Source of the DNA: Leptolyngbya ohadii IS1
GTDB lineage: Bacteria > Cyanobacteriota > Cyanobacteriia > Elainellales > Elainellaceae
Assembly: GCF_002215035.1 (NCBI RefSeq)
Contig: NZ_NKFP01000006.1
Span: forward strand, 13,083 to 77,082
Direction: 5' to 3'
Length of the DNA stretch: 64,000 nt
Below, in pieces: positions 1-64,000 of the stretch; positions within the stretch are counted from its first letter, which is position 1; each line of letters starts with the position of its first letter. The translations under genes were made by a program, and so were the position numbers. Under the pieces are notes generated by a model that ran no database searches, was not told the DNA's origin, and saw nothing but the letters and a program-made list of their open reading frames with translations.

Positions 1-26
1 CAAGGGGAATCGCTGCACTTCGGCGG

Positions 27-35
27 AAACCTGCC
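27..35. repeat. Left copy of the IS target-site duplication
   Basis: AAACCTGCC at 27-35 repeats exactly at 1456-1464. The two copies sit immediately outside the inverted ends of the insertion sequence, in direct orientation. Confidence 0.85.
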
Positions 36-1455
36 CAGCAATTCTCAGTATGGCGATTCAACTGGTATTGGGCGGAATGTCTAGCTCTAGCCCTTCGAGC
101 ATGAAGGTGAGCAGATGATCCCAACTGTCGAAATACATGTAACGGGTTAACGCCCGCAAGTCATCAAAAAAGGTCTTACGTGTCGGCAAGTGAGATCGCA
201 GCAGCTTGTACTTCTGGTCGAGCAACTCCAACAACGTGTGGAATAGCAGGGACAGGATATTCAGGGTCGCAAGCAGTGAGGAGAGGTGCTGTTTCCCGTG
301 CCCGAAATTGTGTTCCAGATTGTAGCCCTTAGTCTTAAGCGTGTTGTTATTCTCGTTTTCGACCTTCCAACGGGTACGCCCTGCCAGAACGATCTGGGCT
401 ACGTTTTCATTGCTCAGAGAGTGATTGGTGGCAAACGAATTCTGATACGTCACCTTGCCGTCAGGACGACTGACTGTGACCTCACACCAGTTAACCAACA
501 AAGCATCCTCGCTATCTCTTAGAGGCACTGAGTTGAGATAGCGGTAGGTATAGGTCTCCTCAACTTTCCCGGTCCACCGCTTGGTCGTGACGGTTGGCAG
601 AGCAATGCCTGCAAGATGCTCATAGAGGGTGGTGTGGGATTCGGGACGACACACCAGGATAAAGTTGAACTGCTGGTCTAAAAGCTGCTGGCATAAGGGC
701 TGGCGGCAATAAAGGTCGTCCCCTAGAACAGTGACGTTCAAGCCACTCCAGCGTTGCCCCTGCTGCGCCAACCAGCGTTTCGCGGCGGCATTCTCACAGT
801 CCTGCTTGTCATGTCCATCCTGCGGCACGATGAACTCAGGAACCAAGGGGATCACGTGGCTCTGTCCCGGACAGACGATGACCGGCGTGATAACGCTATG
901 GAAGTAGTGAGTTTCTCCCGACTTCAGCGTGCGCTTTGAACAGTTAGCGCAGTGAATTTGGCTTGAACTGAAGTATTCGGTGCCATCCAAGGCAATCAAC
1001 AGAGTATCCGCAGTAGAGCGGAAGTCCGCTAACTGCCCCTGCTGCTCTAACCCCTGCAAGATTTCCTCAAACACCGGAAACACGTGCTCAGGTGCTACCG
1101 AATCTAACAAGTCCCGGATTTGGTTGTCGCTGGGAATCTGATGGACACCAAACAGGCTTTGAGCATTGCTTTTGCCTTTGCTGCCCTCCATCATCCGCTG
1201 ATATGCCAGAAATGAAGGGGTCTGGGTGAAAAACACGCTAAACGCGCTTAAAGCTGCATCTTCCATTCCATAGCGAGTATTCTTGCCAGTCCGTTTGTCC
1301 GGTAGCGAGGACAGTCGCTGGCGAAAAGAACCGACTATTATGTCAAACAACCCCCGTTCTTTCAACGGTTCTGGCTCTCTTGGCTCTCTCAGATGTCCTC
1401 ACAATACAGGCATTTCCATGACTTGAACAGCTTTTCGCCAAAATGAGAATTGCTG
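36..1455 (-). mobile_element. Complete insertion sequence with terminal inverted repeats and 9-bp target duplication
   Basis: The element is 1420 bp long and holds one transposase gene. Its ends are imperfect inverted repeats, 36-55 and 1436-1455, matching at 18 of 20 positions (outer bases CAGCAATTCTCA at the left end). Directly outside both ends stands the same 9-mer, AAACCTGCC, at 27-35 and 1456-1464, which is the expected target-site duplication. The left repeat ends just 2 bases from the transposase stop codon, so the element is very compact. Intact ends, an intact reading frame and a perfect target duplication suggest a recent insertion. The target was the non-coding stretch upstream of ribF; no interrupted gene is visible. 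Confidence 0.9.
58..1365 (-). CDS. DDE transposase (ISNCY/IS4-like family)
   Basis: This 435-residue protein catalyses cut-and-paste movement of the surrounding element. The RNase H-like catalytic triad can be placed at D in DGTEYF (about residue 127), D in LGDDLYC (about 217) and E in RWKVENENN (about 336). A CANCS cysteine pair near residue 140 resembles the zinc-binding insertion seen in this group. The family is common in cyanobacteria and is usually labelled ISNCY or simply IS4-like. I recognise the family from its N-terminal LPDKRTGKNT and FFTQTPSFLAYQR motifs. The frame is open from start to stop and lies wholly between the inverted repeats, so the protein is probably active. The exact IS family name is less certain than the function. 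Confidence 0.88.
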   Translation of the reverse strand: MKERGLFDIIVGSFRQRLSSLPDKRTGKNTRYGMEDAALSAFSVFFTQTPSFLAYQRMMEGSKGKSNAQSLFGVHQIPSDNQIRDLLDSVAPEHVFPVFEEILQGLEQQGQLADFRSTADTLLIALDGTEYFSSSQIHCANCSKRTLKSGETHYFHSVITPVIVCPGQSHVIPLVPEFIVPQDGHDKQDCENAAAKRWLAQQGQRWSGLNVTVLGDDLYCRQPLCQQLLDQQFNFILVCRPESHTTLYEHLAGIALPTVTTKRWTGKVEETYTYRYLNSVPLRDSEDALLVNWCEVTVSRPDGKVTYQNSFATNHSLSNENVAQIVLAGRTRWKVENENNNTLKTKGYNLEHNFGHGKQHLSSLLATLNILSLLFHTLLELLDQKYKLLRSHLPTRKTFFDDLRALTRYMYFDSWDHLLTFMLEGLELDIPPNTS

Positions 1456-1582
1456 AAACCTGCCACTTTTCTCACCGTTCCCAACCTGTGCATACTAGGA
1501 ATGCTTTCGTTTGAGCAGTGCTTGGAGGCTTTCGCTCTTCCCCTCAGGTTTTCTATCCATAGATTGTGTCAGAATGTAAAGC

Positions 1583-2575
1583 GTGTGGATTACTTCTTCT
1601 CTAACAACAGCTAAAACTCCGACCCGTGTGGCGCTGGGCAACTTCGACGGCGTGCATCGCGGGCATCAACAAGTGATTCAGCCAGTGCTGAGTCAGGCTC
1701 ATTCAGATAGTCTTCCGGCAGTTCTTCCGGCAGTCCTGCCAACGGTCGTTACCTTCCATCCCCATCCGCGTCAGTTTTTTACCGGGGAGGCTCGATCGCT
1801 GCTGACACCCCTGGAGGAAAAAATTCAAATCCTGCGATCGATCGGGGTACAGCAACTCGTTCTGCTGCCATTCAACGAAGCCCTTGCCAATCTCAGTCCA
1901 GAGGATTTTGTGAGGCGGATTCTGGTCGAGTCGCTTCAGGCGCAGCAGGTCAGCGTGGGGGAAAATTTCTGTTTTGGCTATCGGCGATCGGGTACGGCGA
2001 TCGATCTGAAGAATCTGGCAGCGCAGTATGACATTCCGGTCGAGATCGTGCCGCTTCATTGCAGCGATGATGAGCGAATTAGCAGTTCTGCAATTCGGGA
2101 AGCTTTGACGGCAGGCGATCCGCAGCGGGCAGGTCGTTTACTGGGTAGACCCTATGAGCTGGTGGGTCAAATTGTCCAGGGACAGCAGCTTGGACGGACG
2201 ATCGGCTTTCCTACGGCAAACGTACAGGTTCCCCCCGACAAGTTTTTGCCCCGTTTGGGCGTCTATAGCGTTTGGGTATCCAGTGTTGAAGCTCAACAGA
2301 TCCGGGGCGTGATGAATATTGGCAATCGTCCCACGGTATCGGGGCAGCAGCAGACGATCGAAGTTCATTTGCTCGACTGGTCTGGGGATTTGTACGGCAA
2401 GACATTGACCGTTGCCCTCGATCGATTCCTGCGTCCGGAGCAGAAGTTTGGCTCGCTGGATGAGTTGAAGGTGCAGATTCAGCGGGATTGTGTGGCGGCG
2501 CGGGCGGGGGAGCAGGGGAGAGGAGAAGGGGTTATTGCATCGGGAAGAAATTTCCTAGAACGCCGATCGTCTTGA
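1583..2575 (+). CDS. ribF: Bifunctional riboflavin kinase / FAD synthetase
   Basis: RibF converts riboflavin to FMN and then to FAD in the cytoplasm. The N-terminal FMN adenylyltransferase domain shows the nucleotidyl-transferase motif GNFDGVHRGH (residues 19-28) and ISSSAIRE near residue 168. The C-terminal flavokinase domain shows GRTIGFPTANV near 205 and GVMNIGNRPT near 240. The 330-residue length is normal. The start is a GTG codon at 1583, chosen because the VWITSS start matches cyanobacterial relatives. A short repeat (LPAVLPAVLPTV, residues 44-55) lies between the first strands and is probably harmless. The last 44 bases overlap the convergent DUF4359 gene; the low-complexity tail (about 25 residues) may be a read-through extension beyond the conserved domain. 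Confidence 0.95.
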   Translation: MWITSSLTTAKTPTRVALGNFDGVHRGHQQVIQPVLSQAHSDSLPAVLPAVLPTVVTFHPHPRQFFTGEARSLLTPLEEKIQILRSIGVQQLVLLPFNEALANLSPEDFVRRILVESLQAQQVSVGENFCFGYRRSGTAIDLKNLAAQYDIPVEIVPLHCSDDERISSSAIREALTAGDPQRAGRLLGRPYELVGQIVQGQQLGRTIGFPTANVQVPPDKFLPRLGVYSVWVSSVEAQQIRGVMNIGNRPTVSGQQQTIEVHLLDWSGDLYGKTLTVALDRFLRPEQKFGSLDELKVQIQRDCVAARAGEQGRGEGVIASGRNFLERRSS

Positions 2576-2915
2576 TCTGATAGCCCGGAAACTCAGTCGT
2601 ATAAAGGCTGAACAGGAGAAAATTTTGCCGCTGCGTCTTGCTGTTGATGTAGTTCTGGAGTGGTTCCCTGCCGAAGTTAGTGCCTGCGGTGACGGCTCCG
2701 CGACAGAGTTCCTGAATCGAAGAGGCGATCGACTGAAAGAATTCTGGAGTCTGGGTCGAGTTGCCCTGGGGAGCAGTGCCGGGTAAGCGACAAATGGCAT
2801 CCTGGGTAGCGTTGGCAAAGCGGACAGCAGCAAAATCCACATAGGCAGGCTGGTCTGGATTAGTGACGAAAAAGCCACCTGCCACCAGGATCAGCGCAAA
2901 TAAGCTGTTTTTCAT
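2532..2915 (-). CDS. DUF4359 family protein
   Basis: This 127-residue protein starts with a single hydrophobic segment (residues 4-18), then TNPDQPAYVDFAA, the hallmark start of the cyanobacterial DUF4359 family. Three cysteines follow (ICRLP, LCRGA). The layout is that of a small secreted or membrane-anchored protein. Function is unknown. A good ribosome-binding sequence, GGAGG, lies 7 bases before the ATG at 2915. The gene converges on ribF and overlaps its 3' end by 44 bases, so both stops lie inside the other gene. Confidence 0.75.
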   Translation of the reverse strand: MKNSLFALILVAGGFFVTNPDQPAYVDFAAVRFANATQDAICRLPGTAPQGNSTQTPEFFQSIASSIQELCRGAVTAGTNFGREPLQNYINSKTQRQNFLLFSLYTTEFPGYQIKTIGVLGNFFPMQ

Positions 2916-3017
2916 GCCCTAGCCTCCGAAGATTCCGTCAGGTCAGTACGCATCCACTTAATGGCAGCTACAGCCAAACCTATGCAGTTTCCTGGACCGG
3001 AAGCCAAAATACGAACT

Positions 3018-6000
3018 TCAGGCAGTCACCTCAGAAGGGGTATTGCGAACGGCAGTATCAGGAAGTCCCCCCTGCATTCGGCTGAAGTAGCCCAGCAAGT
3101 TTTCCAGCTGCTGATCGGGTTTGAGGATACCCAAGCCGCGTACCGTGACTTTACCAGGCATATAGACAAAGCGGGTTTGCAGATGGGCAGGCAAATTTTC
3201 CCGCAGCAGATTCCAGGCGGGTTCCTCCATCGGGGTTTCCAGAACAACGTGCTGTTTGCCTTCGGGTTTGATGCGGCTGAAGCCGAGGGATTTGGCGACT
3301 TGCTTCAGTTCCATCACTTTGATTAGCTGCTGCGCGGCAGAGGGAATCGCACCGTAGCGATCGACCCAATCAGCACCGATTCTTTGCAGTTCCAGGGGAG
3401 ACTGGGCAGCAGCAACCGTGCGATAGGCGCTCATCTTTTGATCCAGGTCGGGAATGTAGTCTGCCGGGATAAAGGCGGTGATGTTGAGATCGATCTGGGT
3501 GTCGTCCACCTGGGGAATTTCCTGACCGCGAATCTCTTTGATTGCTTCCTCCAGCATTTCCATGTAGAGATCAAAGCCGATCGCATCCATCTGACCGGAC
3601 TGCTCTGCACCCAGAAGATTGCCCACGCCCCGTATTTCCATGTCGCGCACTGCAAGCTGATAGCCGGAACCTAGCTGAGTAAATTCCTGAATGGCGCGGA
3701 GTCGCTGTCTAGCGGTATCGGTGAGGGCAGACTGACGGGGGTACAGCAGCCACGCATGAGCCTGAATTCCGGCACGTCCAACCCGTCCGCGAAGCTGATA
3801 AAGCTGGGACAGACCGAACTTCTGCGCGTCTTCGATCACGATCGTATTTACACGCGGAATATCCAGACCGGACTCGATGATTGTGGTACAGACGAGAATA
3901 TCTGCTTCGGCGTTGTTGAACGTCACCATCATGGCTTCCAGTTCGCCTTCCTGCATCTGACCGTGGGCGATTGCAATCCGGGCAGAGGGAATCATTTCCC
4001 GCAGTTTGCCTGCCACTTCTTCGATGCCTTCCACGCGGGGAACCACGTAGAACACCTGCCCACCGCGATCGAGTTCCTGGCGAATGGCGGTTCGCACTAC
4101 TTCAGAATCGTATGCCGACAGGTGGGTTTTGATTGGGCGACGGGAGGGGGGCGGCGTGGTAATCAAACTCATTTCCCGCACGCCGGACAGCGCCATGTAG
4201 AGGGTACGCGGAATCGGAGTGGCACTCAGCGTCAGCACATCCACTTGGGTCTTGAGGGATTTGATTTTCTCCTTCTGGTTTACGCCGAACCGCTGTTCCT
4301 CATCCACCACGAGCAAGCCCAGATCCTTGAAGTGAATTCCCTTGCCGAGCAGCTGATGGGTTCCCACGACGACATCGATTTCGCCCGTCGTCAGCCTTTG
4401 CAGAATGTCCTTGCGTTCTTCGGGACTGCGGAAACGGTTGAGCAAACCGACCTTGATCGGATAGGGGGCAAAGCGTTCTTTCAGCGTGTGGTAGTGCTGC
4501 TGGGTCAGGATCGTCGTCGGTGCGAGGAGGGCAACTTGCTTTCCTGCCGTCACTGCCTTGAAAATTGCCCGCAGCGCCACTTCGGTTTTACCAAAGCCCA
4601 CATCGCCGCAGACCAGTCGATCCATTGGGCGATCGCTTTCCATATCGCGCTTTACGTCCTGGGTGGCTTTAAGCTGATCGGGGGTGGGCTGATAGGGGAA
4701 GGATTCTTCCAGTTCCTCCTGCCAGGGGGTATCGATCGGGTAGGCGAATCCCTGCTGCTGTGCCCTCTGCGCGTAAAGCTGGAGCAGATCGACCGCAACT
4801 TTTTTGATCGCCTTTCTGACCTTGCTCTTAGTCTTCTCCCAGGCTTTGCTCGACATTTTATTCAGTTCAGGAGCCGCATTGCCCGCCGCCCGATAGCGCG
4901 ACAGTGCCCCTAGCTGATCCGCCGCGATTCTCAGCAGACCGTCCGCGTATTGCAAGACGAGATATTCGCGGGTTTCATTATTAATCGTCAGGCTTTCCAG
5001 CTTCAGGAAACGACCGACGCCATGACTGCGGTGAACGACATAATCGCCCAACTGGAGCTTATTCGGATCGACCTGCTTGGAAGCTGCCTGTCTGCGCTTG
5101 CGGATGTACGTCGGCGTAGTGAGGCTCTGCTGCCCAAAGAATTCGCGATCAGTTACAACCACCAACCGGAACGTCGGCAGAATAAAGCCCTCTAGCTCTG
5201 CCAACCCGGAATACTTGACGGCAACTGGAGTCCGCTGCGCCTGAAGCTTGTCGATCGCCAAATAATCCTTTGGATTCGGGACGAACTGCGCTGGACAGTC
5301 ATGCTCTTGCAATAACGCAACCGATCGCGAAGGCTGCGCCGAGACTAGCCAGATCGAAAATCCGCGATCGCGCTCCTGCCGAAGTGTTTCTGCCAGCCTG
5401 CCAAACTGATGGGGAATCGCCGGAACCGGACGACTCGCTAGATTTAATGCCGAGGATGTCCCCCCATCTTCTGCCAGTTCAGTGAGATCCAGGCGATCGA
5501 ATCCCTCCAGCAACGCCAGGGAATCGTCAAACGATCGGTGGATTTTGGGCAGCTCGTATTCTGCGTCTTCCTTTGCGTTAACTTCTCGCCACAGTTCCTC
5601 GGAGTGTTCGTACCAGCGATCGCTATGTGCCCGGCAGAGATCCGGTTCATCGATGCCGATCAGGGTATCGGGCGGCAAATAATCAATCAGCGAAGCAGGC
5701 TGCTCAAACGCCACGCCCAAAAATCGCCGGATGCCTTCGGGAGCCTGTCCCTGCTCCAGTCTTTCCAGCTCCTCCACAGACAGAAAAGGCGCAATTCGGG
5801 TCAGCTTATTTGATGCCGGATTGCCAATCTCCAGCCCACCCATCACCATCGGCGTGTAGTTCGTTGCTGTGAGTAACAGACGATCGGTACTGTCGAGTGA
5901 TCGCTGCGTGGCGGGATCGAATTCGCGAATCTGATCTAGCTCATCGCCAAATAGCTCCAGACGGACGGGCAACTCTGCCGCCACCGGAAAGATATCAATA

Positions 6001-6578
6001 ATGTCTCCGCGACGGCTCCACTGTCCCTCTGTTTCAACTAGCGAAACTCTTTCGTAGCCCAATGCCGCGACCTGCTGGCTCAAATCCTCCAGGTTCAGTT
6101 CCATGCCCTTCGTCAGCGTCAGGCAATAGGGACGGAAGGCATCCACCGGGGGAAGGTGAGGCTGTAATGCCCGCTCGGTCGTGACGATCGCTACGGGAGA
6201 ATGCCCGCTAGGAGACTGTTCCCCAGCAGACTGACTCTGCTCCTGCAAATCCGCCAACACCTGCAACTGACCCCAGACCATCTCCGCCTCCGGATCAAAC
6301 GGATCATAGGGAGCCGCCTCCGACGTGGGATAGAAATAGACCGACTTCCAGCCCATCGCCTCTAGCTGCGCCGCCCAGCGTCCCGCCTCTTCCAGGGTTC
6401 CGGCGATCATCACCAGACTGCGGTTTTGCGCCTGAGCCAGGGCAGAAGACACCAATCCCTTGGGCAAACGGGAGATTCCGCTGAGGCGAAGCAAATGCTG
6501 CTGCTCTAATTTCGTCAGCAGTTCGGCGGTGAGAGGCGATCGCCCCAGGGCGCGGGTGATGGAGGAGAATGACGGCAT
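3018..6578 (-). CDS. mfd: Transcription-repair coupling factor Mfd
   Basis: Mfd removes RNA polymerase stalled at DNA lesions and recruits UvrA. At 1186 residues it has the family's full length. In order: a UvrB-like N-terminal module that binds UvrA (about 1-350), the RNA-polymerase interaction domain (about 505-575, with [14 protein letters not shown]), the RecG-like translocase with Walker [11 protein letters not shown] near 660 and DEEQRFGV near 760, a helicase C domain with QLRGRVGR, and the C-terminal TRCF domain. No frameshift or missing motif was seen. Several long frames on the opposite strand are shadows. It is transcribed alone, with 102 bp to the next gene. Confidence 0.97.
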
Positions 6579-6641
6579 GGCGGGTCGGTAGCGGGGAATC
6601 GGGGAGTGGGGAGTGGAGAGTGGAGAGTGGGGGGATGTTAG

Positions 6642-6680
6642 GTAGGGTGGGTTAGCGCAGCGTAACGCATGGTTTCTGGG
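6642..6680 (+). repeat. Dispersed GTAGGRTGGGTTAGCG repeat, copy 1
   Basis: This stretch reads GTAGGGTGGGTTAGCG and continues to a CGCATGGTTTCTGG tail. Related copies stand at 23399-23437 (between hupL and hupS) and, more diverged, at 34814-34855 (between hypE and hypA). All three start GTAGGRTG.GTTAG and end in CATG.TT.TCT. Elements of this form are scattered through many cyanobacterial genomes. Confidence 0.7.
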
Positions 6681-7030
6681 TAGGGGACAGGGAGAAGGGG
6701 CAGGCGGATTCGGCGAAATAGGATCTCACAAAGTTTGCCACTCAGGAAAATCGATCGACAGGGGCAATATCAGTCCTTACTATTGTAGAAGTCAAGACGG
6801 GTAAAGGCTGGACAGATGGCGATCGCTTCTCTCTGGCGATACAGAATCATTGCCTGAATTCCATGTCCTCGATTAGAGAATGGTAGCTGCTATTGATGAC
6901 AGGCGGGATGAGTTTGTTTTGGGACGGATCGCGAAGTTGGCGATCGCTCTATATGGACGAGTTGGGCGATCGATTGGGCTTTAGGATGCCATCAAGGAAT
7001 TCAACACCCTGGAGGTGTAATAAACACCCT

Positions 7031-7062
7031 GAAGGGCAGGCAAGATGCCTACCCCACAAGAG
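7031..7062 (-). repeat. Dispersed CTCTTGTGGGGTRGGC repeat, copy 1
   Basis: On the minus strand this reads CTCTTGTGGGGTAGGCATCT and then TGCCTGCC and a CTTC end. A second copy in the opposite orientation lies at 23501-23535 between hupL and hupS. The core GGCATCTTGCC is self-complementary except at its centre. Confidence 0.7.
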
Positions 7063-7346
7063 AAATTCCAGTCTATTCAATTCCCATTCTTAAAAAGCGT
7101 CTGATATCCTGCCCTGTACCCAAATCCCTGAGTTGTGGGGATTTCCGAACCTTCCGGTTCCAATTTGGCGTTCCCCCAAGCCCTATACTTTCAAGGACAA
7201 CTAAATCTCATCCAGGTATCCTAACTCACTCAACCCCAATGCCCGCCCCCTCCCCCACCCACCTCCCCCCCTAAATAGCCCTTCCGCTCCCCTGCTCCCT
7301 GCTCCCCCGCTCCCTATTCCCCACTCCCCCTCCATACCCTACGCAA

Positions 7347-8651
7347 ATGCTGCTCGAAGTTCTCATCATCATCCTGCTCATGGTGGCAAACGGAATTTTT
7401 GCCATGTCCGAAATGGCAGTCGTCTCCGCCCGTCGTGCCCGCTTGCAGGAGTTAGCCGAACAGGGCGATCGTCAGGCACGGGCAGCGTTGGATCTGGCGA
7501 ATTCTCCGAACCGCTTTTTGTCTACGGTGCAGGTGGGGATTACGCTGATTGGTATTCTGGCGGGTGCATTTGGCGGCGCGACCCTTTCCCGCAGTTTTGC
7601 AGGCTACATCTCGCAGATTCCCGGCATCGGGCAGTACAGCGAGGCGATCGCCTTCGGATTAGTCGTCATGGTGATTACCTACCTGTCGCTGATCGTAGGA
7701 GAACTGGTTCCGAAACGGCTGGCACTCAACAGCCCAGAACGGATTGCCACAACGATCGCCCAGCCAATGCAGTGGGTCGCAAAAATTGTGTCACCGATCG
7801 TGACTTTGTTGACCTTTTCAACCGAGGCAGTGCTGCGGCTGCTGCGCGTAAATCCCAACGATGGCGAACCGCTGGTGACTGAAGAGGAAATCCGGGTACT
7901 GCTGCGGCAGGGGGCAGAGGCAGGAACGTTTGAAGCCTCCGAACAGGACATGGTAGAGCGGGTGTTTAACTTAGGCGATCGTCAGGTCAGCGCCATTATG
8001 ACCCCCAGACTCGACATTACCTGGCTCGATCTAAACGACCCCTATGAGGTCAATCGCCGCAAGATGATGGAAACCAACCACAACCGCTATCCGGTCTGCA
8101 TGGATTCTCTGGATAACGTGCTGGGCGTGGTCTACGTCACGGATGTTCTGAGTCGCAGCTTGTCTGATCAGCCCGTTGATTTTACAACGCTGCTGCGTCC
8201 TCCCCTTTTTGTGCCGGAAAGCACCCGCGCCCCTCGCGTTCTGGAACTCTTTAAGCAGCTTGGCACTCACATCGCCTTTGTCGTAGATGAATACGGCATC
8301 ACCCAGGGCATCGTCACCCTGAACGATGTAATGGAAATTATCATCGGCGATATCCCCTTTGCCGATCAGCCCCAGGAAGCGGACTTTGTACAGCGGGAAG
8401 ATGGCTCCTGGCTGATTGACGGAATGCTTCCCATCCACGAACTGAAAGAACTCTTCGATATCGACGAACTGCCCGGCGAAGATCGCGGCAACTACAAAAC
8501 AATGGGCGGCTTTATCATCACCCAGCTTGGACATATTCCCAAATCCAGCGATCACTTTGAATGGGAAGGCTTCCGCTTTGAGGTGATGGATATGGACGGG
8601 AATCGGGTGGATAAGGTGCTGGTGTTGCCGCCGGAGAGGGTGGAGGGGTAG
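7347..8651 (+). CDS. Hemolysin-C/CNNM-type membrane protein with CBS and CorC domains
   Basis: This 434-residue protein belongs to the CNNM/CorC (formerly hemolysin TlyC, UPF0053) family, thought to move or sense magnesium or other cations at the plasma membrane. The N-terminal DUF21 domain (about 1-200) has several membrane helices, beginning MLLEVLIIILLMVANGIFAM. A CBS-domain pair follows (about 215-335, with SAIMTPRLDITW and FVVDEYGITQGIVTLND), then the CorC/HlyC C-terminal domain (about 350-430). The upstream DNA is C-rich repeat. It stands alone, with no cation-related neighbour. Transport substrate cannot be told from sequence. Confidence 0.9.
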   Translation: MLLEVLIIILLMVANGIFAMSEMAVVSARRARLQELAEQGDRQARAALDLANSPNRFLSTVQVGITLIGILAGAFGGATLSRSFAGYISQIPGIGQYSEAIAFGLVVMVITYLSLIVGELVPKRLALNSPERIATTIAQPMQWVAKIVSPIVTLLTFSTEAVLRLLRVNPNDGEPLVTEEEIRVLLRQGAEAGTFEASEQDMVERVFNLGDRQVSAIMTPRLDITWLDLNDPYEVNRRKMMETNHNRYPVCMDSLDNVLGVVYVTDVLSRSLSDQPVDFTTLLRPPLFVPESTRAPRVLELFKQLGTHIAFVVDEYGITQGIVTLNDVMEIIIGDIPFADQPQEADFVQREDGSWLIDGMLPIHELKELFDIDELPGEDRGNYKTMGGFIITQLGHIPKSSDHFEWEGFRFEVMDMDGNRVDKVLVLPPERVEG

Positions 8652-8724
8652 ATGAGTGGATGGGTGGATGGGTGGATGAGTAGGGAGCAGGGGAGATCAA
8701 TTGGATTGAAATTTGACAGATTGA

Positions 8725-8780
8725 GTGTCCAGGTGGAGCCTCCAATAGTTCATTCCAGGGCAGAGGATTGGAACAAGGGG
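8725..8780 (+). repeat. Partial copy of the TCCAACGCAGAGCATTGGAAC repeat family
   Basis: It contains GGAGCCTCCAATAG, CATTCCAGGGCAGAG and ATTGGAACAAG in the same order and spacing as the fuller copies at 26976-27080 and 46494-46606. Sequence is diverged and the 5' half (the GATGCGGCTCTGCCGC hairpin) is missing. Confidence 0.6.
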
Positions 8781-8878
8781 AAGGCTTAGTTCCTTGATTA
8801 GAAAACCCGATCGCCCTCACCCCCTATCTCCTCACTCATCCACCCATCCCCTCATCGACTCATCCACTCCCTTACTCC

Positions 8879-9544
8879 CTATTCCGCCAGTCTCTGAAGC
8901 GAAATCGTCGCCGCAGCAGACACATTCGGATGGCTATCCTTCTCCAAATACTTGAGAGCAGAAATACTCTTGGGCGTGGGCAGGTGTCCCAGTGCCTCGG
9001 CTAATCTCTGGCGCAGCAGCCAATCCTCGGACTGGGCGAAGCGCAACATGGAATCCACAGCGTCTACAGCCTTAATTTCGCCAAGTGCGGCGATCGCTGC
9101 CTGATGGACCACGCCTTCGGGACTGTTGAGGGCATCCAGCAACACATCACGGGCACGGGGATTTTTGAGATTGCCCAGCGCCACGGCAGCACTGAAGCGC
9201 ACTAGCCAGTCGGTATCTTCGTAAAAAGCGCGAACCAGCGGCTCAAACGCACGCGGATCTTCCAGATAGCCCAATGCACCTGCGGCGTCTGCCCGAATGC
9301 CGTAGTCAGGGTCATTTTGCAGCAGTTGAATCAGAATCGGATAGCATTCTTCGGTTTGCTTGATGCCCAGAGCGAACACTGCCATCGATCGAATTTGCAG
9401 GCTTTCGTCGTCCAGCACCTTTTTAATTAAAGGAACCGCGTCTTCTGCCGGGACATTTCGCAGCGATGCCAGGGCAATCATGCGGTCTTTGGAATCTTCA
9501 CTTTCAAGCTGGGTGGCAAGGTGGGTCAGGCTTGGATGAGTCAT
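8879..9544 (-). CDS. HEAT-repeat protein, possibly NblB/CpcE-like
   Basis: The 221-residue protein is built almost entirely of about six HEAT-like helical repeats, each with the core R..AA.ALG.L: for example IRSMAVFALG, IRADAAGALGYL, VRFSAAVALGNL, VHQAAIAALGEI and LRQRLAEALGHL. In cyanobacteria such proteins include the phycobilin lyase subunits CpcE/PecE and the phycobilisome-degradation factor NblB. The length fits the NblB group, but repeat proteins are hard to separate by eye, so the assignment is tentative. No phycobilisome gene lies nearby. It is predicted cytoplasmic and likely acts through protein-protein contact. Confidence 0.8.
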   Translation of the reverse strand: MTHPSLTHLATQLESEDSKDRMIALASLRNVPAEDAVPLIKKVLDDESLQIRSMAVFALGIKQTEECYPILIQLLQNDPDYGIRADAAGALGYLEDPRAFEPLVRAFYEDTDWLVRFSAAVALGNLKNPRARDVLLDALNSPEGVVHQAAIAALGEIKAVDAVDSMLRFAQSEDWLLRQRLAEALGHLPTPKSISALKYLEKDSHPNVSAAATISLQRLAE

Positions 9545-9635
9545 AAGACTTCCTTTTACAAAACTTTACGCCTTTCTCATTCATTCTACAGGAGGCGATC
9601 GATTTCATCAGGGGGTGACATCCGTACACTGAACC

Positions 9636-12119
9636 TCAACGAATCTGCGCCACAGTCACTCCCGTCCCCCCGTCTGCTCGATCGGCGAACTCAAAGCTTT
9701 CCACCTGCGGATGGCGCTTGAGGAATTCCTGGATACCCTGCCGCAGCTTGCCCGTGCCGTGTCCGTGGATGATCCACAGCGGTCCTGCCTCTGCCCGTCC
9801 GATCGCCTGCTGGACTGCCTGTTCTTGCTGTGCCTGGAGTTCGCGTTCCCGGTTTTGCAGCATTTCGGCTTTTTCGCCCTGGAGGGATTCTACGTCTGCC
9901 AGGGTGACGGTCATTTTCATCAGACCGAAGCGGACTTGCAGTTCGTTGTCGTCGTTGGGGGCAGTGAGGACTTCGGCGGTTTGTCCCAGGCGGGGAATGC
10001 GAACCCGATCGCCCACTTTGGGACGAAAGCCCGGTTTGGGTTTGGGGGGTGCCTGACGGGAGGGCAACCGTTCTGCGGCAATTTGATTAATCGCATCGGT
10101 AGCGCGTTGGGCATCCTGTCCGGTGGGGGTGCCCTTTTGCAGACGACGGATGACCTGGGCAATTTCGCCTTTTGCCTGGGCGATCGCCTGCTGGACTGCC
10201 TGTTCTTGCTGTGCCTGGAGTTCGCGTTCCCGGTTTTGCAGCATTTCGGCTTTGCGAGACACTTCGCGATAGAGCCGTTCGGTTTCGGTGACGAGCTGCT
10301 GGGCGGCTTTTGCCTTCTCCTCCTGCTGGCGACGCTGTGCTTCCAGTCCGGCGATCACTTCGTTGACTTCTGCCGTGGCTCCCATACCGACCTGATTTTG
10401 TGCCGCTTCGACCACTTGAGGGTTTAAGCCCAGCCGTTTGGCAATGGTCAAAGCATTCGATCGTCCCGGAATGCCCCACAGCAAACGATAGGTGGGCGAG
10501 AGGGAAACATCATCAAATTCGACGGAGGCATTTTCAAACCGATCGTCCTGGTACTTGAGCGCCTTCAGTTCGCCAAAGTGAGTGGTGGCGATCGTCAGGG
10601 CAGCATGGGCAGCAAGGTGGTTGAGAAGGGCGATCGCGAGGGCACTGCCTTCGGAGGGGTCGGTTCCGGCTCCTACTTCGTCTAGCAGAATTAAGGCGTT
10701 GGCGAGAGGGGTTTGGGTGAGAGGTTCGGGCGATCGATTGTTTTCTGCGTTATCCCCTGCATCGCCCCCTAAATCCCCCAATTCTGGGGGACTTTGATTT
10801 TCGGATTCAGATTGAGTGTCTTTCGTTGATTCTTGAGATGGGGAATTTTTCTGAAGGGTGTTCGTACCAATAGCTTCCAGGATGCGGCTGATGCGGCGAA
10901 TGTGTCCTGAGAAGGTGGAGAGGCTTTGTTGGAGGGATTGCTCGTCGCCGATGTCTGCGAGGATCTGGTCAAACCACGGGATTTCGACAGGTTCGCGAGC
11001 CGGGACGAACAGCCCGACTTTTGCCATCAGTGCAGCTAAGCCCAGCGTTTTGAGGGTGACGGTTTTACCGCCCGTATTCGGTCCCGTAATGGCGACGACA
11101 CGGAGGCGCGGCTGGATTACCAGATCGATCGGCACAACGGCAGCCCCCTGTTCGTGCTGCTGCTGCCAGATGAGGAGGGGATGACGGAGCTGACGCAGGG
11201 TAATTTGCTCCGAGTTCGAGCTTTCCTGTCCCGTGAACTCCATAAATCGGGGTGGATTGGCTCCCAGCCAGTAGGAATAGCGGGCGCGGGCAGTTGCCAA
11301 ATCCAGCGTGGTGACGATCGCCAGCAGCCGTTCCAGATCTTCCTGGACTTCGGCAATTTGTTCGGTGAGGATGCGCCGCACTTCCTCTTCTTCCCGCTGT
11401 TCCTGCCGGACGAGCTGCCGCAGCTGGTTGCCCTGATTCACGATCGAATGAGGCTCGACATAAAGGGTCATGCCGCTGGTGGAGGTGTCGTGAACTACGC
11501 CGGGAATCACGTCCTTATGGGAAGCTTTCACCGGAATTACAAAGCGATCGCCCCTTTGGGTAATCAACGGCTCCTGAATCGCGTTGGACTGCCGCTGAAG
11601 AGTCCGATGCAGCACTTCGTAAATGCGATCGCGGGTACTGCGAATTTGCTCCCGAATGCCTGCCAGTTTGGGGTTTGCTCGATCGGTGACTTTGCCGCGA
11701 TCGTCAATGCAGCGGTGAATTTCCTGCTCAATTTCCGGGTAGGTTCGCAGATCGGCAACCAGATCGTTGAGAACGGTCAGATCGGGCTGATTATCGATCA
11801 CGCGGCGAATTTGTCTTGCGCCGTTTAGCGTCGTGGCAATATCCAGCAATTCCTGTCCTGCCAGGATGCCCCGCAGCCCTGCCCGCTCCAGCGAGTCGCC
11901 AATGTCCTGTACGCCCTCAAAGGACAAACCGCCCGTCACTAAGGTTTCGAGCTGATAGACCTCTTTGGTCTGATCAAGAAGGATTTGGCTCTGGGCGATC
12001 GTCTCTGGGATAGGAAGCTGGGTCGCAGCAGTCTTTCCGAGTTTCGTAGCGGCAAAGGTAGCAAGGTGCTGGCACAGTCTCGACCATTCCAGCAGTTCCA
12101 GGGTTTCGGCTTGGATCAA
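9636..12119 (-). CDS. mutS2: MutS2-type ATPase / Smr endonuclease with a rearranged C-terminus
   Basis: MutS2 binds branched DNA or collided ribosomes; its C-terminal Smr domain cuts nucleic acid. The 827-residue protein has the clamp and lever regions, Walker A GPNTGGKTVTLKTLG near residue 348, Walker B LILLDEVGAGTDPSEGSAL, and a long coiled coil after about 590. The end still shows the Smr motif IIHGHGTGKLRQG. Two oddities are visible. A dispersed palindromic repeat (10765-10796) is read in frame as a Pro/Gly/Asp-rich insert, SPPELGDLGGDAG. The first half of the Smr domain, where relatives have a DLRG motif, is absent and replaced by an exact 73-base copy of the coiled-coil region (9800-9872 equals 10181-10253). 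If the copy is real, the nuclease is probably inactive. Confidence 0.9.
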   Translation of the reverse strand: MIQAETLELLEWSRLCQHLATFAATKLGKTAATQLPIPETIAQSQILLDQTKEVYQLETLVTGGLSFEGVQDIGDSLERAGLRGILAGQELLDIATTLNGARQIRRVIDNQPDLTVLNDLVADLRTYPEIEQEIHRCIDDRGKVTDRANPKLAGIREQIRSTRDRIYEVLHRTLQRQSNAIQEPLITQRGDRFVIPVKASHKDVIPGVVHDTSTSGMTLYVEPHSIVNQGNQLRQLVRQEQREEEEVRRILTEQIAEVQEDLERLLAIVTTLDLATARARYSYWLGANPPRFMEFTGQESSNSEQITLRQLRHPLLIWQQQHEQGAAVVPIDLVIQPRLRVVAITGPNTGGKTVTLKTLGLAALMAKVGLFVPAREPVEIPWFDQILADIGDEQSLQQSLSTFSGHIRRISRILEAIGTNTLQKNSPSQESTKDTQSESENQSPPELGDLGGDAGDNAENNRSPEPLTQTPLANALILLDEVGAGTDPSEGSALAIALLNHLAAHAALTIATTHFGELKALKYQDDRFENASVEFDDVSLSPTYRLLWGIPGRSNALTIAKRLGLNPQVVEAAQNQVGMGATAEVNEVIAGLEAQRRQQEEKAKAAQQLVTETERLYREVSRKAEMLQNRERELQAQQEQAVQQAIAQAKGEIAQVIRRLQKGTPTGQDAQRATDAINQIAAERLPSRQAPPKPKPGFRPKVGDRVRIPRLGQTAEVLTAPNDDNELQVRFGLMKMTVTLADVESLQGEKAEMLQNRERELQAQQEQAVQQAIGRAEAGPLWIIHGHGTGKLRQGIQEFLKRHPQVESFEFADRADGGTGVTVAQIR
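9800..9872. repeat. Exact 73-bp duplication inside mutS2 (copy in the Smr region)
   Basis: Bases 9800-9872 are identical to 10181-10253. In protein terms KAEMLQNRERELQAQQEQ occurs twice. The inner copy fits the coiled coil of MutS2. The copy at 9800-9872 sits where the beginning of the Smr domain should be. Confidence 0.95.
10181..10253. repeat. Exact 73-bp duplication inside mutS2 (source copy)
   Basis: This is the copy in the expected place, coding for part of the coiled coil that follows the ATPase. It is identical to 9800-9872, 381 bases away in the same orientation. Confidence 0.95.
10765..10796. repeat. Palindromic CCCCCTAAATCCCCCAATT repeat inside mutS2
   Basis: The palindromic unit (CCCCCAATTCTGGGGG core) also occurs in spacers at 26940-26970, 52846-52876, 52953-52985, 54895-54925, 54977-55003 and 62876-62908. 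Here it lies within the mutS2 frame, is read without a stop, and forms a low-complexity loop between the Walker A and Walker B parts of the ATPase. Confidence 0.85.
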
Positions 12120-12279
12120 GGCGTTAAGGGCGTTAATTGTTGTAAATCTTTCTTTTTCTATTGTAACTGAAGCGTTTAGGTCGGGGGAGTGGATGAGGGG
12201 ATAAGGGGATGAGGGTGTGGGGGCAGATTCGAGCTACAATTTGTGACGGTCTATCCGAGTTGATTAAGGAGACAAGACG

Positions 12280-12717
12280 ATGCCGCTGAGTGAAGGCGCA
12301 ACTGCACCGAATTTCACAGTGAAAGATACGAACGGCAACACTGTCACGCTGTCCGACTATGCCGGAAAGACTGTGGTGCTGTATTTCTATCCCAAAGATG
12401 ATACTCCGGGCTGTACAAAGGAAGCCTGCGGTTTTCGCGACTACTACAGCGACTATCAGGGTAAGGACATCACCGTGTTTGGGGTGAGCATGGACGACGA
12501 AGCTTCACACCAGGCATTTACGCAGAAGTATAGTCTGCCCTTCCCGCTGCTGGCGGATGTGGATGGTGCGATTACGAAGGCATACGATGTGGATGGCGGC
12601 GGCTACTCTAAGCGAGTTACCTATGTCATCGATGGATCGGGCAAGATTGCTAAAGTCTATAACACGGTGAATACGGCAAGCCACGCGACGGATATTCTGG
12701 CGGAAATCGGCGCGTAG
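12280..12717 (+). CDS. prxQ: Thiol peroxidase PrxQ (Bcp family)
   Basis: This 145-residue peroxiredoxin reduces hydrogen peroxide and organic hydroperoxides with electrons from thioredoxin. The peroxidatic cysteine is C45 in DDTPGCTKEAC and the resolving cysteine is C50, the five-residue spacing that defines the PrxQ/Bcp group. No signal peptide is seen, so it is cytoplasmic. A strong ribosome-binding site, AAGGAG, stands 10 bases before the ATG. A hairpin with a T-run follows the stop codon, which makes it a single-gene transcript. Confidence 0.95.
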   Translation: MPLSEGATAPNFTVKDTNGNTVTLSDYAGKTVVLYFYPKDDTPGCTKEACGFRDYYSDYQGKDITVFGVSMDDEASHQAFTQKYSLPFPLLADVDGAITKAYDVDGGGYSKRVTYVIDGSGKIAKVYNTVNTASHATDILAEIGA

Positions 12718-12760
12718 AGACTCAATGCCTAAGGCGCTGGATGCCTTCCTAACCCCATAT

Positions 12761-12803
12761 CCCCCCTACCCCTCAAGGGGAAATTTTGGGGGGAATCTTT
12801 TTT
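12761..12803 (+). terminator. Intrinsic terminator after prxQ
   Basis: A long C/G stem (CCCCCC and CCCC pairing with GGGG and GGGGGG around a TCAA loop, 12761-12793) is followed by a run of six T at 12798-12803. It lies 44 bases after the prxQ stop. The stem resembles the C-rich palindromic repeats elsewhere, so the terminator may have arisen from such an element. Confidence 0.65.
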
Positions 12804-12835
12804 GGCAAGTTTTTGGCAAGTATGGCTTTAGACAA

Positions 12836-14662
12836 CTACTGCTCGATCGCCCAGGGAAACTCGATCGCAAGGGTCGTTTGATTCGGGCAGCATTCCAGGC
12901 GAACCTCTCCCTGTAGGCGTTCTGCCAGTTTGCGAACCAGTGCCAGCCCCAGCCCCGTCCCGCCATGCTTCCAGGGATCGCCGTTGGGGATGCGATAGAA
13001 CCGCTCGAAAATGCGATCGCGCTCGGCTTCCGGGATTTCGACGCCCGTATTGGTGGTTTTAATTTGCACCGTTCTGGGCGTAGCCTCCACTCGAATCATG
13101 ATTTTTTCGTGGGGCGGTGTGTACTTACAGGCATTATTGATTAGCTCAATCAGGATACGCTCCAGCGAAGCCACTTCTGTTTGCAGGGGCGGAATTTGCG
13201 GCGGCAGATCGTAGACGAGTTCCTGGAACTGGTTGGTAATGCGCTCCAGGAATCCCTGCGTGATCTGGGGAATCAGGATCGACAGATTAACTTCCGCCAG
13301 GCGCAGCGGTTCAGAGTCGTCGTTCAGTCGTGCCAGATCCAGCAGATCGTTCACGAGGTTAATCTCGCGCTGACACTCATCTTTCAAAATCTGCAAGTAG
13401 CGATCGAGGGGAGCAGGCTGATCAGGATTCAGCAAATTCTCCCGCCGCAGCACAATTTCTAGCATCTGGGCTGCCATCTTCGCATTGGCGATCGGCGATC
13501 GCATCTCATGGGAAACCGTACTTAGAAAATCATCTTTAAGCTGGTTCAGTCGCGTTAGCTCCTCGACCTGGTGCTGCACTGCCTGATAGAGCCGGGACTG
13601 CCGCAGCCCGATCGCACAATGACTTGCCACCTGCTGCGCCAAACGAACTTCATAGGGATGGTAGCCGTAGTCTCGATCGTTAATTAGCCAAATATCACCC
13701 AACGCCTGACGGTCATCCACGATCGGGCAAACCAGGATCGATCGCCGTCCGCGAATTGGGTTTGGACGCAGATTGCAAAATTGGATGCTCTCACCTTGCA
13801 GCAGCAGATCGTAGAGTTCGGGGTAGTCTGCCAGATAGGACGTGCGCCCCTCAAACGGAATTAGGGGAGGGTTGTACTCATAGGCGATCGTGGATGTTCC
13901 CTGATCCAGGTCGTATAGCGCCACATTGCAGGAATTAACGCCCAAGCCCTCGCCTAGTTCCTCTACTACCGTCTGAAGAATTTGCGCTTCATCGAGGGAA
14001 CTGCGAACCCGATCGACAATTCGCCGCAGAATTGCCTCAAACTCAATTACCAGCCTCAATTTTCCGGTTTGCTGCTGTAACTGCACTTCCTGTTGGGTAT
14101 TGAGGAGCAGACAGGCATCACGCAGATCATTCAGAGTTAGCACCTGCCTGACCTGTCCAGCAGCGTCCAGAATCGGTAAATGACTGATCTGATGTTTCTG
14201 AAAAGTCAGGAGAATCTGGGACGGATCGCTTGCCTCCGCTTCAGACATTGTGATCACAGGCTGCAAGATGGGCTGAATAGGCAGGGCTGCGAGGTTGCAG
14301 GTCGATAAATCCCCCATCGTTGCAATGGCTTGCAGGATTGACTCCTGGGTTAACAGACCAAAGTGCTGTGATGAAGAAGGATTCGCCGAAGCAGCCCGCA
14401 TTAAGGGATCGCTATCTGCCAGCGCAGACCGATCGTTTGAATACACTGCTGAATAAACCGCTGAATAAACCGCCAGGACATAATCGGTTCCGGCTTGCTG
14501 CATTACGCGGACTGCATCTGCAATCGAAGCAGTGAAGGAGACCTGAGGAATAGGGTTCTCCTCGACTTCCTCCCGATGGTTGGCTCTATCAGAAGGCATC
14601 TTGCTGGATCGTTCTCCCGATATTTCTCCGAATATTCCTGCTGTAACTGTAGGATTCCCCAC
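12836..14662 (-). CDS. CBS-GAF sensor histidine kinase
   Basis: The 608-residue cytoplasmic kinase has a CBS-domain pair (about 35-190, including SHLPILDAAGQVRQVLTLND), a GAF domain (about 215-370), a HisKA domain with SHEMRSPIAN (phospho-acceptor His near 390) and a HATPase domain with ELINNACKYTPP and GTGLGLALVRK. No receiver or output gene is adjacent. The CBS part contains a threefold 12-base tandem repeat (AVYSAVYSAVYS, near 14445-14480) that lengthens a loop. The frame opens at a GTG at 14662; an ATG at 14599 (MPSDRANHREE) is an equally good start. CBS pairs often bind adenine nucleotides, so energy state is a plausible but unproven signal. Confidence 0.88.
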   Translation of the reverse strand: MGNPTVTAGIFGEISGERSSKMPSDRANHREEVEENPIPQVSFTASIADAVRVMQQAGTDYVLAVYSAVYSAVYSNDRSALADSDPLMRAASANPSSSQHFGLLTQESILQAIATMGDLSTCNLAALPIQPILQPVITMSEAEASDPSQILLTFQKHQISHLPILDAAGQVRQVLTLNDLRDACLLLNTQQEVQLQQQTGKLRLVIEFEAILRRIVDRVRSSLDEAQILQTVVEELGEGLGVNSCNVALYDLDQGTSTIAYEYNPPLIPFEGRTSYLADYPELYDLLLQGESIQFCNLRPNPIRGRRSILVCPIVDDRQALGDIWLINDRDYGYHPYEVRLAQQVASHCAIGLRQSRLYQAVQHQVEELTRLNQLKDDFLSTVSHEMRSPIANAKMAAQMLEIVLRRENLLNPDQPAPLDRYLQILKDECQREINLVNDLLDLARLNDDSEPLRLAEVNLSILIPQITQGFLERITNQFQELVYDLPPQIPPLQTEVASLERILIELINNACKYTPPHEKIMIRVEATPRTVQIKTTNTGVEIPEAERDRIFERFYRIPNGDPWKHGGTGLGLALVRKLAERLQGEVRLECCPNQTTLAIEFPWAIEQ

Positions 14663-15903
14663 TTCTGGACTGTTTACTCCTCGCTATTTTAATTGACCTC
14701 TGACTCCTCATACGAAATATTCATGAAACAATACTGGACAAGACATTGCAGCCTTCTGCTCAGTGCCATTGAGCGATACTATTAATCAACAAAAACTGGC
14801 TTTGTTTATCTTTAACTTGCGTTAACTTACGCCTATCCTTACGCCGGATTGCCATCAAGAATATCGCACTCTTTGAAACCCCCTATGGACAGAGATTCTC
14901 TATCAATCTGTCGCTTCAGTTTTGCAGTTGCAGCCCAATCGAGCGATAACGCCGGACTTGTGGAAATCAGCGACCTATGCGACGGAGCGTAAAAGCAAAT
15001 ACAGCACAAACACAATGCAAATACAATGCAAAACAACAGAACTGACTCAGGCAGCGGCTTCTTGAAGTCAGTAAAGCCACCGAAACCGTAGCTCAGCATT
15101 TCTCATGGTTTGGTATTTCAAGCTGAAAGAATTGATTTTTGACAGGTAAAAAATTAAAGCACGTAATGCTTAACTACCTAGAATAAAACATACCCAAAAT
15201 TCTTTCAATAAAGCAGATGGTCTTCGCCAGGTTTCATCTTCATTCCCATCAATCGCAATCGGGCGAGACACTATGCAGCGGCATTAGTTATTGAGGAGTA
15301 AATTGCCATCTGCCGTATCTTTTCCCTTCAGACAGCAGTGAGTTTACTGAATGAATCTGCTCCTATAAGGCACCTACGTCTTCTGGCAGAGCCAGGGGTT
15401 TTAGATTGTAATAGGCTTAAATCCAAATACTGATTCGAGAAACTGACAGGTTTGAACAGTTATCACTGGAGAATGAGCTTTATTTGAGCAGTCTGGTAGA
15501 GGTGCACCGACAGCGAAAACCCGCAAAATAAACGCATTCTTTAACGGCATAGGGCAATGCTCACCAATTCCCTGTTCGCTATCGCTGCGATCGTCGTTCC
15601 GCTTCTATCACTTTCTGTTTACAACCGCATTGTGCTTGGGTGAGGTATCTAGTAAAGCTGCAATCGTTTGTAGTGATTAACTTTCGGCAACTCTTAGCAA
15701 CCTAGTCCAATTTGTCTAAAGCAGGAGAACTCTATGTTTACCGTTGTTGCTTTATCTATCTGGCTTGTCTTTTTTACCGTTCTACCTCGCTAGCCGTTGA
15801 AATCGCACCATAATTGTATCCAGGGGGCTATCTCCTCTCAGGGTAGATTTCTATACGGTGTCGATCATCTATATAAAGACATACTCCTTCTGGCTCTCCT
15901 TTC
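14663..15903. other. 1.2-kb spacer without a convincing gene
   Basis: This AT-richer region separates two divergently placed kinases. It contains an A-rich iteration (ACAATGCAAATACAATGC near 15015-15035), a TTGACA box with a CGTAAT box 17 bases on (about 15138-15166), and a tiny frame with a good ribosome-binding site at 15734. The 86-codon frame at 14839-15099 (minus) has no recognisable feature and odd composition and was not accepted. Confidence 0.6.
15734..15793 (+). CDS. Possible 19-residue hydrophobic micro-protein or leader
   Basis: A frame of 19 codons (MFTVVALSIWLVFFTVLPR) begins 7 bases after an AGGAG ribosome-binding sequence. All but the last two residues could form one membrane-crossing segment. 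It ends 111 bases before the large PAS kinase on the same strand. It resembles neither PetL, PetN, PetM, PsbX nor Psb30 as I know them. It may be a translated leader, a small membrane protein or chance. Confidence 0.35.
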   Translation: MFTVVALSIWLVFFTVLPR

Positions 15904-18900
15904 ATGTGGAAGTTCACGCGGCAATCTCAGATTCGATTCTTCCTGGCTGCCTGTCTCCTGACTTGTGCTGGGCTGGTAGGATGCACCTTGGGAGACGATC
16001 GATTCATCAACTTGTTCTTATCAAAATTAGCCGCCTTGGATGTGCATCTATTGCTATCCGGTGGACTGACGGCAAATTTAGCGATCCATTCCGCACACTC
16101 TACACCCTGGGAGGCGCTACTGCTGGTGGGAATGCTGTTGAGCGATCGATTTGCCTGGCTTAAGCCTCGCCAAAGTAGCCCAAACCAAAACAGCCCAAAC
16201 CAAAACAGCTCGAACTCAAGCAGCTCAAATAGTCCGCAGCCGAAAACTCCCTCTCTGGAACAGTTCTTTGAAATGACCAGTGATGGATTTGTGAGCGTCG
16301 ATCGCGAGTGGCGATATACCTACGTGAATCAGAGGGCAGAGCAGCTTCTCGGCAAACCGCGCCAGCAGCTTTTGGGGCAAAATGTGTGGCAAGTCTTCCC
16401 CGAACTACGGGCAACGGAAGCGTATCGGGCTGCCCATCGGGTTATGGCAGAGCAGACTGCAACCACCTACGAGGAATACTATCCCTGGTTTAACTGCTGG
16501 TTTTCGGTTCACATCTATCCCAGCCCGATCGGCATTGCGGTTTATTTTCTGGACATTACGGAGCAGAAGCAGTACGAACAGCAGCTCCATTTTCAGCTTC
16601 AGCTTTTATCCCAGATCGATGATGCCGTCATTGCAGTGGATCAAAACGAGCGAATTACCTACTGGAACAAGGGGGCAGCTAAACTTTATGGGTTGAGTGC
16701 TGCGGCAGCGTCGGGGCGGACTCTGTCAGAGGTGTTGCAGTATGAGTGGCTGAACCCAGCCGACCAGCAGATTGCCTACGCTTCCCTGGCAACGGAAGGA
16801 TTTTGGCGGGGCGAGAACACCCACCTGAAAGCAAACGGCGATCGGATTGTGGTAGAAGCCTCTGTCACCCTCCTCAAAGACCATGCTGGCAACAGCAGCG
16901 GCATGATTGCGGTGCTGCGAGATATTACCAGCCGAAAACACGTGGAGGCACAGCTTCAGGAAAGCCAGACCCGCTTAACGGGAGTGCTGGAGTCGGTGCA
17001 GGATGTGCTGTGGTCGCGAGATGTTTGGAGCCATCGATTGATCTATACCACTCCCTCCGTGGAGCAGCTTTGCGGCTTGCCGATGCAGGATTTTTTGCAG
17101 CAGCCCGACCTGTGGTTGAAATGCATTCACCCGGAGGATTGCTCGCGTTTTTTTGACCTCGATCGAACTGTATTTGAGCAGCGATCCGCCGAAGGCGACT
17201 GCGCGGATCGGTCGATGAATCAGTTCGAGATTGAATACCGGATTTGTCGCCCGGATGGAGAACTGCGGTGGGTGCGCGATCGGGCTTATGTGGTGCGAGA
17301 TGACCAGGGAGATCCGATTCGCGTCGATGGCATTACCACCGATATTACAGAGAGCAAACGGGCAGCGGCTGCACTCCGTCAAAGTGAGGAACGGCTGCGG
17401 CTGGCGGTCAATAGTCTGCCTGATGTCTTTGCAATCTACGATGCGGAGCGGCGATTTCAGTACGTCAACGATGCAGGGCTGCGAAGAGTGAATCTAACGC
17501 TGGAGGACATGATCGGCAAACGGGATGAGGAGATCTGGCAGAAGGAGATTACACAGCCCTATCTGCCCACCCTGCTCAAAACCGTAGAAACCGGGCAAAT
17601 GCAGACGGTAGAATGTGCCTTTAGCCTGCCGCACACCGAAACCTTTACGATGATCGTCAAATATCTGCCGCTGCTGGATGAACAGGGCAATCTTCAGCAA
17701 ATTCTGGCATTTACGTTTGATATTACCGATCGCGTTCGGGCAGAGGCAGAGCGCAGCTACGCAACCCAGGAAGTTCAGCGGCTGAACCAGGAACTCGAAC
17801 AGCGGGTACTGGAACGAACTGCCGAACTGCAAACCACCCAGACGGAACTGCAATCCCTCAACGATGATCTGGAACGAAGAGTCATTCAGCGCACGATCGA
17901 ACTAGAGCTGACCAATCGCCTGCTGGAACAGGAAGTTGCCGATCGCAAACTGTCGGAAGCCCGCTATCGATCGCTGGCACTCGCCTCGGCAGAAGCAGTC
18001 TGGACAACGGAAGCCACCGGAGAAGTGATCGAAGTACAACCTTCCTGGGAACGTCTGAGCGGACAGAAATTTCCCGATTATCTGGAAGCGGGCTGGCTAC
18101 AAAAGGTACATCCTGACGATCGCGCCAGGGTAGAAGCAGGATGGGTAGAAGCAGTGGCAACCCGCAGCACCTTCGAGAGCGAACATCACGGGCAAATTGC
18201 GGACGGCAGCTATCGCTATTTCTCAGTTCGGGCAGTTCCCGTGTTCGATGAGTCGGGCAATCTGCTGGAATGGGTGGGGGTGCATACGGACATTACAGAG
18301 GCAAAGGCAGCAGAACAGGCACTTCGCACCAGCGAACAGCGGTTTCGTCGTCTGGCGGAATCCAATATTTTTGGCGTTGCCTTTGGCAGCTTTTCCGGCA
18401 ACATTTTGGATGCGAATGACTATTTCTTGAAGATGACGGGCTATACGCGATCGGATCTGGAAGCCGGACGGATTCGCTGGCTGGACATGACCCCGGCGGA
18501 ATATTTGCCCCTGGACTGGAACGCCGGAGCAGAACTGCGGCAGTGCGGCGTCGCTACCCCCTTTGAGAAAGAATACATCCGCAAGGATGGCTCCCGTGTG
18601 CCGGTTTTGATTGGCTCTGCTCTCATGAACGAGCCGTATGACCAACAAACGGAGATTGTTTCCTTCTACGTGGATCTGACTGCCCGCAAACGCGCTGAGT
18701 CCGAACGGGAAAAGCTCCTCGTCCAGGAACAAACCGCCCGCCAGCAGGCAGAAGCCGCCAACCGGATTAAAGACGAATTTCTTGCCGTCCTCTCCCACGA
18801 ACTGCGATCGCCCCTCAACCCGATTCTGGGCTGGACAAGACTGCTGCGAACTCGCTCCTTCGATGCCCAAACGACCGATCGCGCCCTGGAAACGATCGAG

Positions 18901-19227
18901 CGCAATGCCAAACTGCAAACCCAGCTCATCGAAGATCTGCTGGATGTCTCCCGCATTCTGCGCGGCAAAATGAGCCTGCAAATGGCTCCCACCGATCTGA
19001 TCGGCATCGTCGAAGCGGCGATCGAAACCGTGCGAATCGCAGCTGACACCAAATCCATTCAAATTCACTTCCTGCCCCGACCCGCCCTCTATCAGATCAT
19101 GGGCGACACTGCCCGTCTTCAGCAAATCGTCTGGAACCTTCTTTCTAATGCTATTAAGTTCACTCCGAATGGCGGCAGGGTGGAGGTGCGGCTGGAGCAA
19201 GTTGAATGGGGAGCAGGGAAGCCCTGA
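15904..19227 (+). CDS. Multi-PAS hybrid histidine kinase, N-terminal part (broken)
   Basis: The 1107-residue frame starts with a hydrophobic segment that has a lipobox-like LVGC and a second hydrophobic stretch, then about four PAS/PAC units (about 120-600), a coiled coil (about 605-665), two more PAS/PAC units (about 670-915), and HisKA with [10 protein letters not shown] near 965. The HATPase domain starts normally ([14 protein letters not shown]) but stops after [14 protein letters not shown]. The G1 box (DTGKG type) is missing. The rest of the ATPase and the receiver are found in the next, overlapping frame. The break coincides with a duplicated block (19214-19602). Compared with the paralogue at 57162-60089 the two frames should be one gene of about 1350 codons. 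Confidence 0.85.
18439..18751. repeat. 313-bp duplication, source copy (last PAS domain of the kinase)
   Basis: Bases 18439-18751 match 19290-19602 with one mismatch (A at 18743, G at 19594). This copy codes for the sixth PAS/PAC unit, in its expected place directly before the HisKA domain. Confidence 0.95.
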
Positions 19228-19299
19228 CCATGCTAATGAAGACTATGCCCGATGTACTGATTAGCGATATTGGAATGCCGCAGATTGACGGCTATACGC
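19214..19299. repeat. 86-bp duplication of receiver-domain DNA
   Basis: Bases 19214-19299 are identical to 19919-20004. The copied words begin at CAGGGAAGCCCTG, which also continues the preceding kinase sequence, and end at GGCTATACGC, which also starts the copied PAS block. The copy therefore bridges two other sequences by short shared words. Confidence 0.95.
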
Positions 19300-19602
19300 G
19301 ATCGGATCTGGAAGCCGGACGGATTCGCTGGCTGGACATGACCCCGGCGGAATATTTGCCCCTGGACTGGAACGCCGGAGCAGAACTGCGGCAGTGCGGC
19401 GTCGCTACCCCCTTTGAGAAAGAATACATCCGCAAGGATGGCTCCCGTGTGCCGGTTTTGATTGGCTCTGCTCTCATGAACGAGCCGTATGACCAACAAA
19501 CGGAGATTGTTTCCTTCTACGTGGATCTGACTGCCCGCAAACGCGCTGAGTCCGAACGGGAAAAGCTCCTCGTCCAGGAACAAACCGCCCGCCGGCAGGC
19601 AG
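19290..19602. repeat. 313-bp duplication, displaced copy of a PAS domain
   Basis: This is the displaced copy of 18439-18751. It is entered at GGCTATACGC and left at GCAGGCAG, where the genuine ATPase sequence resumes. It stands in place of the expected G1 box of the kinase. Confidence 0.95.
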
Positions 19603-20203
19603 ACAGTTCGATTACGCGCACCTTTGGCGGATTGGGATTGGGATTGGCGATCGTCCGGCATCTGGTGGAACTGCACGGGGGAACGGTGGATGTGGACAGT
19701 GCGGGAGAAGGACAGGGGGCAACTTTTACGGTTCGTTTACCGCTGATCCCAGCCGATGCAATGCGTTTGGCAGAACCTGCTCCACCTGCAATGCTGCCAA
19801 GGGAGGGACTGCTGCGCGACGTGCGGGTACTGGCAGTAGACGATGAAACCGATATGCGCGAATACGTAAACGTCTTGCTGGCGGAGGCAGGCGCGACGGT
19901 AATGCAGGCTAGCTCCGCCAGGGAAGCCCTGACCATGCTAATGAAGACTATGCCCGATGTACTGATTAGCGATATTGGAATGCCGCAGATTGACGGCTAT
20001 ACGCTGCTGAAGCAAATTCGTCAGCTTTCCCCTAAACAGGGCGGACAGGTTCCGGCGATCGCGCTCACTGCCTATGCCAGTGAATATGACCATCAGAAGG
20101 CAATCGCAGCCGGGTTTCAGATGCATTTGTCCAAGCCAATCGATCCGGATCATCTGGTGCAGGCGATTCGGCAGTTGCTCGATATGCAGCAGTTTTCCTG
20201 AGT

Positions 20204-20893
20204 ATGCTTCCCGTTCCTGACCTTTTGCCTGTTTATTCTGCCAAGACGGTTCGCGATCGGGGGCAGAGCTTCCTGATGGATACGGAGGGCAGACGGTTAC
20301 CCAGCGTCACAACCATTTTGAACGCGACCAAACCGCCGGAGGCAAAGCAAGCACTGTTTAACTGGCGCGATCGGGTGGGGGCAGAGGAGGCACAGAAGAT
20401 TACCAGCAATGCCAGTCGGCGCGGCACGCAAACCCACAAACACATTAAGCACTATTTGCTGAGCCAGGATGTCCCCCGTCCCGAAACGGTACAGCCCTAC
20501 TGGGAGAGCCTGACGACTGTGCTAGAGCAGATCGATCGAGTGCGCTTGGTGGAAAGCTGTGTGTTTCACTATGACCTGGGCTACGCCGGAAAAATTGACT
20601 GTGTTGCCAGCTATTCCGGCACGCCCTGCATTTTCGACTGGAAAACGGCAGACCGTCCGCGCAAAAGCCTCGATCGTCTCAACGATGCCCCCCTACAGCT
20701 AGCAGCTTACTGCGGCGCGTTTAACTTTTCCTACGCCGAGCAAGGCATTCAACTAGGAGCGGCGGCGATCGTGGTTGCGGTTCCTGACCATCCGGCAGAG
20801 TTATTTTGGCTGGAAGCGGATACGCTAAAACACTACTGGCAGCAGTGGGAACGGCGCGTTGCAGAATTCGATCGACGGTTTCGCAGACGTTGA
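20204..20893 (+). CDS. PD-(D/E)XK superfamily exonuclease, RecB/MGME1-like
   Basis: This 229-residue protein has the core of a Cas4/RecB-type nuclease: LPSVTTIL near the N-terminus, THKHIKHYL, E in RLVESCVFH, GYAGKIDCVA and FDWKTA, which supply the metal-binding D/E and the catalytic K, then QLAAYCGAF. This arrangement matches the small single-domain exonucleases related to mitochondrial MGME1. It starts 2 bases after the receiver-domain stop, so the two are likely cotranscribed, though no functional link is obvious. Its 3' end is only 6 bases from the convergent hupW gene. Role in the cell is unknown. Confidence 0.82.
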   Translation: MLPVPDLLPVYSAKTVRDRGQSFLMDTEGRRLPSVTTILNATKPPEAKQALFNWRDRVGAEEAQKITSNASRRGTQTHKHIKHYLLSQDVPRPETVQPYWESLTTVLEQIDRVRLVESCVFHYDLGYAGKIDCVASYSGTPCIFDWKTADRPRKSLDRLNDAPLQLAAYCGAFNFSYAEQGIQLGAAAIVVAVPDHPAELFWLEADTLKHYWQQWERRVAEFDRRFRRR

Positions 20894-20899
20894 GTTAAC

Positions 20900-21373
20900 C
20901 TATGCGTAGCTCATCACGGGCAGAGATTCGACGATCGCATCAAATACTTTGGCGGCGGCACATTTCACGGCGGGGCTGAGTTCTAATCCCAGGTCAAGCT
21001 GATCGGCTTCAATCAGATAAACCGTGACATCCTTGGGAAAGTCCTTGCCCATCATTTTGCGCCCGACGGCGAGGGCATGATCCCAGCGAAAGTTATGCAG
21101 GCTATGTCCCGGTTCTGGCAAATTTTCTAGCTCGGCTCCCGGTACTGTGAAGACTGCTCCCGGATCGGAACCCGTTGTACAGGCATCGATCACAATCAGC
21201 GCATCGCTACCCTTTGCCTGAAACATCACATCCATGCCGCCCGTCCCGCAGTCGAACACACGCACATCCGATCGCGGATAGCGACTGAGAAAACTTTGGA
21301 GCCGTTGAGCGACAATCACGCCTACCGCATCATCACATCGATTCAGATTGCCACAGCCAATAATTGTCAGCAT
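20900..21373 (-). CDS. hupW: Uptake hydrogenase maturation endopeptidase HupW
   Basis: HupW removes the C-terminal tail of HupL after the Ni-Fe site has been loaded. The 157-residue protein has the family's N-terminal GCGNLNRCDDAVG with the nickel-sensing acidic residue (E/D16-type position in CDDAVG), DCGTGGMDV, IDACTTGSDPG and LPEPGHSLHNF with the conserved His. It lies downstream of hupL on the same strand, with a 492-bp spacer, as in several diazotrophic cyanobacteria where hupW is near hupSL. The hupW type is inferred from this context; hoxW would be the alternative but no hox genes are present. Confidence 0.9.
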   Translation of the reverse strand: MLTIIGCGNLNRCDDAVGVIVAQRLQSFLSRYPRSDVRVFDCGTGGMDVMFQAKGSDALIVIDACTTGSDPGAVFTVPGAELENLPEPGHSLHNFRWDHALAVGRKMMGKDFPKDVTVYLIEADQLDLGLELSPAVKCAAAKVFDAIVESLPVMSYA

Positions 21374-21865
21374 GGTTTGTACAGATAATAAGGGTGTGTG
21401 AATGGGAAAAAAATTTAACGCGATCGAACCTGGAGCCAGGAAAACAGGAGATCAGGAGTAAATTCAGTGTTGATCCCTGAAAGAACGGGAAGTAAGCGAT
21501 TTCTGCGATACACTTCCGACTGCTGTTGCGGCATCAGAACTAAAACGGAGTGGTCATCAGAGTCAATCTTCAAGGCTGATTTCCTGTGAAGATAGGAAGT
21601 CTCGCATGGGCGGATGAGATCCCTGCTGCTCAGAATTTGACGTTTCAGTATTCAGTATAACGATCGACTTTTGACATAGCCTGGACTTAATGATTTATTA
21701 CTTTTTCATCTGATTCATCCGATTTATCTAAAACATGAGCAAAAGAACGATCGTCCCTTCCGCAAAACAGACGGAACAGAACGAGCGCTCTTTCGTAGAG
21801 ATGCACCTGTGAGAACAAACTGGAGAACAAATCAGCGAACCAGACTGTGAACGGGGCGATGAACT
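21374..21865. other. Spacer between hupL and hupW
   Basis: No gene is seen in these 492 bp. A self-complementary AGAGCGCTC-like stretch (about 21780-21800) follows the hupL stop but lacks a T-run on the minus strand. An AT-rich stretch at 21655-21735 could hold a promoter for hupW; no clear regulatory motif was recognised. Confidence 0.5.
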
Positions 21866-23383
21866 CTAGGCAGTTCTAAATCGGGCGAGTTCCTTTCCGG
21901 TTTTGGCATCATGGGCATGAACAGTACAGACCAGGCAGGAATCAAACGATCGCGCCACATGACCCACTTCGATCGGATCGTTGGGGTCTTGGATGGGAGT
22001 CCCAACCAGGGCAGATTCGATCGGCCCCAGGCTTCCCTGACCATCACGCGGACCCACATTCCAGGTGGTGGGGGCAATCATCTGATAATTCTTGATCTTG
22101 CCGCCTTCGATTTCCACCCAGTGACAAAGCGCACCCCGCGCCGCTTCCGTTGCCCCCCAGCCGCGACCGTCTTTCTCCGTGGGTTTAATGTACCAGGGGT
22201 CACTGAGGCGAAACTCGCGCAGACAGCGTTCTGCCTGACGGTACAGCTTGACGATTTCATGCACGCGCGCCAACTGCCGCAGATGAATGTTTGCGCCGCC
22301 CATCTGCTTGAATACATCCAGGATAAAGCCGTCCCGATGCTGCCAGGATTCGCCGTGATTTCCACCTGCCACGAGCTGACGGGCTAAGGCTCCCGCTTCC
22401 AGCCTGCCAAAGTCCGTATGGAGGACTGCACTTGACCAGGAATAGGCATGGTCGAAATCATGGTCATTCTTCTGAACGGGACGGGTAACGCGATCGAAAG
22501 GATGGACATCGGCATCACCCTCGCTGTACCAGCCGTGGGAAGTGTTTTCGCGGGCAAAGCTCTGATCCATCAGTTGATGGGTATCCGTGAAGCTGTCATA
22601 CACGCCGCTCTTCATAATCATGGCAGCATTGCGTCCGGCGATCGTTGGCTTTTGGTAGCGGTCTTCGTGCGGCAGATAGCCCCAGGTCACATACCGTCCG
22701 ACGCCTGCACCGTACTGGTCTAAACCAATGTCCAGACCCATTCGCCAGTAAAAGCCCAGATCGGAGTTGGCATGATTCGGGTTCTCCTCCAGCCATGTCA
22801 TGAAATCCTCGTAGGTCTGAATTTCTTCATAGCGTTCCAGCGAACACCCTAACCACACAGGCTCCAGCCAGTTTTTGCGGAAGTATTCCAGAATCGACCA
22901 GGCGCGGGTAATGTCCGTCAGCGTGGGGGCACACATCACACCCCCCGGAACCATATAGCTGGAGTGGGGCCACTGTCCGCCCAGTAATGCATAAATTTCA
23001 ACGGGTTTGGCAGAAATCGTCACGCCCAATTCATAGGATTTGCCCGTAAAAGCAGCAAAGCGACGGCAGGCTTCTTCGTAATAGAGACTGTGCTTGTATT
23101 TTTCGTGGGTCAGGTCGATCGCAAACAGCCCGTAAAAATAGCGAGGAATGCTCTGGATCGTTTCTGCCAGCTGTCCCAGATTTCGGGCAAGGATGGCATT
23201 ACGCGGAACCTCTGTGCCCCACGCAGTATCCAGTGCCCAGGATGCACAGGTGAGGTGAAAACCGCCAGAAAAAAGAGCGAGGAATGCTCTGGATCGTTTC
23301 TGCCAGCTGTCCCAGATTTCGGGCAAGGATGGCATTACGCGGAACCTCTGTGCCCCACGCAGTATCCAGTGCCCAGGATGCAC
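21866..23383 (-). CDS. hupL: Uptake [NiFe]-hydrogenase large subunit HupL, N-terminus lost
   Basis: HupL carries the Ni-Fe active site that oxidises H2 made by nitrogenase. From HLTCASWALD (base 23257 downwards) to the end the sequence is typical HupL: WPHSSYMVPGG, YLPHEDRY, GRNAAMIM, TDFGRLEAGALARQL, GRGWGATEAARGALCHW, and the C-terminal DSCLVCTVHAHD, which gives two Ni ligands and the HupW cleavage site. About 65 N-terminal residues, including the first Ni-ligand pair (RICGICG type), are absent. In their place is a 116-base direct duplication (23276-23391 equals 23140-23255) read in another frame. As written, the protein cannot bind the metal centre. All maturation genes look intact, which argues for an assembly fault or a very recent lesion. 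Confidence 0.9.
   Translation of the reverse strand: MHPGHWILRGAQRFRVMPSLPEIWDSWQKRSRAFLALFSGGFHLTCASWALDTAWGTEVPRNAILARNLGQLAETIQSIPRYFYGLFAIDLTHEKYKHSLYYEEACRRFAAFTGKSYELGVTISAKPVEIYALLGGQWPHSSYMVPGGVMCAPTLTDITRAWSILEYFRKNWLEPVWLGCSLERYEEIQTYEDFMTWLEENPNHANSDLGFYWRMGLDIGLDQYGAGVGRYVTWGYLPHEDRYQKPTIAGRNAAMIMKSGVYDSFTDTHQLMDQSFARENTSHGWYSEGDADVHPFDRVTRPVQKNDHDFDHAYSWSSAVLHTDFGRLEAGALARQLVAGGNHGESWQHRDGFILDVFKQMGGANIHLRQLARVHEIVKLYRQAERCLREFRLSDPWYIKPTEKDGRGWGATEAARGALCHWVEIEGGKIKNYQMIAPTTWNVGPRDGQGSLGPIESALVGTPIQDPNDPIEVGHVARSFDSCLVCTVHAHDAKTGKELARFRTA
23140..23255. repeat. 116-bp direct duplication in hupL, source copy
   Basis: Bases 23140-23255 are identical to 23276-23391, separated by 20 bases. 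This copy is in the HupL frame and codes for the segment from HLTCASWALD to SIPRYF. Confidence 0.95.
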
Positions 23384-23391
23384 AGGTGAGG
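23276..23391. repeat. 116-bp direct duplication in hupL, displaced copy
   Basis: This copy occupies the place where the first codons of hupL should be and is read in a different frame, giving the odd start MHPGHWILRGAQRF. It ends only 8 bases before a dispersed repeat at 23399. Confidence 0.95.
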
Positions 23392-23398
23392 GGAGAAC

Positions 23399-23437
23399 GT
23401 AGGATGGGTTAGCGGCGCGTAGCGCATGATTCTCTGG
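23399..23437 (+). repeat. Dispersed GTAGGRTGGGTTAGCG repeat, copy 2
   Basis: It reads GTAGGATGGGTTAGCGG and ends CGCATGATTCTCTGG, closely like the copy at 6642. It lies in the damaged hupS-hupL gap, directly next to the displaced 116-bp copy. Confidence 0.75.
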
Positions 23438-23500
23438 AGGTTTGCACTTCTACGATTTCTCACTGCTTAGAAACAGGAATTCAGTTTGCTTGCTGAAATC

Positions 23501-23535
23501 CCTCTTGTGGGGTGGGCATCTTGCCCGCCTTTCAG
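23501..23535 (+). repeat. Dispersed CTCTTGTGGGGTRGGC repeat, copy 2
   Basis: It starts CCTCTTGTGGGGTGGGCATC and continues TTGCCCGCCTTTCAG, matching the minus-strand copy at 7031-7062. It lies in the hupS-hupL gap. Confidence 0.7.
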
Positions 23536-23649
23536 AATCTCTGCCGCTATTCCAGATTGTTTAATTGCCGCTCCTAAGCTACACTCGATCGCCCTAAAGC
23601 AATATTGCGAGTGTTCTCCAATGCTGTGTTGCTCGATCGCTTCCCCATT

Positions 23650-23692
23650 CCGAAATCATTAGACGGTGAATCCGAAGTGATTAGACGGTGAA
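23650..23692. repeat. Tandem 21-bp duplication at the hupS 3' end
   Basis: CCGAAATCATTAGACGGTGA (23650 on) recurs as CCGAAGTGATTAGACGGTGA (23672 on) with two mismatches and one base between. The second copy holds the hupS stop codon and last codons. It is a further local duplication in the hup region. Confidence 0.8.
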
Positions 23693-24643
23693 GATATCTT
23701 CTTCTGCCCATTTGGGGGTGGAGTCTTTTGCCACGATCGTCAACAGCGCGTAATCTTTTTTATTGACGCCGATCGGCAATTCTTTGGGGACACCCATCAC
23801 CGTTTGCGTCTTAAAGACGGTTCCCGGCATCAGGTCATGGAAGGGGAATTCGGGTTCGGTGCAGCCTAAGCAGGGCATTCCGGCTCGCGTCTTCGAGGAG
23901 ACCCGGTTCCACAGGATGCGATTGCAGGAGGAGTGGGTCATCGGTCCCCGGCAGCCCAGGTCATAGTAGAGGCAGCCCCGACGCTGACCAAATTCGCTAG
24001 TGGAGGCTTTGTAGGCAAAGTGAACGTTGCGTGTACAGCCCGTCTGCGTAAAGCTCTTGAAGAAGGTGCTGGGACGATTTAGCTCATCCAGGGCAATATC
24101 GCCAATACGTCCGGTGGCGATCGCGACGAGAATTTGGCTGATCCAGTCGGGGTGGGCGGGACAGCCGGGAATATTGATTACGGGGAGTCCGGCTTTCGAT
24201 CGATAGTCTGCGCCTAAAAATCCGCCCGACTGTCGCTTGAGGAACTGAAGCCCGGTGGATTCGCTGGGATTAGGAGCCATTGCCGGAATGCCGCCCCAGG
24301 TGGCACAGTCGCCGACTGCAACGACAAAGCTGGCAACTTTCGAGAGGTCGTCTAACCAATCTTTCATCGGACGCTGGGCGAAGCGGTTCCAGGTGCCCGT
24401 GCCGTTTGGCGCATTGATGACGCTACCTTCAAACACCAGAATATCCAGCGCAATTCTGCCTTCGATGCAGTCCCACAAAAGCTGCTGAAGCTGATTGCCC
24501 AGCTCAATTCCCAGCGACGGATGCCAGAGAATGTTCATGCCAAAATCGGTAATCAGGTCACAGGCACTCGGCTCTTCCGCATTCAAAAATGACATGGTGT
24601 TGCCGGAGCAGGCTCCACCTTGAAGCCACAAAATATTAGTCAT
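23681..24643 (-). CDS. hupS: Uptake [NiFe]-hydrogenase small subunit HupS
   Basis: HupS holds the iron-sulfur clusters that carry electrons from the Ni-Fe site. At 320 residues it is the normal cyanobacterial length and, as usual for that group, has no Tat signal peptide. Cluster ligands are visible: WLQGGACSGNT near the start, VGDCATWGG, NIPGCPAHPDW, and a C-terminal set RGCLYYDLGCRGP, SSCNRILW and MPCLGCTEPEFPF. The frame extends to 24715, but the start at 24643 (MTNILWLQGG) is chosen because it matches the family and has AAGGGGA just before it. Tandem repeats lie 130-205 bases upstream. hupL should follow in one operon. Confidence 0.95.
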   Translation of the reverse strand: MTNILWLQGGACSGNTMSFLNAEEPSACDLITDFGMNILWHPSLGIELGNQLQQLLWDCIEGRIALDILVFEGSVINAPNGTGTWNRFAQRPMKDWLDDLSKVASFVVAVGDCATWGGIPAMAPNPSESTGLQFLKRQSGGFLGADYRSKAGLPVINIPGCPAHPDWISQILVAIATGRIGDIALDELNRPSTFFKSFTQTGCTRNVHFAYKASTSEFGQRRGCLYYDLGCRGPMTHSSCNRILWNRVSSKTRAGMPCLGCTEPEFPFHDLMPGTVFKTQTVMGVPKELPIGVNKKDYALLTIVAKDSTPKWAEEDIFTV

Positions 24644-25576
24644 ACGTCCCCTTAGGATTTCACCTTCCTGACTAGTGGGTTTAACACACGGGTTTAACAA
24701 GCAAGGGCTAAACAAGCAACGCTAATCAAAATCCTGGACTCGATCGCTTAGGTGACGTTGCAATGACCTACAGTAATTCCTACGCAAGTAATTCCTACGC
24801 AAATTGATGCCACTGTTGCGTATAGTGCAGAGTGCGTATAGCGCAGAGAACAGTTACCCAATCCACAAATATATTAATTGACTCGAATACTCCATTTATC
24901 ATCAGTGCTTTTTTGCTGAATTGAAGTTGAATTCAACAAGATTTTAGGATTGAGTCATTGCCTCTTTCAATATCAAGCTATTCTGAAAATTGTGATGAAA
25001 CATCTCAATCAACGAACGACTCTGCTGCCGTAAGAATTTCTGAACTGACTACGTGACAACAGTTTGAGCGATCGTCCAAAAACGCAGGAGCTTTACAATT
25101 CGCTGCTGAAGACGAAACAGCGCTTTTCTTAACCCAAAAACAAATCAAAGATTAAACAACTTCTAAATTGCTAAACCAGTAAGGCTTTATTAAAACCGCA
25201 AACAGTAAAAATTAAACTGCCTTACCTTGAGAAAGCTAACTGATATTTAAAGAAATTCGAGCGTTTTATAAACATTTACGAACTCGTCTTCCAACCCTCT
25301 TGGACTTCGAGTATCTGTATAAAGTAGGTTTTGTCAAATCACTCGATCGGTAAATTACAGATAAATCATAGATAGCTATCGATAAGCCATTGGGTAGCAA
25401 AAAGAACAGTCTAAAGCGATTGGTTCTAACTCTGGCTTCAGTTTCTGGCTTGTGGGTTTAATTAGCGCAAATTAATTTAATTTGTTCAGCGTGGGGTGCT
25501 GTTAGTTTGGCAGTAGTCATTCCGCGTTGAACTGTTATTTTAGTTGCGTCATTCTTAGCTTTTGAGGAGAACCCGT
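24644..25576. other. Divergent control region between hupS and the hyp operon
   Basis: This AT-rich 0.9-kb region separates the minus-strand hupS from the plus-strand TPR-hyp operon and must carry both promoters. Two tandem repeats adjoin at 24772-24801 and 24817-24848. I searched by eye for the NtcA box GTA-N8-TAC and found no perfect match on either strand. No gene was found. Confidence 0.6.
24772..24848. repeat. Two neighbouring tandem repeats upstream of hupS
   Basis: AGTAATTCCTACGCA occurs twice in exact tandem (24772-24786, 24787-24801). After 15 bases, TGCGTATAGTGCAGAG and TGCGTATAGCGCAGAG follow in tandem (24817-24832, 24833-24848). They lie about 130-205 bases before the hupS start and could be regulator sites or slippage products. 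Confidence 0.75.
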
Positions 25577-26575
25577 GTGACCCCCGGCACAACTAACAGC
25601 ATGACCGATATAGCTATGAAAGCGGCGATCGAGGCGATCGAATCCGAATCTGCCACGCTGACGGAAAAGATAGAAATGCTGATTGAAATAGCAACTCAGC
25701 TTCAGCAAAAGCCAAAGGATGCTCAGCAGCTTCAGCAGTCAGTCACCCTCTATCTTTACGCAATTAATCTCTGTCAGAACCAGGGGCAAAACCAATACCC
25801 GCTGCTGATGGCACGAGCCATTGCAGGAATGGGGACTGCACTGCGATCGATTCCCGAAGACGGGTTTGAATGCATGGAGCAAGCAAAGGACTGTTACGAG
25901 ACCGCCCTACCGATTCTGCAAGAACACGCTTCTCCGGAAGAAGTCGCAGAAGCCGAAATGAATTTGGGGGTTGTGCTGCAAACGCTGGCAGGGGCAGGAA
26001 AAGCCAGACTCACCGACAGTATTCATGCCTATCAGCGATCGCTGCGGGTGTTTACGGGCGAAACCTATCCCCAGGAATCCGCGATTTTGCACAACAATAT
26101 TGCGATCGCCTATCTCTCAATGCCGCTTTCTGCCGAAGGGGAGGATATGCGTCAGGCAATGGCGGTGCAGTCCTTCCAGCAGGCACTCCAATGGATCACG
26201 CTGATTGACCACCCCAGCGAATATGCGATGCTGCAAAACAATCTGGGAAATGCGCTGCAATATCTCCCCAGTACCCACCCGGTCGAGAATAGCTGGCGAG
26301 CGGTCGCGGCTTACGATCAGGCATTGCGGGTTCGCACGGCGCGAGATACCCCGATCGAATACGCCAACACAATCGCCAATAAAGCCAACGCTCTGTGCAA
26401 TCTACCGGATGACTACGAACACCCGGAACTGGGCAATCCGCTCCATCTCCAGCAGGCAAAAGCCTATTACCGGGAAGCTGCCGAACTGTTTCAGCAATAC
26501 GGACGGTCGGAGCAGGCAATGGCAATGCAGCAGGCGATCGAGGAAATTGAGCGGGAGGAAAGCTTTGCAAGGTAA
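25577..26575 (+). CDS. TPR-like protein heading the extended hyp operon
   Basis: The 332-residue protein consists of helical tetratricopeptide-type repeats: DCYETALPILQE, DSIHAYQRSLRVF, QSFQQALQWITLI, AAYDQALRVRTAR and QAKAYYREAAELFQQYG, each preceded by an N.G..L or N.A..L helix. In Nostoc species a TPR protein belongs to the genes between hupSL and hypF, suggested to help mature the hydrogenase small subunit. The first in-frame codon is a TTG at 25562 but its bases form the AGGAG ribosome-binding site, so the GTG at 25577 is preferred. Direct function is unproven. It begins a same-strand run that ends with hypB. Confidence 0.85.
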   Translation: MTPGTTNSMTDIAMKAAIEAIESESATLTEKIEMLIEIATQLQQKPKDAQQLQQSVTLYLYAINLCQNQGQNQYPLLMARAIAGMGTALRSIPEDGFECMEQAKDCYETALPILQEHASPEEVAEAEMNLGVVLQTLAGAGKARLTDSIHAYQRSLRVFTGETYPQESAILHNNIAIAYLSMPLSAEGEDMRQAMAVQSFQQALQWITLIDHPSEYAMLQNNLGNALQYLPSTHPVENSWRAVAAYDQALRVRTARDTPIEYANTIANKANALCNLPDDYEHPELGNPLHLQQAKAYYREAAELFQQYGRSEQAMAMQQAIEEIEREESFAR

Positions 26576-26634
26576 GCATTCTCTGTTCTTTCTCATCTTT
26601 CTCAAGAATTGTTTATTACGATTGGAGCCAGACT

Positions 26635-26904
26635 ATGGAAGAGATTCAGCAGCTAATCCACGATCCATTCCTTCAGGATTTCATTCACAATTTTCTATCG
26701 GGTGAGATTACGCTTCTCACAGGGATTCTCTGGGTTGCCATTGCCGCAGGTTGCGCGATCGTGGGTGGGGCGATCGGCGGAATGATTCTCGCGGGTCAGG
26801 ATTTGGGCTATCGACTATCGGCGATGATTGGCGGTCTGTTTGGTCCAGCAGCGGTGATTCCCTCGACGATTCTAGGTTTGCTTTGCTTGAAGCTGGTGTT
26901 TTAA
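26635..26904 (+). CDS. Small membrane protein of the extended hyp operon (89 residues)
   Basis: After a short acidic N-terminus (MEEIQQLIHDPF) the protein has two glycine-rich hydrophobic segments (about 27-50 and 62-88), so it probably sits in the membrane as a hairpin. A GGAG ribosome-binding sequence precedes the ATG. Position and type correspond to one of the two small unknown proteins in the extended hyp operon of Nostoc. I know no biochemical role. It follows the TPR gene by 59 bases. Confidence 0.75.
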   Translation: MEEIQQLIHDPFLQDFIHNFLSGEITLLTGILWVAIAAGCAIVGGAIGGMILAGQDLGYRLSAMIGGLFGPAAVIPSTILGLLCLKLVF

Positions 26905-26939
26905 GAGAGTGTTCAGGAAATAGTAGAGATCCTGCATTA

Positions 26940-26970
26940 CCCCCTAAATCCCCTACAGGTGGGGGACTTT
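26940..26970. repeat. Palindromic CCCCCTAAATCCCC repeat
   Basis: A diverged member of the family: CCCCCTAAATCCCCTACAGG and then TGGGGGACTTT, with a CTACAGG centre instead of CAATTCTG. It sits between the two small membrane-protein genes. Confidence 0.7.
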
Positions 26971-26975
26971 GAAAT

Positions 26976-27080
26976 CAGCCTGGATACTGACTGCCTGGAT
27001 GCGGCTCTGCCGCCAGTAGCCGAGGGGAAGTAGAGCCTCCTATAGAGCATTCCAACGCAGAGCATCGGAACAAGAAACAA
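26976..27080 (+). repeat. Dispersed GATGCGGCTCTGCCGC ... GCATCGGAAC repeat
   Basis: This unit has, in order, a CAGCCTGGATACTG start, a GCGGCTCTGCCGC hairpin, TAGAGCCTCC, ATTCCAACGCAGAGCAT and GGAACAAGAAA. It closely matches 46494-46606 and partly 8725-8780. It directly precedes the next gene's ribosome-binding site. Confidence 0.8.
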
Positions 27081-27116
27081 CGAGAAACACGAAAGCTATT
27101 CAGGAAGGAGAATCCC

Positions 27117-27341
27117 ATGTTAGAGGTCGGCTGGTTTTCAACCAAACTGCTCATAAAAGGTAAACTGCTACGAAATCCGGGCTATTTTGCGAAAGAAACC
27201 GTCATCGGCGTCATGCTGGGTTTTCTGATGCTGCTTGGACTGCACGAACTGGGTTTACAGCTCTGGGCATCGATCGCCCTTTCCAGCTTTTTCACGGGGA
27301 TGCTAATGCCTTTCCTGCTCAAGGATGTGAAGATGCAGTAG
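27117..27341 (+). CDS. Small membrane protein of the extended hyp operon (74 residues)
   Basis: The 74-residue protein has a basic amphipathic start (TKLLIKGKLLRNPGYF) and two hydrophobic stretches (about 29-46 and 49-68). A clear AAGGAG ribosome-binding site stands 6 bases before the ATG. It is the second of the small proteins that accompany TPR, NifU-like and NHL proteins before hypF in N2-fixing cyanobacteria. No function is known. It ends 3 bases before an alternative GTG start of the following gene, so translation may be coupled. Confidence 0.75.
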   Translation: MLEVGWFSTKLLIKGKLLRNPGYFAKETVIGVMLGFLMLLGLHELGLQLWASIALSSFFTGMLMPFLLKDVKMQ

Positions 27342-27425
27342 ATTGTGCTGCAAATCCTAGGGTACAAGGTTAAAGAATCGATCGAAGAACGAGAAGTTAA
27401 TCTGTTCTATTACCCAATCGCACTC

Positions 27426-28328
27426 ATGGTACAAGCTCCTTCTCCAACCGATCATTCCGTTTCAACGCTTGATGGCTTAATCGCGGACATCAACCAGTTT
27501 GAAGCGATCGCGAATCATTGGGATGATGCTCAGCGGGCAACAGTGTCGGGACTGAAGCGATCGATCGAGGCACTGCATCGGGAAGCTCTGGTGCGACTCA
27601 TTCGCAGCGTCAAGCAGGAATCTATGTCGGCTCTGCGTCAGGCGATCGAGGATGAAGTGGTGTACAGCGTGCTGCGCTATCACGATCTGGTCAAACCGCC
27701 CCAGCCCCCGCTGGAATATCGGCTGCAACAGGCACTCGAAGCGGTGCGTCCTGGTTTGCAAAGTCACAGCGGCGATATTGAACTGGTGGCAATCAAGCTG
27801 CCCGATACCGTTGAGGTAAGGCTGACGGGAACCTGTAGCCACTGTCCGGCGGCAACGCTGACGCTCACGGATGGGGTGGAACAGACAATTCGCCGCTATT
27901 GCCCGGAAATTACTCGTGTGGTTGCCGTTAGGAATGACGTTCCGAATGAGGCTACAGATGATGTTGCTGTCAGTTCATGCCAATCTGCTGCTTCGATCGA
28001 TTCGGGCTGGCTGGAAGTCACATCGCTGGCAGAAGTTCCGATCGATCGAGTTCTTGCCATGAAGCTGGAAGGGCGATCGATTTTGTTGAGCCGGATTGAG
28101 TCGTTTGAGTCATTCAAGTCGGGAGTCGTTTGCTATCAAAATGCCTGTTCGCATCTTGGCGTTTCTCTGGAGGATGGGGCGATTGAGTCGGGAGTTCTCG
28201 TCTGTCCGCATCACGGGTTTCGCTATCGGTTGGCGACGGGGGAATGTCTAACATCGCCGGAAATGCCGCTTCAGTCCTATCCGGTGGAGGTGAGGGACGG
28301 GCAGGTGTTTGTAAAGTTATGGGATTAG
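27426..28328 (+). CDS. NifU C-terminal domain / Rieske ferredoxin fusion protein
   Basis: Two iron-sulfur modules are fused here. After a helical region (about 15-100), a NifU C-terminal domain (about 100-170) carries the cluster-assembly pair in GTCSHCPAA. A Rieske domain (about 200-295) carries CSHLG and CPHHGFRY, the two Cys and two His ligands of a [2Fe-2S] cluster. NifU-like domains hand clusters to target proteins, so this protein may load the HupS clusters; the Rieske part would supply electrons or a second cluster. The frame opens at a GTG at 27345, but the first 27 residues look unconserved, so the ATG at 27426 is preferred. Neither start has a strong ribosome-binding site. Confidence 0.88.
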   Translation: MVQAPSPTDHSVSTLDGLIADINQFEAIANHWDDAQRATVSGLKRSIEALHREALVRLIRSVKQESMSALRQAIEDEVVYSVLRYHDLVKPPQPPLEYRLQQALEAVRPGLQSHSGDIELVAIKLPDTVEVRLTGTCSHCPAATLTLTDGVEQTIRRYCPEITRVVAVRNDVPNEATDDVAVSSCQSAASIDSGWLEVTSLAEVPIDRVLAMKLEGRSILLSRIESFESFKSGVVCYQNACSHLGVSLEDGAIESGVLVCPHHGFRYRLATGECLTSPEMPLQSYPVEVRDGQVFVKLWD

Positions 28329-28411
28329 GCTAATCCATTTCCTCGATCGCTTCCATATCATTCTCTTTTTTATCGTTCTGTTTATCATCTCGTTTATCAT
28401 CCCGATTTATC

Positions 28412-29611
28412 ATGCGTGTTTCCCTGCCGCTTCATCCCATTCGTTCTCCGATCGCTGGCGTGAGCGATATCTCATTGCTAGAACCTACTGCTGCCGTGAT
28501 TCTAGGAGACGATCGCAGCGAATCCTTTTTGCCGGAGCCGCTTCAGCCGCGATCGACCAGCTTGTTTGCGCCACGGGGAGCCTGCCTGACGGAATCGGGG
28601 CAGTTTTGGGTATCGGATACAGGACATCATCGGCTGCTGGGATGGCGATCGATGCCGCAAACGGATCATCAGCCTGCGGACTGGGTGATTGGACAGCCGG
28701 ATTTTCAGCGGGAAGGGCAGAATGCCAAAGGGCAACCGGGACGGGCAACGGTGAGTGTACCGACGGGAATCTGTGGCTGCGGGAATGGCTTGGCGGTGGC
28801 GGATGCCTGGAATCATCGGGTGCTGATCTGGAAGGAAATGCCCCAGGATCACAACGTTCCGGCGGATCTGGTATTGGGGCAAGCAGACTTTAGCCAGAAT
28901 CAGCCCAATCGCGGGGAGCAGGAGACGAGAGCCGATCGCCTTCACTGGAGCTACGGCGTATTTTTCCAGGAGGGCAGGCTGTTTGTGGCGGATACGGGCA
29001 ATCGGCGGGTGCTGATCTGGAATCAGATGCCGGAGGAAAACGGGCAACCTGCGGATGTGGTGCTGGGGCAGGCAGATATGACGCTTCGCAATGAGAACAG
29101 GGGTGATTCGCCGACGGCGGCAAGTTTGCGCTGGGGACACAGTATTGCAATCTGGCAGGGAAATCTGGTCGTTGCGGATGCAGGCAATAACCGGGTGATG
29201 ATCTGGGACGGCATTCCGACGGAGAACAATACGCCCTGTGCTGCGGTGCTGGGACAGACAAACTTCGAGCAGGTGGAGCTGAATCAGGGGGTTTATCTGC
29301 CGAGTGCAACCAGCTTGAATATGCCCTATGGAGTAGCGGCGCTAAAGGACTGGCTTCTCGTTGTAGATACAGCAAACTCACGGCTCCTAGGCTGGCAATC
29401 TGATGGGCAACCGGATCTCCATTCCCTTACCGGACGACCCGCCGATCTGCTGCTCGGACAGCCCCACTTTCGCAGTAAGGGCGAGAACCGCGACTACGGA
29501 CTGCCGCAGCGAGATAGCTTTTGTTGGTGCTATGGGATTCAGATCTGCGGCGACTGGGTGACGATCGCCGATTCGGGAAATAATCGCGTATTGCTGTGGA
29601 GGACATCATGA
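28412..29611 (+). CDS. NHL-repeat beta-propeller protein of the extended hyp operon
   Basis: The 399-residue protein has six propeller-type repeats, each with VAD.GN.RVLIW and PAD.VLGQ.DF words, for example FVADTGNRRVLIW, VVADAGNNRVMIW and TIADSGNNRVLLW. Such propellers are protein-binding platforms. In Nostoc an NHL protein is encoded directly before hypF and has been linked to maturation of the hydrogenase small subunit. No signal peptide is seen. The stop codon overlaps the ATG of hypF (ATGA), so translation is coupled. Confidence 0.88.
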   Translation: MRVSLPLHPIRSPIAGVSDISLLEPTAAVILGDDRSESFLPEPLQPRSTSLFAPRGACLTESGQFWVSDTGHHRLLGWRSMPQTDHQPADWVIGQPDFQREGQNAKGQPGRATVSVPTGICGCGNGLAVADAWNHRVLIWKEMPQDHNVPADLVLGQADFSQNQPNRGEQETRADRLHWSYGVFFQEGRLFVADTGNRRVLIWNQMPEENGQPADVVLGQADMTLRNENRGDSPTAASLRWGHSIAIWQGNLVVADAGNNRVMIWDGIPTENNTPCAAVLGQTNFEQVELNQGVYLPSATSLNMPYGVAALKDWLLVVDTANSRLLGWQSDGQPDLHSLTGRPADLLLGQPHFRSKGENRDYGLPQRDSFCWCYGIQICGDWVTIADSGNNRVLLWRTS

Positions 29612-32067
29612 GTCTGATTTCACTCAGCGATCGATTGCCTGTGGAGGATGGTCATTCAGCCGAACCATCAGCCGAACCCTCATCGGAACATCCTTCGGAA
29701 CAGGCGGAAACGGTTCGGATACGCGGCATTGTGCAGGGAGTGGGCTTTCGTCCAACGGTTTATCGGCTGGCGGTGGCTTGCGGGCTGCGGGGGGAGGTCT
29801 GCAATGATGGAGAAGGGGTACTCATCCGCATTGTGGGGACTCCTTTAGCGATCGATGAATTTGTGCTGCGGCTTCAGCGGGAATGTCCGCCCCTGGCAAA
29901 GATTCACCAGATCGAGCGCCATAAGTGCGATTCGACTTCTCTATTTGATCAATTCTCGATCATTCAGAGCGTTCAGAATACGGTTCGCACCGATATCAGT
30001 CCCGATGCGGCAAGCTGTCCCGAATGTGTTAACGATGTTTTTGATCCGTTGAGTCGGTGGTATCGTTATCCGTTCACAAACTGTACCCACTGCGGTCCTC
30101 GCCTGAGCATTGTGCAAGCTATTCCCTACGATCGCCAGCACACCAGCATGGCGAAATTTTCGCTTTGTTTTCAGTGCAATCGGGAATATGACAGCATTAG
30201 CGATCGGCGGTTTCATGCCCAACCCATTGCCTGCCATGCCTGCGGACCGCGTGCCCACCTGAAGCGATCGGATGGTCGGGCGATCGTTTCCGATATGTTT
30301 TCGATGATGGACGACGTGGATGCGGTCTGTACCCTGCTGCAAAAGGGCGAAATTTTAGCAATTAAGGGAATTGGTGGATTTCATCTTGCCTGCGACGCAA
30401 CCAACGAGTTTGCAGTCCAAAAGCTGCGCCAGCGGAAACAGCGAGACCACAAACCCTTTGCGCTGATGGCTCGCGATCTGCAAATTATTGAGCAGTACTG
30501 CCACATCAACCCAGAGGAACGGGAGCTGCTTCAGTCCCCCGCTGCGCCGATCGTCCTGCTGACTCGCCTTCATTGCTGTCAGAATGCCCGACGGATTGCC
30601 CCTGCGGTTGCTTTTGATAGTCCCACGCTCGGCTTCATGCTGCCCTATACGCCGCTGCACCATTTGATTTTGAAGCGCATGAATCGTCCGATCGTCCTCA
30701 CCAGCGGGAATTTGTCCGATGAACCGCAGTGTATTTCTAACGCCGAGGCAGAGACAAAGCTGGGCAACATTGCGGATTATCTGCTGCTGCACGATCGCGA
30801 TATCGTGAATCGAATCGATGACTCCGTAGCGCGAGTGGTGAACGGGCAAACCCAGATTATGCGGCGGGCAAGGGGATACGCACCTGCACCGATCAAACTA
30901 CCTGCCGGATTTGAAAAAATTCCTCCCATCCTGGCAATGGGCGGCGAACTCAAAAATACCTTTGCCCTGTTACGCGATGGGCAGGGCGATGGACAGGCAA
31001 TTCTTTCCCAACATCTGGGCGATCTGGAAAACGCGATCGCCTATCACGCCTATGAGGAAACCCTGAATCTCTATCTGAATTTATTTGAGCATCATCCGAT
31101 CCTGATCGCCTGCGATCGCCATCCAGAGTATCTTTCCACAAAGCTCGGACAGGATATCGCTCACACGAACCGTCTGCCCGTGGAATGGATTCAGCATCAT
31201 CACGCCCATATTGCTAGCTGCATGGCAGAGAATGGTTTGGCGATCGATTCTGAACCCGTTTTAGGAATCGCCTTAGATGGTTTGGGATACGGAGATGATG
31301 ATACCCTGTGGGGCGGTGAATTTCTGCTGGCAAACTATACCGGATACAAACGGTTAGCAAGTCTTAAACCCATCGCGATGGTGGGCGGCGAGCAGGCAAT
31401 CTATCAGCCCTGGCGCAACACCTACGCTCAGATGGTCGCAACGGGACAGTGGCAGGAATTCCACCAGAACTATCGCGATCTCGATCTATTTGCCTTTTTG
31501 AAACAGCAGCCCCTCACGCTGATCGATCGCCTGATCCAGCACCATCTCCACTCCCCTCTGGCTTCCTCAACAGGACGATTATTCGATGCAGTAGCCGCCG
31601 CGATCGGCATCCGGCGCGAAACGTGCAGCTATGAGGGACAGGCAGCGATCGAACTGGAGGCAGTCGCAACGCGATATCTGGCAAACCATCCCAACAGCGA
31701 TAGCTATTCCTTCACTCTGTCTCCTGATAACCATGAATTTCTCATCCTCGATCCGGGCGCGATCTGGCAACGCTTACTGAATGACCTCAAACAATCGGTG
31801 CCGCCAGGTCAAATTGCCGCGAAGTTCCACCTTGGGTTTGCGGAGGCAATCGTCTCAACGACCCAAAGGCTTTCCCAGTCCCATCCTTTCAAATCTGTTG
31901 CCCTTAGCGGAGGCGTTTTTCAGAATCGGCTTCTCACCCAGCTTGTTCAGAACTCTCTGATTCATCAGGGCTTCAACGTTTTAATTCACCATCAAATTCC
32001 TACCAATGATGGGGGCTTGTCCCTCGGTCAGGGAGCGATCGCCGCAGCCCGGTATCTATCTCGTTAA
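29608..32067 (+). CDS. hypF: Hydrogenase maturation carbamoyltransferase HypF
   Basis: HypF activates carbamoyl phosphate and moves the carbamoyl group to HypE for cyanide synthesis. Domains in order: acylphosphatase (GIVQGVGFRPTVYRLA, about 40-125), two zinc motifs (CPECVNDVF, NCTHCG, CFQCNREY, ACHACGP; about 140-220), a YrdC-like domain (AIKGIGGFHLACDATN, about 235-420), and the Kae1-like C-terminal domain with HHHAHIASCMAENG and GLGYGDDDTLWGGEF. The frame opens at a GTG at 29596, but the ATG at 29608 follows a GGAGG at 5-base spacing and overlaps the NHL stop. A short Pro/Glu/Ser-rich repeat (AEPSAEPSSEHPSEQ) precedes the first domain. Confidence 0.96.
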   Translation: MSLISLSDRLPVEDGHSAEPSAEPSSEHPSEQAETVRIRGIVQGVGFRPTVYRLAVACGLRGEVCNDGEGVLIRIVGTPLAIDEFVLRLQRECPPLAKIHQIERHKCDSTSLFDQFSIIQSVQNTVRTDISPDAASCPECVNDVFDPLSRWYRYPFTNCTHCGPRLSIVQAIPYDRQHTSMAKFSLCFQCNREYDSISDRRFHAQPIACHACGPRAHLKRSDGRAIVSDMFSMMDDVDAVCTLLQKGEILAIKGIGGFHLACDATNEFAVQKLRQRKQRDHKPFALMARDLQIIEQYCHINPEERELLQSPAAPIVLLTRLHCCQNARRIAPAVAFDSPTLGFMLPYTPLHHLILKRMNRPIVLTSGNLSDEPQCISNAEAETKLGNIADYLLLHDRDIVNRIDDSVARVVNGQTQIMRRARGYAPAPIKLPAGFEKIPPILAMGGELKNTFALLRDGQGDGQAILSQHLGDLENAIAYHAYEETLNLYLNLFEHHPILIACDRHPEYLSTKLGQDIAHTNRLPVEWIQHHHAHIASCMAENGLAIDSEPVLGIALDGLGYGDDDTLWGGEFLLANYTGYKRLASLKPIAMVGGEQAIYQPWRNTYAQMVATGQWQEFHQNYRDLDLFAFLKQQPLTLIDRLIQHHLHSPLASSTGRLFDAVAAAIGIRRETCSYEGQAAIELEAVATRYLANHPNSDSYSFTLSPDNHEFLILDPGAIWQRLLNDLKQSVPPGQIAAKFHLGFAEAIVSTTQRLSQSHPFKSVALSGGVFQNRLLTQLVQNSLIHQGFNVLIHHQIPTNDGGLSLGQGAIAAARYLSR

Positions 32068-32118
32068 TTTCTGGTTCATTGTTTAATCCATTCATGAATT
32101 ACGTTCGGTTAAAAAACT

Positions 32119-32382
32119 ATGTGTCTTGGGATTCCCGGTCAAATTACTGAAATCGTCAGCGCAGAGCAGAAATTAGCGATCGTGAATGTGGGCGGCGTGA
32201 AGCGCCAGGTCAATATCGCCTGTATTGTCGATGCCGATCATCCCGTTCATTCCTGCATCAACGATTGGGTTCTCGTCCATGTGGGCTTTGCCATGAACCG
32301 CATCGATCCCGACGAAGCCGCCGCCACCCTTTCCCTGCTGGAAGAACTCGCCGCCGCCCAGGAAACCGTCCTAACCCCCTAA
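32119..32382 (+). CDS. hypC: Hydrogenase maturation chaperone HypC
   Basis: HypC carries the iron with its cyanide ligands between HypD and the large subunit. The 87-residue protein starts with the essential MCLGIPGQI, where the Cys after Met is the ligand, and keeps VNVGGVKRQVN and WVLVHVGFAMNRID. The short Ala-rich tail is normal. It lies 51 bases after hypF. A CTCCCTTGCTCCCC-type low-complexity string separates it from hypD. Confidence 0.96.
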   Translation: MCLGIPGQITEIVSAEQKLAIVNVGGVKRQVNIACIVDADHPVHSCINDWVLVHVGFAMNRIDPDEAAATLSLLEELAAAQETVLTP

Positions 32383-32427
32383 TTCCCTGCTCCCTTGCTC
32401 CCCTGCTCCCCACTTCCCCTCATCCTC

Positions 32428-33651
32428 ATGAAATACGTTGACGAGTACCGCAATCCCCAAAGCGCTCAAATTCTCCTGCATGAAATCGAGCAAATCACCG
32501 ATCGCCTGATGCAGCACCGCACCAAGCCGATCAAACTCATGGAAGTCTGCGGCGGTCACACCCATTCCATCTTCAAGTACGGCTTAGAAAATCTGCTGCC
32601 GTCTGGAATCGAGCTAGTGCATGGTCCCGGCTGTCCGGTTTGCATCATGCCTAAAGGACGACTGGATGAGGCGATCGCTCTGGCACAAAATCCAAACGTC
32701 ATTTTTACCACCTTTGGCGACGCGATGCGGGTTCCCGGCTCTAAGCTGAGTCTGCTCCAAGCAAAGGCAGAGGGTGCCGATATTCGCATGGTTTATTCGC
32801 CGCTGGATGCCATTCCGATCGCCAGGGCAAACCCCGATCGCGAAGTGGTTTTCTTTGCCATCGGCTTCGAGACGACCGCGCCCAGTACGGCGTTAACGGT
32901 ATTGCAGGCAGAATCGGAAGGACTCAAAAACTTCAGCCTGTTCTGCAACCATGTCCTGGTGGTTCCGGCACTGGAGGCGCTGCTCAGTAACCCTGATTTA
33001 GAGCTAGAAGGCTTCGTGGGTCCTGGTCACGTCAGTATGGTGATTGGCAGCGATCCCTATCAGGTAATTTCGGAGCGGTATCGCAAGCCTGTCGTTGTGG
33101 CGGGTTTTGAGCCGATCGATATCCTGCAAAGTATCTGGATGCTATTGCAGCAGTTGGAATCAGGACGCTGCGAAGTTGAAAATCAGTATCGTCGTCTGGT
33201 GATGCCCTCCGGCAATGTCACTGCCCTGGATGCGATGCGGCGGGTGTTTGAGGTGCGCGAAGTCTTTGAGTGGCGCGGCTTAGGCGATATTACACAGTCT
33301 GGATTAAGGATGCGATCGACCTACGCGGACTACGATGCCGAAGTGAAATTTGCGATCGCGAAGCAAACCGTCGCGGATCACAAAGCCTGTCAGTGCGGCG
33401 AAATTCTGAAAGGGGTACTGAAACCCTGGCAATGCAAGGTGTTCGGAACTGCCTGCACACCCGAAAACCCGATCGGTGCCTGCATGGTTTCATCGGAGGG
33501 AGCCTGCGCTGCCTATTACAAATATGGTCGCCTGTCGCTCACGATGCCGCAATTCAAACAGTCCAAGCAGTCCAAACAGTCGGATTCGCCAACTGCCGCT
33601 CAAGCCAAAGAAAAGGCTATGGTTTCACGATCGGGCAATGCGCTGGAGTAG
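32428..33651 (+). CDS. hypD: Hydrogenase maturation iron-sulfur protein HypD
   Basis: HypD is the [4Fe-4S] scaffold on which Fe(CN)2CO is built with HypC and HypE. The 407-residue protein shows CGGHTHSIFKYG, GPGCPVCIMP, FFAIGFETTAPS, VGPGHVSMVIG and the C-terminal cysteine set CKVFGTAC and ACMVSSEGACAAYYKY. The frame opens at 32395 inside a C-rich repeat; the ATG at 32428 (MKYVDEYRN) is the family start. The last 35 or so residues (QSKQSKQSDSPTAAQAK and after) go beyond the family and look like a low-complexity extension. Confidence 0.95.
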   Translation: MKYVDEYRNPQSAQILLHEIEQITDRLMQHRTKPIKLMEVCGGHTHSIFKYGLENLLPSGIELVHGPGCPVCIMPKGRLDEAIALAQNPNVIFTTFGDAMRVPGSKLSLLQAKAEGADIRMVYSPLDAIPIARANPDREVVFFAIGFETTAPSTALTVLQAESEGLKNFSLFCNHVLVVPALEALLSNPDLELEGFVGPGHVSMVIGSDPYQVISERYRKPVVVAGFEPIDILQSIWMLLQQLESGRCEVENQYRRLVMPSGNVTALDAMRRVFEVREVFEWRGLGDITQSGLRMRSTYADYDAEVKFAIAKQTVADHKACQCGEILKGVLKPWQCKVFGTACTPENPIGACMVSSEGACAAYYKYGRLSLTMPQFKQSKQSKQSDSPTAAQAKEKAMVSRSGNALE

Positions 33652-33694
33652 AGTCGAATCAATCATTAAAACTCCCCTCATAACAAAACACTTT

Positions 33695-34801
33695 ATGACC
33701 CATACCGTTCCCAGCAATCCCGCTCAGCATCCCCTATTCCGCAAAATTGAGCAGTCCCGACGCAAACGGCGAGAAGTCCGGGATACCACCATTACGCTGG
33801 CTCACGGAAGCGGTGGACGTGCCATGCGAGATTTGATTGATGATGTGTTTGTGAACCGCTTTGCAAATTCATCGTTGATGCCTCTGGAAGATCAGGCAAG
33901 ATTCGATTTAACTCAATTAGCTGCACAGGGCGATCGCCTTGCATTCACTACTGATTCATACGTCGTTGATCCGATCGTCTTTCCGGGTAGCGATATTGGC
34001 GCATTAGCCGTGAACGGTACGGTGAACGATTTGGCAGTCGGCGGAGCAACACCGCTGTATATTACGTGCAGCATGATTTTAGAAGAAGGATTGCCGATCG
34101 CTACACTGCGTCAAGTAGTGGAAAGTATGGCATTAGCAGCAGAAGCAGCAGGCGTCCAGATCGTTACCGGGGATACAAAGGTCGTGCAACGCGGCTCTGC
34201 GGATAAGCTGTTTATCAACACGGCAGGCATTGGGGTGATTCGATCGGGCGTCAATCCTTCAGCGCAGCAGATCCAGCCTGGAGACGTGATTTTGACCAAT
34301 GGAACGATCGGCGATCACGGCACGGCAATTCTGATGGCGCGAGGCGAACTGGCACTCGATACCCCGATCGAAAGCGACTGTCAGCCTTTGAATGGATTGG
34401 TTGACGCGATCCTCAACGTTTGTCCCCAGGTGCGATCGATGCGCGATGCAACACGGGGCGGGCTGGCAACGGTGCTGAGTGAATTTGCTCAGGCGTCATC
34501 TGTGGGAATTCGGTTGCAGGAAAGTGAGATTCCGGTACGCGAGGAAGTGGTGGGAATGTGCGAACTGCTGGGACTCGATCCGCTCTATCTGGCAAACGAA
34601 GGTAAACTGGTCGTGGTCGTGCCACCTGCTGATGCAGAGGTAGTCCTAGCCGCAATGCAGAGCCATCCTGCCGGAGTAGATTCACGAATAATTGGAGAAG
34701 CGATCGACTCTCCCGCAGGCGTCGTCCTTCTGAAAACTGCCTTTGGCGCAGAAAGGGTGGTAGATATGCTGGTTGGAGATCAGCTTCCCCGCATCTGTTA
34801 A
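33695..34801 (+). CDS. hypE: Hydrogenase maturation protein HypE
   Basis: HypE dehydrates the carbamoyl group on its C-terminal cysteine to the cyanide ligand. The 368-residue protein belongs to the PurM/SelD fold: ITLAHGSGGRAMRDLI, TTDSYVVDPIVFPG, GTVNDLAVGGATP, TGDTKVVQRG and MRDATRGGLATVL. The chain ends exactly in the required PRIC. The frame is open upstream to 33476 inside hypD, but the ATG at 33695 (MTHTVPSNP) gives the family length and leaves a 43-base spacer after hypD. Confidence 0.96.
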   Translation: MTHTVPSNPAQHPLFRKIEQSRRKRREVRDTTITLAHGSGGRAMRDLIDDVFVNRFANSSLMPLEDQARFDLTQLAAQGDRLAFTTDSYVVDPIVFPGSDIGALAVNGTVNDLAVGGATPLYITCSMILEEGLPIATLRQVVESMALAAEAAGVQIVTGDTKVVQRGSADKLFINTAGIGVIRSGVNPSAQQIQPGDVILTNGTIGDHGTAILMARGELALDTPIESDCQPLNGLVDAILNVCPQVRSMRDATRGGLATVLSEFAQASSVGIRLQESEIPVREEVVGMCELLGLDPLYLANEGKLVVVVPPADAEVVLAAMQSHPAGVDSRIIGEAIDSPAGVVLLKTAFGAERVVDMLVGDQLPRIC

Positions 34802-34813
34802 TTTATGACGATC

Positions 34814-34855
34814 GTAGGATGTGTTAGATAAAGCCGTGGCACATGATTATCTAAA
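34814..34855 (+). repeat. Dispersed GTAGGRTGGGTTAG repeat, copy 3 (diverged)
   Basis: GTAGGATGTGTTAGATAAAG leads on to GTGGCACATGATTATCT; start, end and length agree with the copies at 6642 and 23399 but the centre differs. It lies between hypE and hypA, and the open frame of hypA runs back through it. Confidence 0.55.
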
Positions 34856-34874
34856 GCCTAAGCACAAACAGACC

Positions 34875-35225
34875 ATGCACGAACTCGGAATTACACAAAA
34901 CATTGTGGCGATCGTCTCAGAACATGCAGATGGATCAAACGTAAATCATGTGGTGATTGAAATTGGTGAACTCTCGGCGATTCTTCCGGAGGCAGTGCAG
35001 TTCTGTTTTGATGTTTGCGCTCGCGGAACGCTTGTGGAAGGCGCAACGCTAGAAATTATTGAAGTTCCCGGCATAGCAGAATGTCGAGTTTGCGGTCATT
35101 CCTTTGCGATCGATCGACCCTTTGGCATCTGTCACTGCGGCAGTCGCGATATTGCGATCGTGCAGGGTGAAGAACTGAACATCAAATCCTTTGCAACAGG
35201 AGAAACGGAGGAACTATGTGCGTAA
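34875..35225 (+). CDS. hypA: Hydrogenase nickel-insertion protein HypA
   Basis: HypA delivers nickel to HupL together with HypB. The 116-residue protein begins with the nickel-binding MHEL of the family, so the ATG at 34875 is the start although the frame opens at 34821. The zinc domain shows CRVC and then ICHCGS. The second pair is C-x-C, one residue shorter than the usual C-x2-C, which is unusual. The gene overlaps hypB by 10 bases. Confidence 0.93.
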   Translation: MHELGITQNIVAIVSEHADGSNVNHVVIEIGELSAILPEAVQFCFDVCARGTLVEGATLEIIEVPGIAECRVCGHSFAIDRPFGICHCGSRDIAIVQGEELNIKSFATGETEELCA

Positions 35226-36166
35226 CGTGTGGCTGTCCTAACGGTTCGCAGGCAACGATAATTGATCCTGAGACGGAAGAAATTCAACCGATCGCAGCGG
35301 GTTCCCCTTCGCACGTCCTCCCGGATGGAACAGTGGTTGTTCATACGCATTACGATCAGGGACATGATCACGGGCACGATCACGGGCACGATCACGGTCA
35401 TAATCATCAGCATTCCGCTCACAGTCACGATCATCATTCCCATTCATCCGATCGTCCTGCAAACGATTCTGCAATCCCTACCCCTCAAATTCACGCAAAT
35501 CTTCACGGCACAACCGTTGAGCTAGAGCAAAGTCTATTAGCCAAAAATAATTCGATCGCTGCCCACAATCGCGCCACCTTCAAATCAAAAAATATTCTTG
35601 CCCTCAACCTCGTCAGTTCCCCCGGCTCCGGCAAAACCACTTTGCTGACGCGCACCATTCAGGATCTCAAGGGCGAAATTCCCATCAGTGTGATTGAAGG
35701 CGATCAAGCAACCGCCAACGATGCCGATCGCATCCGGGAAACGGGCTGTCCGGTCGTGCAAATTAACACAGGTACAGGCTGTCATCTAGAAGCCGATATG
35801 ATCGATCGCGCCGTCCAAACCCTCCAGCCGCCCGATCGCTCGATCGTTATGATCGAAAATGTGGGCAATCTCGTCTGCCCTGCCCTATTCGATCTGGGCG
35901 AAGCCGCAAAAGTGGCAATTCTCTCCGTCACTGAAGGCGAAGACAAGCCGATCAAATATCCCCATATGTTCCGCGCCAGCCAGGTGATGCTGCTCACCAA
36001 AATTGATCTGCTGCCCTACGTGCCCTTCCAGGTCGATCGCTTTCTGGCATACGCCCGCGAAGTGAATCCCCACATCGAAATCTTCAGCGTCTCGGCTCAA
36101 AATGGGGCAGGTTTACTCGCCTGGTATGAGTGGTTGCGCTGGCAGATGCGATCGCGCCGACATTAA
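35216..36166 (+). CDS. hypB: Hydrogenase nickel-incorporation GTPase HypB
   Basis: HypB is the GTPase that drives nickel insertion. The 316-residue protein starts MCVTCGCPNG, the N-terminal nickel site, followed by a histidine-rich stretch (about 40-80, repeated DHGHDHGHDHG) that can store nickel. GTPase motifs are SSPGSGKTTLL, EGDQATANDADRI, NVGNLVCPA and LTKIDLLP; GCHLEADM gives the metal site at the dimer interface. Its start lies within the last codons of hypA. It is the last recognised gene of the operon; an AT-rich stretch follows without a clear terminator. Confidence 0.97.
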   Translation: MCVTCGCPNGSQATIIDPETEEIQPIAAGSPSHVLPDGTVVVHTHYDQGHDHGHDHGHDHGHNHQHSAHSHDHHSHSSDRPANDSAIPTPQIHANLHGTTVELEQSLLAKNNSIAAHNRATFKSKNILALNLVSSPGSGKTTLLTRTIQDLKGEIPISVIEGDQATANDADRIRETGCPVVQINTGTGCHLEADMIDRAVQTLQPPDRSIVMIENVGNLVCPALFDLGEAAKVAILSVTEGEDKPIKYPHMFRASQVMLLTKIDLLPYVPFQVDRFLAYAREVNPHIEIFSVSAQNGAGLLAWYEWLRWQMRSRRH

Positions 36167-36355
36167 AACATTCAAAAATAAGCTAAAAACAGCCAAAAGA
36201 CTATCAAAACTCACAGTTCAAAGAATCTTTAATAAAGCGATCGGCTTGACGACAATCCTGTAAACTCCGGAACAGGTGGTCATCGGACAGGATAAGATCG
36301 GCTATCTTGGGATGAGCGAAGTCAGAGATCAGTTCTATCCCCCAGTTTCATCACT

Positions 36356-37009
36356 ATGATCGATCGTCTCCTGCCTGTCCTGTTTGAAATCAGACAAGGA
36401 TTTACCGACATCTATAGCGGCTGGATTCTGTGGAATCTGTTTCTGGCGTTTATTCCGCTGGTTCTCAGCTTTTTTCTTTTTTGGCGAAAAAGCCAGGTTC
36501 GTCCAGCCTGGTGGTGGGTGCTGCTGGTCGTGTTTATCCTCTTCCTGCCCAATGCCCCTTATATGCTGACGGACGTGATCCACCTGATTCGGGGTACGCG
36601 CAGCGGCATTTCTGGCTGGGTGATTGCGCTGGTGTTTATTCCCCTGCATGTGGGGGCAATGCTGGCAGGCTTCCAGGCATACGTGATTTCCCTGCTAAAC
36701 CTGGGACGCTATCTCAAACGACAGGGCGCAGGGCACTGGGTTTTACGAACTGAACTGATCGTGCATCTGCTCTCGGCGATCGGGATCTATCTGGGACGGT
36801 TCCGCCGCTTTAATAGCTGGGACCTGGCAGTAGCGCCCGGCGATGTGCTGGTGTCCACCCTGGATGATCTGACCTCAAGAAAACCGATCGTCGTTATCTT
36901 GATTACCTTCGTTGTGCTGACGGTATTCTATTGGATGATGAAGCAGATCACGCTGGGACTCTATCTGCGGATTCGCTATGCCCGCAAAGGGAAGGATGTA
37001 GTGACCTAA
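36356..37009 (+). CDS. DUF1361 membrane protein
   Basis: The 217-residue protein has about five to six membrane helices and the two hallmarks of DUF1361: FLPNAPYMLTDVIHL near residue 65 and IYLGRFRRFNSWD near 145. Function is unknown. It stands 190 bases after hypB, with an own upstream region, and is probably not part of the hyp operon. Confidence 0.88.
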   Translation: MIDRLLPVLFEIRQGFTDIYSGWILWNLFLAFIPLVLSFFLFWRKSQVRPAWWWVLLVVFILFLPNAPYMLTDVIHLIRGTRSGISGWVIALVFIPLHVGAMLAGFQAYVISLLNLGRYLKRQGAGHWVLRTELIVHLLSAIGIYLGRFRRFNSWDLAVAPGDVLVSTLDDLTSRKPIVVILITFVVLTVFYWMMKQITLGLYLRIRYARKGKDVVT

Positions 37010-37076
37010 GTCCCCATCTTCGAGCCGCCCCTCACCCCCAACTCTGGGGAAACCGAATATTGCAGACTCAGCCTTA

Positions 37077-38147
37077 CTACCCCTGCCCAACCGCCACAAG
37101 GTCGCCTTCTTCGATCGATTCCATGTCCCAACTCGGTAAACTTGCCAGACGTTCGATCGCCTGATCAATCAGCGCCAATCCCTGATCCAGATTTTCGATC
37201 ACCGCCAGCTTGCCGCGCAGATCCGCCGCATCGGGGAAACCTTTGGCATACCAGGTCATGTGTTTCCGAGCCTGACGAATGCCGCGATCGCCCTTATACT
37301 CCCACAGCATTTGCAGATGATCTCTGGCGCACTGAAGCCGCTCGACCGGGCTGGGAGGCTGACGCAGTTGACCCGTCTTGAGGAAATAATCCACCTCCCC
37401 CACCAGGAAGGGATAGCCCAGCGTCCCGCGCGAACACATCACCCCATCCGCCCCAGTCATTTCCAGACAGCGAATTGCCGCTTCCACGGAGAAAATATCG
37501 CCGTTGGCAATCACTGGAATCGACAGCACCTCTTTCACTTTGGCGATCCATTCCCACCGTGCCGTGCCGTTATAGCCCTGGGCGCGAGTTCGACCGTGGA
37601 GGGTCAGCATTTGGGCACCCGCATCCTGCATCCGCTGAGCAAATTCGACGGCATTAATTTCGCTCTCGCTCCAGCCAATCCGCGTTTTCACGGTGACAGG
37701 GACATTGACGGCTTGAACCACCGATCGCACAATTTCCCCCGCCAGTTCCGGCTGCCGCAACAGAGACGAGCCGCCCCCGTTTTTGGTGATTTTGTTCACC
37801 GGACAGCCCATATTGATATCGACCGTATCGGCTCCCTCATCCACCGCCTTTTGTGCCGCCTCCGCCAAAAAATCTGGGCGACAGTCAAAGAGCTGAATGC
37901 TAATCGGGCGCTCCTCCGGGTCAATTTCCATGATCTTGGGCAACTGCTTCACGTAATGCAGTCCCGTCGCGTTCACCATTTCCGTGTACATCATCGAATC
38001 CGGCGCATAGCGACGCACCAGCCGCCGAAACACCAGATCCGTCACACCCGAAAGGGGCGATTGCAGCACCCGACTTTTGACCTCAAAGCCGCCAATCTTA
38101 AGGGGTGTAGAGAGTCTTGCCTGAAGATTGGGAGATAGGGTGAGCAT
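37077..38147 (-). CDS. dus: tRNA-dihydrouridine synthase (DusB type)
   Basis: Dus enzymes reduce uridines in the tRNA D-loop with FMN and NADPH. The 356-residue TIM-barrel protein shows QSPLSGVTDLVFR at the FMN site, YTEMV, NMGCPVNKITKNGGGSSLL with the catalytic Cys near residue 115, KTRIGW, LTLHGRTRAQGY and IANGDIF. The C-terminal helical domain is complete. The NGGGSSLL form is that of the DusB group common in cyanobacteria. It is monocistronic. Confidence 0.93.
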   Translation of the reverse strand: MLTLSPNLQARLSTPLKIGGFEVKSRVLQSPLSGVTDLVFRRLVRRYAPDSMMYTEMVNATGLHYVKQLPKIMEIDPEERPISIQLFDCRPDFLAEAAQKAVDEGADTVDINMGCPVNKITKNGGGSSLLRQPELAGEIVRSVVQAVNVPVTVKTRIGWSESEINAVEFAQRMQDAGAQMLTLHGRTRAQGYNGTARWEWIAKVKEVLSIPVIANGDIFSVEAAIRCLEMTGADGVMCSRGTLGYPFLVGEVDYFLKTGQLRQPPSPVERLQCARDHLQMLWEYKGDRGIRQARKHMTWYAKGFPDAADLRGKLAVIENLDQGLALIDQAIERLASLPSWDMESIEEGDLVAVGQG

Positions 38148-38184
38148 TGGTCTGTTTGGAAAGGGTCTTTTCGATTGTATCTTT

Positions 38185-39306
38185 CTAATTCAGCTCAAAC
38201 GTCCCCACCTCCAGCGCATCCTCCGGCAAAAACTTCAGGCGGATCTGGCGCGAGAAAGTGCTTTCCGGGTCGCCCAGACTAATTTCTAGAACTTCGCCCG
38301 TGAGGGAATTCAGGTGGTTGAGGAGCGATCGCAGATGGGGGGTGCTGGAGCCGCTGTCGAGGTAAACCCGTTCGGCAAGGTTACTCAGGCGCTTCCAGGT
38401 GGTGTAGAGTTTGGCGATCGTCTGTTCCAGCTGGGCAGCCTGATTTACCAGATCGGCGGTGCTGTTGAGACAGCCAATTCGCAGGGCTTCTTCCAGGGCG
38501 GTTTCCAGATCGAGGGAATCCTGGTTAAATGCCTGCACCTGCACGGCGGCGCTGAGGTATTTTGCCAGGTAGCGGGCATCGGCGGTGACTTGCTTCACGG
38601 TGTCCACGTCCGGATTTTCGGCGATTTCGTCCTTGAGAACAATCTGGTGTGCCTCCGGCAGCTTTTCCATTTCCTTCACCAGCGGAGCCAGATAGCGAGT
38701 GGGCAGGGAATGATCGGCAGCTTTTTCTTTGATCACTTCGGGCAGCAGATCGGAGGTTACGGCAGTCCATTCGTCTGCCAACTGGCGCACTTCCCGGCGG
38801 GTAATTCGATCGCCTTTACGGGCGGCATCGCTCACCATTTGCTGCACTTCCGGGGCAGATTGGGCGGTTTCCAGGAATGCCCGTTTGCTGAACTGGTTGA
38901 CATCCTGGGGTTCCAGCATTCCCTCCTCCAGCAGCATATCGGCGCTGTTGGCAAGCTCAATCAGGGAATACGCCTGAGTTTTGCTAATTTCTCGATCCTT
39001 CAGCCAGTTGAGAAAGCCTGCACCCCGTCCGTCTCCCCGCTTCTTTTCCCGATCGCGCACCGCCCGCAGAATTCGTCCTCGCCAGATTTCCGTTTGCAGG
39101 TCAAACCGATCGCACACCAGCCATGCCGCCTCAATCTGCTTCTCAAATTCGGCATCCGAGACGCGATCGTCCTCTGGGTCGGGAAGCTGGAAGTCGAGAT
39201 CGAGTCCGTCTACTGCCTGGAGCAGTTGGGGACGGGATGGAATGGAATCAATCGGAGCATTGGTCGGGTCGTCGGTGGAGCCAAAGGAAGGAAGTACCTG
39301 AACCAT
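38185..39306 (-). CDS. Unrecognised protein with a helix-turn-helix-like segment
   Basis: I do not recognise this 373-residue protein. It is mainly helical and acidic. A segment near residues 80-125 (WRGRILRAVRDREKKRGDG and FLNWLKDREISKTQAYSLI) resembles DNA-binding modules of the kind found in plasmid-type DUF3102/ParB-like proteins, where a G.F..W......S...A... pattern recurs. The rest is predicted coiled, with a hydrophobic beta-like end (EVLEISLGDPE). No signal peptide or membrane segment. Codon use and HIP1 content look like its neighbours. It may be a cyanobacterial DNA-binding or partition-related protein; this is inference. Confidence 0.75.
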   Translation of the reverse strand: MVQVLPSFGSTDDPTNAPIDSIPSRPQLLQAVDGLDLDFQLPDPEDDRVSDAEFEKQIEAAWLVCDRFDLQTEIWRGRILRAVRDREKKRGDGRGAGFLNWLKDREISKTQAYSLIELANSADMLLEEGMLEPQDVNQFSKRAFLETAQSAPEVQQMVSDAARKGDRITRREVRQLADEWTAVTSDLLPEVIKEKAADHSLPTRYLAPLVKEMEKLPEAHQIVLKDEIAENPDVDTVKQVTADARYLAKYLSAAVQVQAFNQDSLDLETALEEALRIGCLNSTADLVNQAAQLEQTIAKLYTTWKRLSNLAERVYLDSGSSTPHLRSLLNHLNSLTGEVLEISLGDPESTFSRQIRLKFLPEDALEVGTFELN

Positions 39307-39624
39307 ACAGTTAAACCGTTACAATAAGTCGATCGCTCAGTGCTGTGGCTGACGCGTAGCGGCAAAGCCGATCGCAGCCGCAACATTATGACATACCTTA
39401 GCGTTAGGTCAAGGGACTGCCTGCTAGATGTAGCGTTAGAGAGGCAGATGGGCTGGAGACAGCAAATTGACTGAAGGGCTGAAGGGCTGACCGAATAACC
39501 GCTCCGTTAAAGATAGCCCGCAGTTTTTTCCGCAAAAGCAAATTTTTCTCTAATTAAGAGAATTCCGCAATACATGCAGCAACGTCAGTGGGCATACTGA
39601 GACTAATCGTTTCCATTAGTCTGT
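39307..39624. other. Spacer before the GGDEF-EAL gene
   Basis: These 318 bp separate two divergent genes. A GAAGGGCTGAAGGGCTGA tandem (about 39473-39490) and a CTAATTAAGAGAATT-like stretch near 39550 are the only visible features. No gene was found. Confidence 0.5.
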
Positions 39625-42252
39625 ATGTCTCCTGTATCTGCCCCTCGGCAACCACCCCGCAGACGAAGCCGTCACTTATCGCTGCGACTCACGCTGATTG
39701 TGCCTTTCATCATCCAGATTGCGGTTGCGGTTAGTTTAATCGGGTATCTGTCGTTCAAAAACACGCAGCATACGGTGAACAACCTGTCGGCACAGATTCT
39801 AGATCGAACCGATCGACTGGTGGCTCAGCATCTGGACTGCTTCCTATCGACCGCTCAGGGAATCAACCAGGAAATTACCAACGTTCTGGAGATGCAGTTG
39901 CTCGATCGCGACGATCTGACCACGATCGGTCGTTTGCTCTGGCAGCAGGCAAAGATTCACCCTGAGGTTGGCTACCTCAATTACGGGCTGGTTACAGGGG
40001 AATATGTAGGAGCAGGACATTATCCCAATGCGCTTAGCATTAGCGAAACCTCTGCGCGAACCCAGTGGAAAAATGTGGATTACTCGACCGATGCTCAGGG
40101 TCAGCGTACCCAGATGTTTAGAGTCTCCGATTATAACTACCGCGAGGAAGCCTGGTATGAAAACGCAATTCGGCTGCAACGAGCCGTATGGACTCCGGTG
40201 TACCTGTGGGATGATCCAACCTCCGGACAGGAAATTTCCTTGGCGGCAGCCAGTCCCCTTTACAACGCAAACAGAGAATTAGTTGGGGCAATTGGCGTTG
40301 ATCTTAAACTCACCCGAATTCAGCAGTACCTTCAAACACTTGATATCAGCCCCTCTGGAAAGATTTTCATTGTAGAGCGCGACGGCACAATGATTGCCAG
40401 CTCTGGAGACCAGATGCCTTTTGTCGAAATCAATGGACAGGCGCAGCGCCTCAACGTAGAACAAAGTCGTGATCCTGCCGTTCAACAGACCGCCCAGTTC
40501 CTTCAGCAAAAATTTGGCAGCTTTGCCGCAATTCAGCAGCCTCAGACCCTCCAGATCCACAGGCATGACATCCCCTTCGCCGGGCTGCAAACCGATCGAC
40601 AGTTTGTCCATGTAATGCCGCAGCGCGATCGCTTTGGGCTGGATTGGCTAGTGGTGATCACGGTGCCGGAGTCGGATTTTATGGAGCAGGTGCATGAAAA
40701 CGCCCGACTGACGCTGATTCTGTGTCTGGGTACCCTAGCGTTAACGATTGCAATCGGCACAATCACTGCCCGCCATCTGACCCAGCCCATTCTACGAACC
40801 ATTCACGCAGCGGATGCCCTGTCGCAGAACAACTGGCAGCAGCCCATTCCCGACTCACCCACCAGGGAATTAACGCAGCTTTCCAGAGCGTTTAACCGGA
40901 TGGCAACCCAGATTCGGCAGTCGTTTGAACAGCTTGCCTTTATTGCTCACCACGATGCGCTGACCGGACTGTTAAACCGCCGTGCCTTTGAACAGGAACT
41001 CGGAGCGGCGATCGCAAAACGGCAGTATCATCCCAGCTACCAGTTTGCGGTGCTGTTTCTGGATCTGGATTACTTCAAGCTGGTCAACGACAGCTATGGA
41101 CATCTGGTGGGCGATCAGCTGTTGATTGCCGTTAGAAGACGCCTGCAATCCTGTGTGCGCGAGACCGACGCGATCGCTCGATTTGGCGGGGACGAATTTA
41201 CGATCCTGCTCGATGGGATTGCCAGCCCGGATGCCGCTACTGAAATTGCCCAGCGGATTATTCACACCCTGCAAGCCTGCTTTAGCATTGAGGGTCGAGA
41301 GATTTTTATCAATACCAGTGTGGGCATTGTCTTCAGTTCGCTTACCGGAGATAACACAACGGAAATCCTGCGGGATGCAGACACGGCACTGTACCAGGCA
41401 AAAGCGAGCGGTAAGGGAAATTATGTGGTGTTTAACTGCACCATGCATACGCAGACCGTGGAGCGACTCCAGCTTGAAACCGACCTGCGACGGGCGCTCG
41501 ATCGCCAAGAGTTTATTGTGTATTACCAGCCCATCTTCGACATCATCACAGGGCAGATGACCGGATTTGAGGCACTGGTTCGCTGGCAGCACCCGCAGCG
41601 CGGTCTAATTACCCCAGACAAATTTATTCCGCTCGCCGAAGAAACGGGGTTAATTGCAGCCCTGGGAGAATGGGTGATGCAGCAAGCCTGTCAGCAAATG
41701 CGGCTGTGGCAGGAGGAATTTCAGCTTGAGCTATCCCTCACGATGAGCGTCAATATTTCCACTCAGCAAATTCTGCACGCTAATTTTGTGTCCCAGCTTC
41801 AGCAAGTGTTGCAGGAAACGCAGCTCAATCCGCAGGTTCTCAAGCTTGAGATTACAGAGAGCAGCGTCCTCAGCCATGAAGATATGACCCGCATTCGATT
41901 TGAGCAACTCAAGAATTTGGGCGTTCAGGTCAGCATTGACGACTTTGGCACGGGCTATTCCTCACTGAGCTATCTCCATCGTTTACCCGTCCATACCCTC
42001 AAAATTGATCGATCATTTGTGAATCGGCTGGGAGCGCACGGCGAAAATAGCGAAATTGTGGAGGCGATCGTGATGCTGGCACACCGTCTGGGCATTGAGG
42101 TGGTGGCGGAAGGGGTAGAAACGACAGAACAGATGGAACAGCTTCGGGTGATTCGATGCACTCAGGCACAGGGGTATTTGTTTTCGCCCCCCCGATCCGC
42201 CAGCGACATTACCACCCAGCTCATTGCTCAAAAATCAGCCCGCACTCCATGA
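39625..42252 (+). CDS. Cache-HAMP-GGDEF-EAL membrane protein (c-di-GMP turnover)
   Basis: The 875-residue sensor makes and/or breaks cyclic di-GMP. A membrane helix (about 24-48) leads to an extracytoplasmic dCache-type domain (about 50-345), a second helix (about 356-378), HAMP (about 380-430), GGDEF (about 440-600) and EAL (about 625-860). The GGDEF site is intact (RFGGDEF near 520) and RETD five residues before it is a product-inhibition I-site. The EAL domain also keeps its key words: EALVRW, NISTQQ, ITESSV, DDFGTGYSSL, KIDRSFV and VAEGVET. So both activities appear possible. It ends 1 base before the convergent DUF4112 gene. Confidence 0.93.
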   Translation: MSPVSAPRQPPRRRSRHLSLRLTLIVPFIIQIAVAVSLIGYLSFKNTQHTVNNLSAQILDRTDRLVAQHLDCFLSTAQGINQEITNVLEMQLLDRDDLTTIGRLLWQQAKIHPEVGYLNYGLVTGEYVGAGHYPNALSISETSARTQWKNVDYSTDAQGQRTQMFRVSDYNYREEAWYENAIRLQRAVWTPVYLWDDPTSGQEISLAAASPLYNANRELVGAIGVDLKLTRIQQYLQTLDISPSGKIFIVERDGTMIASSGDQMPFVEINGQAQRLNVEQSRDPAVQQTAQFLQQKFGSFAAIQQPQTLQIHRHDIPFAGLQTDRQFVHVMPQRDRFGLDWLVVITVPESDFMEQVHENARLTLILCLGTLALTIAIGTITARHLTQPILRTIHAADALSQNNWQQPIPDSPTRELTQLSRAFNRMATQIRQSFEQLAFIAHHDALTGLLNRRAFEQELGAAIAKRQYHPSYQFAVLFLDLDYFKLVNDSYGHLVGDQLLIAVRRRLQSCVRETDAIARFGGDEFTILLDGIASPDAATEIAQRIIHTLQACFSIEGREIFINTSVGIVFSSLTGDNTTEILRDADTALYQAKASGKGNYVVFNCTMHTQTVERLQLETDLRRALDRQEFIVYYQPIFDIITGQMTGFEALVRWQHPQRGLITPDKFIPLAEETGLIAALGEWVMQQACQQMRLWQEEFQLELSLTMSVNISTQQILHANFVSQLQQVLQETQLNPQVLKLEITESSVLSHEDMTRIRFEQLKNLGVQVSIDDFGTGYSSLSYLHRLPVHTLKIDRSFVNRLGAHGENSEIVEAIVMLAHRLGIEVVAEGVETTEQMEQLRVIRCTQAQGYLFSPPRSASDITTQLIAQKSARTP

Positions 42253-42253
42253 A

Positions 42254-42745
42254 CTAATTCCCTAAACTAATTGCCAGCCATTGCAGGACTTGCCGCAGCA
42301 GGAGGAATGAAACGGTGAGAGAAGCCGCAAAAATAATCAGCAGTCCCAGCAGAAGCAGCAGAGCATAGGCACGGTTTTGCCTCCGGTGGGCAGGCGGGAC
42401 AATCTGAAGATGGTCTTCCAGCAGGCGGATGTTGCGGACGTTGGATTTCCAGGTTGCGTCAAACAAGTCGCCGACAAAGGGAACCGTGCCGACCAGCGTT
42501 TCCAGCACAATATTCGATGCCATTCTGGTCAAAACTGCCTTGGAAGCCCCCAGCCGCGCCGCCTCCATCACAATATAAGCAGACATTAGCAGCCCTGCCG
42601 TATCTCCACCACCGGGAATTAGCCCAATGATCGGATCAAGCCCAATCCGGTATTTGGTGCCGGGAATGGCGATCGCACTATCAAGCAGATAGCTAACTCG
42701 TCGAAGATTCTTTAACCGATTGGCAATAGCGGCAGGGGACAGCAT
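42254..42745 (-). CDS. DUF4112 membrane protein
   Basis: The 163-residue protein has the DUF4112 signature: LLDSAIAIPGTKYRIGLDP, IIGLIPGGGDTAG and VGTVPFVGDLFDATWKSN. A hydrophobic segment (about 40-60) and a strongly hydrophobic C-terminal helix (about 128-152) make it a membrane protein. Function is unknown; the family is widespread in bacteria. It is convergent with the GGDEF-EAL gene. Confidence 0.9.
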   Translation of the reverse strand: MLSPAAIANRLKNLRRVSYLLDSAIAIPGTKYRIGLDPIIGLIPGGGDTAGLLMSAYIVMEAARLGASKAVLTRMASNIVLETLVGTVPFVGDLFDATWKSNVRNIRLLEDHLQIVPPAHRRQNRAYALLLLLGLLIIFAASLTVSFLLLRQVLQWLAISLGN

Positions 42746-42999
42746 GGTAAGGACATTCAGCAGAAGTTATATCGATCGTACTCATCCTGAGTATGACTTA
42801 CGACCATTCCTGGGTAGATCTCCTGGGTAGAGATTTCTAGATGAATTTGGATGAATGTTGTTGGCTATAGCCATAGACTTTTGGCTTAGGGCGGGGTGCA
42901 GGGGCACGATTGGTAGAGTATCACCAGTAAACTGCTGCAAAGAGCCGCAAAATGTTAGCGTGCAGAACAGAATGTGATTTGTAGTGAGTTTGAGAGCAA

Positions 43000-43992
43000 A
43001 TGCCATTTGCTTCGATCGTTTTAATCGGTGCTGCTGGACTGGATTACTGGATTGGCGATCCGTGGGGGTGGCTGCATCCGGTGCAGGTGATGGGCTGGGG
43101 GATTCAGCAGTACAGCCAATGGGCGCTAAAGCTCAAGCCTCCAATCGCTCAAAAAATTGCAGGCGTGGGACTGGCGATCGGGCTGATTAGCCTTAGCGGA
43201 TTCGTGGGCTGGTTAATTGTGACGGGTGCAACGCTGCTAAATCTCTGGTTTGGAATCATAACGGCGATCGTATTGCTGGCAAGCTGTTTTGCGGGGCGGA
43301 GTTTAAGACGGGCGGCAGGGGATGTGCTGGCTCCGCTTCAGGCGGGTGATCTGGAAATGGCACGATCGCGGCTCAGCCTCTACGTGGGACGAGATACGGC
43401 AGACCTGGACGAAGCGGAAATCCGGCGGGCGGTGCTGGAAACGGTGACGGAAAATGCGGTGGATGGGGTGCTGGCTCCTTTGTTTTTTGCCTTGGTGGGG
43501 TCGCTATTGCCCGTTGGAGCGGTTCCGCTGGCGCTGGCTTACAAGGCGGCGAGTACGCTGGATTCAATGGTGGGCTACCGGGAGGCTCCCTATACGCATC
43601 TGGGCTGGTGCAGTGCGCGACTGGAGGATTACCTGACCTGGATTCCCTGCCGTCTGACGGTGCTGACGCTGGCGCTGCTGTCGGGTCAACCGGGGAGGGT
43701 CTGGCAAATTTGCCGTCGGGATGCGCCGCAAGATCCGAGTCCGAACGCAGGCTGGAGCGAATGTGCCTATGCGGTGGTGCTGGGCGTACAGGTGGGCGGC
43801 AAAAATCAGTATCGCGGCGTGGTTAAGAACAAACCTTTGTTAGGCGACCCCGTTTATCCCATCACCGTCGATCGCATTCACCAGGCAATGAACTGGACAA
43901 GGCGAGTATTTCTCCTGTGGCTGACGATCGGTTTAGCTGCAATTCTGTTTCCGATCGCGGTAAACTCTCTCACTCGTGGATTTACAGCTTAA
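43000..43992 (+). CDS. cbiB: Adenosylcobinamide-phosphate synthase CbiB/CobD
   Basis: CbiB attaches the aminopropanol arm to adenosylcobyric acid, a late step of cobalamin synthesis, at the membrane. The 330-residue protein shows DYWIGDPWGWLHPVQVMG near the start, SLYVGRDTADLDEAEIRRAV, ETVTENAVDGVLAPLFF, TLDSMVGYREAPY, and the C-terminal KPLLGD. About five membrane helices are present. No cobalamin riboswitch motif was seen upstream, and no other cobalamin gene is nearby. Confidence 0.94.
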   Translation: MPFASIVLIGAAGLDYWIGDPWGWLHPVQVMGWGIQQYSQWALKLKPPIAQKIAGVGLAIGLISLSGFVGWLIVTGATLLNLWFGIITAIVLLASCFAGRSLRRAAGDVLAPLQAGDLEMARSRLSLYVGRDTADLDEAEIRRAVLETVTENAVDGVLAPLFFALVGSLLPVGAVPLALAYKAASTLDSMVGYREAPYTHLGWCSARLEDYLTWIPCRLTVLTLALLSGQPGRVWQICRRDAPQDPSPNAGWSECAYAVVLGVQVGGKNQYRGVVKNKPLLGDPVYPITVDRIHQAMNWTRRVFLLWLTIGLAAILFPIAVNSLTRGFTA

Positions 43993-44134
43993 TTCCCAGA
44001 CTGATTTCCTGACTTTCCGCAAAAGTATTCCATCGGTTTTCTACCCTGCGGACGATCGGCTTTCCAGTCCTATTTCTGATTTCTATTTAATGGCTTTCTT
44101 GCCAAAATCAAAATGTAGATTAAAGGACTAAGCC

Positions 44135-44416
44135 ATGTACGACTGGTATCGCAACACAATCCGCAATCCGAAATACCGCTGGATCATTATTCTGGGAACG
44201 CTGGCTTATTTGTTCATGCCGTTTGATTTTCTGCCGGATTTTATTCCAGTGATTGGACAGATTGATGATGCGGTGATTGTCACGCTGCTGTTCGCGGAAG
44301 TTTCCCAGCTTGTTCTCGATCGCGTCAGAAACAAAGGCGAAGTTTCTTCCCAGGCAAGCTCTACGACGGGTACATCCGCCAATCCGGTAGACGTAAATTC
44401 TGTGCCGATCGAATAA
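44135..44416 (+). CDS. YkvA-family (DUF1232) small membrane protein
   Basis: The 93-residue protein has the DUF1232 core: RWIIILGTLAYLFMPFDFLP followed by DFIPVIGQIDDAVIVTLL. One or two membrane segments are expected. The Ser/Thr-rich tail is variable. The role of the family is unknown. A GGACTAAGCC stretch before the ATG gives only a weak ribosome-binding site. Confidence 0.88.
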   Translation: MYDWYRNTIRNPKYRWIIILGTLAYLFMPFDFLPDFIPVIGQIDDAVIVTLLFAEVSQLVLDRVRNKGEVSSQASSTTGTSANPVDVNSVPIE

Positions 44417-44444
44417 TGATTTTCGGGTGTGATGTTAAACATCC

Positions 44445-44597
44445 TGTAGGGGCGGGCTTTAAACCTGCCCTTATTCGTATTTTACCCTTACAGAATATCT
44501 GTCAAGTTCAGGAACAGTTCTCTCTAGAATTGGGGGTCAGGGGGCGGTTCGGCGCACAAGCAATAACTGTCGAACGGGCTTTAAAGCCTCCCCTACA
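44445..44597. repeat. MITE-like element with inverted ends
   Basis: The left end TGTAGGGGCGGGCTTTAAA (44445 on) is matched in inverse by the right end TTTAAAGCCTCCCCTACA (to 44597), with two differences. The 153 bases between hold no gene. Short elements with TGTAGGGGCGGG ends are widely dispersed in bacteria. No target duplication was clear. Confidence 0.6.
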
Positions 44598-44679
44598 ATC
44601 GATCGATATTCCGCAGAATTCGAGATTTCCGGATTTTTGATCTAGGATCTCAGGAAATCGTCGATCGAGTATTGGCTTC

Positions 44680-46467
44680 ATGAGAGGGACTTCCCCCGTC
44701 GTGGCATCTGAACAAAAAGGACATCAGCAGATTTCAACCCTGCATCGCTTTTTGCAGTATCTTCGTCCTTACCGGAAAGAAATTCCGATTGCGCTGCTCC
44801 TGGTCGCTACCGGGGCGGCTTCGCTGTCTTTGGGACCCTTTTTGATTGGTTGGTCAATCGATCATTTGATTTCGACCGGGAATTTGCGCGGACTGATGCT
44901 GATGCTGGCGGGTCTGGCGGGCATTTATTTCCTGGGTGTGGTAGCAATTCGGGGGCAAATCATCCGCGTCGGATGGATTATGCAGCGGCTCCTGGGACAG
45001 TTGCGGCAGGATATTTTTAACAAGATTCAGTCTTTGCCGATCAGCTTTTTCGATCGTAGTGAAGCCGGGGATTTAATGAGTCGTCTGCTCAACGATGTGA
45101 ATACGGTAAATCAGGCATTCGGACAAACGATCGCCCAAATGCTGGGCAACCTGTTCAGCCTGGTGGGCATTGTGATTGCGATGCTGGCGATCGACTGGCG
45201 GCTGGGACTGTTGAGCAATCTGTTTGTGCCGCTGATGATTTTGACGACGGGGCTGTTTGCTCGCTGGGCAAGGTCTAAATTTCGGGTGACCCGACAGACG
45301 ATCGGCGACCTTTCGACCAAATTAGAGGAAGATATCACCAGCGTTCGCGAAGCGCAGGCATTTAATCGGGTACAGCTCAATATCGAAGAGTTTGAAAGCC
45401 TGAACGCGGCAAACCGGGATGCCAATGTGGAAGCCGTGGCAATTACGGCAGCATTTCTTCCGTCGATCGATTTTCTCAATACCCTGGCGACCGCAGGTGT
45501 CCTGGCGTATGGCGGCTATCTGGCAGTGCAGGGCGAGATTACCGTGGGCACAGTGACCTCCTTTTTGCTGTACGTGCAGCAGTTCTTTCGCCCGATTCAA
45601 ATCCTCAGCCAGTTCTATACCCAGGCACAGTCGGCTCTGGCGGGACTGGAGCGAATCTTCCTGCTGCTGGATGAGCCGTCTCAGTTGCAAGATGCGCCGG
45701 ATGCGATCGAGATGCCGCCGATTCAGGGAGAAGTCAAGTTTGAGAATGTACAGTTTGGCTACAAACCAGATCAGCTGGTGCTAAAAGGCGTCAACTTGCA
45801 GGCGGAGCCAGGACAGATGATTGCGCTGGTAGGGCAAACGGGAGCCGGGAAAAGCACGATTATTAACCTGATTCTGCGCTTCTATGATGTGACGGGCGGC
45901 GCAGTGAAGGTTGACGACATTGATGTCCGACGGGTGACTCAGGCAAGCCTGCGGCGGCAGATCGGGATTGTGCTGCAAGACAATATTCTGTTTGGCGGTA
46001 CGGTGGCAGATAACATCGCCTTCGGGAAACCCCACGCCTCCCAGGCAGAAATCGAGGCAGCGGCACAGCTTGCGAACGTGCATGAATTCATTACCTCACT
46101 GCCAGAGGGCTATATGACGCGATTGGGCGAACGGGGCGCACCCCTCAGTCAGGGGCAGCGACAGTTGGTAAGTATTGCCCGTGCTGTATTAATCGATCCA
46201 CGCATTCTGATTCTGGACGAAGCCACCAGCAGCATCGATACCCGCACAGAAGCTTTAGTACAGGAGGCGATCGCCCGTCTCCTAAAAAATCGCACCAGTT
46301 TTGTGATCGCCCACCGTTTGAGTACCGTCACCCAGGCGGATCAGGTACTTGTGGTGCAGCAGGGACAAATTGTGGAGCGGGGCACCCATGCCGAACTGAT
46401 GCAGCAGCGGGGGGTTTATGCCAATCTGTATGCCCTCCAGCTGGGTACGACTCCGGTGAGTGCTTAG
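44680..46467 (+). CDS. ABC exporter (fused membrane and ATPase domains)
   Basis: The 595-residue half-transporter acts as a dimer. Six membrane helices (about 35-320) precede the nucleotide-binding domain (about 345-580) with Walker A GQTGAGKSTI, Q-loop GIVLQDNILFGG, signature LSQGQRQL (LSQGQ instead of LSGGQ, a known variant), Walker B ILILDEATSSID and H-loop IAHRLST. It resembles the MsbA/multidrug/lipid class; the substrate cannot be read from sequence. It has no partner gene adjacent, which fits a homodimer. Confidence 0.93.
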   Translation: MRGTSPVVASEQKGHQQISTLHRFLQYLRPYRKEIPIALLLVATGAASLSLGPFLIGWSIDHLISTGNLRGLMLMLAGLAGIYFLGVVAIRGQIIRVGWIMQRLLGQLRQDIFNKIQSLPISFFDRSEAGDLMSRLLNDVNTVNQAFGQTIAQMLGNLFSLVGIVIAMLAIDWRLGLLSNLFVPLMILTTGLFARWARSKFRVTRQTIGDLSTKLEEDITSVREAQAFNRVQLNIEEFESLNAANRDANVEAVAITAAFLPSIDFLNTLATAGVLAYGGYLAVQGEITVGTVTSFLLYVQQFFRPIQILSQFYTQAQSALAGLERIFLLLDEPSQLQDAPDAIEMPPIQGEVKFENVQFGYKPDQLVLKGVNLQAEPGQMIALVGQTGAGKSTIINLILRFYDVTGGAVKVDDIDVRRVTQASLRRQIGIVLQDNILFGGTVADNIAFGKPHASQAEIEAAAQLANVHEFITSLPEGYMTRLGERGAPLSQGQRQLVSIARAVLIDPRILILDEATSSIDTRTEALVQEAIARLLKNRTSFVIAHRLSTVTQADQVLVVQQGQIVERGTHAELMQQRGVYANLYALQLGTTPVSA

Positions 46468-46493
46468 TTTGTGCAAGCAGTCTGTGCATTCTG

Positions 46494-46606
46494 GTGTCCA
46501 GGCTCAGCCTGGATATGGCTCGGATGCGGCTCTGCCGCTATGTCATGAGGGGAGGCAGAGCCTCCAAAGGAGTATTCCAACGCAGAGCATTGGAACAAGA
46601 AAAAAC
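46494..46606 (+). repeat. Dispersed GATGCGGCTCTGCCGC ... GCATTGGAAC repeat
   Basis: It starts with a perfect hairpin CCAGGCTCAGCCTGG, then GGATGCGGCTCTGCCGC, GAGGCAGAGCCTCC, ATTCCAACGCAGAGCATTGG and AACAAGAAA. The copy at 26976-27080 has the same parts in the same order. A purine-rich stretch of AAAAAACAAG units follows to 46665. Confidence 0.8.
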
Positions 46607-46666
46607 AAGAAAAAACAAGAAAACGAGGAGAGCGAGGAGAGTGAGGAGAAGAAATCAAAAAGGAAA

Positions 46667-48064
46667 TCAAAACTCCAGACGCTTCTCGGCTTTCTGTAGG
46701 GCGGTTTCCGGTGTGGCTCTGTCCAGCAGGACTGATTCGATCGCTCGACCCAAAGCATCCGATAAACGACTGTAACCGGGAAAAATGGGGCGCGATCGGC
46801 CGTACTTTGCCTGATCGAGGAAAACCTGAATCACGGACTGCTGTGCCACGAAGTTTCGGTAGGTCTGACTTTGTCGGGAAGCCAGATTGACCGGGAGATA
46901 TCCGGTTTCGATCGCCCAGGTGGTCTGGAAGTCTTCGCTCAGGACGTATTCCATAAACTGGAGGGCAGCCTGTTCTTCTGCGGGATTGGTTTTGAACAGA
47001 AACAGATTTTCGCCGCCGATGCTGGTAGCGGGAGTCCGTTGGGACGGGATCGGCATCACGCTAAAATCTACGCCGCTTTGCTGAAGAGGTCGCAGTGTCC
47101 AGGGTCCGGTGAGCTGCATTGCCACCTTGCCGGATAGAAATGCCTCCAGCTCGTAGCCGCGTTCGGGGGGAGACAGAATCGCCGATCGATCGTCCAGTAA
47201 ATCTTTCCAGAACTGAAGTGCCTGAGTTGCCGCCGGACTGACCAGATGATCTGCCCCAATCTCGCCACCCGCACTCCAGAGAAAGGGAAGCCACATAAAC
47301 ACCGTCCATTCCCCTTTGCCCAGGGGTAGCAGCATCCCATATTTGCCTTCAGCAGGATTCGTGAGCGTTTGGGCAACCTGACGCAGTTCTCCCCAGGTGT
47401 GAGGCAGTTCAGTGATTCCGGCGGCGGCAAACAGGCTGGGACGGTAGAAAATGCCAACATTATTGGTGCTGAAGGGAATTGACCAGAGGCGATCCTCCCA
47501 TTCCATCGACGATCGGAGGGCAGGATCAACAGCTTCCCCGCCGGAAAAATCAGACCACCAGTTGTCCAGGGGTTCGATCGCCTCTAGCTCGATCAGCTGT
47601 CCGGTGAGGGTGGGCGCATACCAGAGCAGATTGGGCGGCGCATTGCCCACGACCGCAGCCAGAATTTTGGGAATCTGCTGATCGCCCTGTCCTACGTAGA
47701 GGGATTCCACTTGAATTTCGGGATGGGCGACATTAAAGCGATCGACAAGCTTCTGCAAAACCTCCCGATTTTCCGGCGGGTTGACCCCATGCCAGAGGGT
47801 CAGACGAATCGGATTTGGAGCAGCATAGGTAGGCTGAAGCCCGACCAGCAGCCCGATCAGCAATCCGATCAGTAATCCAACCAGTAGACTGCTCAGACCC
47901 CAGATCAGATCCCGGATCAGCAGCCATAGCGTAGATTTAGTCCGCAAGAGCCTATGCGGCAGGCGATCGATCTGTAGAATCACGGAGATTAAATTCCAGA
48001 GATAGGAATGATCCGGGTGGAGGGTGTGACCCCTCTTGTGCCCTTTTCGATCGCTTGTCATCAT
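46667..48064 (-). CDS. Sugar-type ABC transporter substrate-binding protein
   Basis: The 465-residue protein belongs to extracellular solute-binding family 1 (MalE/UgpB-like). Recognisable words are IRLTLWHGVNPPENRE, FNVAHPEIQVE, LLWYAPTLTGQLIELEAI, WSIPFSTNNVGIFYRPSLF, AFLSGKVAMQLTGPWTL and IGGENLFLF. The mature part begins after an unusually long hydrophobic stretch (about 47-77) that contains a 12-base tandem repeat, GLLIGLLIGLLVGL, and ends AA-PNPIR, so it may be anchored or cleaved. The first 45 residues look unusual for a signal peptide, and a later start is possible. No permease or ATPase gene of its own lies nearby. Confidence 0.88.
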   Translation of the reverse strand: MMTSDRKGHKRGHTLHPDHSYLWNLISVILQIDRLPHRLLRTKSTLWLLIRDLIWGLSSLLVGLLIGLLIGLLVGLQPTYAAPNPIRLTLWHGVNPPENREVLQKLVDRFNVAHPEIQVESLYVGQGDQQIPKILAAVVGNAPPNLLWYAPTLTGQLIELEAIEPLDNWWSDFSGGEAVDPALRSSMEWEDRLWSIPFSTNNVGIFYRPSLFAAAGITELPHTWGELRQVAQTLTNPAEGKYGMLLPLGKGEWTVFMWLPFLWSAGGEIGADHLVSPAATQALQFWKDLLDDRSAILSPPERGYELEAFLSGKVAMQLTGPWTLRPLQQSGVDFSVMPIPSQRTPATSIGGENLFLFKTNPAEEQAALQFMEYVLSEDFQTTWAIETGYLPVNLASRQSQTYRNFVAQQSVIQVFLDQAKYGRSRPIFPGYSRLSDALGRAIESVLLDRATPETALQKAEKRLEF

Positions 48065-48094
48065 AGGTCAAGTGACGATTTTCAGGAACTCCAG

Positions 48095-48125
48095 CCCTCA
48101 AAACCGAAGTGTTTGGGGGTTTTTT
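48095..48125 (+). terminator. Terminator-like hairpin on the plus strand without a gene
   Basis: CCCTCAAAAC (48095-48104) pairs with GTTTGGGGG (48111-48119), and a run of six T follows (48120-48125). On the plus strand this is a good intrinsic terminator, but both neighbours (the binding-protein gene and pyrG) are on the minus strand. On the minus strand no T-run follows. Confidence 0.5.
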
Positions 48126-48155
48126 GTTGCCTGAAGAGCTGTGACTTTTGCAGGT

Positions 48156-50117
<1,962 letters not shown>

Positions 50118-52028
50118 ATGCGATTCGATTTTGCTGCTCAACCTTCCCGGCTGCGCGAAGGATCTTTGCCATCCCGTTTACCATCATCTCGGTCATCGTC
50201 TGCTGCGGTGCTGAGTCAGGATAGCCTGCGTTTCGACTTCCAGCGATCGACAACTCGAACTCGGTCACGTTCCAGCAGCGACTTCCGGTTTATCTTCGAT
50301 CGATTGTTTCAGCTTGGCGGATCGCAAACCGGACTCAAGGTGGAATCTGCCAGCTCCGGGCGGAGTCGTCTCCCGGCTACCGTCGGCACTGCCACAACCA
50401 ATGCTCCCGACCTGGGCAATTTGAGCGGCAACACGCAGTTTAACTGGTCGGATACGGTAGGAAGCACCGCTAAAGATCACTTCTTCCGGTTTACCCTGAC
50501 GCGAAACAATCGGGTACAGCTTCAGCTCGGACAACTCTCAGGCAACGCTGATCTGCGGCTGTTGAATATTGACGGTCAAGAACTGACGCGATCGCAGCGG
50601 GCAAACCTCAGCAATGAATCGATCGATCGTCGCCTGAATGCCGGAACCTACTACGCCCAGGTGCTTAGCGATGCCAATACCAACGTTAACTATGCGCTGA
50701 GGCTCAACACCAAGGGGAATGCAGCCGATGGCGGCACGACGATGGGTACGGCACTGGATGCGGGTAATCTAAATCAGATGAAGCGCACCTATCGCAACCG
50801 CATCTCGAATACTGACCCAACCGATATGTACCGCTTCACGCTGACAGAAGCCGGAGCGGTCAACTTATCGCTAAATCGGCTCAGCGGCGATGCGGATCTG
50901 CTGCTGTTTAATGCGAGCGGTGATGAAATTGCCGAATCCAGCAAGCATGGACGGGCAAACGAATCGGTCAAGCGACAGCTCAATGCAGGAACCTACTACG
51001 TAAAAGTAGATTCCTTTGATGAAGGCACAACCCGCTACACGCTAGGAATGTCTACAGAGGTTGCGGGCAGTACGGCGAACAGCGGTGCAGGTGATTTTGC
51101 AAACGGTTCTGGCAACAATTCTGGGAATGGAGCTGGCAATGGTTCTAGCAGTAATTCTGGCAATGGTTTTGGGAATGGCAATGGCAGTGGTTCTGTAACG
51201 GGTAGCCTGAGCGGAGCAGAAACTCTCTCTTCTCCAGTTTTCTCCCGCAGTGCAGACGTTTCCGCCGCCGATCGCGATGATCTGTATCAGTTTAGCCTTG
51301 CTCAGGGGGGTATCTTCTCCGCCGATCTCACGGGGACTGCAAACCGGGCAGGAATGCGGCTGATTCGCGATGCCAATAATAACGGGGCGATCGACCCTGG
51401 CGAAGTGCTTTCCACCAAAAGTAATCTATCTGCAAAGGTGAATCGCTACCTCGATCGCGGCACCTATTTCTTGCAGGTCGAAGGCGACGGTAGCCCGGTC
51501 AACTACAGCGTCAAAACTAACTTTATGTCCGCCGGAACAAACGGTTCCGTCATTCGCATTACCCGCACAGGCAAAAACTCAGGCGGCTTTGCAGAACTTC
51601 AGGTCGCACTGGAGCGCAACGGCAAGACAGTTGATCAAATGCTGGCTATCTCCGGCGTTGCCAGCAAACAGAACTTCCGCACAGGTACTCAGAGCCAATC
51701 GGGATCAATGGAACCTCTGCCGGAAGGCTACTGGTCTCTGGGTGACGTGGAATGGGCAAGCGGCATCAAAGGCGACTACACCCGGAGCTGGGCTGACCCG
51801 AACGATGGCTTAGGTCCGGTCTGGATTTCAATGGAGCCAAAGTTTTCAACGGGACGCTCCGCGATCGGCTTCCACCTGGACAACAACGCTTCTCGCGGAC
51901 TGGCAGGCACCGTCGGCTGTGTCGGCATTCTGAATAAATCCGATCTGTCTCGCCTGGTGAGCTGGTTTGACAACAGTGCCCCAAAATTGGCGATCGTGGA
52001 TTGGAGTTTGGGAACGGTGGAGGTTTGA
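50118..52028 (+). CDS. PPC-domain protein with a possible L,D-transpeptidase-like C-terminus
   Basis: The 636-residue protein has an Arg/Ser-rich N-terminus with two RFDF words, then two pre-peptidase C-terminal (PPC) beta domains (about 95-195 and 205-315; LSGNADLRLLN, LNAGTYYAQV, LSGDADLLLFN, LNAGTYYVKVD), a Gly/Asn/Ser linker (about 318-360), a third PPC domain (about 365-475) and a C-terminal domain (about 480-636). The last contains GPVWISMEP, IGFHLDN and GTVGCVGI, a His and a Cys spaced as in YkuD/DUF2778-type cell-wall enzymes. PPC domains usually mark secreted proteins, but no signal peptide is seen. The enzymatic assignment is inference from the H...GC pattern only. Confidence 0.78.
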   Translation: MRFDFAAQPSRLREGSLPSRLPSSRSSSAAVLSQDSLRFDFQRSTTRTRSRSSSDFRFIFDRLFQLGGSQTGLKVESASSGRSRLPATVGTATTNAPDLGNLSGNTQFNWSDTVGSTAKDHFFRFTLTRNNRVQLQLGQLSGNADLRLLNIDGQELTRSQRANLSNESIDRRLNAGTYYAQVLSDANTNVNYALRLNTKGNAADGGTTMGTALDAGNLNQMKRTYRNRISNTDPTDMYRFTLTEAGAVNLSLNRLSGDADLLLFNASGDEIAESSKHGRANESVKRQLNAGTYYVKVDSFDEGTTRYTLGMSTEVAGSTANSGAGDFANGSGNNSGNGAGNGSSSNSGNGFGNGNGSGSVTGSLSGAETLSSPVFSRSADVSAADRDDLYQFSLAQGGIFSADLTGTANRAGMRLIRDANNNGAIDPGEVLSTKSNLSAKVNRYLDRGTYFLQVEGDGSPVNYSVKTNFMSAGTNGSVIRITRTGKNSGGFAELQVALERNGKTVDQMLAISGVASKQNFRTGTQSQSGSMEPLPEGYWSLGDVEWASGIKGDYTRSWADPNDGLGPVWISMEPKFSTGRSAIGFHLDNNASRGLAGTVGCVGILNKSDLSRLVSWFDNSAPKLAIVDWSLGTVEV

Positions 52029-52130
52029 GAAGGTAATGTTGTGTAAACTTTTACGGATTGATTAATCCCTCCGCTGCCAAATCTCGCTAGTATCGCCATA
52101 TCCCTTCTCATCATCGGATGCCGATCGATT

Positions 52131-52754
52131 ATGCGATTTTCCCGTCCTTCCGTTCAGCCCGAAGTAGAGACCCAAACGCGAATTCTGGAGGCAGCCAAAA
52201 AGCTGTTTGCCCGGCGCGGCTACGATGGAACAACAACGCGGGATTTGGCGCAGGCGGCAGGGGTGGCAGAGGGAACCATCTTTCGTCACTTTGAAAGCAA
52301 AAAAGCCATTCTGATCGAGGTGGCAACCCAGGGCTGGGTAGAGCTGCTGACCGATCTGCTGACCGAACTGAGCGAAATGGGCAGCTACAAAGCGATCGCC
52401 CAGGTGATGAAAAAGCGGATGCTGAACCTGCACAAGAATGCCGATTTGCTGCGGGTCTGTTTTTTGGAAGCACAGTTCCATCCCGATTTGCGGCAGCAGA
52501 TCCAGACCGATGTGATTGTCAAAATGACGGATGTGGCAGAGGCTTTCTTTCAAACCGCTATGGATCAGGGCATTTATCGCCGCATGAATCCGCGTGTGGT
52601 GGCACAGATCTTCCTGGGCATGTTTACGATCGCCGGATTTAGCCAGGATTCGATTATTCCAGAGGGGGCATCGCCGCAGGCATTCCTGGAAATGGCGGAA
52701 GGCATGGCAGATATTTTCCTGAATGGGGTTTTGGCACCGGAACCTGCGCGTTAG
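52131..52754 (+). CDS. TetR/AcrR-family transcription regulator
   Basis: The 207-residue protein begins with the TetR helix-turn-helix (about 15-62): TRILEAAKKLFARRGYDGTT, TRDLAQAAGVAEGTIFRHF and ESKKAIL. The remaining helical part is the ligand-binding and dimer domain. Regulators of this family repress their own or a neighbouring gene until a small ligand binds. The nearest same-strand gene is the PPC protein, 102 bases upstream; the downstream symporter is convergent. Target is unknown. Confidence 0.93.
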   Translation: MRFSRPSVQPEVETQTRILEAAKKLFARRGYDGTTTRDLAQAAGVAEGTIFRHFESKKAILIEVATQGWVELLTDLLTELSEMGSYKAIAQVMKKRMLNLHKNADLLRVCFLEAQFHPDLRQQIQTDVIVKMTDVAEAFFQTAMDQGIYRRMNPRVVAQIFLGMFTIAGFSQDSIIPEGASPQAFLEMAEGMADIFLNGVLAPEPAR

Positions 52755-52845
52755 GGGAAGTTTGTGAACCCTGAAGATCCCCCCTAGCCCCGCTTAGAAA
52801 GGCTACGGTGCACAAGTCGCATCTGTGGGTGTTCTAGCCTTTGTC

Positions 52846-52876
52846 GCCCCCTAAATCCCCCAATTCTGGGGGACTT
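52846..52876. repeat. Palindromic CCCCCTAAATCCCCCAATT repeat
   Basis: A full copy of the CCCCCAATTCTGGGGG family, ending in GGGGGACTTG. It lies in the 298-bp convergent spacer between the TetR gene and the symporter gene. Confidence 0.85.
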
Positions 52877-52952
52877 GTAATCCTTGCCCACCGAGAAATC
52901 GGGTCAGATGACGAGCGAAAGATCATTTGATCAAATAGTTGGAAAAGGTTTC

Positions 52953-52985
52953 AAAGTCCCCCAAGTTTGGGGGATCTAGGGGGCG
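52953..52985. repeat. Palindromic repeat, inverted copy
   Basis: AAAGTCCCCCAAGTTTGGGG followed by GATCTAGGGGGCG is the reverse-complement orientation of the copy at 52846. The two face each other 76 bases apart, so a transcript through the spacer could form one large hairpin ending both convergent genes. Confidence 0.8.
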
Positions 52986-53052
52986 TTATGCGTTGTACGA
53001 CTCAATCCAGGGATTTGTGCGTACACCGTAGCTTTAGAAAGGGGGAAAATGA

Positions 53053-54549
53053 TTAATCCGTTAACTCTGGCACTGCCTCCACCCGATCGCGGTAGGGCTG
53101 AATTTTTGTTTGCAGAATCGAAAAGTCAAACAGTTCCGCGTTTCGCCGGGAGCCGATCGCCGTCCAGATCAGCACGATCGCACCGGAGACAAGGATTGGC
53201 ACGATAAAGCTCACCAGCAGATCGCCTGCAAAGGGCAGTCCCGTCCAGGGAGTGAAGTCGGGTTTGGGGAAGAATAAAGCACCCGCAGCGATGCCAATCA
53301 CCGAACTCCAGAGGGCGATCGTGCCATTTAGCCGACGGGCATAGAGTCCGTAGATCACCGGGAAGACGGCTCCCGCGCAGACCAGATCGGCAAGCAGAAA
53401 CAGATACAGAACGTTAAATCCTTGGGCGGCAATTCCGATCGCCGGAAGACCGATCGCCACCGTAATCACGCGGGACGCGCGAAGCAATCCGCTCGTTTGC
53501 AGATGGGGCATCAGTCGCATTAGATCCCCGGTAAACAGACTGGCAACGCCGTTCAGCAGGGAAGACATCGTACTCATGACCAATGCCAGTGCCAGCACCA
53601 GCACCCCCATCAGGAACCAGACGGGCGGTTCCAGCCGCTCCATCAGCGAGAAGAAGGCGCGATCGTCCGTGAAGCCAAACTGGCTGGCGATTAAACCTAG
53701 CCCACCTGCAATACAGAGCATCGGCACTGTTGCGATCGCTGCCCCAAAGAAAGCGCGAGTCACAGTGGCATTGCTGCGGCAGGCATAGATTCGCTGCCAG
53801 TTGGTCTGGTTAAACATTTCGGCGGCAATAATGGCAATGATGAGCGTCGCGCCGAACTTAATGCCGGGAAGATAGCCAAACGACAGCAGTTCCGGCGTAT
53901 TGACTTGAATGGGCTGAAGGGCAGCCCCAAATCCATTCAGGGAGACGATCGCCACCGCTGCACAGATCGCCAGCAAGGGCACAATCACGACGAGCTGCAC
54001 CGCATCCGTGAACACCGTCGCGCCCAGCCCCCCGTAGGTTGTGTACAGAAACGTCGCTGTAATTACTACGAGCGCAGTCCAGCCCAAAGGCACATCCGCC
54101 ATAATCTGCACCGCTTTCGCGATTCCGGTCAGCTCTGCCGTCAGGTAAATAAACATATAGAACACGATGATCGCCAGCGTTAGCCCATACATGGCGTTGC
54201 CAAAGCGATGCAGGACGTACTCATTCAGCGAATGTCCGTGGGGCATCAACTGACGAATCCGGGGACCAATCAGCGAAATAATCGCCGCCGGAGCTGCCTG
54301 TGCCAGCCCATAGCCCACAATGCCAGCAATGCCGCTGGTTGCGCCCACTTCCGGAACGCTAAACAAAATCCACACGCCCATCGCGGAAGCCAGAATCGTG
54401 GCAAAGGCAAGCCCGCTGCCAAATCGATTGCGGCTAATCAAATATTCTTCTAAGTTAATCGTTTGCTGACTGGCGTGGATCAGCCCCAGCAGCGCAAAGC
54501 CGCCTGCCGTCACCAGCAGCACCATCAGTCCGATCGCTTCAACCGTCAT
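53053..54549 (-). CDS. Sodium/solute symporter under TPP riboswitch (ThiV-like candidate)
   Basis: The 498-residue membrane protein belongs to the sodium:solute symporter family (PutP/PanF-like) with about 13 helices. Family words include EEYLISRNRFGSGLAFATI, GYGLAQAAPAAIISLIGPRI, YTTYGGLGATVFTDAVQ, NQTNWQRIYACRS and MSTMSSLLNGVASLFTGDL. The substrate cannot be read from these alone, but a TPP riboswitch lies in its leader (54741-54832, minus). TPP-controlled PanF-like symporters called ThiV have been predicted elsewhere to import thiamin precursors such as hydroxymethylpyrimidine. Uptake of thiamin or a precursor is therefore the best hypothesis. No other thiamin gene is in the window. Confidence 0.9.
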   Translation of the reverse strand: MTVEAIGLMVLLVTAGGFALLGLIHASQQTINLEEYLISRNRFGSGLAFATILASAMGVWILFSVPEVGATSGIAGIVGYGLAQAAPAAIISLIGPRIRQLMPHGHSLNEYVLHRFGNAMYGLTLAIIVFYMFIYLTAELTGIAKAVQIMADVPLGWTALVVITATFLYTTYGGLGATVFTDAVQLVVIVPLLAICAAVAIVSLNGFGAALQPIQVNTPELLSFGYLPGIKFGATLIIAIIAAEMFNQTNWQRIYACRSNATVTRAFFGAAIATVPMLCIAGGLGLIASQFGFTDDRAFFSLMERLEPPVWFLMGVLVLALALVMSTMSSLLNGVASLFTGDLMRLMPHLQTSGLLRASRVITVAIGLPAIGIAAQGFNVLYLFLLADLVCAGAVFPVIYGLYARRLNGTIALWSSVIGIAAGALFFPKPDFTPWTGLPFAGDLLVSFIVPILVSGAIVLIWTAIGSRRNAELFDFSILQTKIQPYRDRVEAVPELTD

Positions 54550-54740
54550 GGCACAATTTCCCTAACTTGATTCCTGAACTTAATTTCTGAACATGAATAC
54601 AAGCCGAGGGTGTAAGGAGAAATCACCTCGTCTAGCGACGATCGACTCTAGATCAGCTTCAACAGACCGCACAGACCCACTGCACAGCCTTTTTGTTGAT
54701 TAAATTCGATCGCCCGTCGGTTTTGGTGCAAAAGACCGCA

Positions 54741-54832
54741 ATCAACGCTTTCCTACGCTGGCATTACCCAGTCTCAGGTTCCGAGGGTGTACTCTCAGCC
54801 CAATCCAGTCGATCGGGCACCCCTAGCTTAGG
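54741..54832 (-). promoter_or_regulatory. TPP (THI element) riboswitch
   Basis: Read on the minus strand, the conserved parts of the thiamin pyrophosphate aptamer occur in order: AGGGGTGCC (P1/P2 start), GGCTGAGAG (pyrimidine-sensor CUGAGA, 54793-54798), ACCCTCGGAACCTGA, and GGGTAATGCCAGCGTAGGA (pyrophosphate side). The flanks AAGCT and AGCGTT can pair as P1 with one bulge. The match is as close as in textbook thiC leaders. The aptamer lies about 190 bases before the ATG of the symporter gene. The regulatory switch itself (terminator or start-site masking) was not identified; lack of a T-run hairpin favours control of translation. Confidence 0.95.
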
Positions 54833-54894
54833 GGCAATCATACCATTCTGTGGGTTAATTAGAGGCTGCTGGATAAGCGTTATGGGTTTTGCAG

Positions 54895-54925
54895 CCCCCT
54901 AAATCCCCCAATTCTGGGGGACTTT
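54895..54925. repeat. Palindromic CCCCCTAAATCCCCCAATT repeat
   Basis: A full copy with the CCCCCAATTCTGGGGGACTTT core, identical over its length to the copy inside mutS2. It lies upstream of the riboswitch promoter region. Confidence 0.85.
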
Positions 54926-54976
54926 GAAATGGCAGAACCATACTTTTACAAAAGAAATGCCTGCATTAGTTCATTT

Positions 54977-55003
54977 CCCCCCAATTTTGGGGGATTAGGG
55001 GGG
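54977..55003. repeat. Palindromic repeat, inverted copy next to the SLH gene
   Basis: CCCCCCAATTTTGGGGGATT followed by AGGGGGG is an inverted member of the same family. It lies 8 bases after the SLH-protein stop and may act as its transcript end. Confidence 0.75.
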
Positions 55004-55011
55004 CTTTCCGG

Positions 55012-56427
55012 TTATGGTCCTACCGGGGCAGGCTTTGTTCCCCCTTGCAGGGCATCCTTTGCCGTTATGCTATCCGTGGAAGTGCCAAACTGCCACAGCA
55101 CCGCAGCCGCTTCCGCTCGACTCACAGACTTTTTGGGCTGAAATAAAGTTGTATAGCCAAAGGCGCGGCGAATATTGGACTGGTCGCCGTTTTGGAAATC
55201 CGCCAGCACTGCCTTAAGGGACTGCGGATCAATCCGGGCGGCATCCTGAAAGCCCCAGGTCTGCTGGACGGCATCGATCGAGGCATTCGGTAACGCTTGG
55301 CGAGTGTCGATCGGGACTTTCCAGAGAATCAGATCTTCCCGCGTCAGGGGGGCATCGGGACGGAAGGTGACGGTGGTGGTGCTGCCAGAAAGGGGGCTGG
55401 GAATCAAACCTGCGTTGGCTAGAGCCTGAATTGCGCCAAAGTCCGGGTCGGTGGGCTTTACGTCCTGAAAAACAGGCTGTTCGGTGGAGGCAGCAAGGCG
55501 AATCTGACGGGCAGCTTGATTGGCATAGAGCAGGTTATTTGCCGTCACCAGCCATCTGGCATACTCGCGGCGGGTCATCGCCTGGTTAGGCTTAAATTCG
55601 TTTGCGCCGGATTTCGCGGCATTGCTGCCCTGAAGCGGCAGGGCGTTTAACTGCTCCAGATCCACAATGTACGATCGCAGCTGTGCAGGAGCCTGATCCA
55701 GGTCGGTAAAGGCAGTAGCAACAGGAGAAGTGGTGGGATTTGCAGAATTGCCAGGCTGTTGTGCAACAGAATTTCCAGGCAAAACAGGACCAACGAAGTT
55801 CGGATCACCGGGTTGGGGTACGTCACCGGATGAGGAGCCGGACGAAGTCCCTGCTGTTGGACTGGGAAGCGCCTGCGCCGTATCCGTGAATTGATAGGCG
55901 ATCGAGAAAAGCGTCCGGGAGGGATCGATCGTCGGAGGAACGGTGACAGTCACCTGTAGCCCTTCTCTGGTGGCGGTGAGAGGCTGTCCGGGGGTAGCGG
56001 GTTGGGTGAGCTGCCAGCCGTTGCGGTTCAGTTCGGTCTGGTAAAACTGCTGCACCTGCTCAGCCGGATTTGTCGTTGCCCACTGGGTCTGAGTTCCGCT
56101 GCTCTGGGTTTCACCGCTCTGAGTGCCACCCGCCTGAGTGTCACTGCTCTGGGTTTCACCGGGTTGAGTTGCACTGTTTAGCCCCGTACTGGGAGTGACC
56201 TGCACCAGTTCCGCCTGAGGATAGCGGGGAATCTCCGCCGGGAAATTTGCCGGAAGCTGTGCCTGCGTTTCGCCCGATGAGGGAGATGCCGACGGACTGG
56301 ACTGGAGCCTCGGATCAGCGGCGATCGAACGCTCCAACGACTGTGCCCAGGGACTATTTGAGCAAGCCCCCAGGGAAAGCAAACAGGACATCAATCCGGT
56401 TAGAACGATCGCATGTTTAGCAGACAC
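55012..56427 (-). CDS. SLH-domain lipoprotein
   Basis: The 471-residue protein has a lipoprotein signal peptide (lipobox LGAC, Cys 22). A Ser/Thr/Gln-rich repetitive linker (GTQSGETQSSGTQTQ, about 85-115) follows. A small globular domain (about 115-195, FYQTELNRNGWQL) precedes S-layer-homology units (about 265-460; KPNQAMTRREYARWL, FRPDAPLTREDLILWKV, FQPKKSVSRAEAAAVLWQF). Such proteins are attached to the envelope through SLH contacts with the peptidoglycan-linked polysaccharide. The middle domain is unassigned. The gene ends close to a palindromic repeat. Confidence 0.88.
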   Translation of the reverse strand: MSAKHAIVLTGLMSCLLSLGACSNSPWAQSLERSIAADPRLQSSPSASPSSGETQAQLPANFPAEIPRYPQAELVQVTPSTGLNSATQPGETQSSDTQAGGTQSGETQSSGTQTQWATTNPAEQVQQFYQTELNRNGWQLTQPATPGQPLTATREGLQVTVTVPPTIDPSRTLFSIAYQFTDTAQALPSPTAGTSSGSSSGDVPQPGDPNFVGPVLPGNSVAQQPGNSANPTTSPVATAFTDLDQAPAQLRSYIVDLEQLNALPLQGSNAAKSGANEFKPNQAMTRREYARWLVTANNLLYANQAARQIRLAASTEQPVFQDVKPTDPDFGAIQALANAGLIPSPLSGSTTTVTFRPDAPLTREDLILWKVPIDTRQALPNASIDAVQQTWGFQDAARIDPQSLKAVLADFQNGDQSNIRRAFGYTTLFQPKKSVSRAEAAAVLWQFGTSTDSITAKDALQGGTKPAPVGP

Positions 56428-57161
56428 GATAATTCTCTGACAACACCACTACAGTTTCTACGCTAGCAGATCACTTCGGAAACAGTGGTCGTAGATTCCG
56501 ACTTTGTTTGTAGTTTGTTCACGAACATCTACCCAGTGATAGACGCGGAATTATTTGTTTGATCATAATTTTGGGCAGCTTATCTTTTGGATTAAAAACA
56601 AAATCAACTTCTTGCATTTGCAAGTTGGGTAAGGTCACAATACACAGACAAATAGTAAATAACCGAGTAATTGTCGAACGATAGATAAATACCAGGATAA
56701 ACATCAGATGAACATTTACCAGCGGCGTGGGTAGGAGCGAATCAATTTAGATCGATCAGATTAAAAAGATCAGAAAAATTCATATTCTCCTCCACTCACC
56801 CCTGAGCCAACGATGTCTGAACAGGGAAACTTAGCGGTGGTTAATCTTATGCAGCGGTCAATCTGAATTCTGAAGGTCAAAGTCTTTCTGGCTCTGCTTT
56901 CGGGTTGAAATTGGCAAATGCAATAGCCTAATCCGATAACTTAACCGAAAATCACACATCTTTTTAACCGAGCGACTGAGTGAATGAAGAACGATCGATT
57001 CATCAGGCAACAGGCTCTTGAACTGAATCCTAAATTGGGTCTTAAACTGGATATTAAACTGGGAGAATTTCACTGCCCGGTAGGAAGTTCCCCTGCTCTA
57101 CCTGCTGCTGATTTCTCCAGCCAGTCTGCCTTTTGTCGCACCGCGATTGGGGGCATCGCGA
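56428..57161. other. AT-rich spacer before the second PAS kinase
   Basis: These 734 bp lie between the divergent SLH and kinase genes. Several short frames (56519-56704 and 56858-57073 on the minus strand, 56984-57172 on the plus strand) have no recognisable features. A self-similar AAACTGGAT/AAACTGGGA run (about 57043-57065) lies close to the kinase start. Confidence 0.5.
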
Positions 57162-60089
57162 ATGAGCGATGAGAATTTACAGCAGGGTTCCGATCCTTTC
57201 CCGGTTAATCGGAATTTTTCGACCAGGGAATCATCTCCTGGCGGCAATCCCACCGAGGTAGACCTCGATCGCAGCGCAGCGGCAATTGCAGAACTGCAAC
57301 AGCTTAAGCAGGAGCTACAGTTTCGAGAACAGCAGCTTCATCTTGCCCTGGAATCGGCGGGTATGACTGCCTTTACCTGGGATCTCCGCAGCGATCGGGT
57401 TGAGCAACTGGTCAATCCCCGTTCTTCTGAAGCAGCGGACCAGCCGATTTGCACCCTGTTAGATAAGCTGCAATACATTCATCCGGCGGATCGCGATCGC
57501 TATGAAGCAGCCTTAACAGAAGCACTCTATCAAACCGGGCAGCTTGAGGTTGAGCATCGCCAGATCCTCGCCGACGGATCGATCGTCTGGTTGATGGACA
57601 AAGCGCGAGTAATCTACAACGCAGCGGACGAACCCGTGCAGCTCATTGGCGTTGCAACGGACATTACCGAGCGCAAGCAGGTCGAACAAACCCTGCAAAA
57701 TCGGGAAGATAAACTCAAAAGCTTCATTGATGCCAACGTGATCGGCATTCTGTTCGGCGATCTTCAGGGCAGGATTCTAGACGCTAATGATGAACTTTTG
57801 AAGATTGTCGGATATACGCGAGAGGATTTGCGATCGGGAAAACTCCAGTGGGACAAAATTACGCCGCCGGAATATTCATCGCTGGATGCTCTGTATATCG
57901 CTGAGGCAACGGAAAAGGGAGCCTGTACACCCTATGAAAAGGAATATATTCGCAAGGATGGAACCCGTGTCCCGGTGCTGGTTGGCTACTCGCTGGTCGG
58001 AGAAGCCCGCCAGGAATCCGTTGCCTTTATTCTCGATCTGACAGCGCGCAAACAAACCGAGGAATCCCTGAAAACAACGCTGCAACGCCTGACGCTCCAC
58101 ATTCAAAACACTCCTCTGGCAGTGATTGAGTGGAACCGCAAAATGCAGATCGAACGCTGGTCGCAGGAAGCAGAGCGCATCTTTGGCTGGCGATCGGAGG
58201 AGGTGCTGGGCAAAGCGTGGGCTGACCTGGGAGGATTTGTCCATCCGGAGGACGCACCGCAGGTTTATGCTGCTGTACAGGAGTTGGTCAACGGTCAGCG
58301 CAGCCGCAATACCAACTGCAATCGAAATTATCGGAAAGACGGCAGTGTTATTTACTGCGAATGGTACGATTCGGCGATCGTAGACGAGTCCGGCAATCTG
58401 GAGTCGTTGCTGTCTTTAGTGCTGGACATTAGCGAGCGCAAGCGCATCGAGGACGAACGGATGAAGGTCGAAGCCGAACGGCAGGAAGCAGAAGCCGAAC
58501 TGCGAGAAAAACAGCGGTTTATTCAGCAAATTGCCGACACCACGCCGGAAATTATCTATGTGCATGATCTGCTACTGCGATCGAACGTCTACATTAATCG
58601 GCAAGTTTGGACGCTGCTCGGCTACACGCCAGAAGAAATTCAGGCAATGGGAGCCAATGTGCTGCCCAACCTGATTCACCCGGAAGACTTGCGCGAACTG
58701 GAGAATCATCTGGCGAAACTGGCTGCACTCCAGGAAGACGAAGTCGTGGACTGGGAATATCGGATGCAGCACGCCAACGGCGAATGGCGCTGGTTCCTCG
58801 GACGGGAAACCCTGTTTCGACGCACCCCAGACGGAAAAGCGCAGCAGGTGCTCGGTATTATTCGCGATGTCACGGATCGTAAACTGGCAGAAGTTGCCCT
58901 GCAACAAAGTGAATTCCACTACCGCTATCTGGCGGAATCCATCCCGCAGCTCGTCTGGACAGCTAATCCCCTCGGCGGACTGATCGATGTTAACCAGCGC
59001 TGGCTCGACTACACCGGACTCACCCTTGACCAAACTCAGGGAGACGGCTGGACAACCGCAGTTCATCCCGACGATTTGCCCGACCTATTACAGCAGTGGA
59101 CGATCGCCTGTGAGCAGGCAACCCTCTATCGAGCAGAGTGCCGAATGCGCCGCCAGGACGGTCTGTACCGCTGGCATCTAGTCCAGGCAGTACCGCTGAA
59201 GAACGAGCAAAATCAGATCATCAAATGGTTTGGCACCTCTACCGATATCGAAGACCAGAAGCAAATTGAACAGCAGCGCACCCGCCTCTTAGACATGGAG
59301 CGCATCGCTCGCTCAAAAGCAGAGGAAGCCAACCGCATCAAAGACGAATTTCTCCGCGTCCTGTCCCACGAACTCCGCACGCCGCTCAACCCGATTCTGG
59401 GCTGGTCAAAACTGCTGAAGTCCGGCAGGCTCAGTGCAGAGCAGGCACAGCGAGCCATTGTCACGATCGAGCGCAATGCAAAAATTCAGTTGCAGCTAGT
59501 CAACGATTTGATTGATATGTCTGAGATCCTGCGCGGCAAGCTGGATCTCACCCTTCAGCCGATCGATCTGATTCCTGTCATTCAGCAGGCGATCGATCGG
59601 GTCAAGTTTGCTGCCGATGCCAAATCCATCCGCCTTCAGTTTCATCCCACCCCAGCGGTCTGCCACACCCTGGGCGACGCCGCCAGACTCCAGCAGGCAA
59701 TCTGGAATCTACTCAACAACGCCGTTAAATTTACCCCAGAGGGCGGACGGGTTGAGGTAAAGCTTGAGTCGATGAGTGCGCCCGCCTCCCCCACTGCCCA
59801 CTCCCCACTCCCCACTCCTCATTCACCCATCCACTCATCCACCCATCCACCCCTCTACGCCCACATCACCATCACCGACACTGGAAAGGGCATCCACCCC
59901 GACTTTTTGCCCCACTTATTTGAATACTTTCGGCAGCAGGACGGCAGCACGACGCGGCAGTTTGGCGGTTTAGGCATGGGGTTGGCGATCGTGCGTCACA
60001 TTGTTGAAATGCATGGTGGAACGGTGCTTGTCAGCAGTCCGGGCGAGCATCAGGGAGCGACGTTTACGGTTCGTCTACCGCTGCCGTAG
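57162..60089 (+). CDS. Multi-PAS sensor histidine kinase
   Basis: The 975-residue cytoplasmic kinase has a short coiled start, five PAS/PAC units (about 35-715; for example [63 protein letters not shown]), HisKA with SHELRTPLNP near 745, and a complete HATPase domain (NLLNNAVKFTPEGG, ITDTGKGIHPDF, FGGLGMGLAIVRH). Between N and G1 boxes sits an in-frame low-complexity insert (HSPLPTPHSPIHSSTHPP) encoded by CCCCACT/CATCCAC heptamer DNA. It is the closest paralogue in the window of the broken kinase at 15904. A TTG 15 bases upstream could also start it. No receiver domain is attached. Confidence 0.92.
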   Translation: MSDENLQQGSDPFPVNRNFSTRESSPGGNPTEVDLDRSAAAIAELQQLKQELQFREQQLHLALESAGMTAFTWDLRSDRVEQLVNPRSSEAADQPICTLLDKLQYIHPADRDRYEAALTEALYQTGQLEVEHRQILADGSIVWLMDKARVIYNAADEPVQLIGVATDITERKQVEQTLQNREDKLKSFIDANVIGILFGDLQGRILDANDELLKIVGYTREDLRSGKLQWDKITPPEYSSLDALYIAEATEKGACTPYEKEYIRKDGTRVPVLVGYSLVGEARQESVAFILDLTARKQTEESLKTTLQRLTLHIQNTPLAVIEWNRKMQIERWSQEAERIFGWRSEEVLGKAWADLGGFVHPEDAPQVYAAVQELVNGQRSRNTNCNRNYRKDGSVIYCEWYDSAIVDESGNLESLLSLVLDISERKRIEDERMKVEAERQEAEAELREKQRFIQQIADTTPEIIYVHDLLLRSNVYINRQVWTLLGYTPEEIQAMGANVLPNLIHPEDLRELENHLAKLAALQEDEVVDWEYRMQHANGEWRWFLGRETLFRRTPDGKAQQVLGIIRDVTDRKLAEVALQQSEFHYRYLAESIPQLVWTANPLGGLIDVNQRWLDYTGLTLDQTQGDGWTTAVHPDDLPDLLQQWTIACEQATLYRAECRMRRQDGLYRWHLVQAVPLKNEQNQIIKWFGTSTDIEDQKQIEQQRTRLLDMERIARSKAEEANRIKDEFLRVLSHELRTPLNPILGWSKLLKSGRLSAEQAQRAIVTIERNAKIQLQLVNDLIDMSEILRGKLDLTLQPIDLIPVIQQAIDRVKFAADAKSIRLQFHPTPAVCHTLGDAARLQQAIWNLLNNAVKFTPEGGRVEVKLESMSAPASPTAHSPLPTPHSPIHSSTHPPLYAHITITDTGKGIHPDFLPHLFEYFRQQDGSTTRQFGGLGMGLAIVRHIVEMHGGTVLVSSPGEHQGATFTVRLPLP
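59785..59857. repeat. Heptanucleotide-like repeat read inside a kinase
   Basis: CCCACTCC and CATCCACCC units repeat here without breaking the frame. The same type of low-complexity DNA occurs in spacers at 6601-6640, 7283-7335, 8648-8690, 8817-8880, 12183-12222 and 32388-32427. It recalls the short tandemly repeated (STRR) heptamers described in filamentous cyanobacteria. Confidence 0.75.
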
Positions 60090-60189
60090 GGTTAAGTTAC
60101 GGGTTATCAATAGGTGATTCACAGGTGATATCACGGCTTGGCATTGCTAGAGTGAAGAAGAGCCGTGAGACCTTGCTTAAGACCTTGAT

Positions 60190-61116
60190 ATGCAGGATTC
60201 TGTGAAAGTGCCAGCCCATGCAACCTTACTTCAGCCGCCGCGCATTGGGCTACAGCGGGATTGGGTTTGGCGCGGGTGGCAGGTGCGCTACAGCTATATT
60301 CGATCGCCCCATCCGGAAGCTCATGACGTACCGCCAATTCTGCTGCTGCACGGCTTTGGCGCATCACTGACCCAATGGCAGGAAAATCTGCTGCCGCTAA
60401 GCGAATTTCGCACGGTGTACGCTCTGGATCTGGTGGGCTTTGGTGCATCGGAAAAAGCGACTGCTGCCTATAACGTCGGGTTCTGGGTCGATCAGGTGTA
60501 CGAATTCTGGCGGACGTTTATTAATCGACCGATCGCCCTCGTTGGGCATTCCCTGGGTGCCCTGGTTGCCCTGACCGCTGCTGCGGCTTATCCAGAACTG
60601 GCAGAACACTTGATTTTAATTACCCTGCCCGCCTCCCGTCAGGAAGTCCTCCCAAAATGGCTTCAGCCGACCGTCAGCCGGATTGAGGGCTGGTTCTCTT
60701 CGCCGTTGATCATCAGCCCCCTGTTTAGCCTGATTGCCCGTCCTACTGTGATTCGATCGATCCTGAAGCTGGCGTATGTCAACCACAGCCGCATCACCGA
60801 AGAGCTGATTGAGAGCTTTCTGATTGCCGGACGCGATCGGGGCGCTGCCAGAGCCTTTTCTCGCCTGTCCCAAGCCCGCACCCGCTACGACTTTTGCCTG
60901 GATACCCGCGATCTGCTCGATCGGGTAAAGATTCCTATTTTGGCGCTGTGGGGCGAAGGCGATCGGGTGATTCCCCTCACCTGGGGCAGACAGCTCCCGG
61001 AACTGCATCCCAATCTGCACCTCGTCGAAATTCCCGATGCCGGACACTGCCCCTACGACGAAGCCAGCGATCGGGTGAATGCGGAAATTCTGCAATGGCT
61101 GATGGCTAATCCTTGA
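60190..61116 (+). CDS. Alpha/beta-fold hydrolase
   Basis: The 308-residue protein has the oxyanion-hole word LLLHGFGAS near residue 55, the nucleophile elbow VGHSLGAL (Ser near 120), an acid in LWGEGDRVIP (about 258) and the catalytic His in DAGHCPYDEAS (about 285). So all triad residues are present. Relatives in cyanobacteria are called pheophytinase-like or haloalkane-dehalogenase-like, but the substrate cannot be read. It lies 100 bases after the kinase on the same strand and 7 bases before the convergent methyltransferase. Confidence 0.92.
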   Translation: MQDSVKVPAHATLLQPPRIGLQRDWVWRGWQVRYSYIRSPHPEAHDVPPILLLHGFGASLTQWQENLLPLSEFRTVYALDLVGFGASEKATAAYNVGFWVDQVYEFWRTFINRPIALVGHSLGALVALTAAAAYPELAEHLILITLPASRQEVLPKWLQPTVSRIEGWFSSPLIISPLFSLIARPTVIRSILKLAYVNHSRITEELIESFLIAGRDRGAARAFSRLSQARTRYDFCLDTRDLLDRVKIPILALWGEGDRVIPLTWGRQLPELHPNLHLVEIPDAGHCPYDEASDRVNAEILQWLMANP

Positions 61117-61123
61117 GGTGGTT

Positions 61124-61918
61124 TTACCCGTCGTCCCGCAGGTCCACCGACCGCGCCACGTAAACCATCGTCCGGTAGGAAAGCGTCACCTGATCGTTAA
61201 CCGCCCAGCGATCGAACAAATTCTGCAAGTCTGCTAAAAGCTGCTCATACGCCGCGCCTTCCTTGGGCATGTAGGACGAACTCAGCACCAGCCCAATCAG
61301 CGCATCTCGATCGAGCGGATAGGTATGGGTAAAGCTGTGGGTCTGAAAATCCCCAAATCCTTCGCTAGCGGCAAGCCGTTCGGGAGACTTGCGATCGCCC
61401 CGGTCAAAAATCTCGCGATCGGCAGCACGGCGCAAAATTTCGCTGTATTCTTCAGTGAAAGGATCTGCTGGATTGCGATCGTTCCACATCAGGGCAACCC
61501 GTCCCCCAGGCTTCAGAATCCGGTGAAACTCCGTCAGGGCAGCTTCTTTGTCAAACCAGTGAAACGACTGGGCACACAGCACCAGATCAACCGATTGCGT
61601 CGGAAGCCCTGTCTGTTCTGCCGTCCCCTCCTGAAACGTCACATTCGCGTGAGGTTCTGCCGCCGATCGCATTGCCTCGTTCGGTTCGATCGCGATTACT
61701 GTGGCTCCCCGTTCTGCCAGCAGCCTTGCCGAAATGCCCGTGCCTGCCCCTATGTCTGCGACTGTTACGGGATGCTTAGAGATCGGATGCGTAAAGCCTT
61801 CCAGCAGCAGGTCGATCGCTTCCGAAGGGTAAGTAGGTCGATATTTGGCATAGTCCGCAGCCCGATTAGAAAACCGATTCGTCGGATCTTTGGTATAGAG
61901 GGGAGGCAGCGAGTCCAT
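61124..61918 (-). CDS. Class I SAM-dependent methyltransferase
   Basis: The 264-residue protein has a Rossmann methyltransferase core: motif I VADIGAGTGISARLLAERG with the acidic IAIEPN after it, motif II-like SVDLVLCAQSFHWFD and post-motif ILKPGGRVALMWNDR. The N-terminal RFSNRAADYAKYRPTYP is typical of a group related to ubiquinone/sterol-type and trans-aconitate-like enzymes. The substrate is unknown. The start at 61918 (MDSLPPLYT) is preferred over 61933. Confidence 0.9.
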   Translation of the reverse strand: MDSLPPLYTKDPTNRFSNRAADYAKYRPTYPSEAIDLLLEGFTHPISKHPVTVADIGAGTGISARLLAERGATVIAIEPNEAMRSAAEPHANVTFQEGTAEQTGLPTQSVDLVLCAQSFHWFDKEAALTEFHRILKPGGRVALMWNDRNPADPFTEEYSEILRRAADREIFDRGDRKSPERLAASEGFGDFQTHSFTHTYPLDRDALIGLVLSSSYMPKEGAAYEQLLADLQNLFDRWAVNDQVTLSYRTMVYVARSVDLRDDG

Positions 61919-61961
61919 AGGGCAACTCAACATCTCAAAAGCTGGATCTCCCCCAGTCTAC

Positions 61962-62561
61962 CTAGACTTTTGCTAACGTTACCCGCTGCGGCTGATCCTG
62001 ATATTTCCCGGAGCGATCGGCATAGGTGGTTCCGCAGGGTTCACCTTCCAGGAAGAGAAGCTGCACCACACCCTCGTTAGCGTAAATCCGACAATCGGCG
62101 CTGGAGGAGTTGCTAAATTCCAGAGTCAGGTAGCCGCGCCAGGAAGCCTCTACCGGAGTCAGGTTTGCAATCAGACCAACCCGCGCATAGGAGCTTTTCC
62201 CGATGCAGATCACCGTAATATTAGGCGGAATATTCAGATGCTCCAGGGCAACCCCCAAGCCGTAGGAATGCGCCGGAATCACAAAATAGTCGCCGTCGCT
62301 GTCCGACTGAAGCGGCACCGATTCCAGATTGCCGGGATTAAACTGCTTCGGATTCACCACCGTTCCCGGAATATGGCGGAACACCAGAAATTCTGCGGGA
62401 GAGAGGCGGATGTCATACCCATAGGACGATAAGCCGTAGCTCAACACCTTGCGCGTCAAGCCGTTCCCATCCACCGAAACCGAGCGAATCAAATGCGGCT
62501 CAAAGGGTTCGATCATCCCGTTTTGCGCCTGTTCCAGAATCCAGCGATCGTTTTTCAGCAT
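61962..62561 (-). CDS. dcd: dCTP deaminase
   Basis: Dcd deaminates dCTP to dUTP, feeding dTMP synthesis. The protein shows LSSYGYDIRLS, the nucleotide site CIGKSSYARVGLIANLTPVE with the catalytic Glu, GYLTLEFSNSS, and QLLFLEGEPC. The frame extends to 62591, but the start at 62561 (MLKNDRWILEQA) fits the family and gives 199 residues. The enzyme is a trimer in the cytoplasm. Confidence 0.95.
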   Translation of the reverse strand: MLKNDRWILEQAQNGMIEPFEPHLIRSVSVDGNGLTRKVLSYGLSSYGYDIRLSPAEFLVFRHIPGTVVNPKQFNPGNLESVPLQSDSDGDYFVIPAHSYGLGVALEHLNIPPNITVICIGKSSYARVGLIANLTPVEASWRGYLTLEFSNSSSADCRIYANEGVVQLLFLEGEPCGTTYADRSGKYQDQPQRVTLAKV

Positions 62562-62668
62562 CGGTTCTTGCTCCTGCACATAGTCCTGCAATGAAGTACC
62601 CCAGATTATAAGATCATTTTTTCACTCGATCGCTACCCATAGCGGTAAAAAGTGTTATATTCTGATTT

Positions 62669-62724
62669 AGAACGCTACATTAAGTAGATCCGGCAACGGG
62701 GCGATTTCGATCGCCCTTTTTCTT
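62669..62724 (+). ncRNA. Candidate small RNA with two hairpins
   Basis: On the plus strand a TATATT box (62656-62661) would start a transcript near 62669. It would contain a small hairpin (CTAC-ATTAA-GTAG, 62675-62687), a short linker and an intrinsic terminator (GGGCGA-TTTCGA-TCGCCC, 62699-62716, then TTTTTCTT). Both flanking genes are on the minus strand, so the terminator serves no known gene. The TATATT box has no clear -35. Yfr1 is a known cyanobacterial RNA near trxA, but its ACTCCTCACAC motif is absent here. Confidence 0.4.
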
Positions 62725-62875
62725 TGAGCTTCTTTAGACATCAGCGCAGCGAATCCACATCAGGCACAGATACAGCGAAATGGGCAGAATCAAGTTCACG
62801 CCCAATTTCAGCATTTTTATTGAGGAATCGCAAGCAGCTCCAATTCTGGGGAAACCAAACTAATCGATAAGTTCG

Positions 62876-62908
62876 GAAGTCCCCCAAAGTTGGGGGATTT
62901 AGGGGGCG
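62876..62908. repeat. Palindromic repeat, inverted copy downstream of trxA
   Basis: GAAGTCCCCCAAAGTTGGGG and GATTTAGGGGGCG form an inverted member of the CCCCCTAAATCCCC family. It lies 34 bases after the trxA stop and may help end its transcript. Confidence 0.8.
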
Positions 62909-62942
62909 ACAACGCCTGAAATCCCAACAAAAATATCTGACA

Positions 62943-63260
62943 CTAAACCTTCTGCTGCAATCGCTGAATCAGCCGCTCCGAAGGCAACACACCCTCAATT
63001 CGATCGATCTCCTGCCCCTGCTTAAACAGCACCAGCGTCGGTAATGCCTGAACTCCATGCTGGGAAGCTACCGTCGGGTATTTATCCGTATCGATCTTCA
63101 CAATCTTTAAACGATCGCCCATCTGACGATTCACCTGTTCCAGAATGCTTGCCATCATTTGACAGGGACCGCACCACGTCGCATAAAAGTCCACCAACAC
63201 GGGCAAATCGGAGCCGGAAATCATTTCTTGGAAGCTGCCAAACTGCTGTTGAGTCGCCAT
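62943..63260 (-). CDS. trxA: Thioredoxin
   Basis: The 105-residue protein has the classical thioredoxin fold with the active site WCGPC in VDFYATWCGPCQMM (Cys about 31 and 34), KIDTDKYP, and the cis-proline word ALPTLVLF. It reduces protein disulfides and can supply electrons to PrxQ-type peroxidases such as the one encoded at 12280. Start and length are those of the family. Confidence 0.96.
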   Translation of the reverse strand: MATQQQFGSFQEMISGSDLPVLVDFYATWCGPCQMMASILEQVNRQMGDRLKIVKIDTDKYPTVASQHGVQALPTLVLFKQGQEIDRIEGVLPSERLIQRLQQKV

Positions 63261-63446
63261 AGATCTGTCCTTATGTCTTTGGATGAGAAGATCTCTGATT
63301 AAGGCTTACTCTTTCCGATCGTAATGAACTTTCCCAAAACTGAGCAGGACGGGAAACCGGAACGGAGGTCGCGTCAGATTAAACGCCGGACAAAATAGCG
63401 TAAGATCAAACGTTGGACAAACCGTTAACCCTCAGAAAAAGATTAA

Positions 63447-64000
<554 letters not shown>

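Follow-up and report, generated by a model that had tools for sequence, protein, structure and literature searches.

A conserved TPP riboswitch-symporter unit in Leptolyngbya ohadii IS1 and other cyanobacteria, predicted to import the pyrimidine precursor of thiamin

The closest described system to the one analyzed here is ThiV of SAR11 (Pelagibacter), which the available part of the source presents as a sodium/solute symporter (SSS) linked to a TPP riboswitch and as a likely importer of HMP (PMC11452348). In the accessible sections of two further papers, Pelagibacterales gene clusters that lack only thiC are stated to carry thiV beside a riboswitch (PMC10881298), and ThiV is counted among the pyrimidine transporters (PMC12637900). 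Cyanobacteria are called prototrophs in the same portion of PMC10881298, and the survey of 14 cyanobacterial genomes in PMC3766115, as far as its text was available, gives thiC as the only TPP riboswitch target. The sequence-only reading that preceded this analysis had likewise named thiC as the usual target in this phylum. A 2021 article states, in its available part, that no thiamine transporter system had been identified so far in cyanobacteria and that thiamine auxotrophy was unreported before, and it describes toxic Microcoleus lacking thiD, tenA, and thiK (PMC8546630). Our own literature search, which covered the titles and abstract openings of open-licence papers, returned no paper on a TPP-controlled symporter from cyanobacteria. 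Systems of this class are known already; what is new, within the reach of these searches, is that one occurs in cyanobacteria, that it is tied to thiC, and that its carriers have lost thiC repeatedly.

The pair described here lies within a 64,000-nucleotide stretch of the Leptolyngbya ohadii IS1 genome, referred to as the window, and its elements are collected in Table 1. A cmscan of the whole window returns a single Rfam match above cut-off, which is to the TPP family and covers the full model (1-105) with an E value of 5.4e-10 and a score of 63.0 bits, above the cut-off of 54.3 bits. The hit is on the minus strand; the lack of an RF00059 match there, which would have spoken against the sequence-only reading, is not observed. 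The symporter ATG is found on the same strand, 183 nt past the end of this match. The sequence-only reading had placed a minus-strand TPP aptamer at 54741-54832, within a few bases of the Rfam match, and an SSS transporter about 190 bases further on; both are the elements recovered here, and CTGAGA and the two further aptamer words that it cited, GAACCTGA and TAATGCCAGCGTAGGA, are all present in the window's aptamer. The aptamer core is invariant in a 22-row alignment, and a TGNTANNNT box, as read from the sequence, stands right ahead of the aptamer in 25 of 25 leaders (the window and 24 relatives). The L. ohadii genome (7.9 Mb in eight contigs) contains two TPP aptamers, that of the symporter and one ahead of thiC; the symporter's is of the same class as the cyanobacterial thiC riboswitch treated in the available part of PMC3766115. 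The TPP match at thiC ends 7 nt ahead of the thiC ATG. The two arrangements differ in that the start codon abuts the aptamer in the thiC riboswitch, whereas the symporter has a separate leader with a B strand and a Shine-Dalgarno strand.

Table 1. Features of the riboswitch-symporter unit, in positions of the window
Feature	Position	Strand	Basis
TPP riboswitch aptamer (RF00059)	54733..54834	-	Rfam, 63.0 bits; one of two in the genome
Candidate extended -10-like box TGGTATGAT, directly 5' of the aptamer	54837..54845	-	read from sequence
Strand A, aptamer 5' strand AAGCTAGGGGTG	54818..54829	-	invariant among 22 aligned aptamers
Strand B ACACCCTCGGCTTG, able to pair with A (one mismatch) or with the Shine-Dalgarno strand	54600..54613	-	A:B duplex -17.9 kcal/mol
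Strand C CAAGTTAGGGAAATTG, Shine-Dalgarno-bearing, pairs with B	54554..54569	-	B:C hairpin in the whole-leader minimum-energy fold
Sodium/solute symporter (SSS), predicted HMP/pyrimidine importer, ThiV-like	53053..54549	-	ORF, Pfam, NCBIfam, fold, residues, tree

The symporter ORF starts with ATG and encodes 498 amino acids that match Pfam SSF (PF00474) above cut-off with an E value of 4e-21. Its score with the NCBIfam superfamily model TIGR00813 is below the curated cut-off (105.5 of 184 bits), and it is far under the equivalog cut-offs for PutP (TIGR02121, 51.4 of 515.5 bits) and PanF (TIGR02119, 26.7 of 328.05 bits). The AlphaFold model has a pLDDT of 75, and its best 39 Foldseek hits are chains of DUR3, CHT1, SGLT, NIS, SMCT1, SiaT, and vSGLT, which we take to be SSS/SLC5 members. 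The Pfam match and the predicted SSS fold together indicate that the protein belongs to the SSS/SLC5 family. As in E. coli PutP and PanF, which are of the same superfamily, a conserved Ser and Ser/Thr pair occupies positions 326-327, with Ser326 in 67 of 67 rows; sodium coupling is predicted. Unlike those two proteins, to which it is 26% (PutP) and 22% (PanF) identical over partial alignments, its curated scores are far below cut-off and two to three signature residues differ.

These signature residues are taken from the available part of PMC11452348, where HMP/thiamin symporters are described as having in common Tyr78, an acidic side chain at position 139, and Phe254 with a His or polar residue after it (SiaT numbering). 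Their counterparts were placed here through a vSGLT alignment, by which the equivalence to SiaT numbering is presumed. Across the window and the cyanobacterial loci, counted without the two of 68 whose first-stop products are shorter than 300 aa, Tyr80 is found in 63 of 63 ungapped rows, Glu139 in 65 of 66, and Phe246 in 67 of 67, the last followed by a conserved Asn247. All 10 non-cyanobacterial rows have the counterparts of Tyr80, Glu139, and Phe246. At the three positions PutP has L, G, and F-G, PanF has A, Q, and G-L, and two cyanobacterial paralogues have F, N, and A-G. The sugar transporter vSGLT carries Tyr and Phe-Asn-Gln, that is, two of the three residues, so that only the acidic residue discriminates well; PutP carries one. 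This sharing counts against an HMP importer.

The tree places the cyanobacterial rows in a single group (99/100), separate from PutP and PanF. The NCBIfam scores, signature residues, and tree thus rule out a PutP or PanF identity, and the clustering with proline or pantothenate transporters that the sequence-only reading had held out as evidence against itself is not what is seen. Its proposed phylogeny is less decisive about ThiV: the deep branches are long enough to carry a long-branch warning, the two paralogues fall inside an open fork, and no named ThiV sequence is included, so that membership in the ThiV group is not decided by the tree. The comparison with ThiV was made through the one SAR11-like homologue seen (L218), whose ThiV-like identity is presumed. 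L218 is about 30% identical, and its source genome, 1.2 Mb in size and with a GC content of 29% across the stretch examined, appears to be SAR11-like. Like ThiV of SAR11, the symporter is of the SSS family, has a TPP aptamer upstream, and has Tyr, acidic, and Phe-polar residues at positions that appear to correspond; unlike ThiV, it resides in a host that often retains thiC, and its gene often lies directly upstream of thiC. On the best reading, the cyanobacterial proteins would form a branch of their own among the ThiV-type symporters under TPP control.

The unit is real and conserved. In a set of 60 genomes that includes L. ohadii, the symporter occurs in 25, and all 24 close orthologues with upstream sequence have a TPP aptamer ahead of them, three of which (L011, L024, L025) score below gathering. 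Distant SSS paralogues (L029 and L030; 25-26% identity) in two of the carrier genomes have no TPP match. Eighteen carriers possess two TPP aptamers and seven possess one, compared with at most one in each of the 35 non-carriers. Among the seven, six have the symporter's aptamer and no intact thiC, and the remaining genome (G047) has thiC immediately after the symporter. When named genomes were scanned, many of them shared with the 60-genome set, 78 loci were obtained, 68 of them cyanobacterial, with two entries (L188 and L199) being pieces of one gene. Upstream sequence is available for 66 of the cyanobacterial loci, and in 65 of them (all but L180) the aptamer precedes the symporter; in 40 of the 68, thiC lies downstream in the same orientation, no more than 4 kb away. 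By our reading of the rows, a second TPP aptamer stands ahead of thiC in 14 of those 40 loci and in none of the others. The symporter is clade-restricted: at E 1e-60, a phylum sample of 386 genomes contains it in four, and in one of the four (G263) it is broken by a stop. In that genome the symporter copy (L051/L052) is split by a TGA and adjoins a full-length, stop-free thiC; this is a broken importer in a genome that is probably able to make HMP.

Loss of thiC is found repeatedly among the carriers. Of the 22 near-complete carriers (completeness of 90% or more, contamination no higher than 5%, L. ohadii included), six have no intact thiC: a match is absent in G001, G004, G006, G013, and G030, and in G023 the gene is reduced to a 55-aa fragment with a stop. 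All six keep full ThiG, ThiE, and ThiD matches. A seventh, less complete carrier (G035, 77%) is without thiC and also without thiE. Genus-mates retain thiC in g1 (G000), g4 (G022), and g5 (G005 and G033), which gives at least three independent losses, provided that thiC has not been regained; with g6 and g13 the number is likely five. In a class-wide sample thiC is present in 183 of 186 genomes, a total that is our own count and rests on the order of the genome listing, and the three genomes without it (G123, G169, G243) are not symporter carriers. The difference between carriers and class-wide non-carriers (6 of 22 versus 3 of 182 without thiC) has a Fisher p of 5.4e-5, with shared descent ignored and the samples partly overlapping, and that between carriers and relatives without the symporter (6 of 22 versus 1 of 28) has a Fisher p of 0.034, again with shared descent ignored.

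The association has exceptions on both sides. The genomes G045 (93% complete), G021 (78%), and G029 (69%) are without thiC, symporter, and TPP, and together with G123, G169, and G243 they show that other routes, or gaps, exist. At the thresholds used, G123, G169, G243, and G045 have neither a thiC nor a symporter match, and an assembly gap may be involved. A thiC match is present in 42 of another 46 named carriers from the cyanobacteria, so that thiC loss is the minority state; the four without one are G449, G464, G472, and G474, three of which are assemblies of 3.4-4.0 Mb that may be incomplete. On these genome contents we lean toward a reading in which cyanobacteria, usually regarded as makers of their own vitamin B1, have repeatedly become dependent on outside pyrimidine: within one family, three genera or more, and probably five, would have lost thiC while keeping the importer and the other pathway genes, and these free-living phototrophs would be HMP auxotrophs. 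If true, the importer would be an entry step allowing the costly reaction of ThiC to be given up. The combination of a conserved importer with carriers that miss only thiC of the tested pathway genes makes this directly testable in FACHB-8 and FACHB-502 (collection-style names), and the outcome could change which organisms count as a source or a consumer of B1 precursors. Leptolyngbya sp. FACHB-8 and FACHB-502 and Elainella saxicola E1 are among the carriers without thiC.

Homologues from other phyla are 39-44% identical and lie in part inside thiamin operons. A woesearchaeotal locus (L189) has the order TPK, a DAO-family oxidase that we take to be ThiO-like, ThiG, ThiE, symporter, ThiD, and L192 has ThiE, symporter, TenA, and an AIRS protein that is presumably ThiL-like. 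The order in Chloroflexales L183 is TPP, ThiE, hydroxyethylthiazole kinase (ThiM), AIRS, TenA, symporter, ThiW, ABC ATPase, and that in Chloroflexota L186 is AIRS, TenA, symporter, ThiW, ABC ATPase. A TPP aptamer is directly upstream of the symporter in Chloroflexota L194 and L195 and in Lampropedia L196; of 398 genomes from the phylum to which Lampropedia belongs, 12, Lampropedia included, have a symporter match at E 1e-30, and nine of the 12 have a TPP aptamer beside it, one of which is below gathering. L218 is among these matches. For homologues from Poribacteria (L193, L198) and a nanoarchaeon (L187), the scanned ORFs include no gene of thiamin metabolism, and a TPP match at gathering score is absent. 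The occurrence of the symporter together with ThiW and an ABC ATPase in L183 and L186 suggests that each half of thiamin has an importer of its own.

The conserved TPP pairing, the linkage to thiC, the selective loss of thiC, the thiamin operons elsewhere, and the presumed residue counterparts together favour import on the HMP side, and we consider the following scheme probable. At low TPP the riboswitch would permit synthesis of the symporter, which would take in HMP, the pyrimidine precursor of thiamin, or a closely related vitamer, presumably with sodium; ThiD and ThiE would then join the imported pyrimidine to home-made thiazole. The substrate, sodium coupling, direction, and switching in this scheme are predictions. 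The Poribacterial homologues without thiamin genes or TPP, the non-carriers without thiC, and the imperfect B strand of the window count against it. The sequence-only reading had proposed a thiamin-precursor transporter, which the first four of the above lines of evidence support, and had left thiamin, hydroxymethylpyrimidine, and thiazole open; the prediction is now narrowed to the pyrimidine (HMP) side, with HMP or a close vitamer likelier, on the best reading, than thiamin or thiazole.

The E. coli thiM and thiC TPP riboswitches control translation via anti-Shine-Dalgarno strands. A comparable choice, in which one strand pairs with either the aptamer or the Shine-Dalgarno strand, is proposed here from the leader sequences. 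Without TPP, strand B would bind the aptamer 5' strand (A) and the Shine-Dalgarno sequence would stay free; with TPP, the aptamer would hold A, B would pair with strand C, and translation would stop. Most leaders combine the aptamer 5' strand GCUAGGGGUG with a B-type strand such as CGCCUCUAGC shortly 5' of the start codon. Since a gapped duplex search for B gave mixed extended pairings, an ungapped search was used instead, on 58 of 70 leaders (dropping those shorter than 45 nt, those whose last 45 nt duplicate another leader's, and L194-L196). A run of at least 7 nt complementary to strand A is present in 49 of the 58, and 41 of these 49 are 25-38 nt from the start. Runs of at least 8 nt occur in 38 of 58 leaders versus 16.0 expected from dinucleotide shuffles, related leaders not being independent, and full 10-nt runs in 21 of 58 versus about 1.5 expected from the same type of shuffle. 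Taken locus by locus, p 0.05 is reached in 34 of 64, a set that kept near-duplicates and L196. Strand B also pairs with the Shine-Dalgarno strand that follows it, with runs of at least 6 nt in 25 of 47 leaders as compared with 15% of shuffled tails and, in a swap control, 28% of tails of the other B type. Alignment A3 (34 of 35 segments, with L199 left out) shows two such B/Shine-Dalgarno types, CCUC/GAGG and UCCU/AGGA.

These data suggest a translational three-strand switch in most leaders. A strict B pattern has no match in 23 leaders, and the window's own B element is imperfect: its ungapped B:A run is only 6 nt (p 0.156), and it lies about 50 nt from the start. The distance from aptamer to aligned start ranges from 13 to 429 nt; unlike in E. 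coli thiM and thiC, it is mostly 50 to 430 nt, with variable intervening sequence. The shortest distance is that of G006, where the aptamer match ends 13 nt ahead of the start, much like thiC, which indicates that a direct form also exists.

Four other readings were weighed against import of HMP. The symporter may instead carry aminomethyl or formylamino pyrimidine breakdown products that TenA would convert to HMP, which we regard as unlikely: TenA is beside the symporter in L183, L186, and L192, and each of the six near-complete thiC-less carriers has two TenA-family matches, but 27 of the 35 non-carriers have a TenA-family match as well, and in the 25 carriers none lies within 5 kb of the symporter, the nearest being about 9 kb away in G005. 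As a discriminating partner TenA was rejected, since it is present in 52 of the 60 genomes. Import of intact thiamin is improbable. TPP control taken alone fits a thiamin importer, and eukaryotic SSS relatives are described, in the available part of the source, as HMP/thiamin symporters; the linkage, however, is to thiC and to ThiE, ThiD, and TenA, and retention of thiazole synthase, TMP synthase, and HMP-P kinase in the six thiC-less carriers is unexpected with a supply of whole thiamin. It is very unlikely that the aptamer is intact and the long leader does not switch the gene, with the symporter serving an unrelated solute; the range of leader lengths and the imperfect B of the window would fit, but the conserved aptamer, the thiC linkage, and element B across many genera would be left unexplained. 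Import of a thiazole precursor, which the sequence-only reading had allowed and TPP control would fit, is scarcely credible given that thiazole synthase is retained in the thiC-less carriers and that ThiW, an annotated thiamine-precursor transporter whose substrate we take to be thiazole, accompanies the symporter in two Chloroflexota operons. Thus, neither thiazole nor whole thiamin was kept as first choice, because thiG, thiE, and thiD persist in the six carriers, and HMP or a close vitamer is preferred.

Two TPP aptamers were found apart from the arrangements above. In G004, which has no thiC match, a TPP aptamer of 63.9 bits (L117:3136-3235) is followed for about 700 nt by no thiC and no same-strand ORF of at least 100 aa. 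That this second aptamer of G004 marks a former thiC site was rejected, as no remnant is found nearby (best tblastn E 0.34), and the thiC region of the genus-mate G022 has no blastn match to the L117 region; it is an orphan riboswitch. A Shackletoniella antarctica MAG has a second TPP aptamer downstream of the symporter (L182:7731-7827), with no thiC after it within the locus and no thiC match in the genome. This aptamer is overlapped and followed by opposite-strand ORFs.

Finally, both intergenic flanks of the riboswitch-symporter unit in the window (52845-52985 and 54893-55005) contain elements that resemble one another, measure about 110-140 bp, and have inverted ends that start GCCCCCTAAATCCCCCAA. 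The palindrome has seven sites in the window, four of them in these flanks, and gives 13 both-strand matches versus 0.09 expected. The elements look like small mobile repeats.
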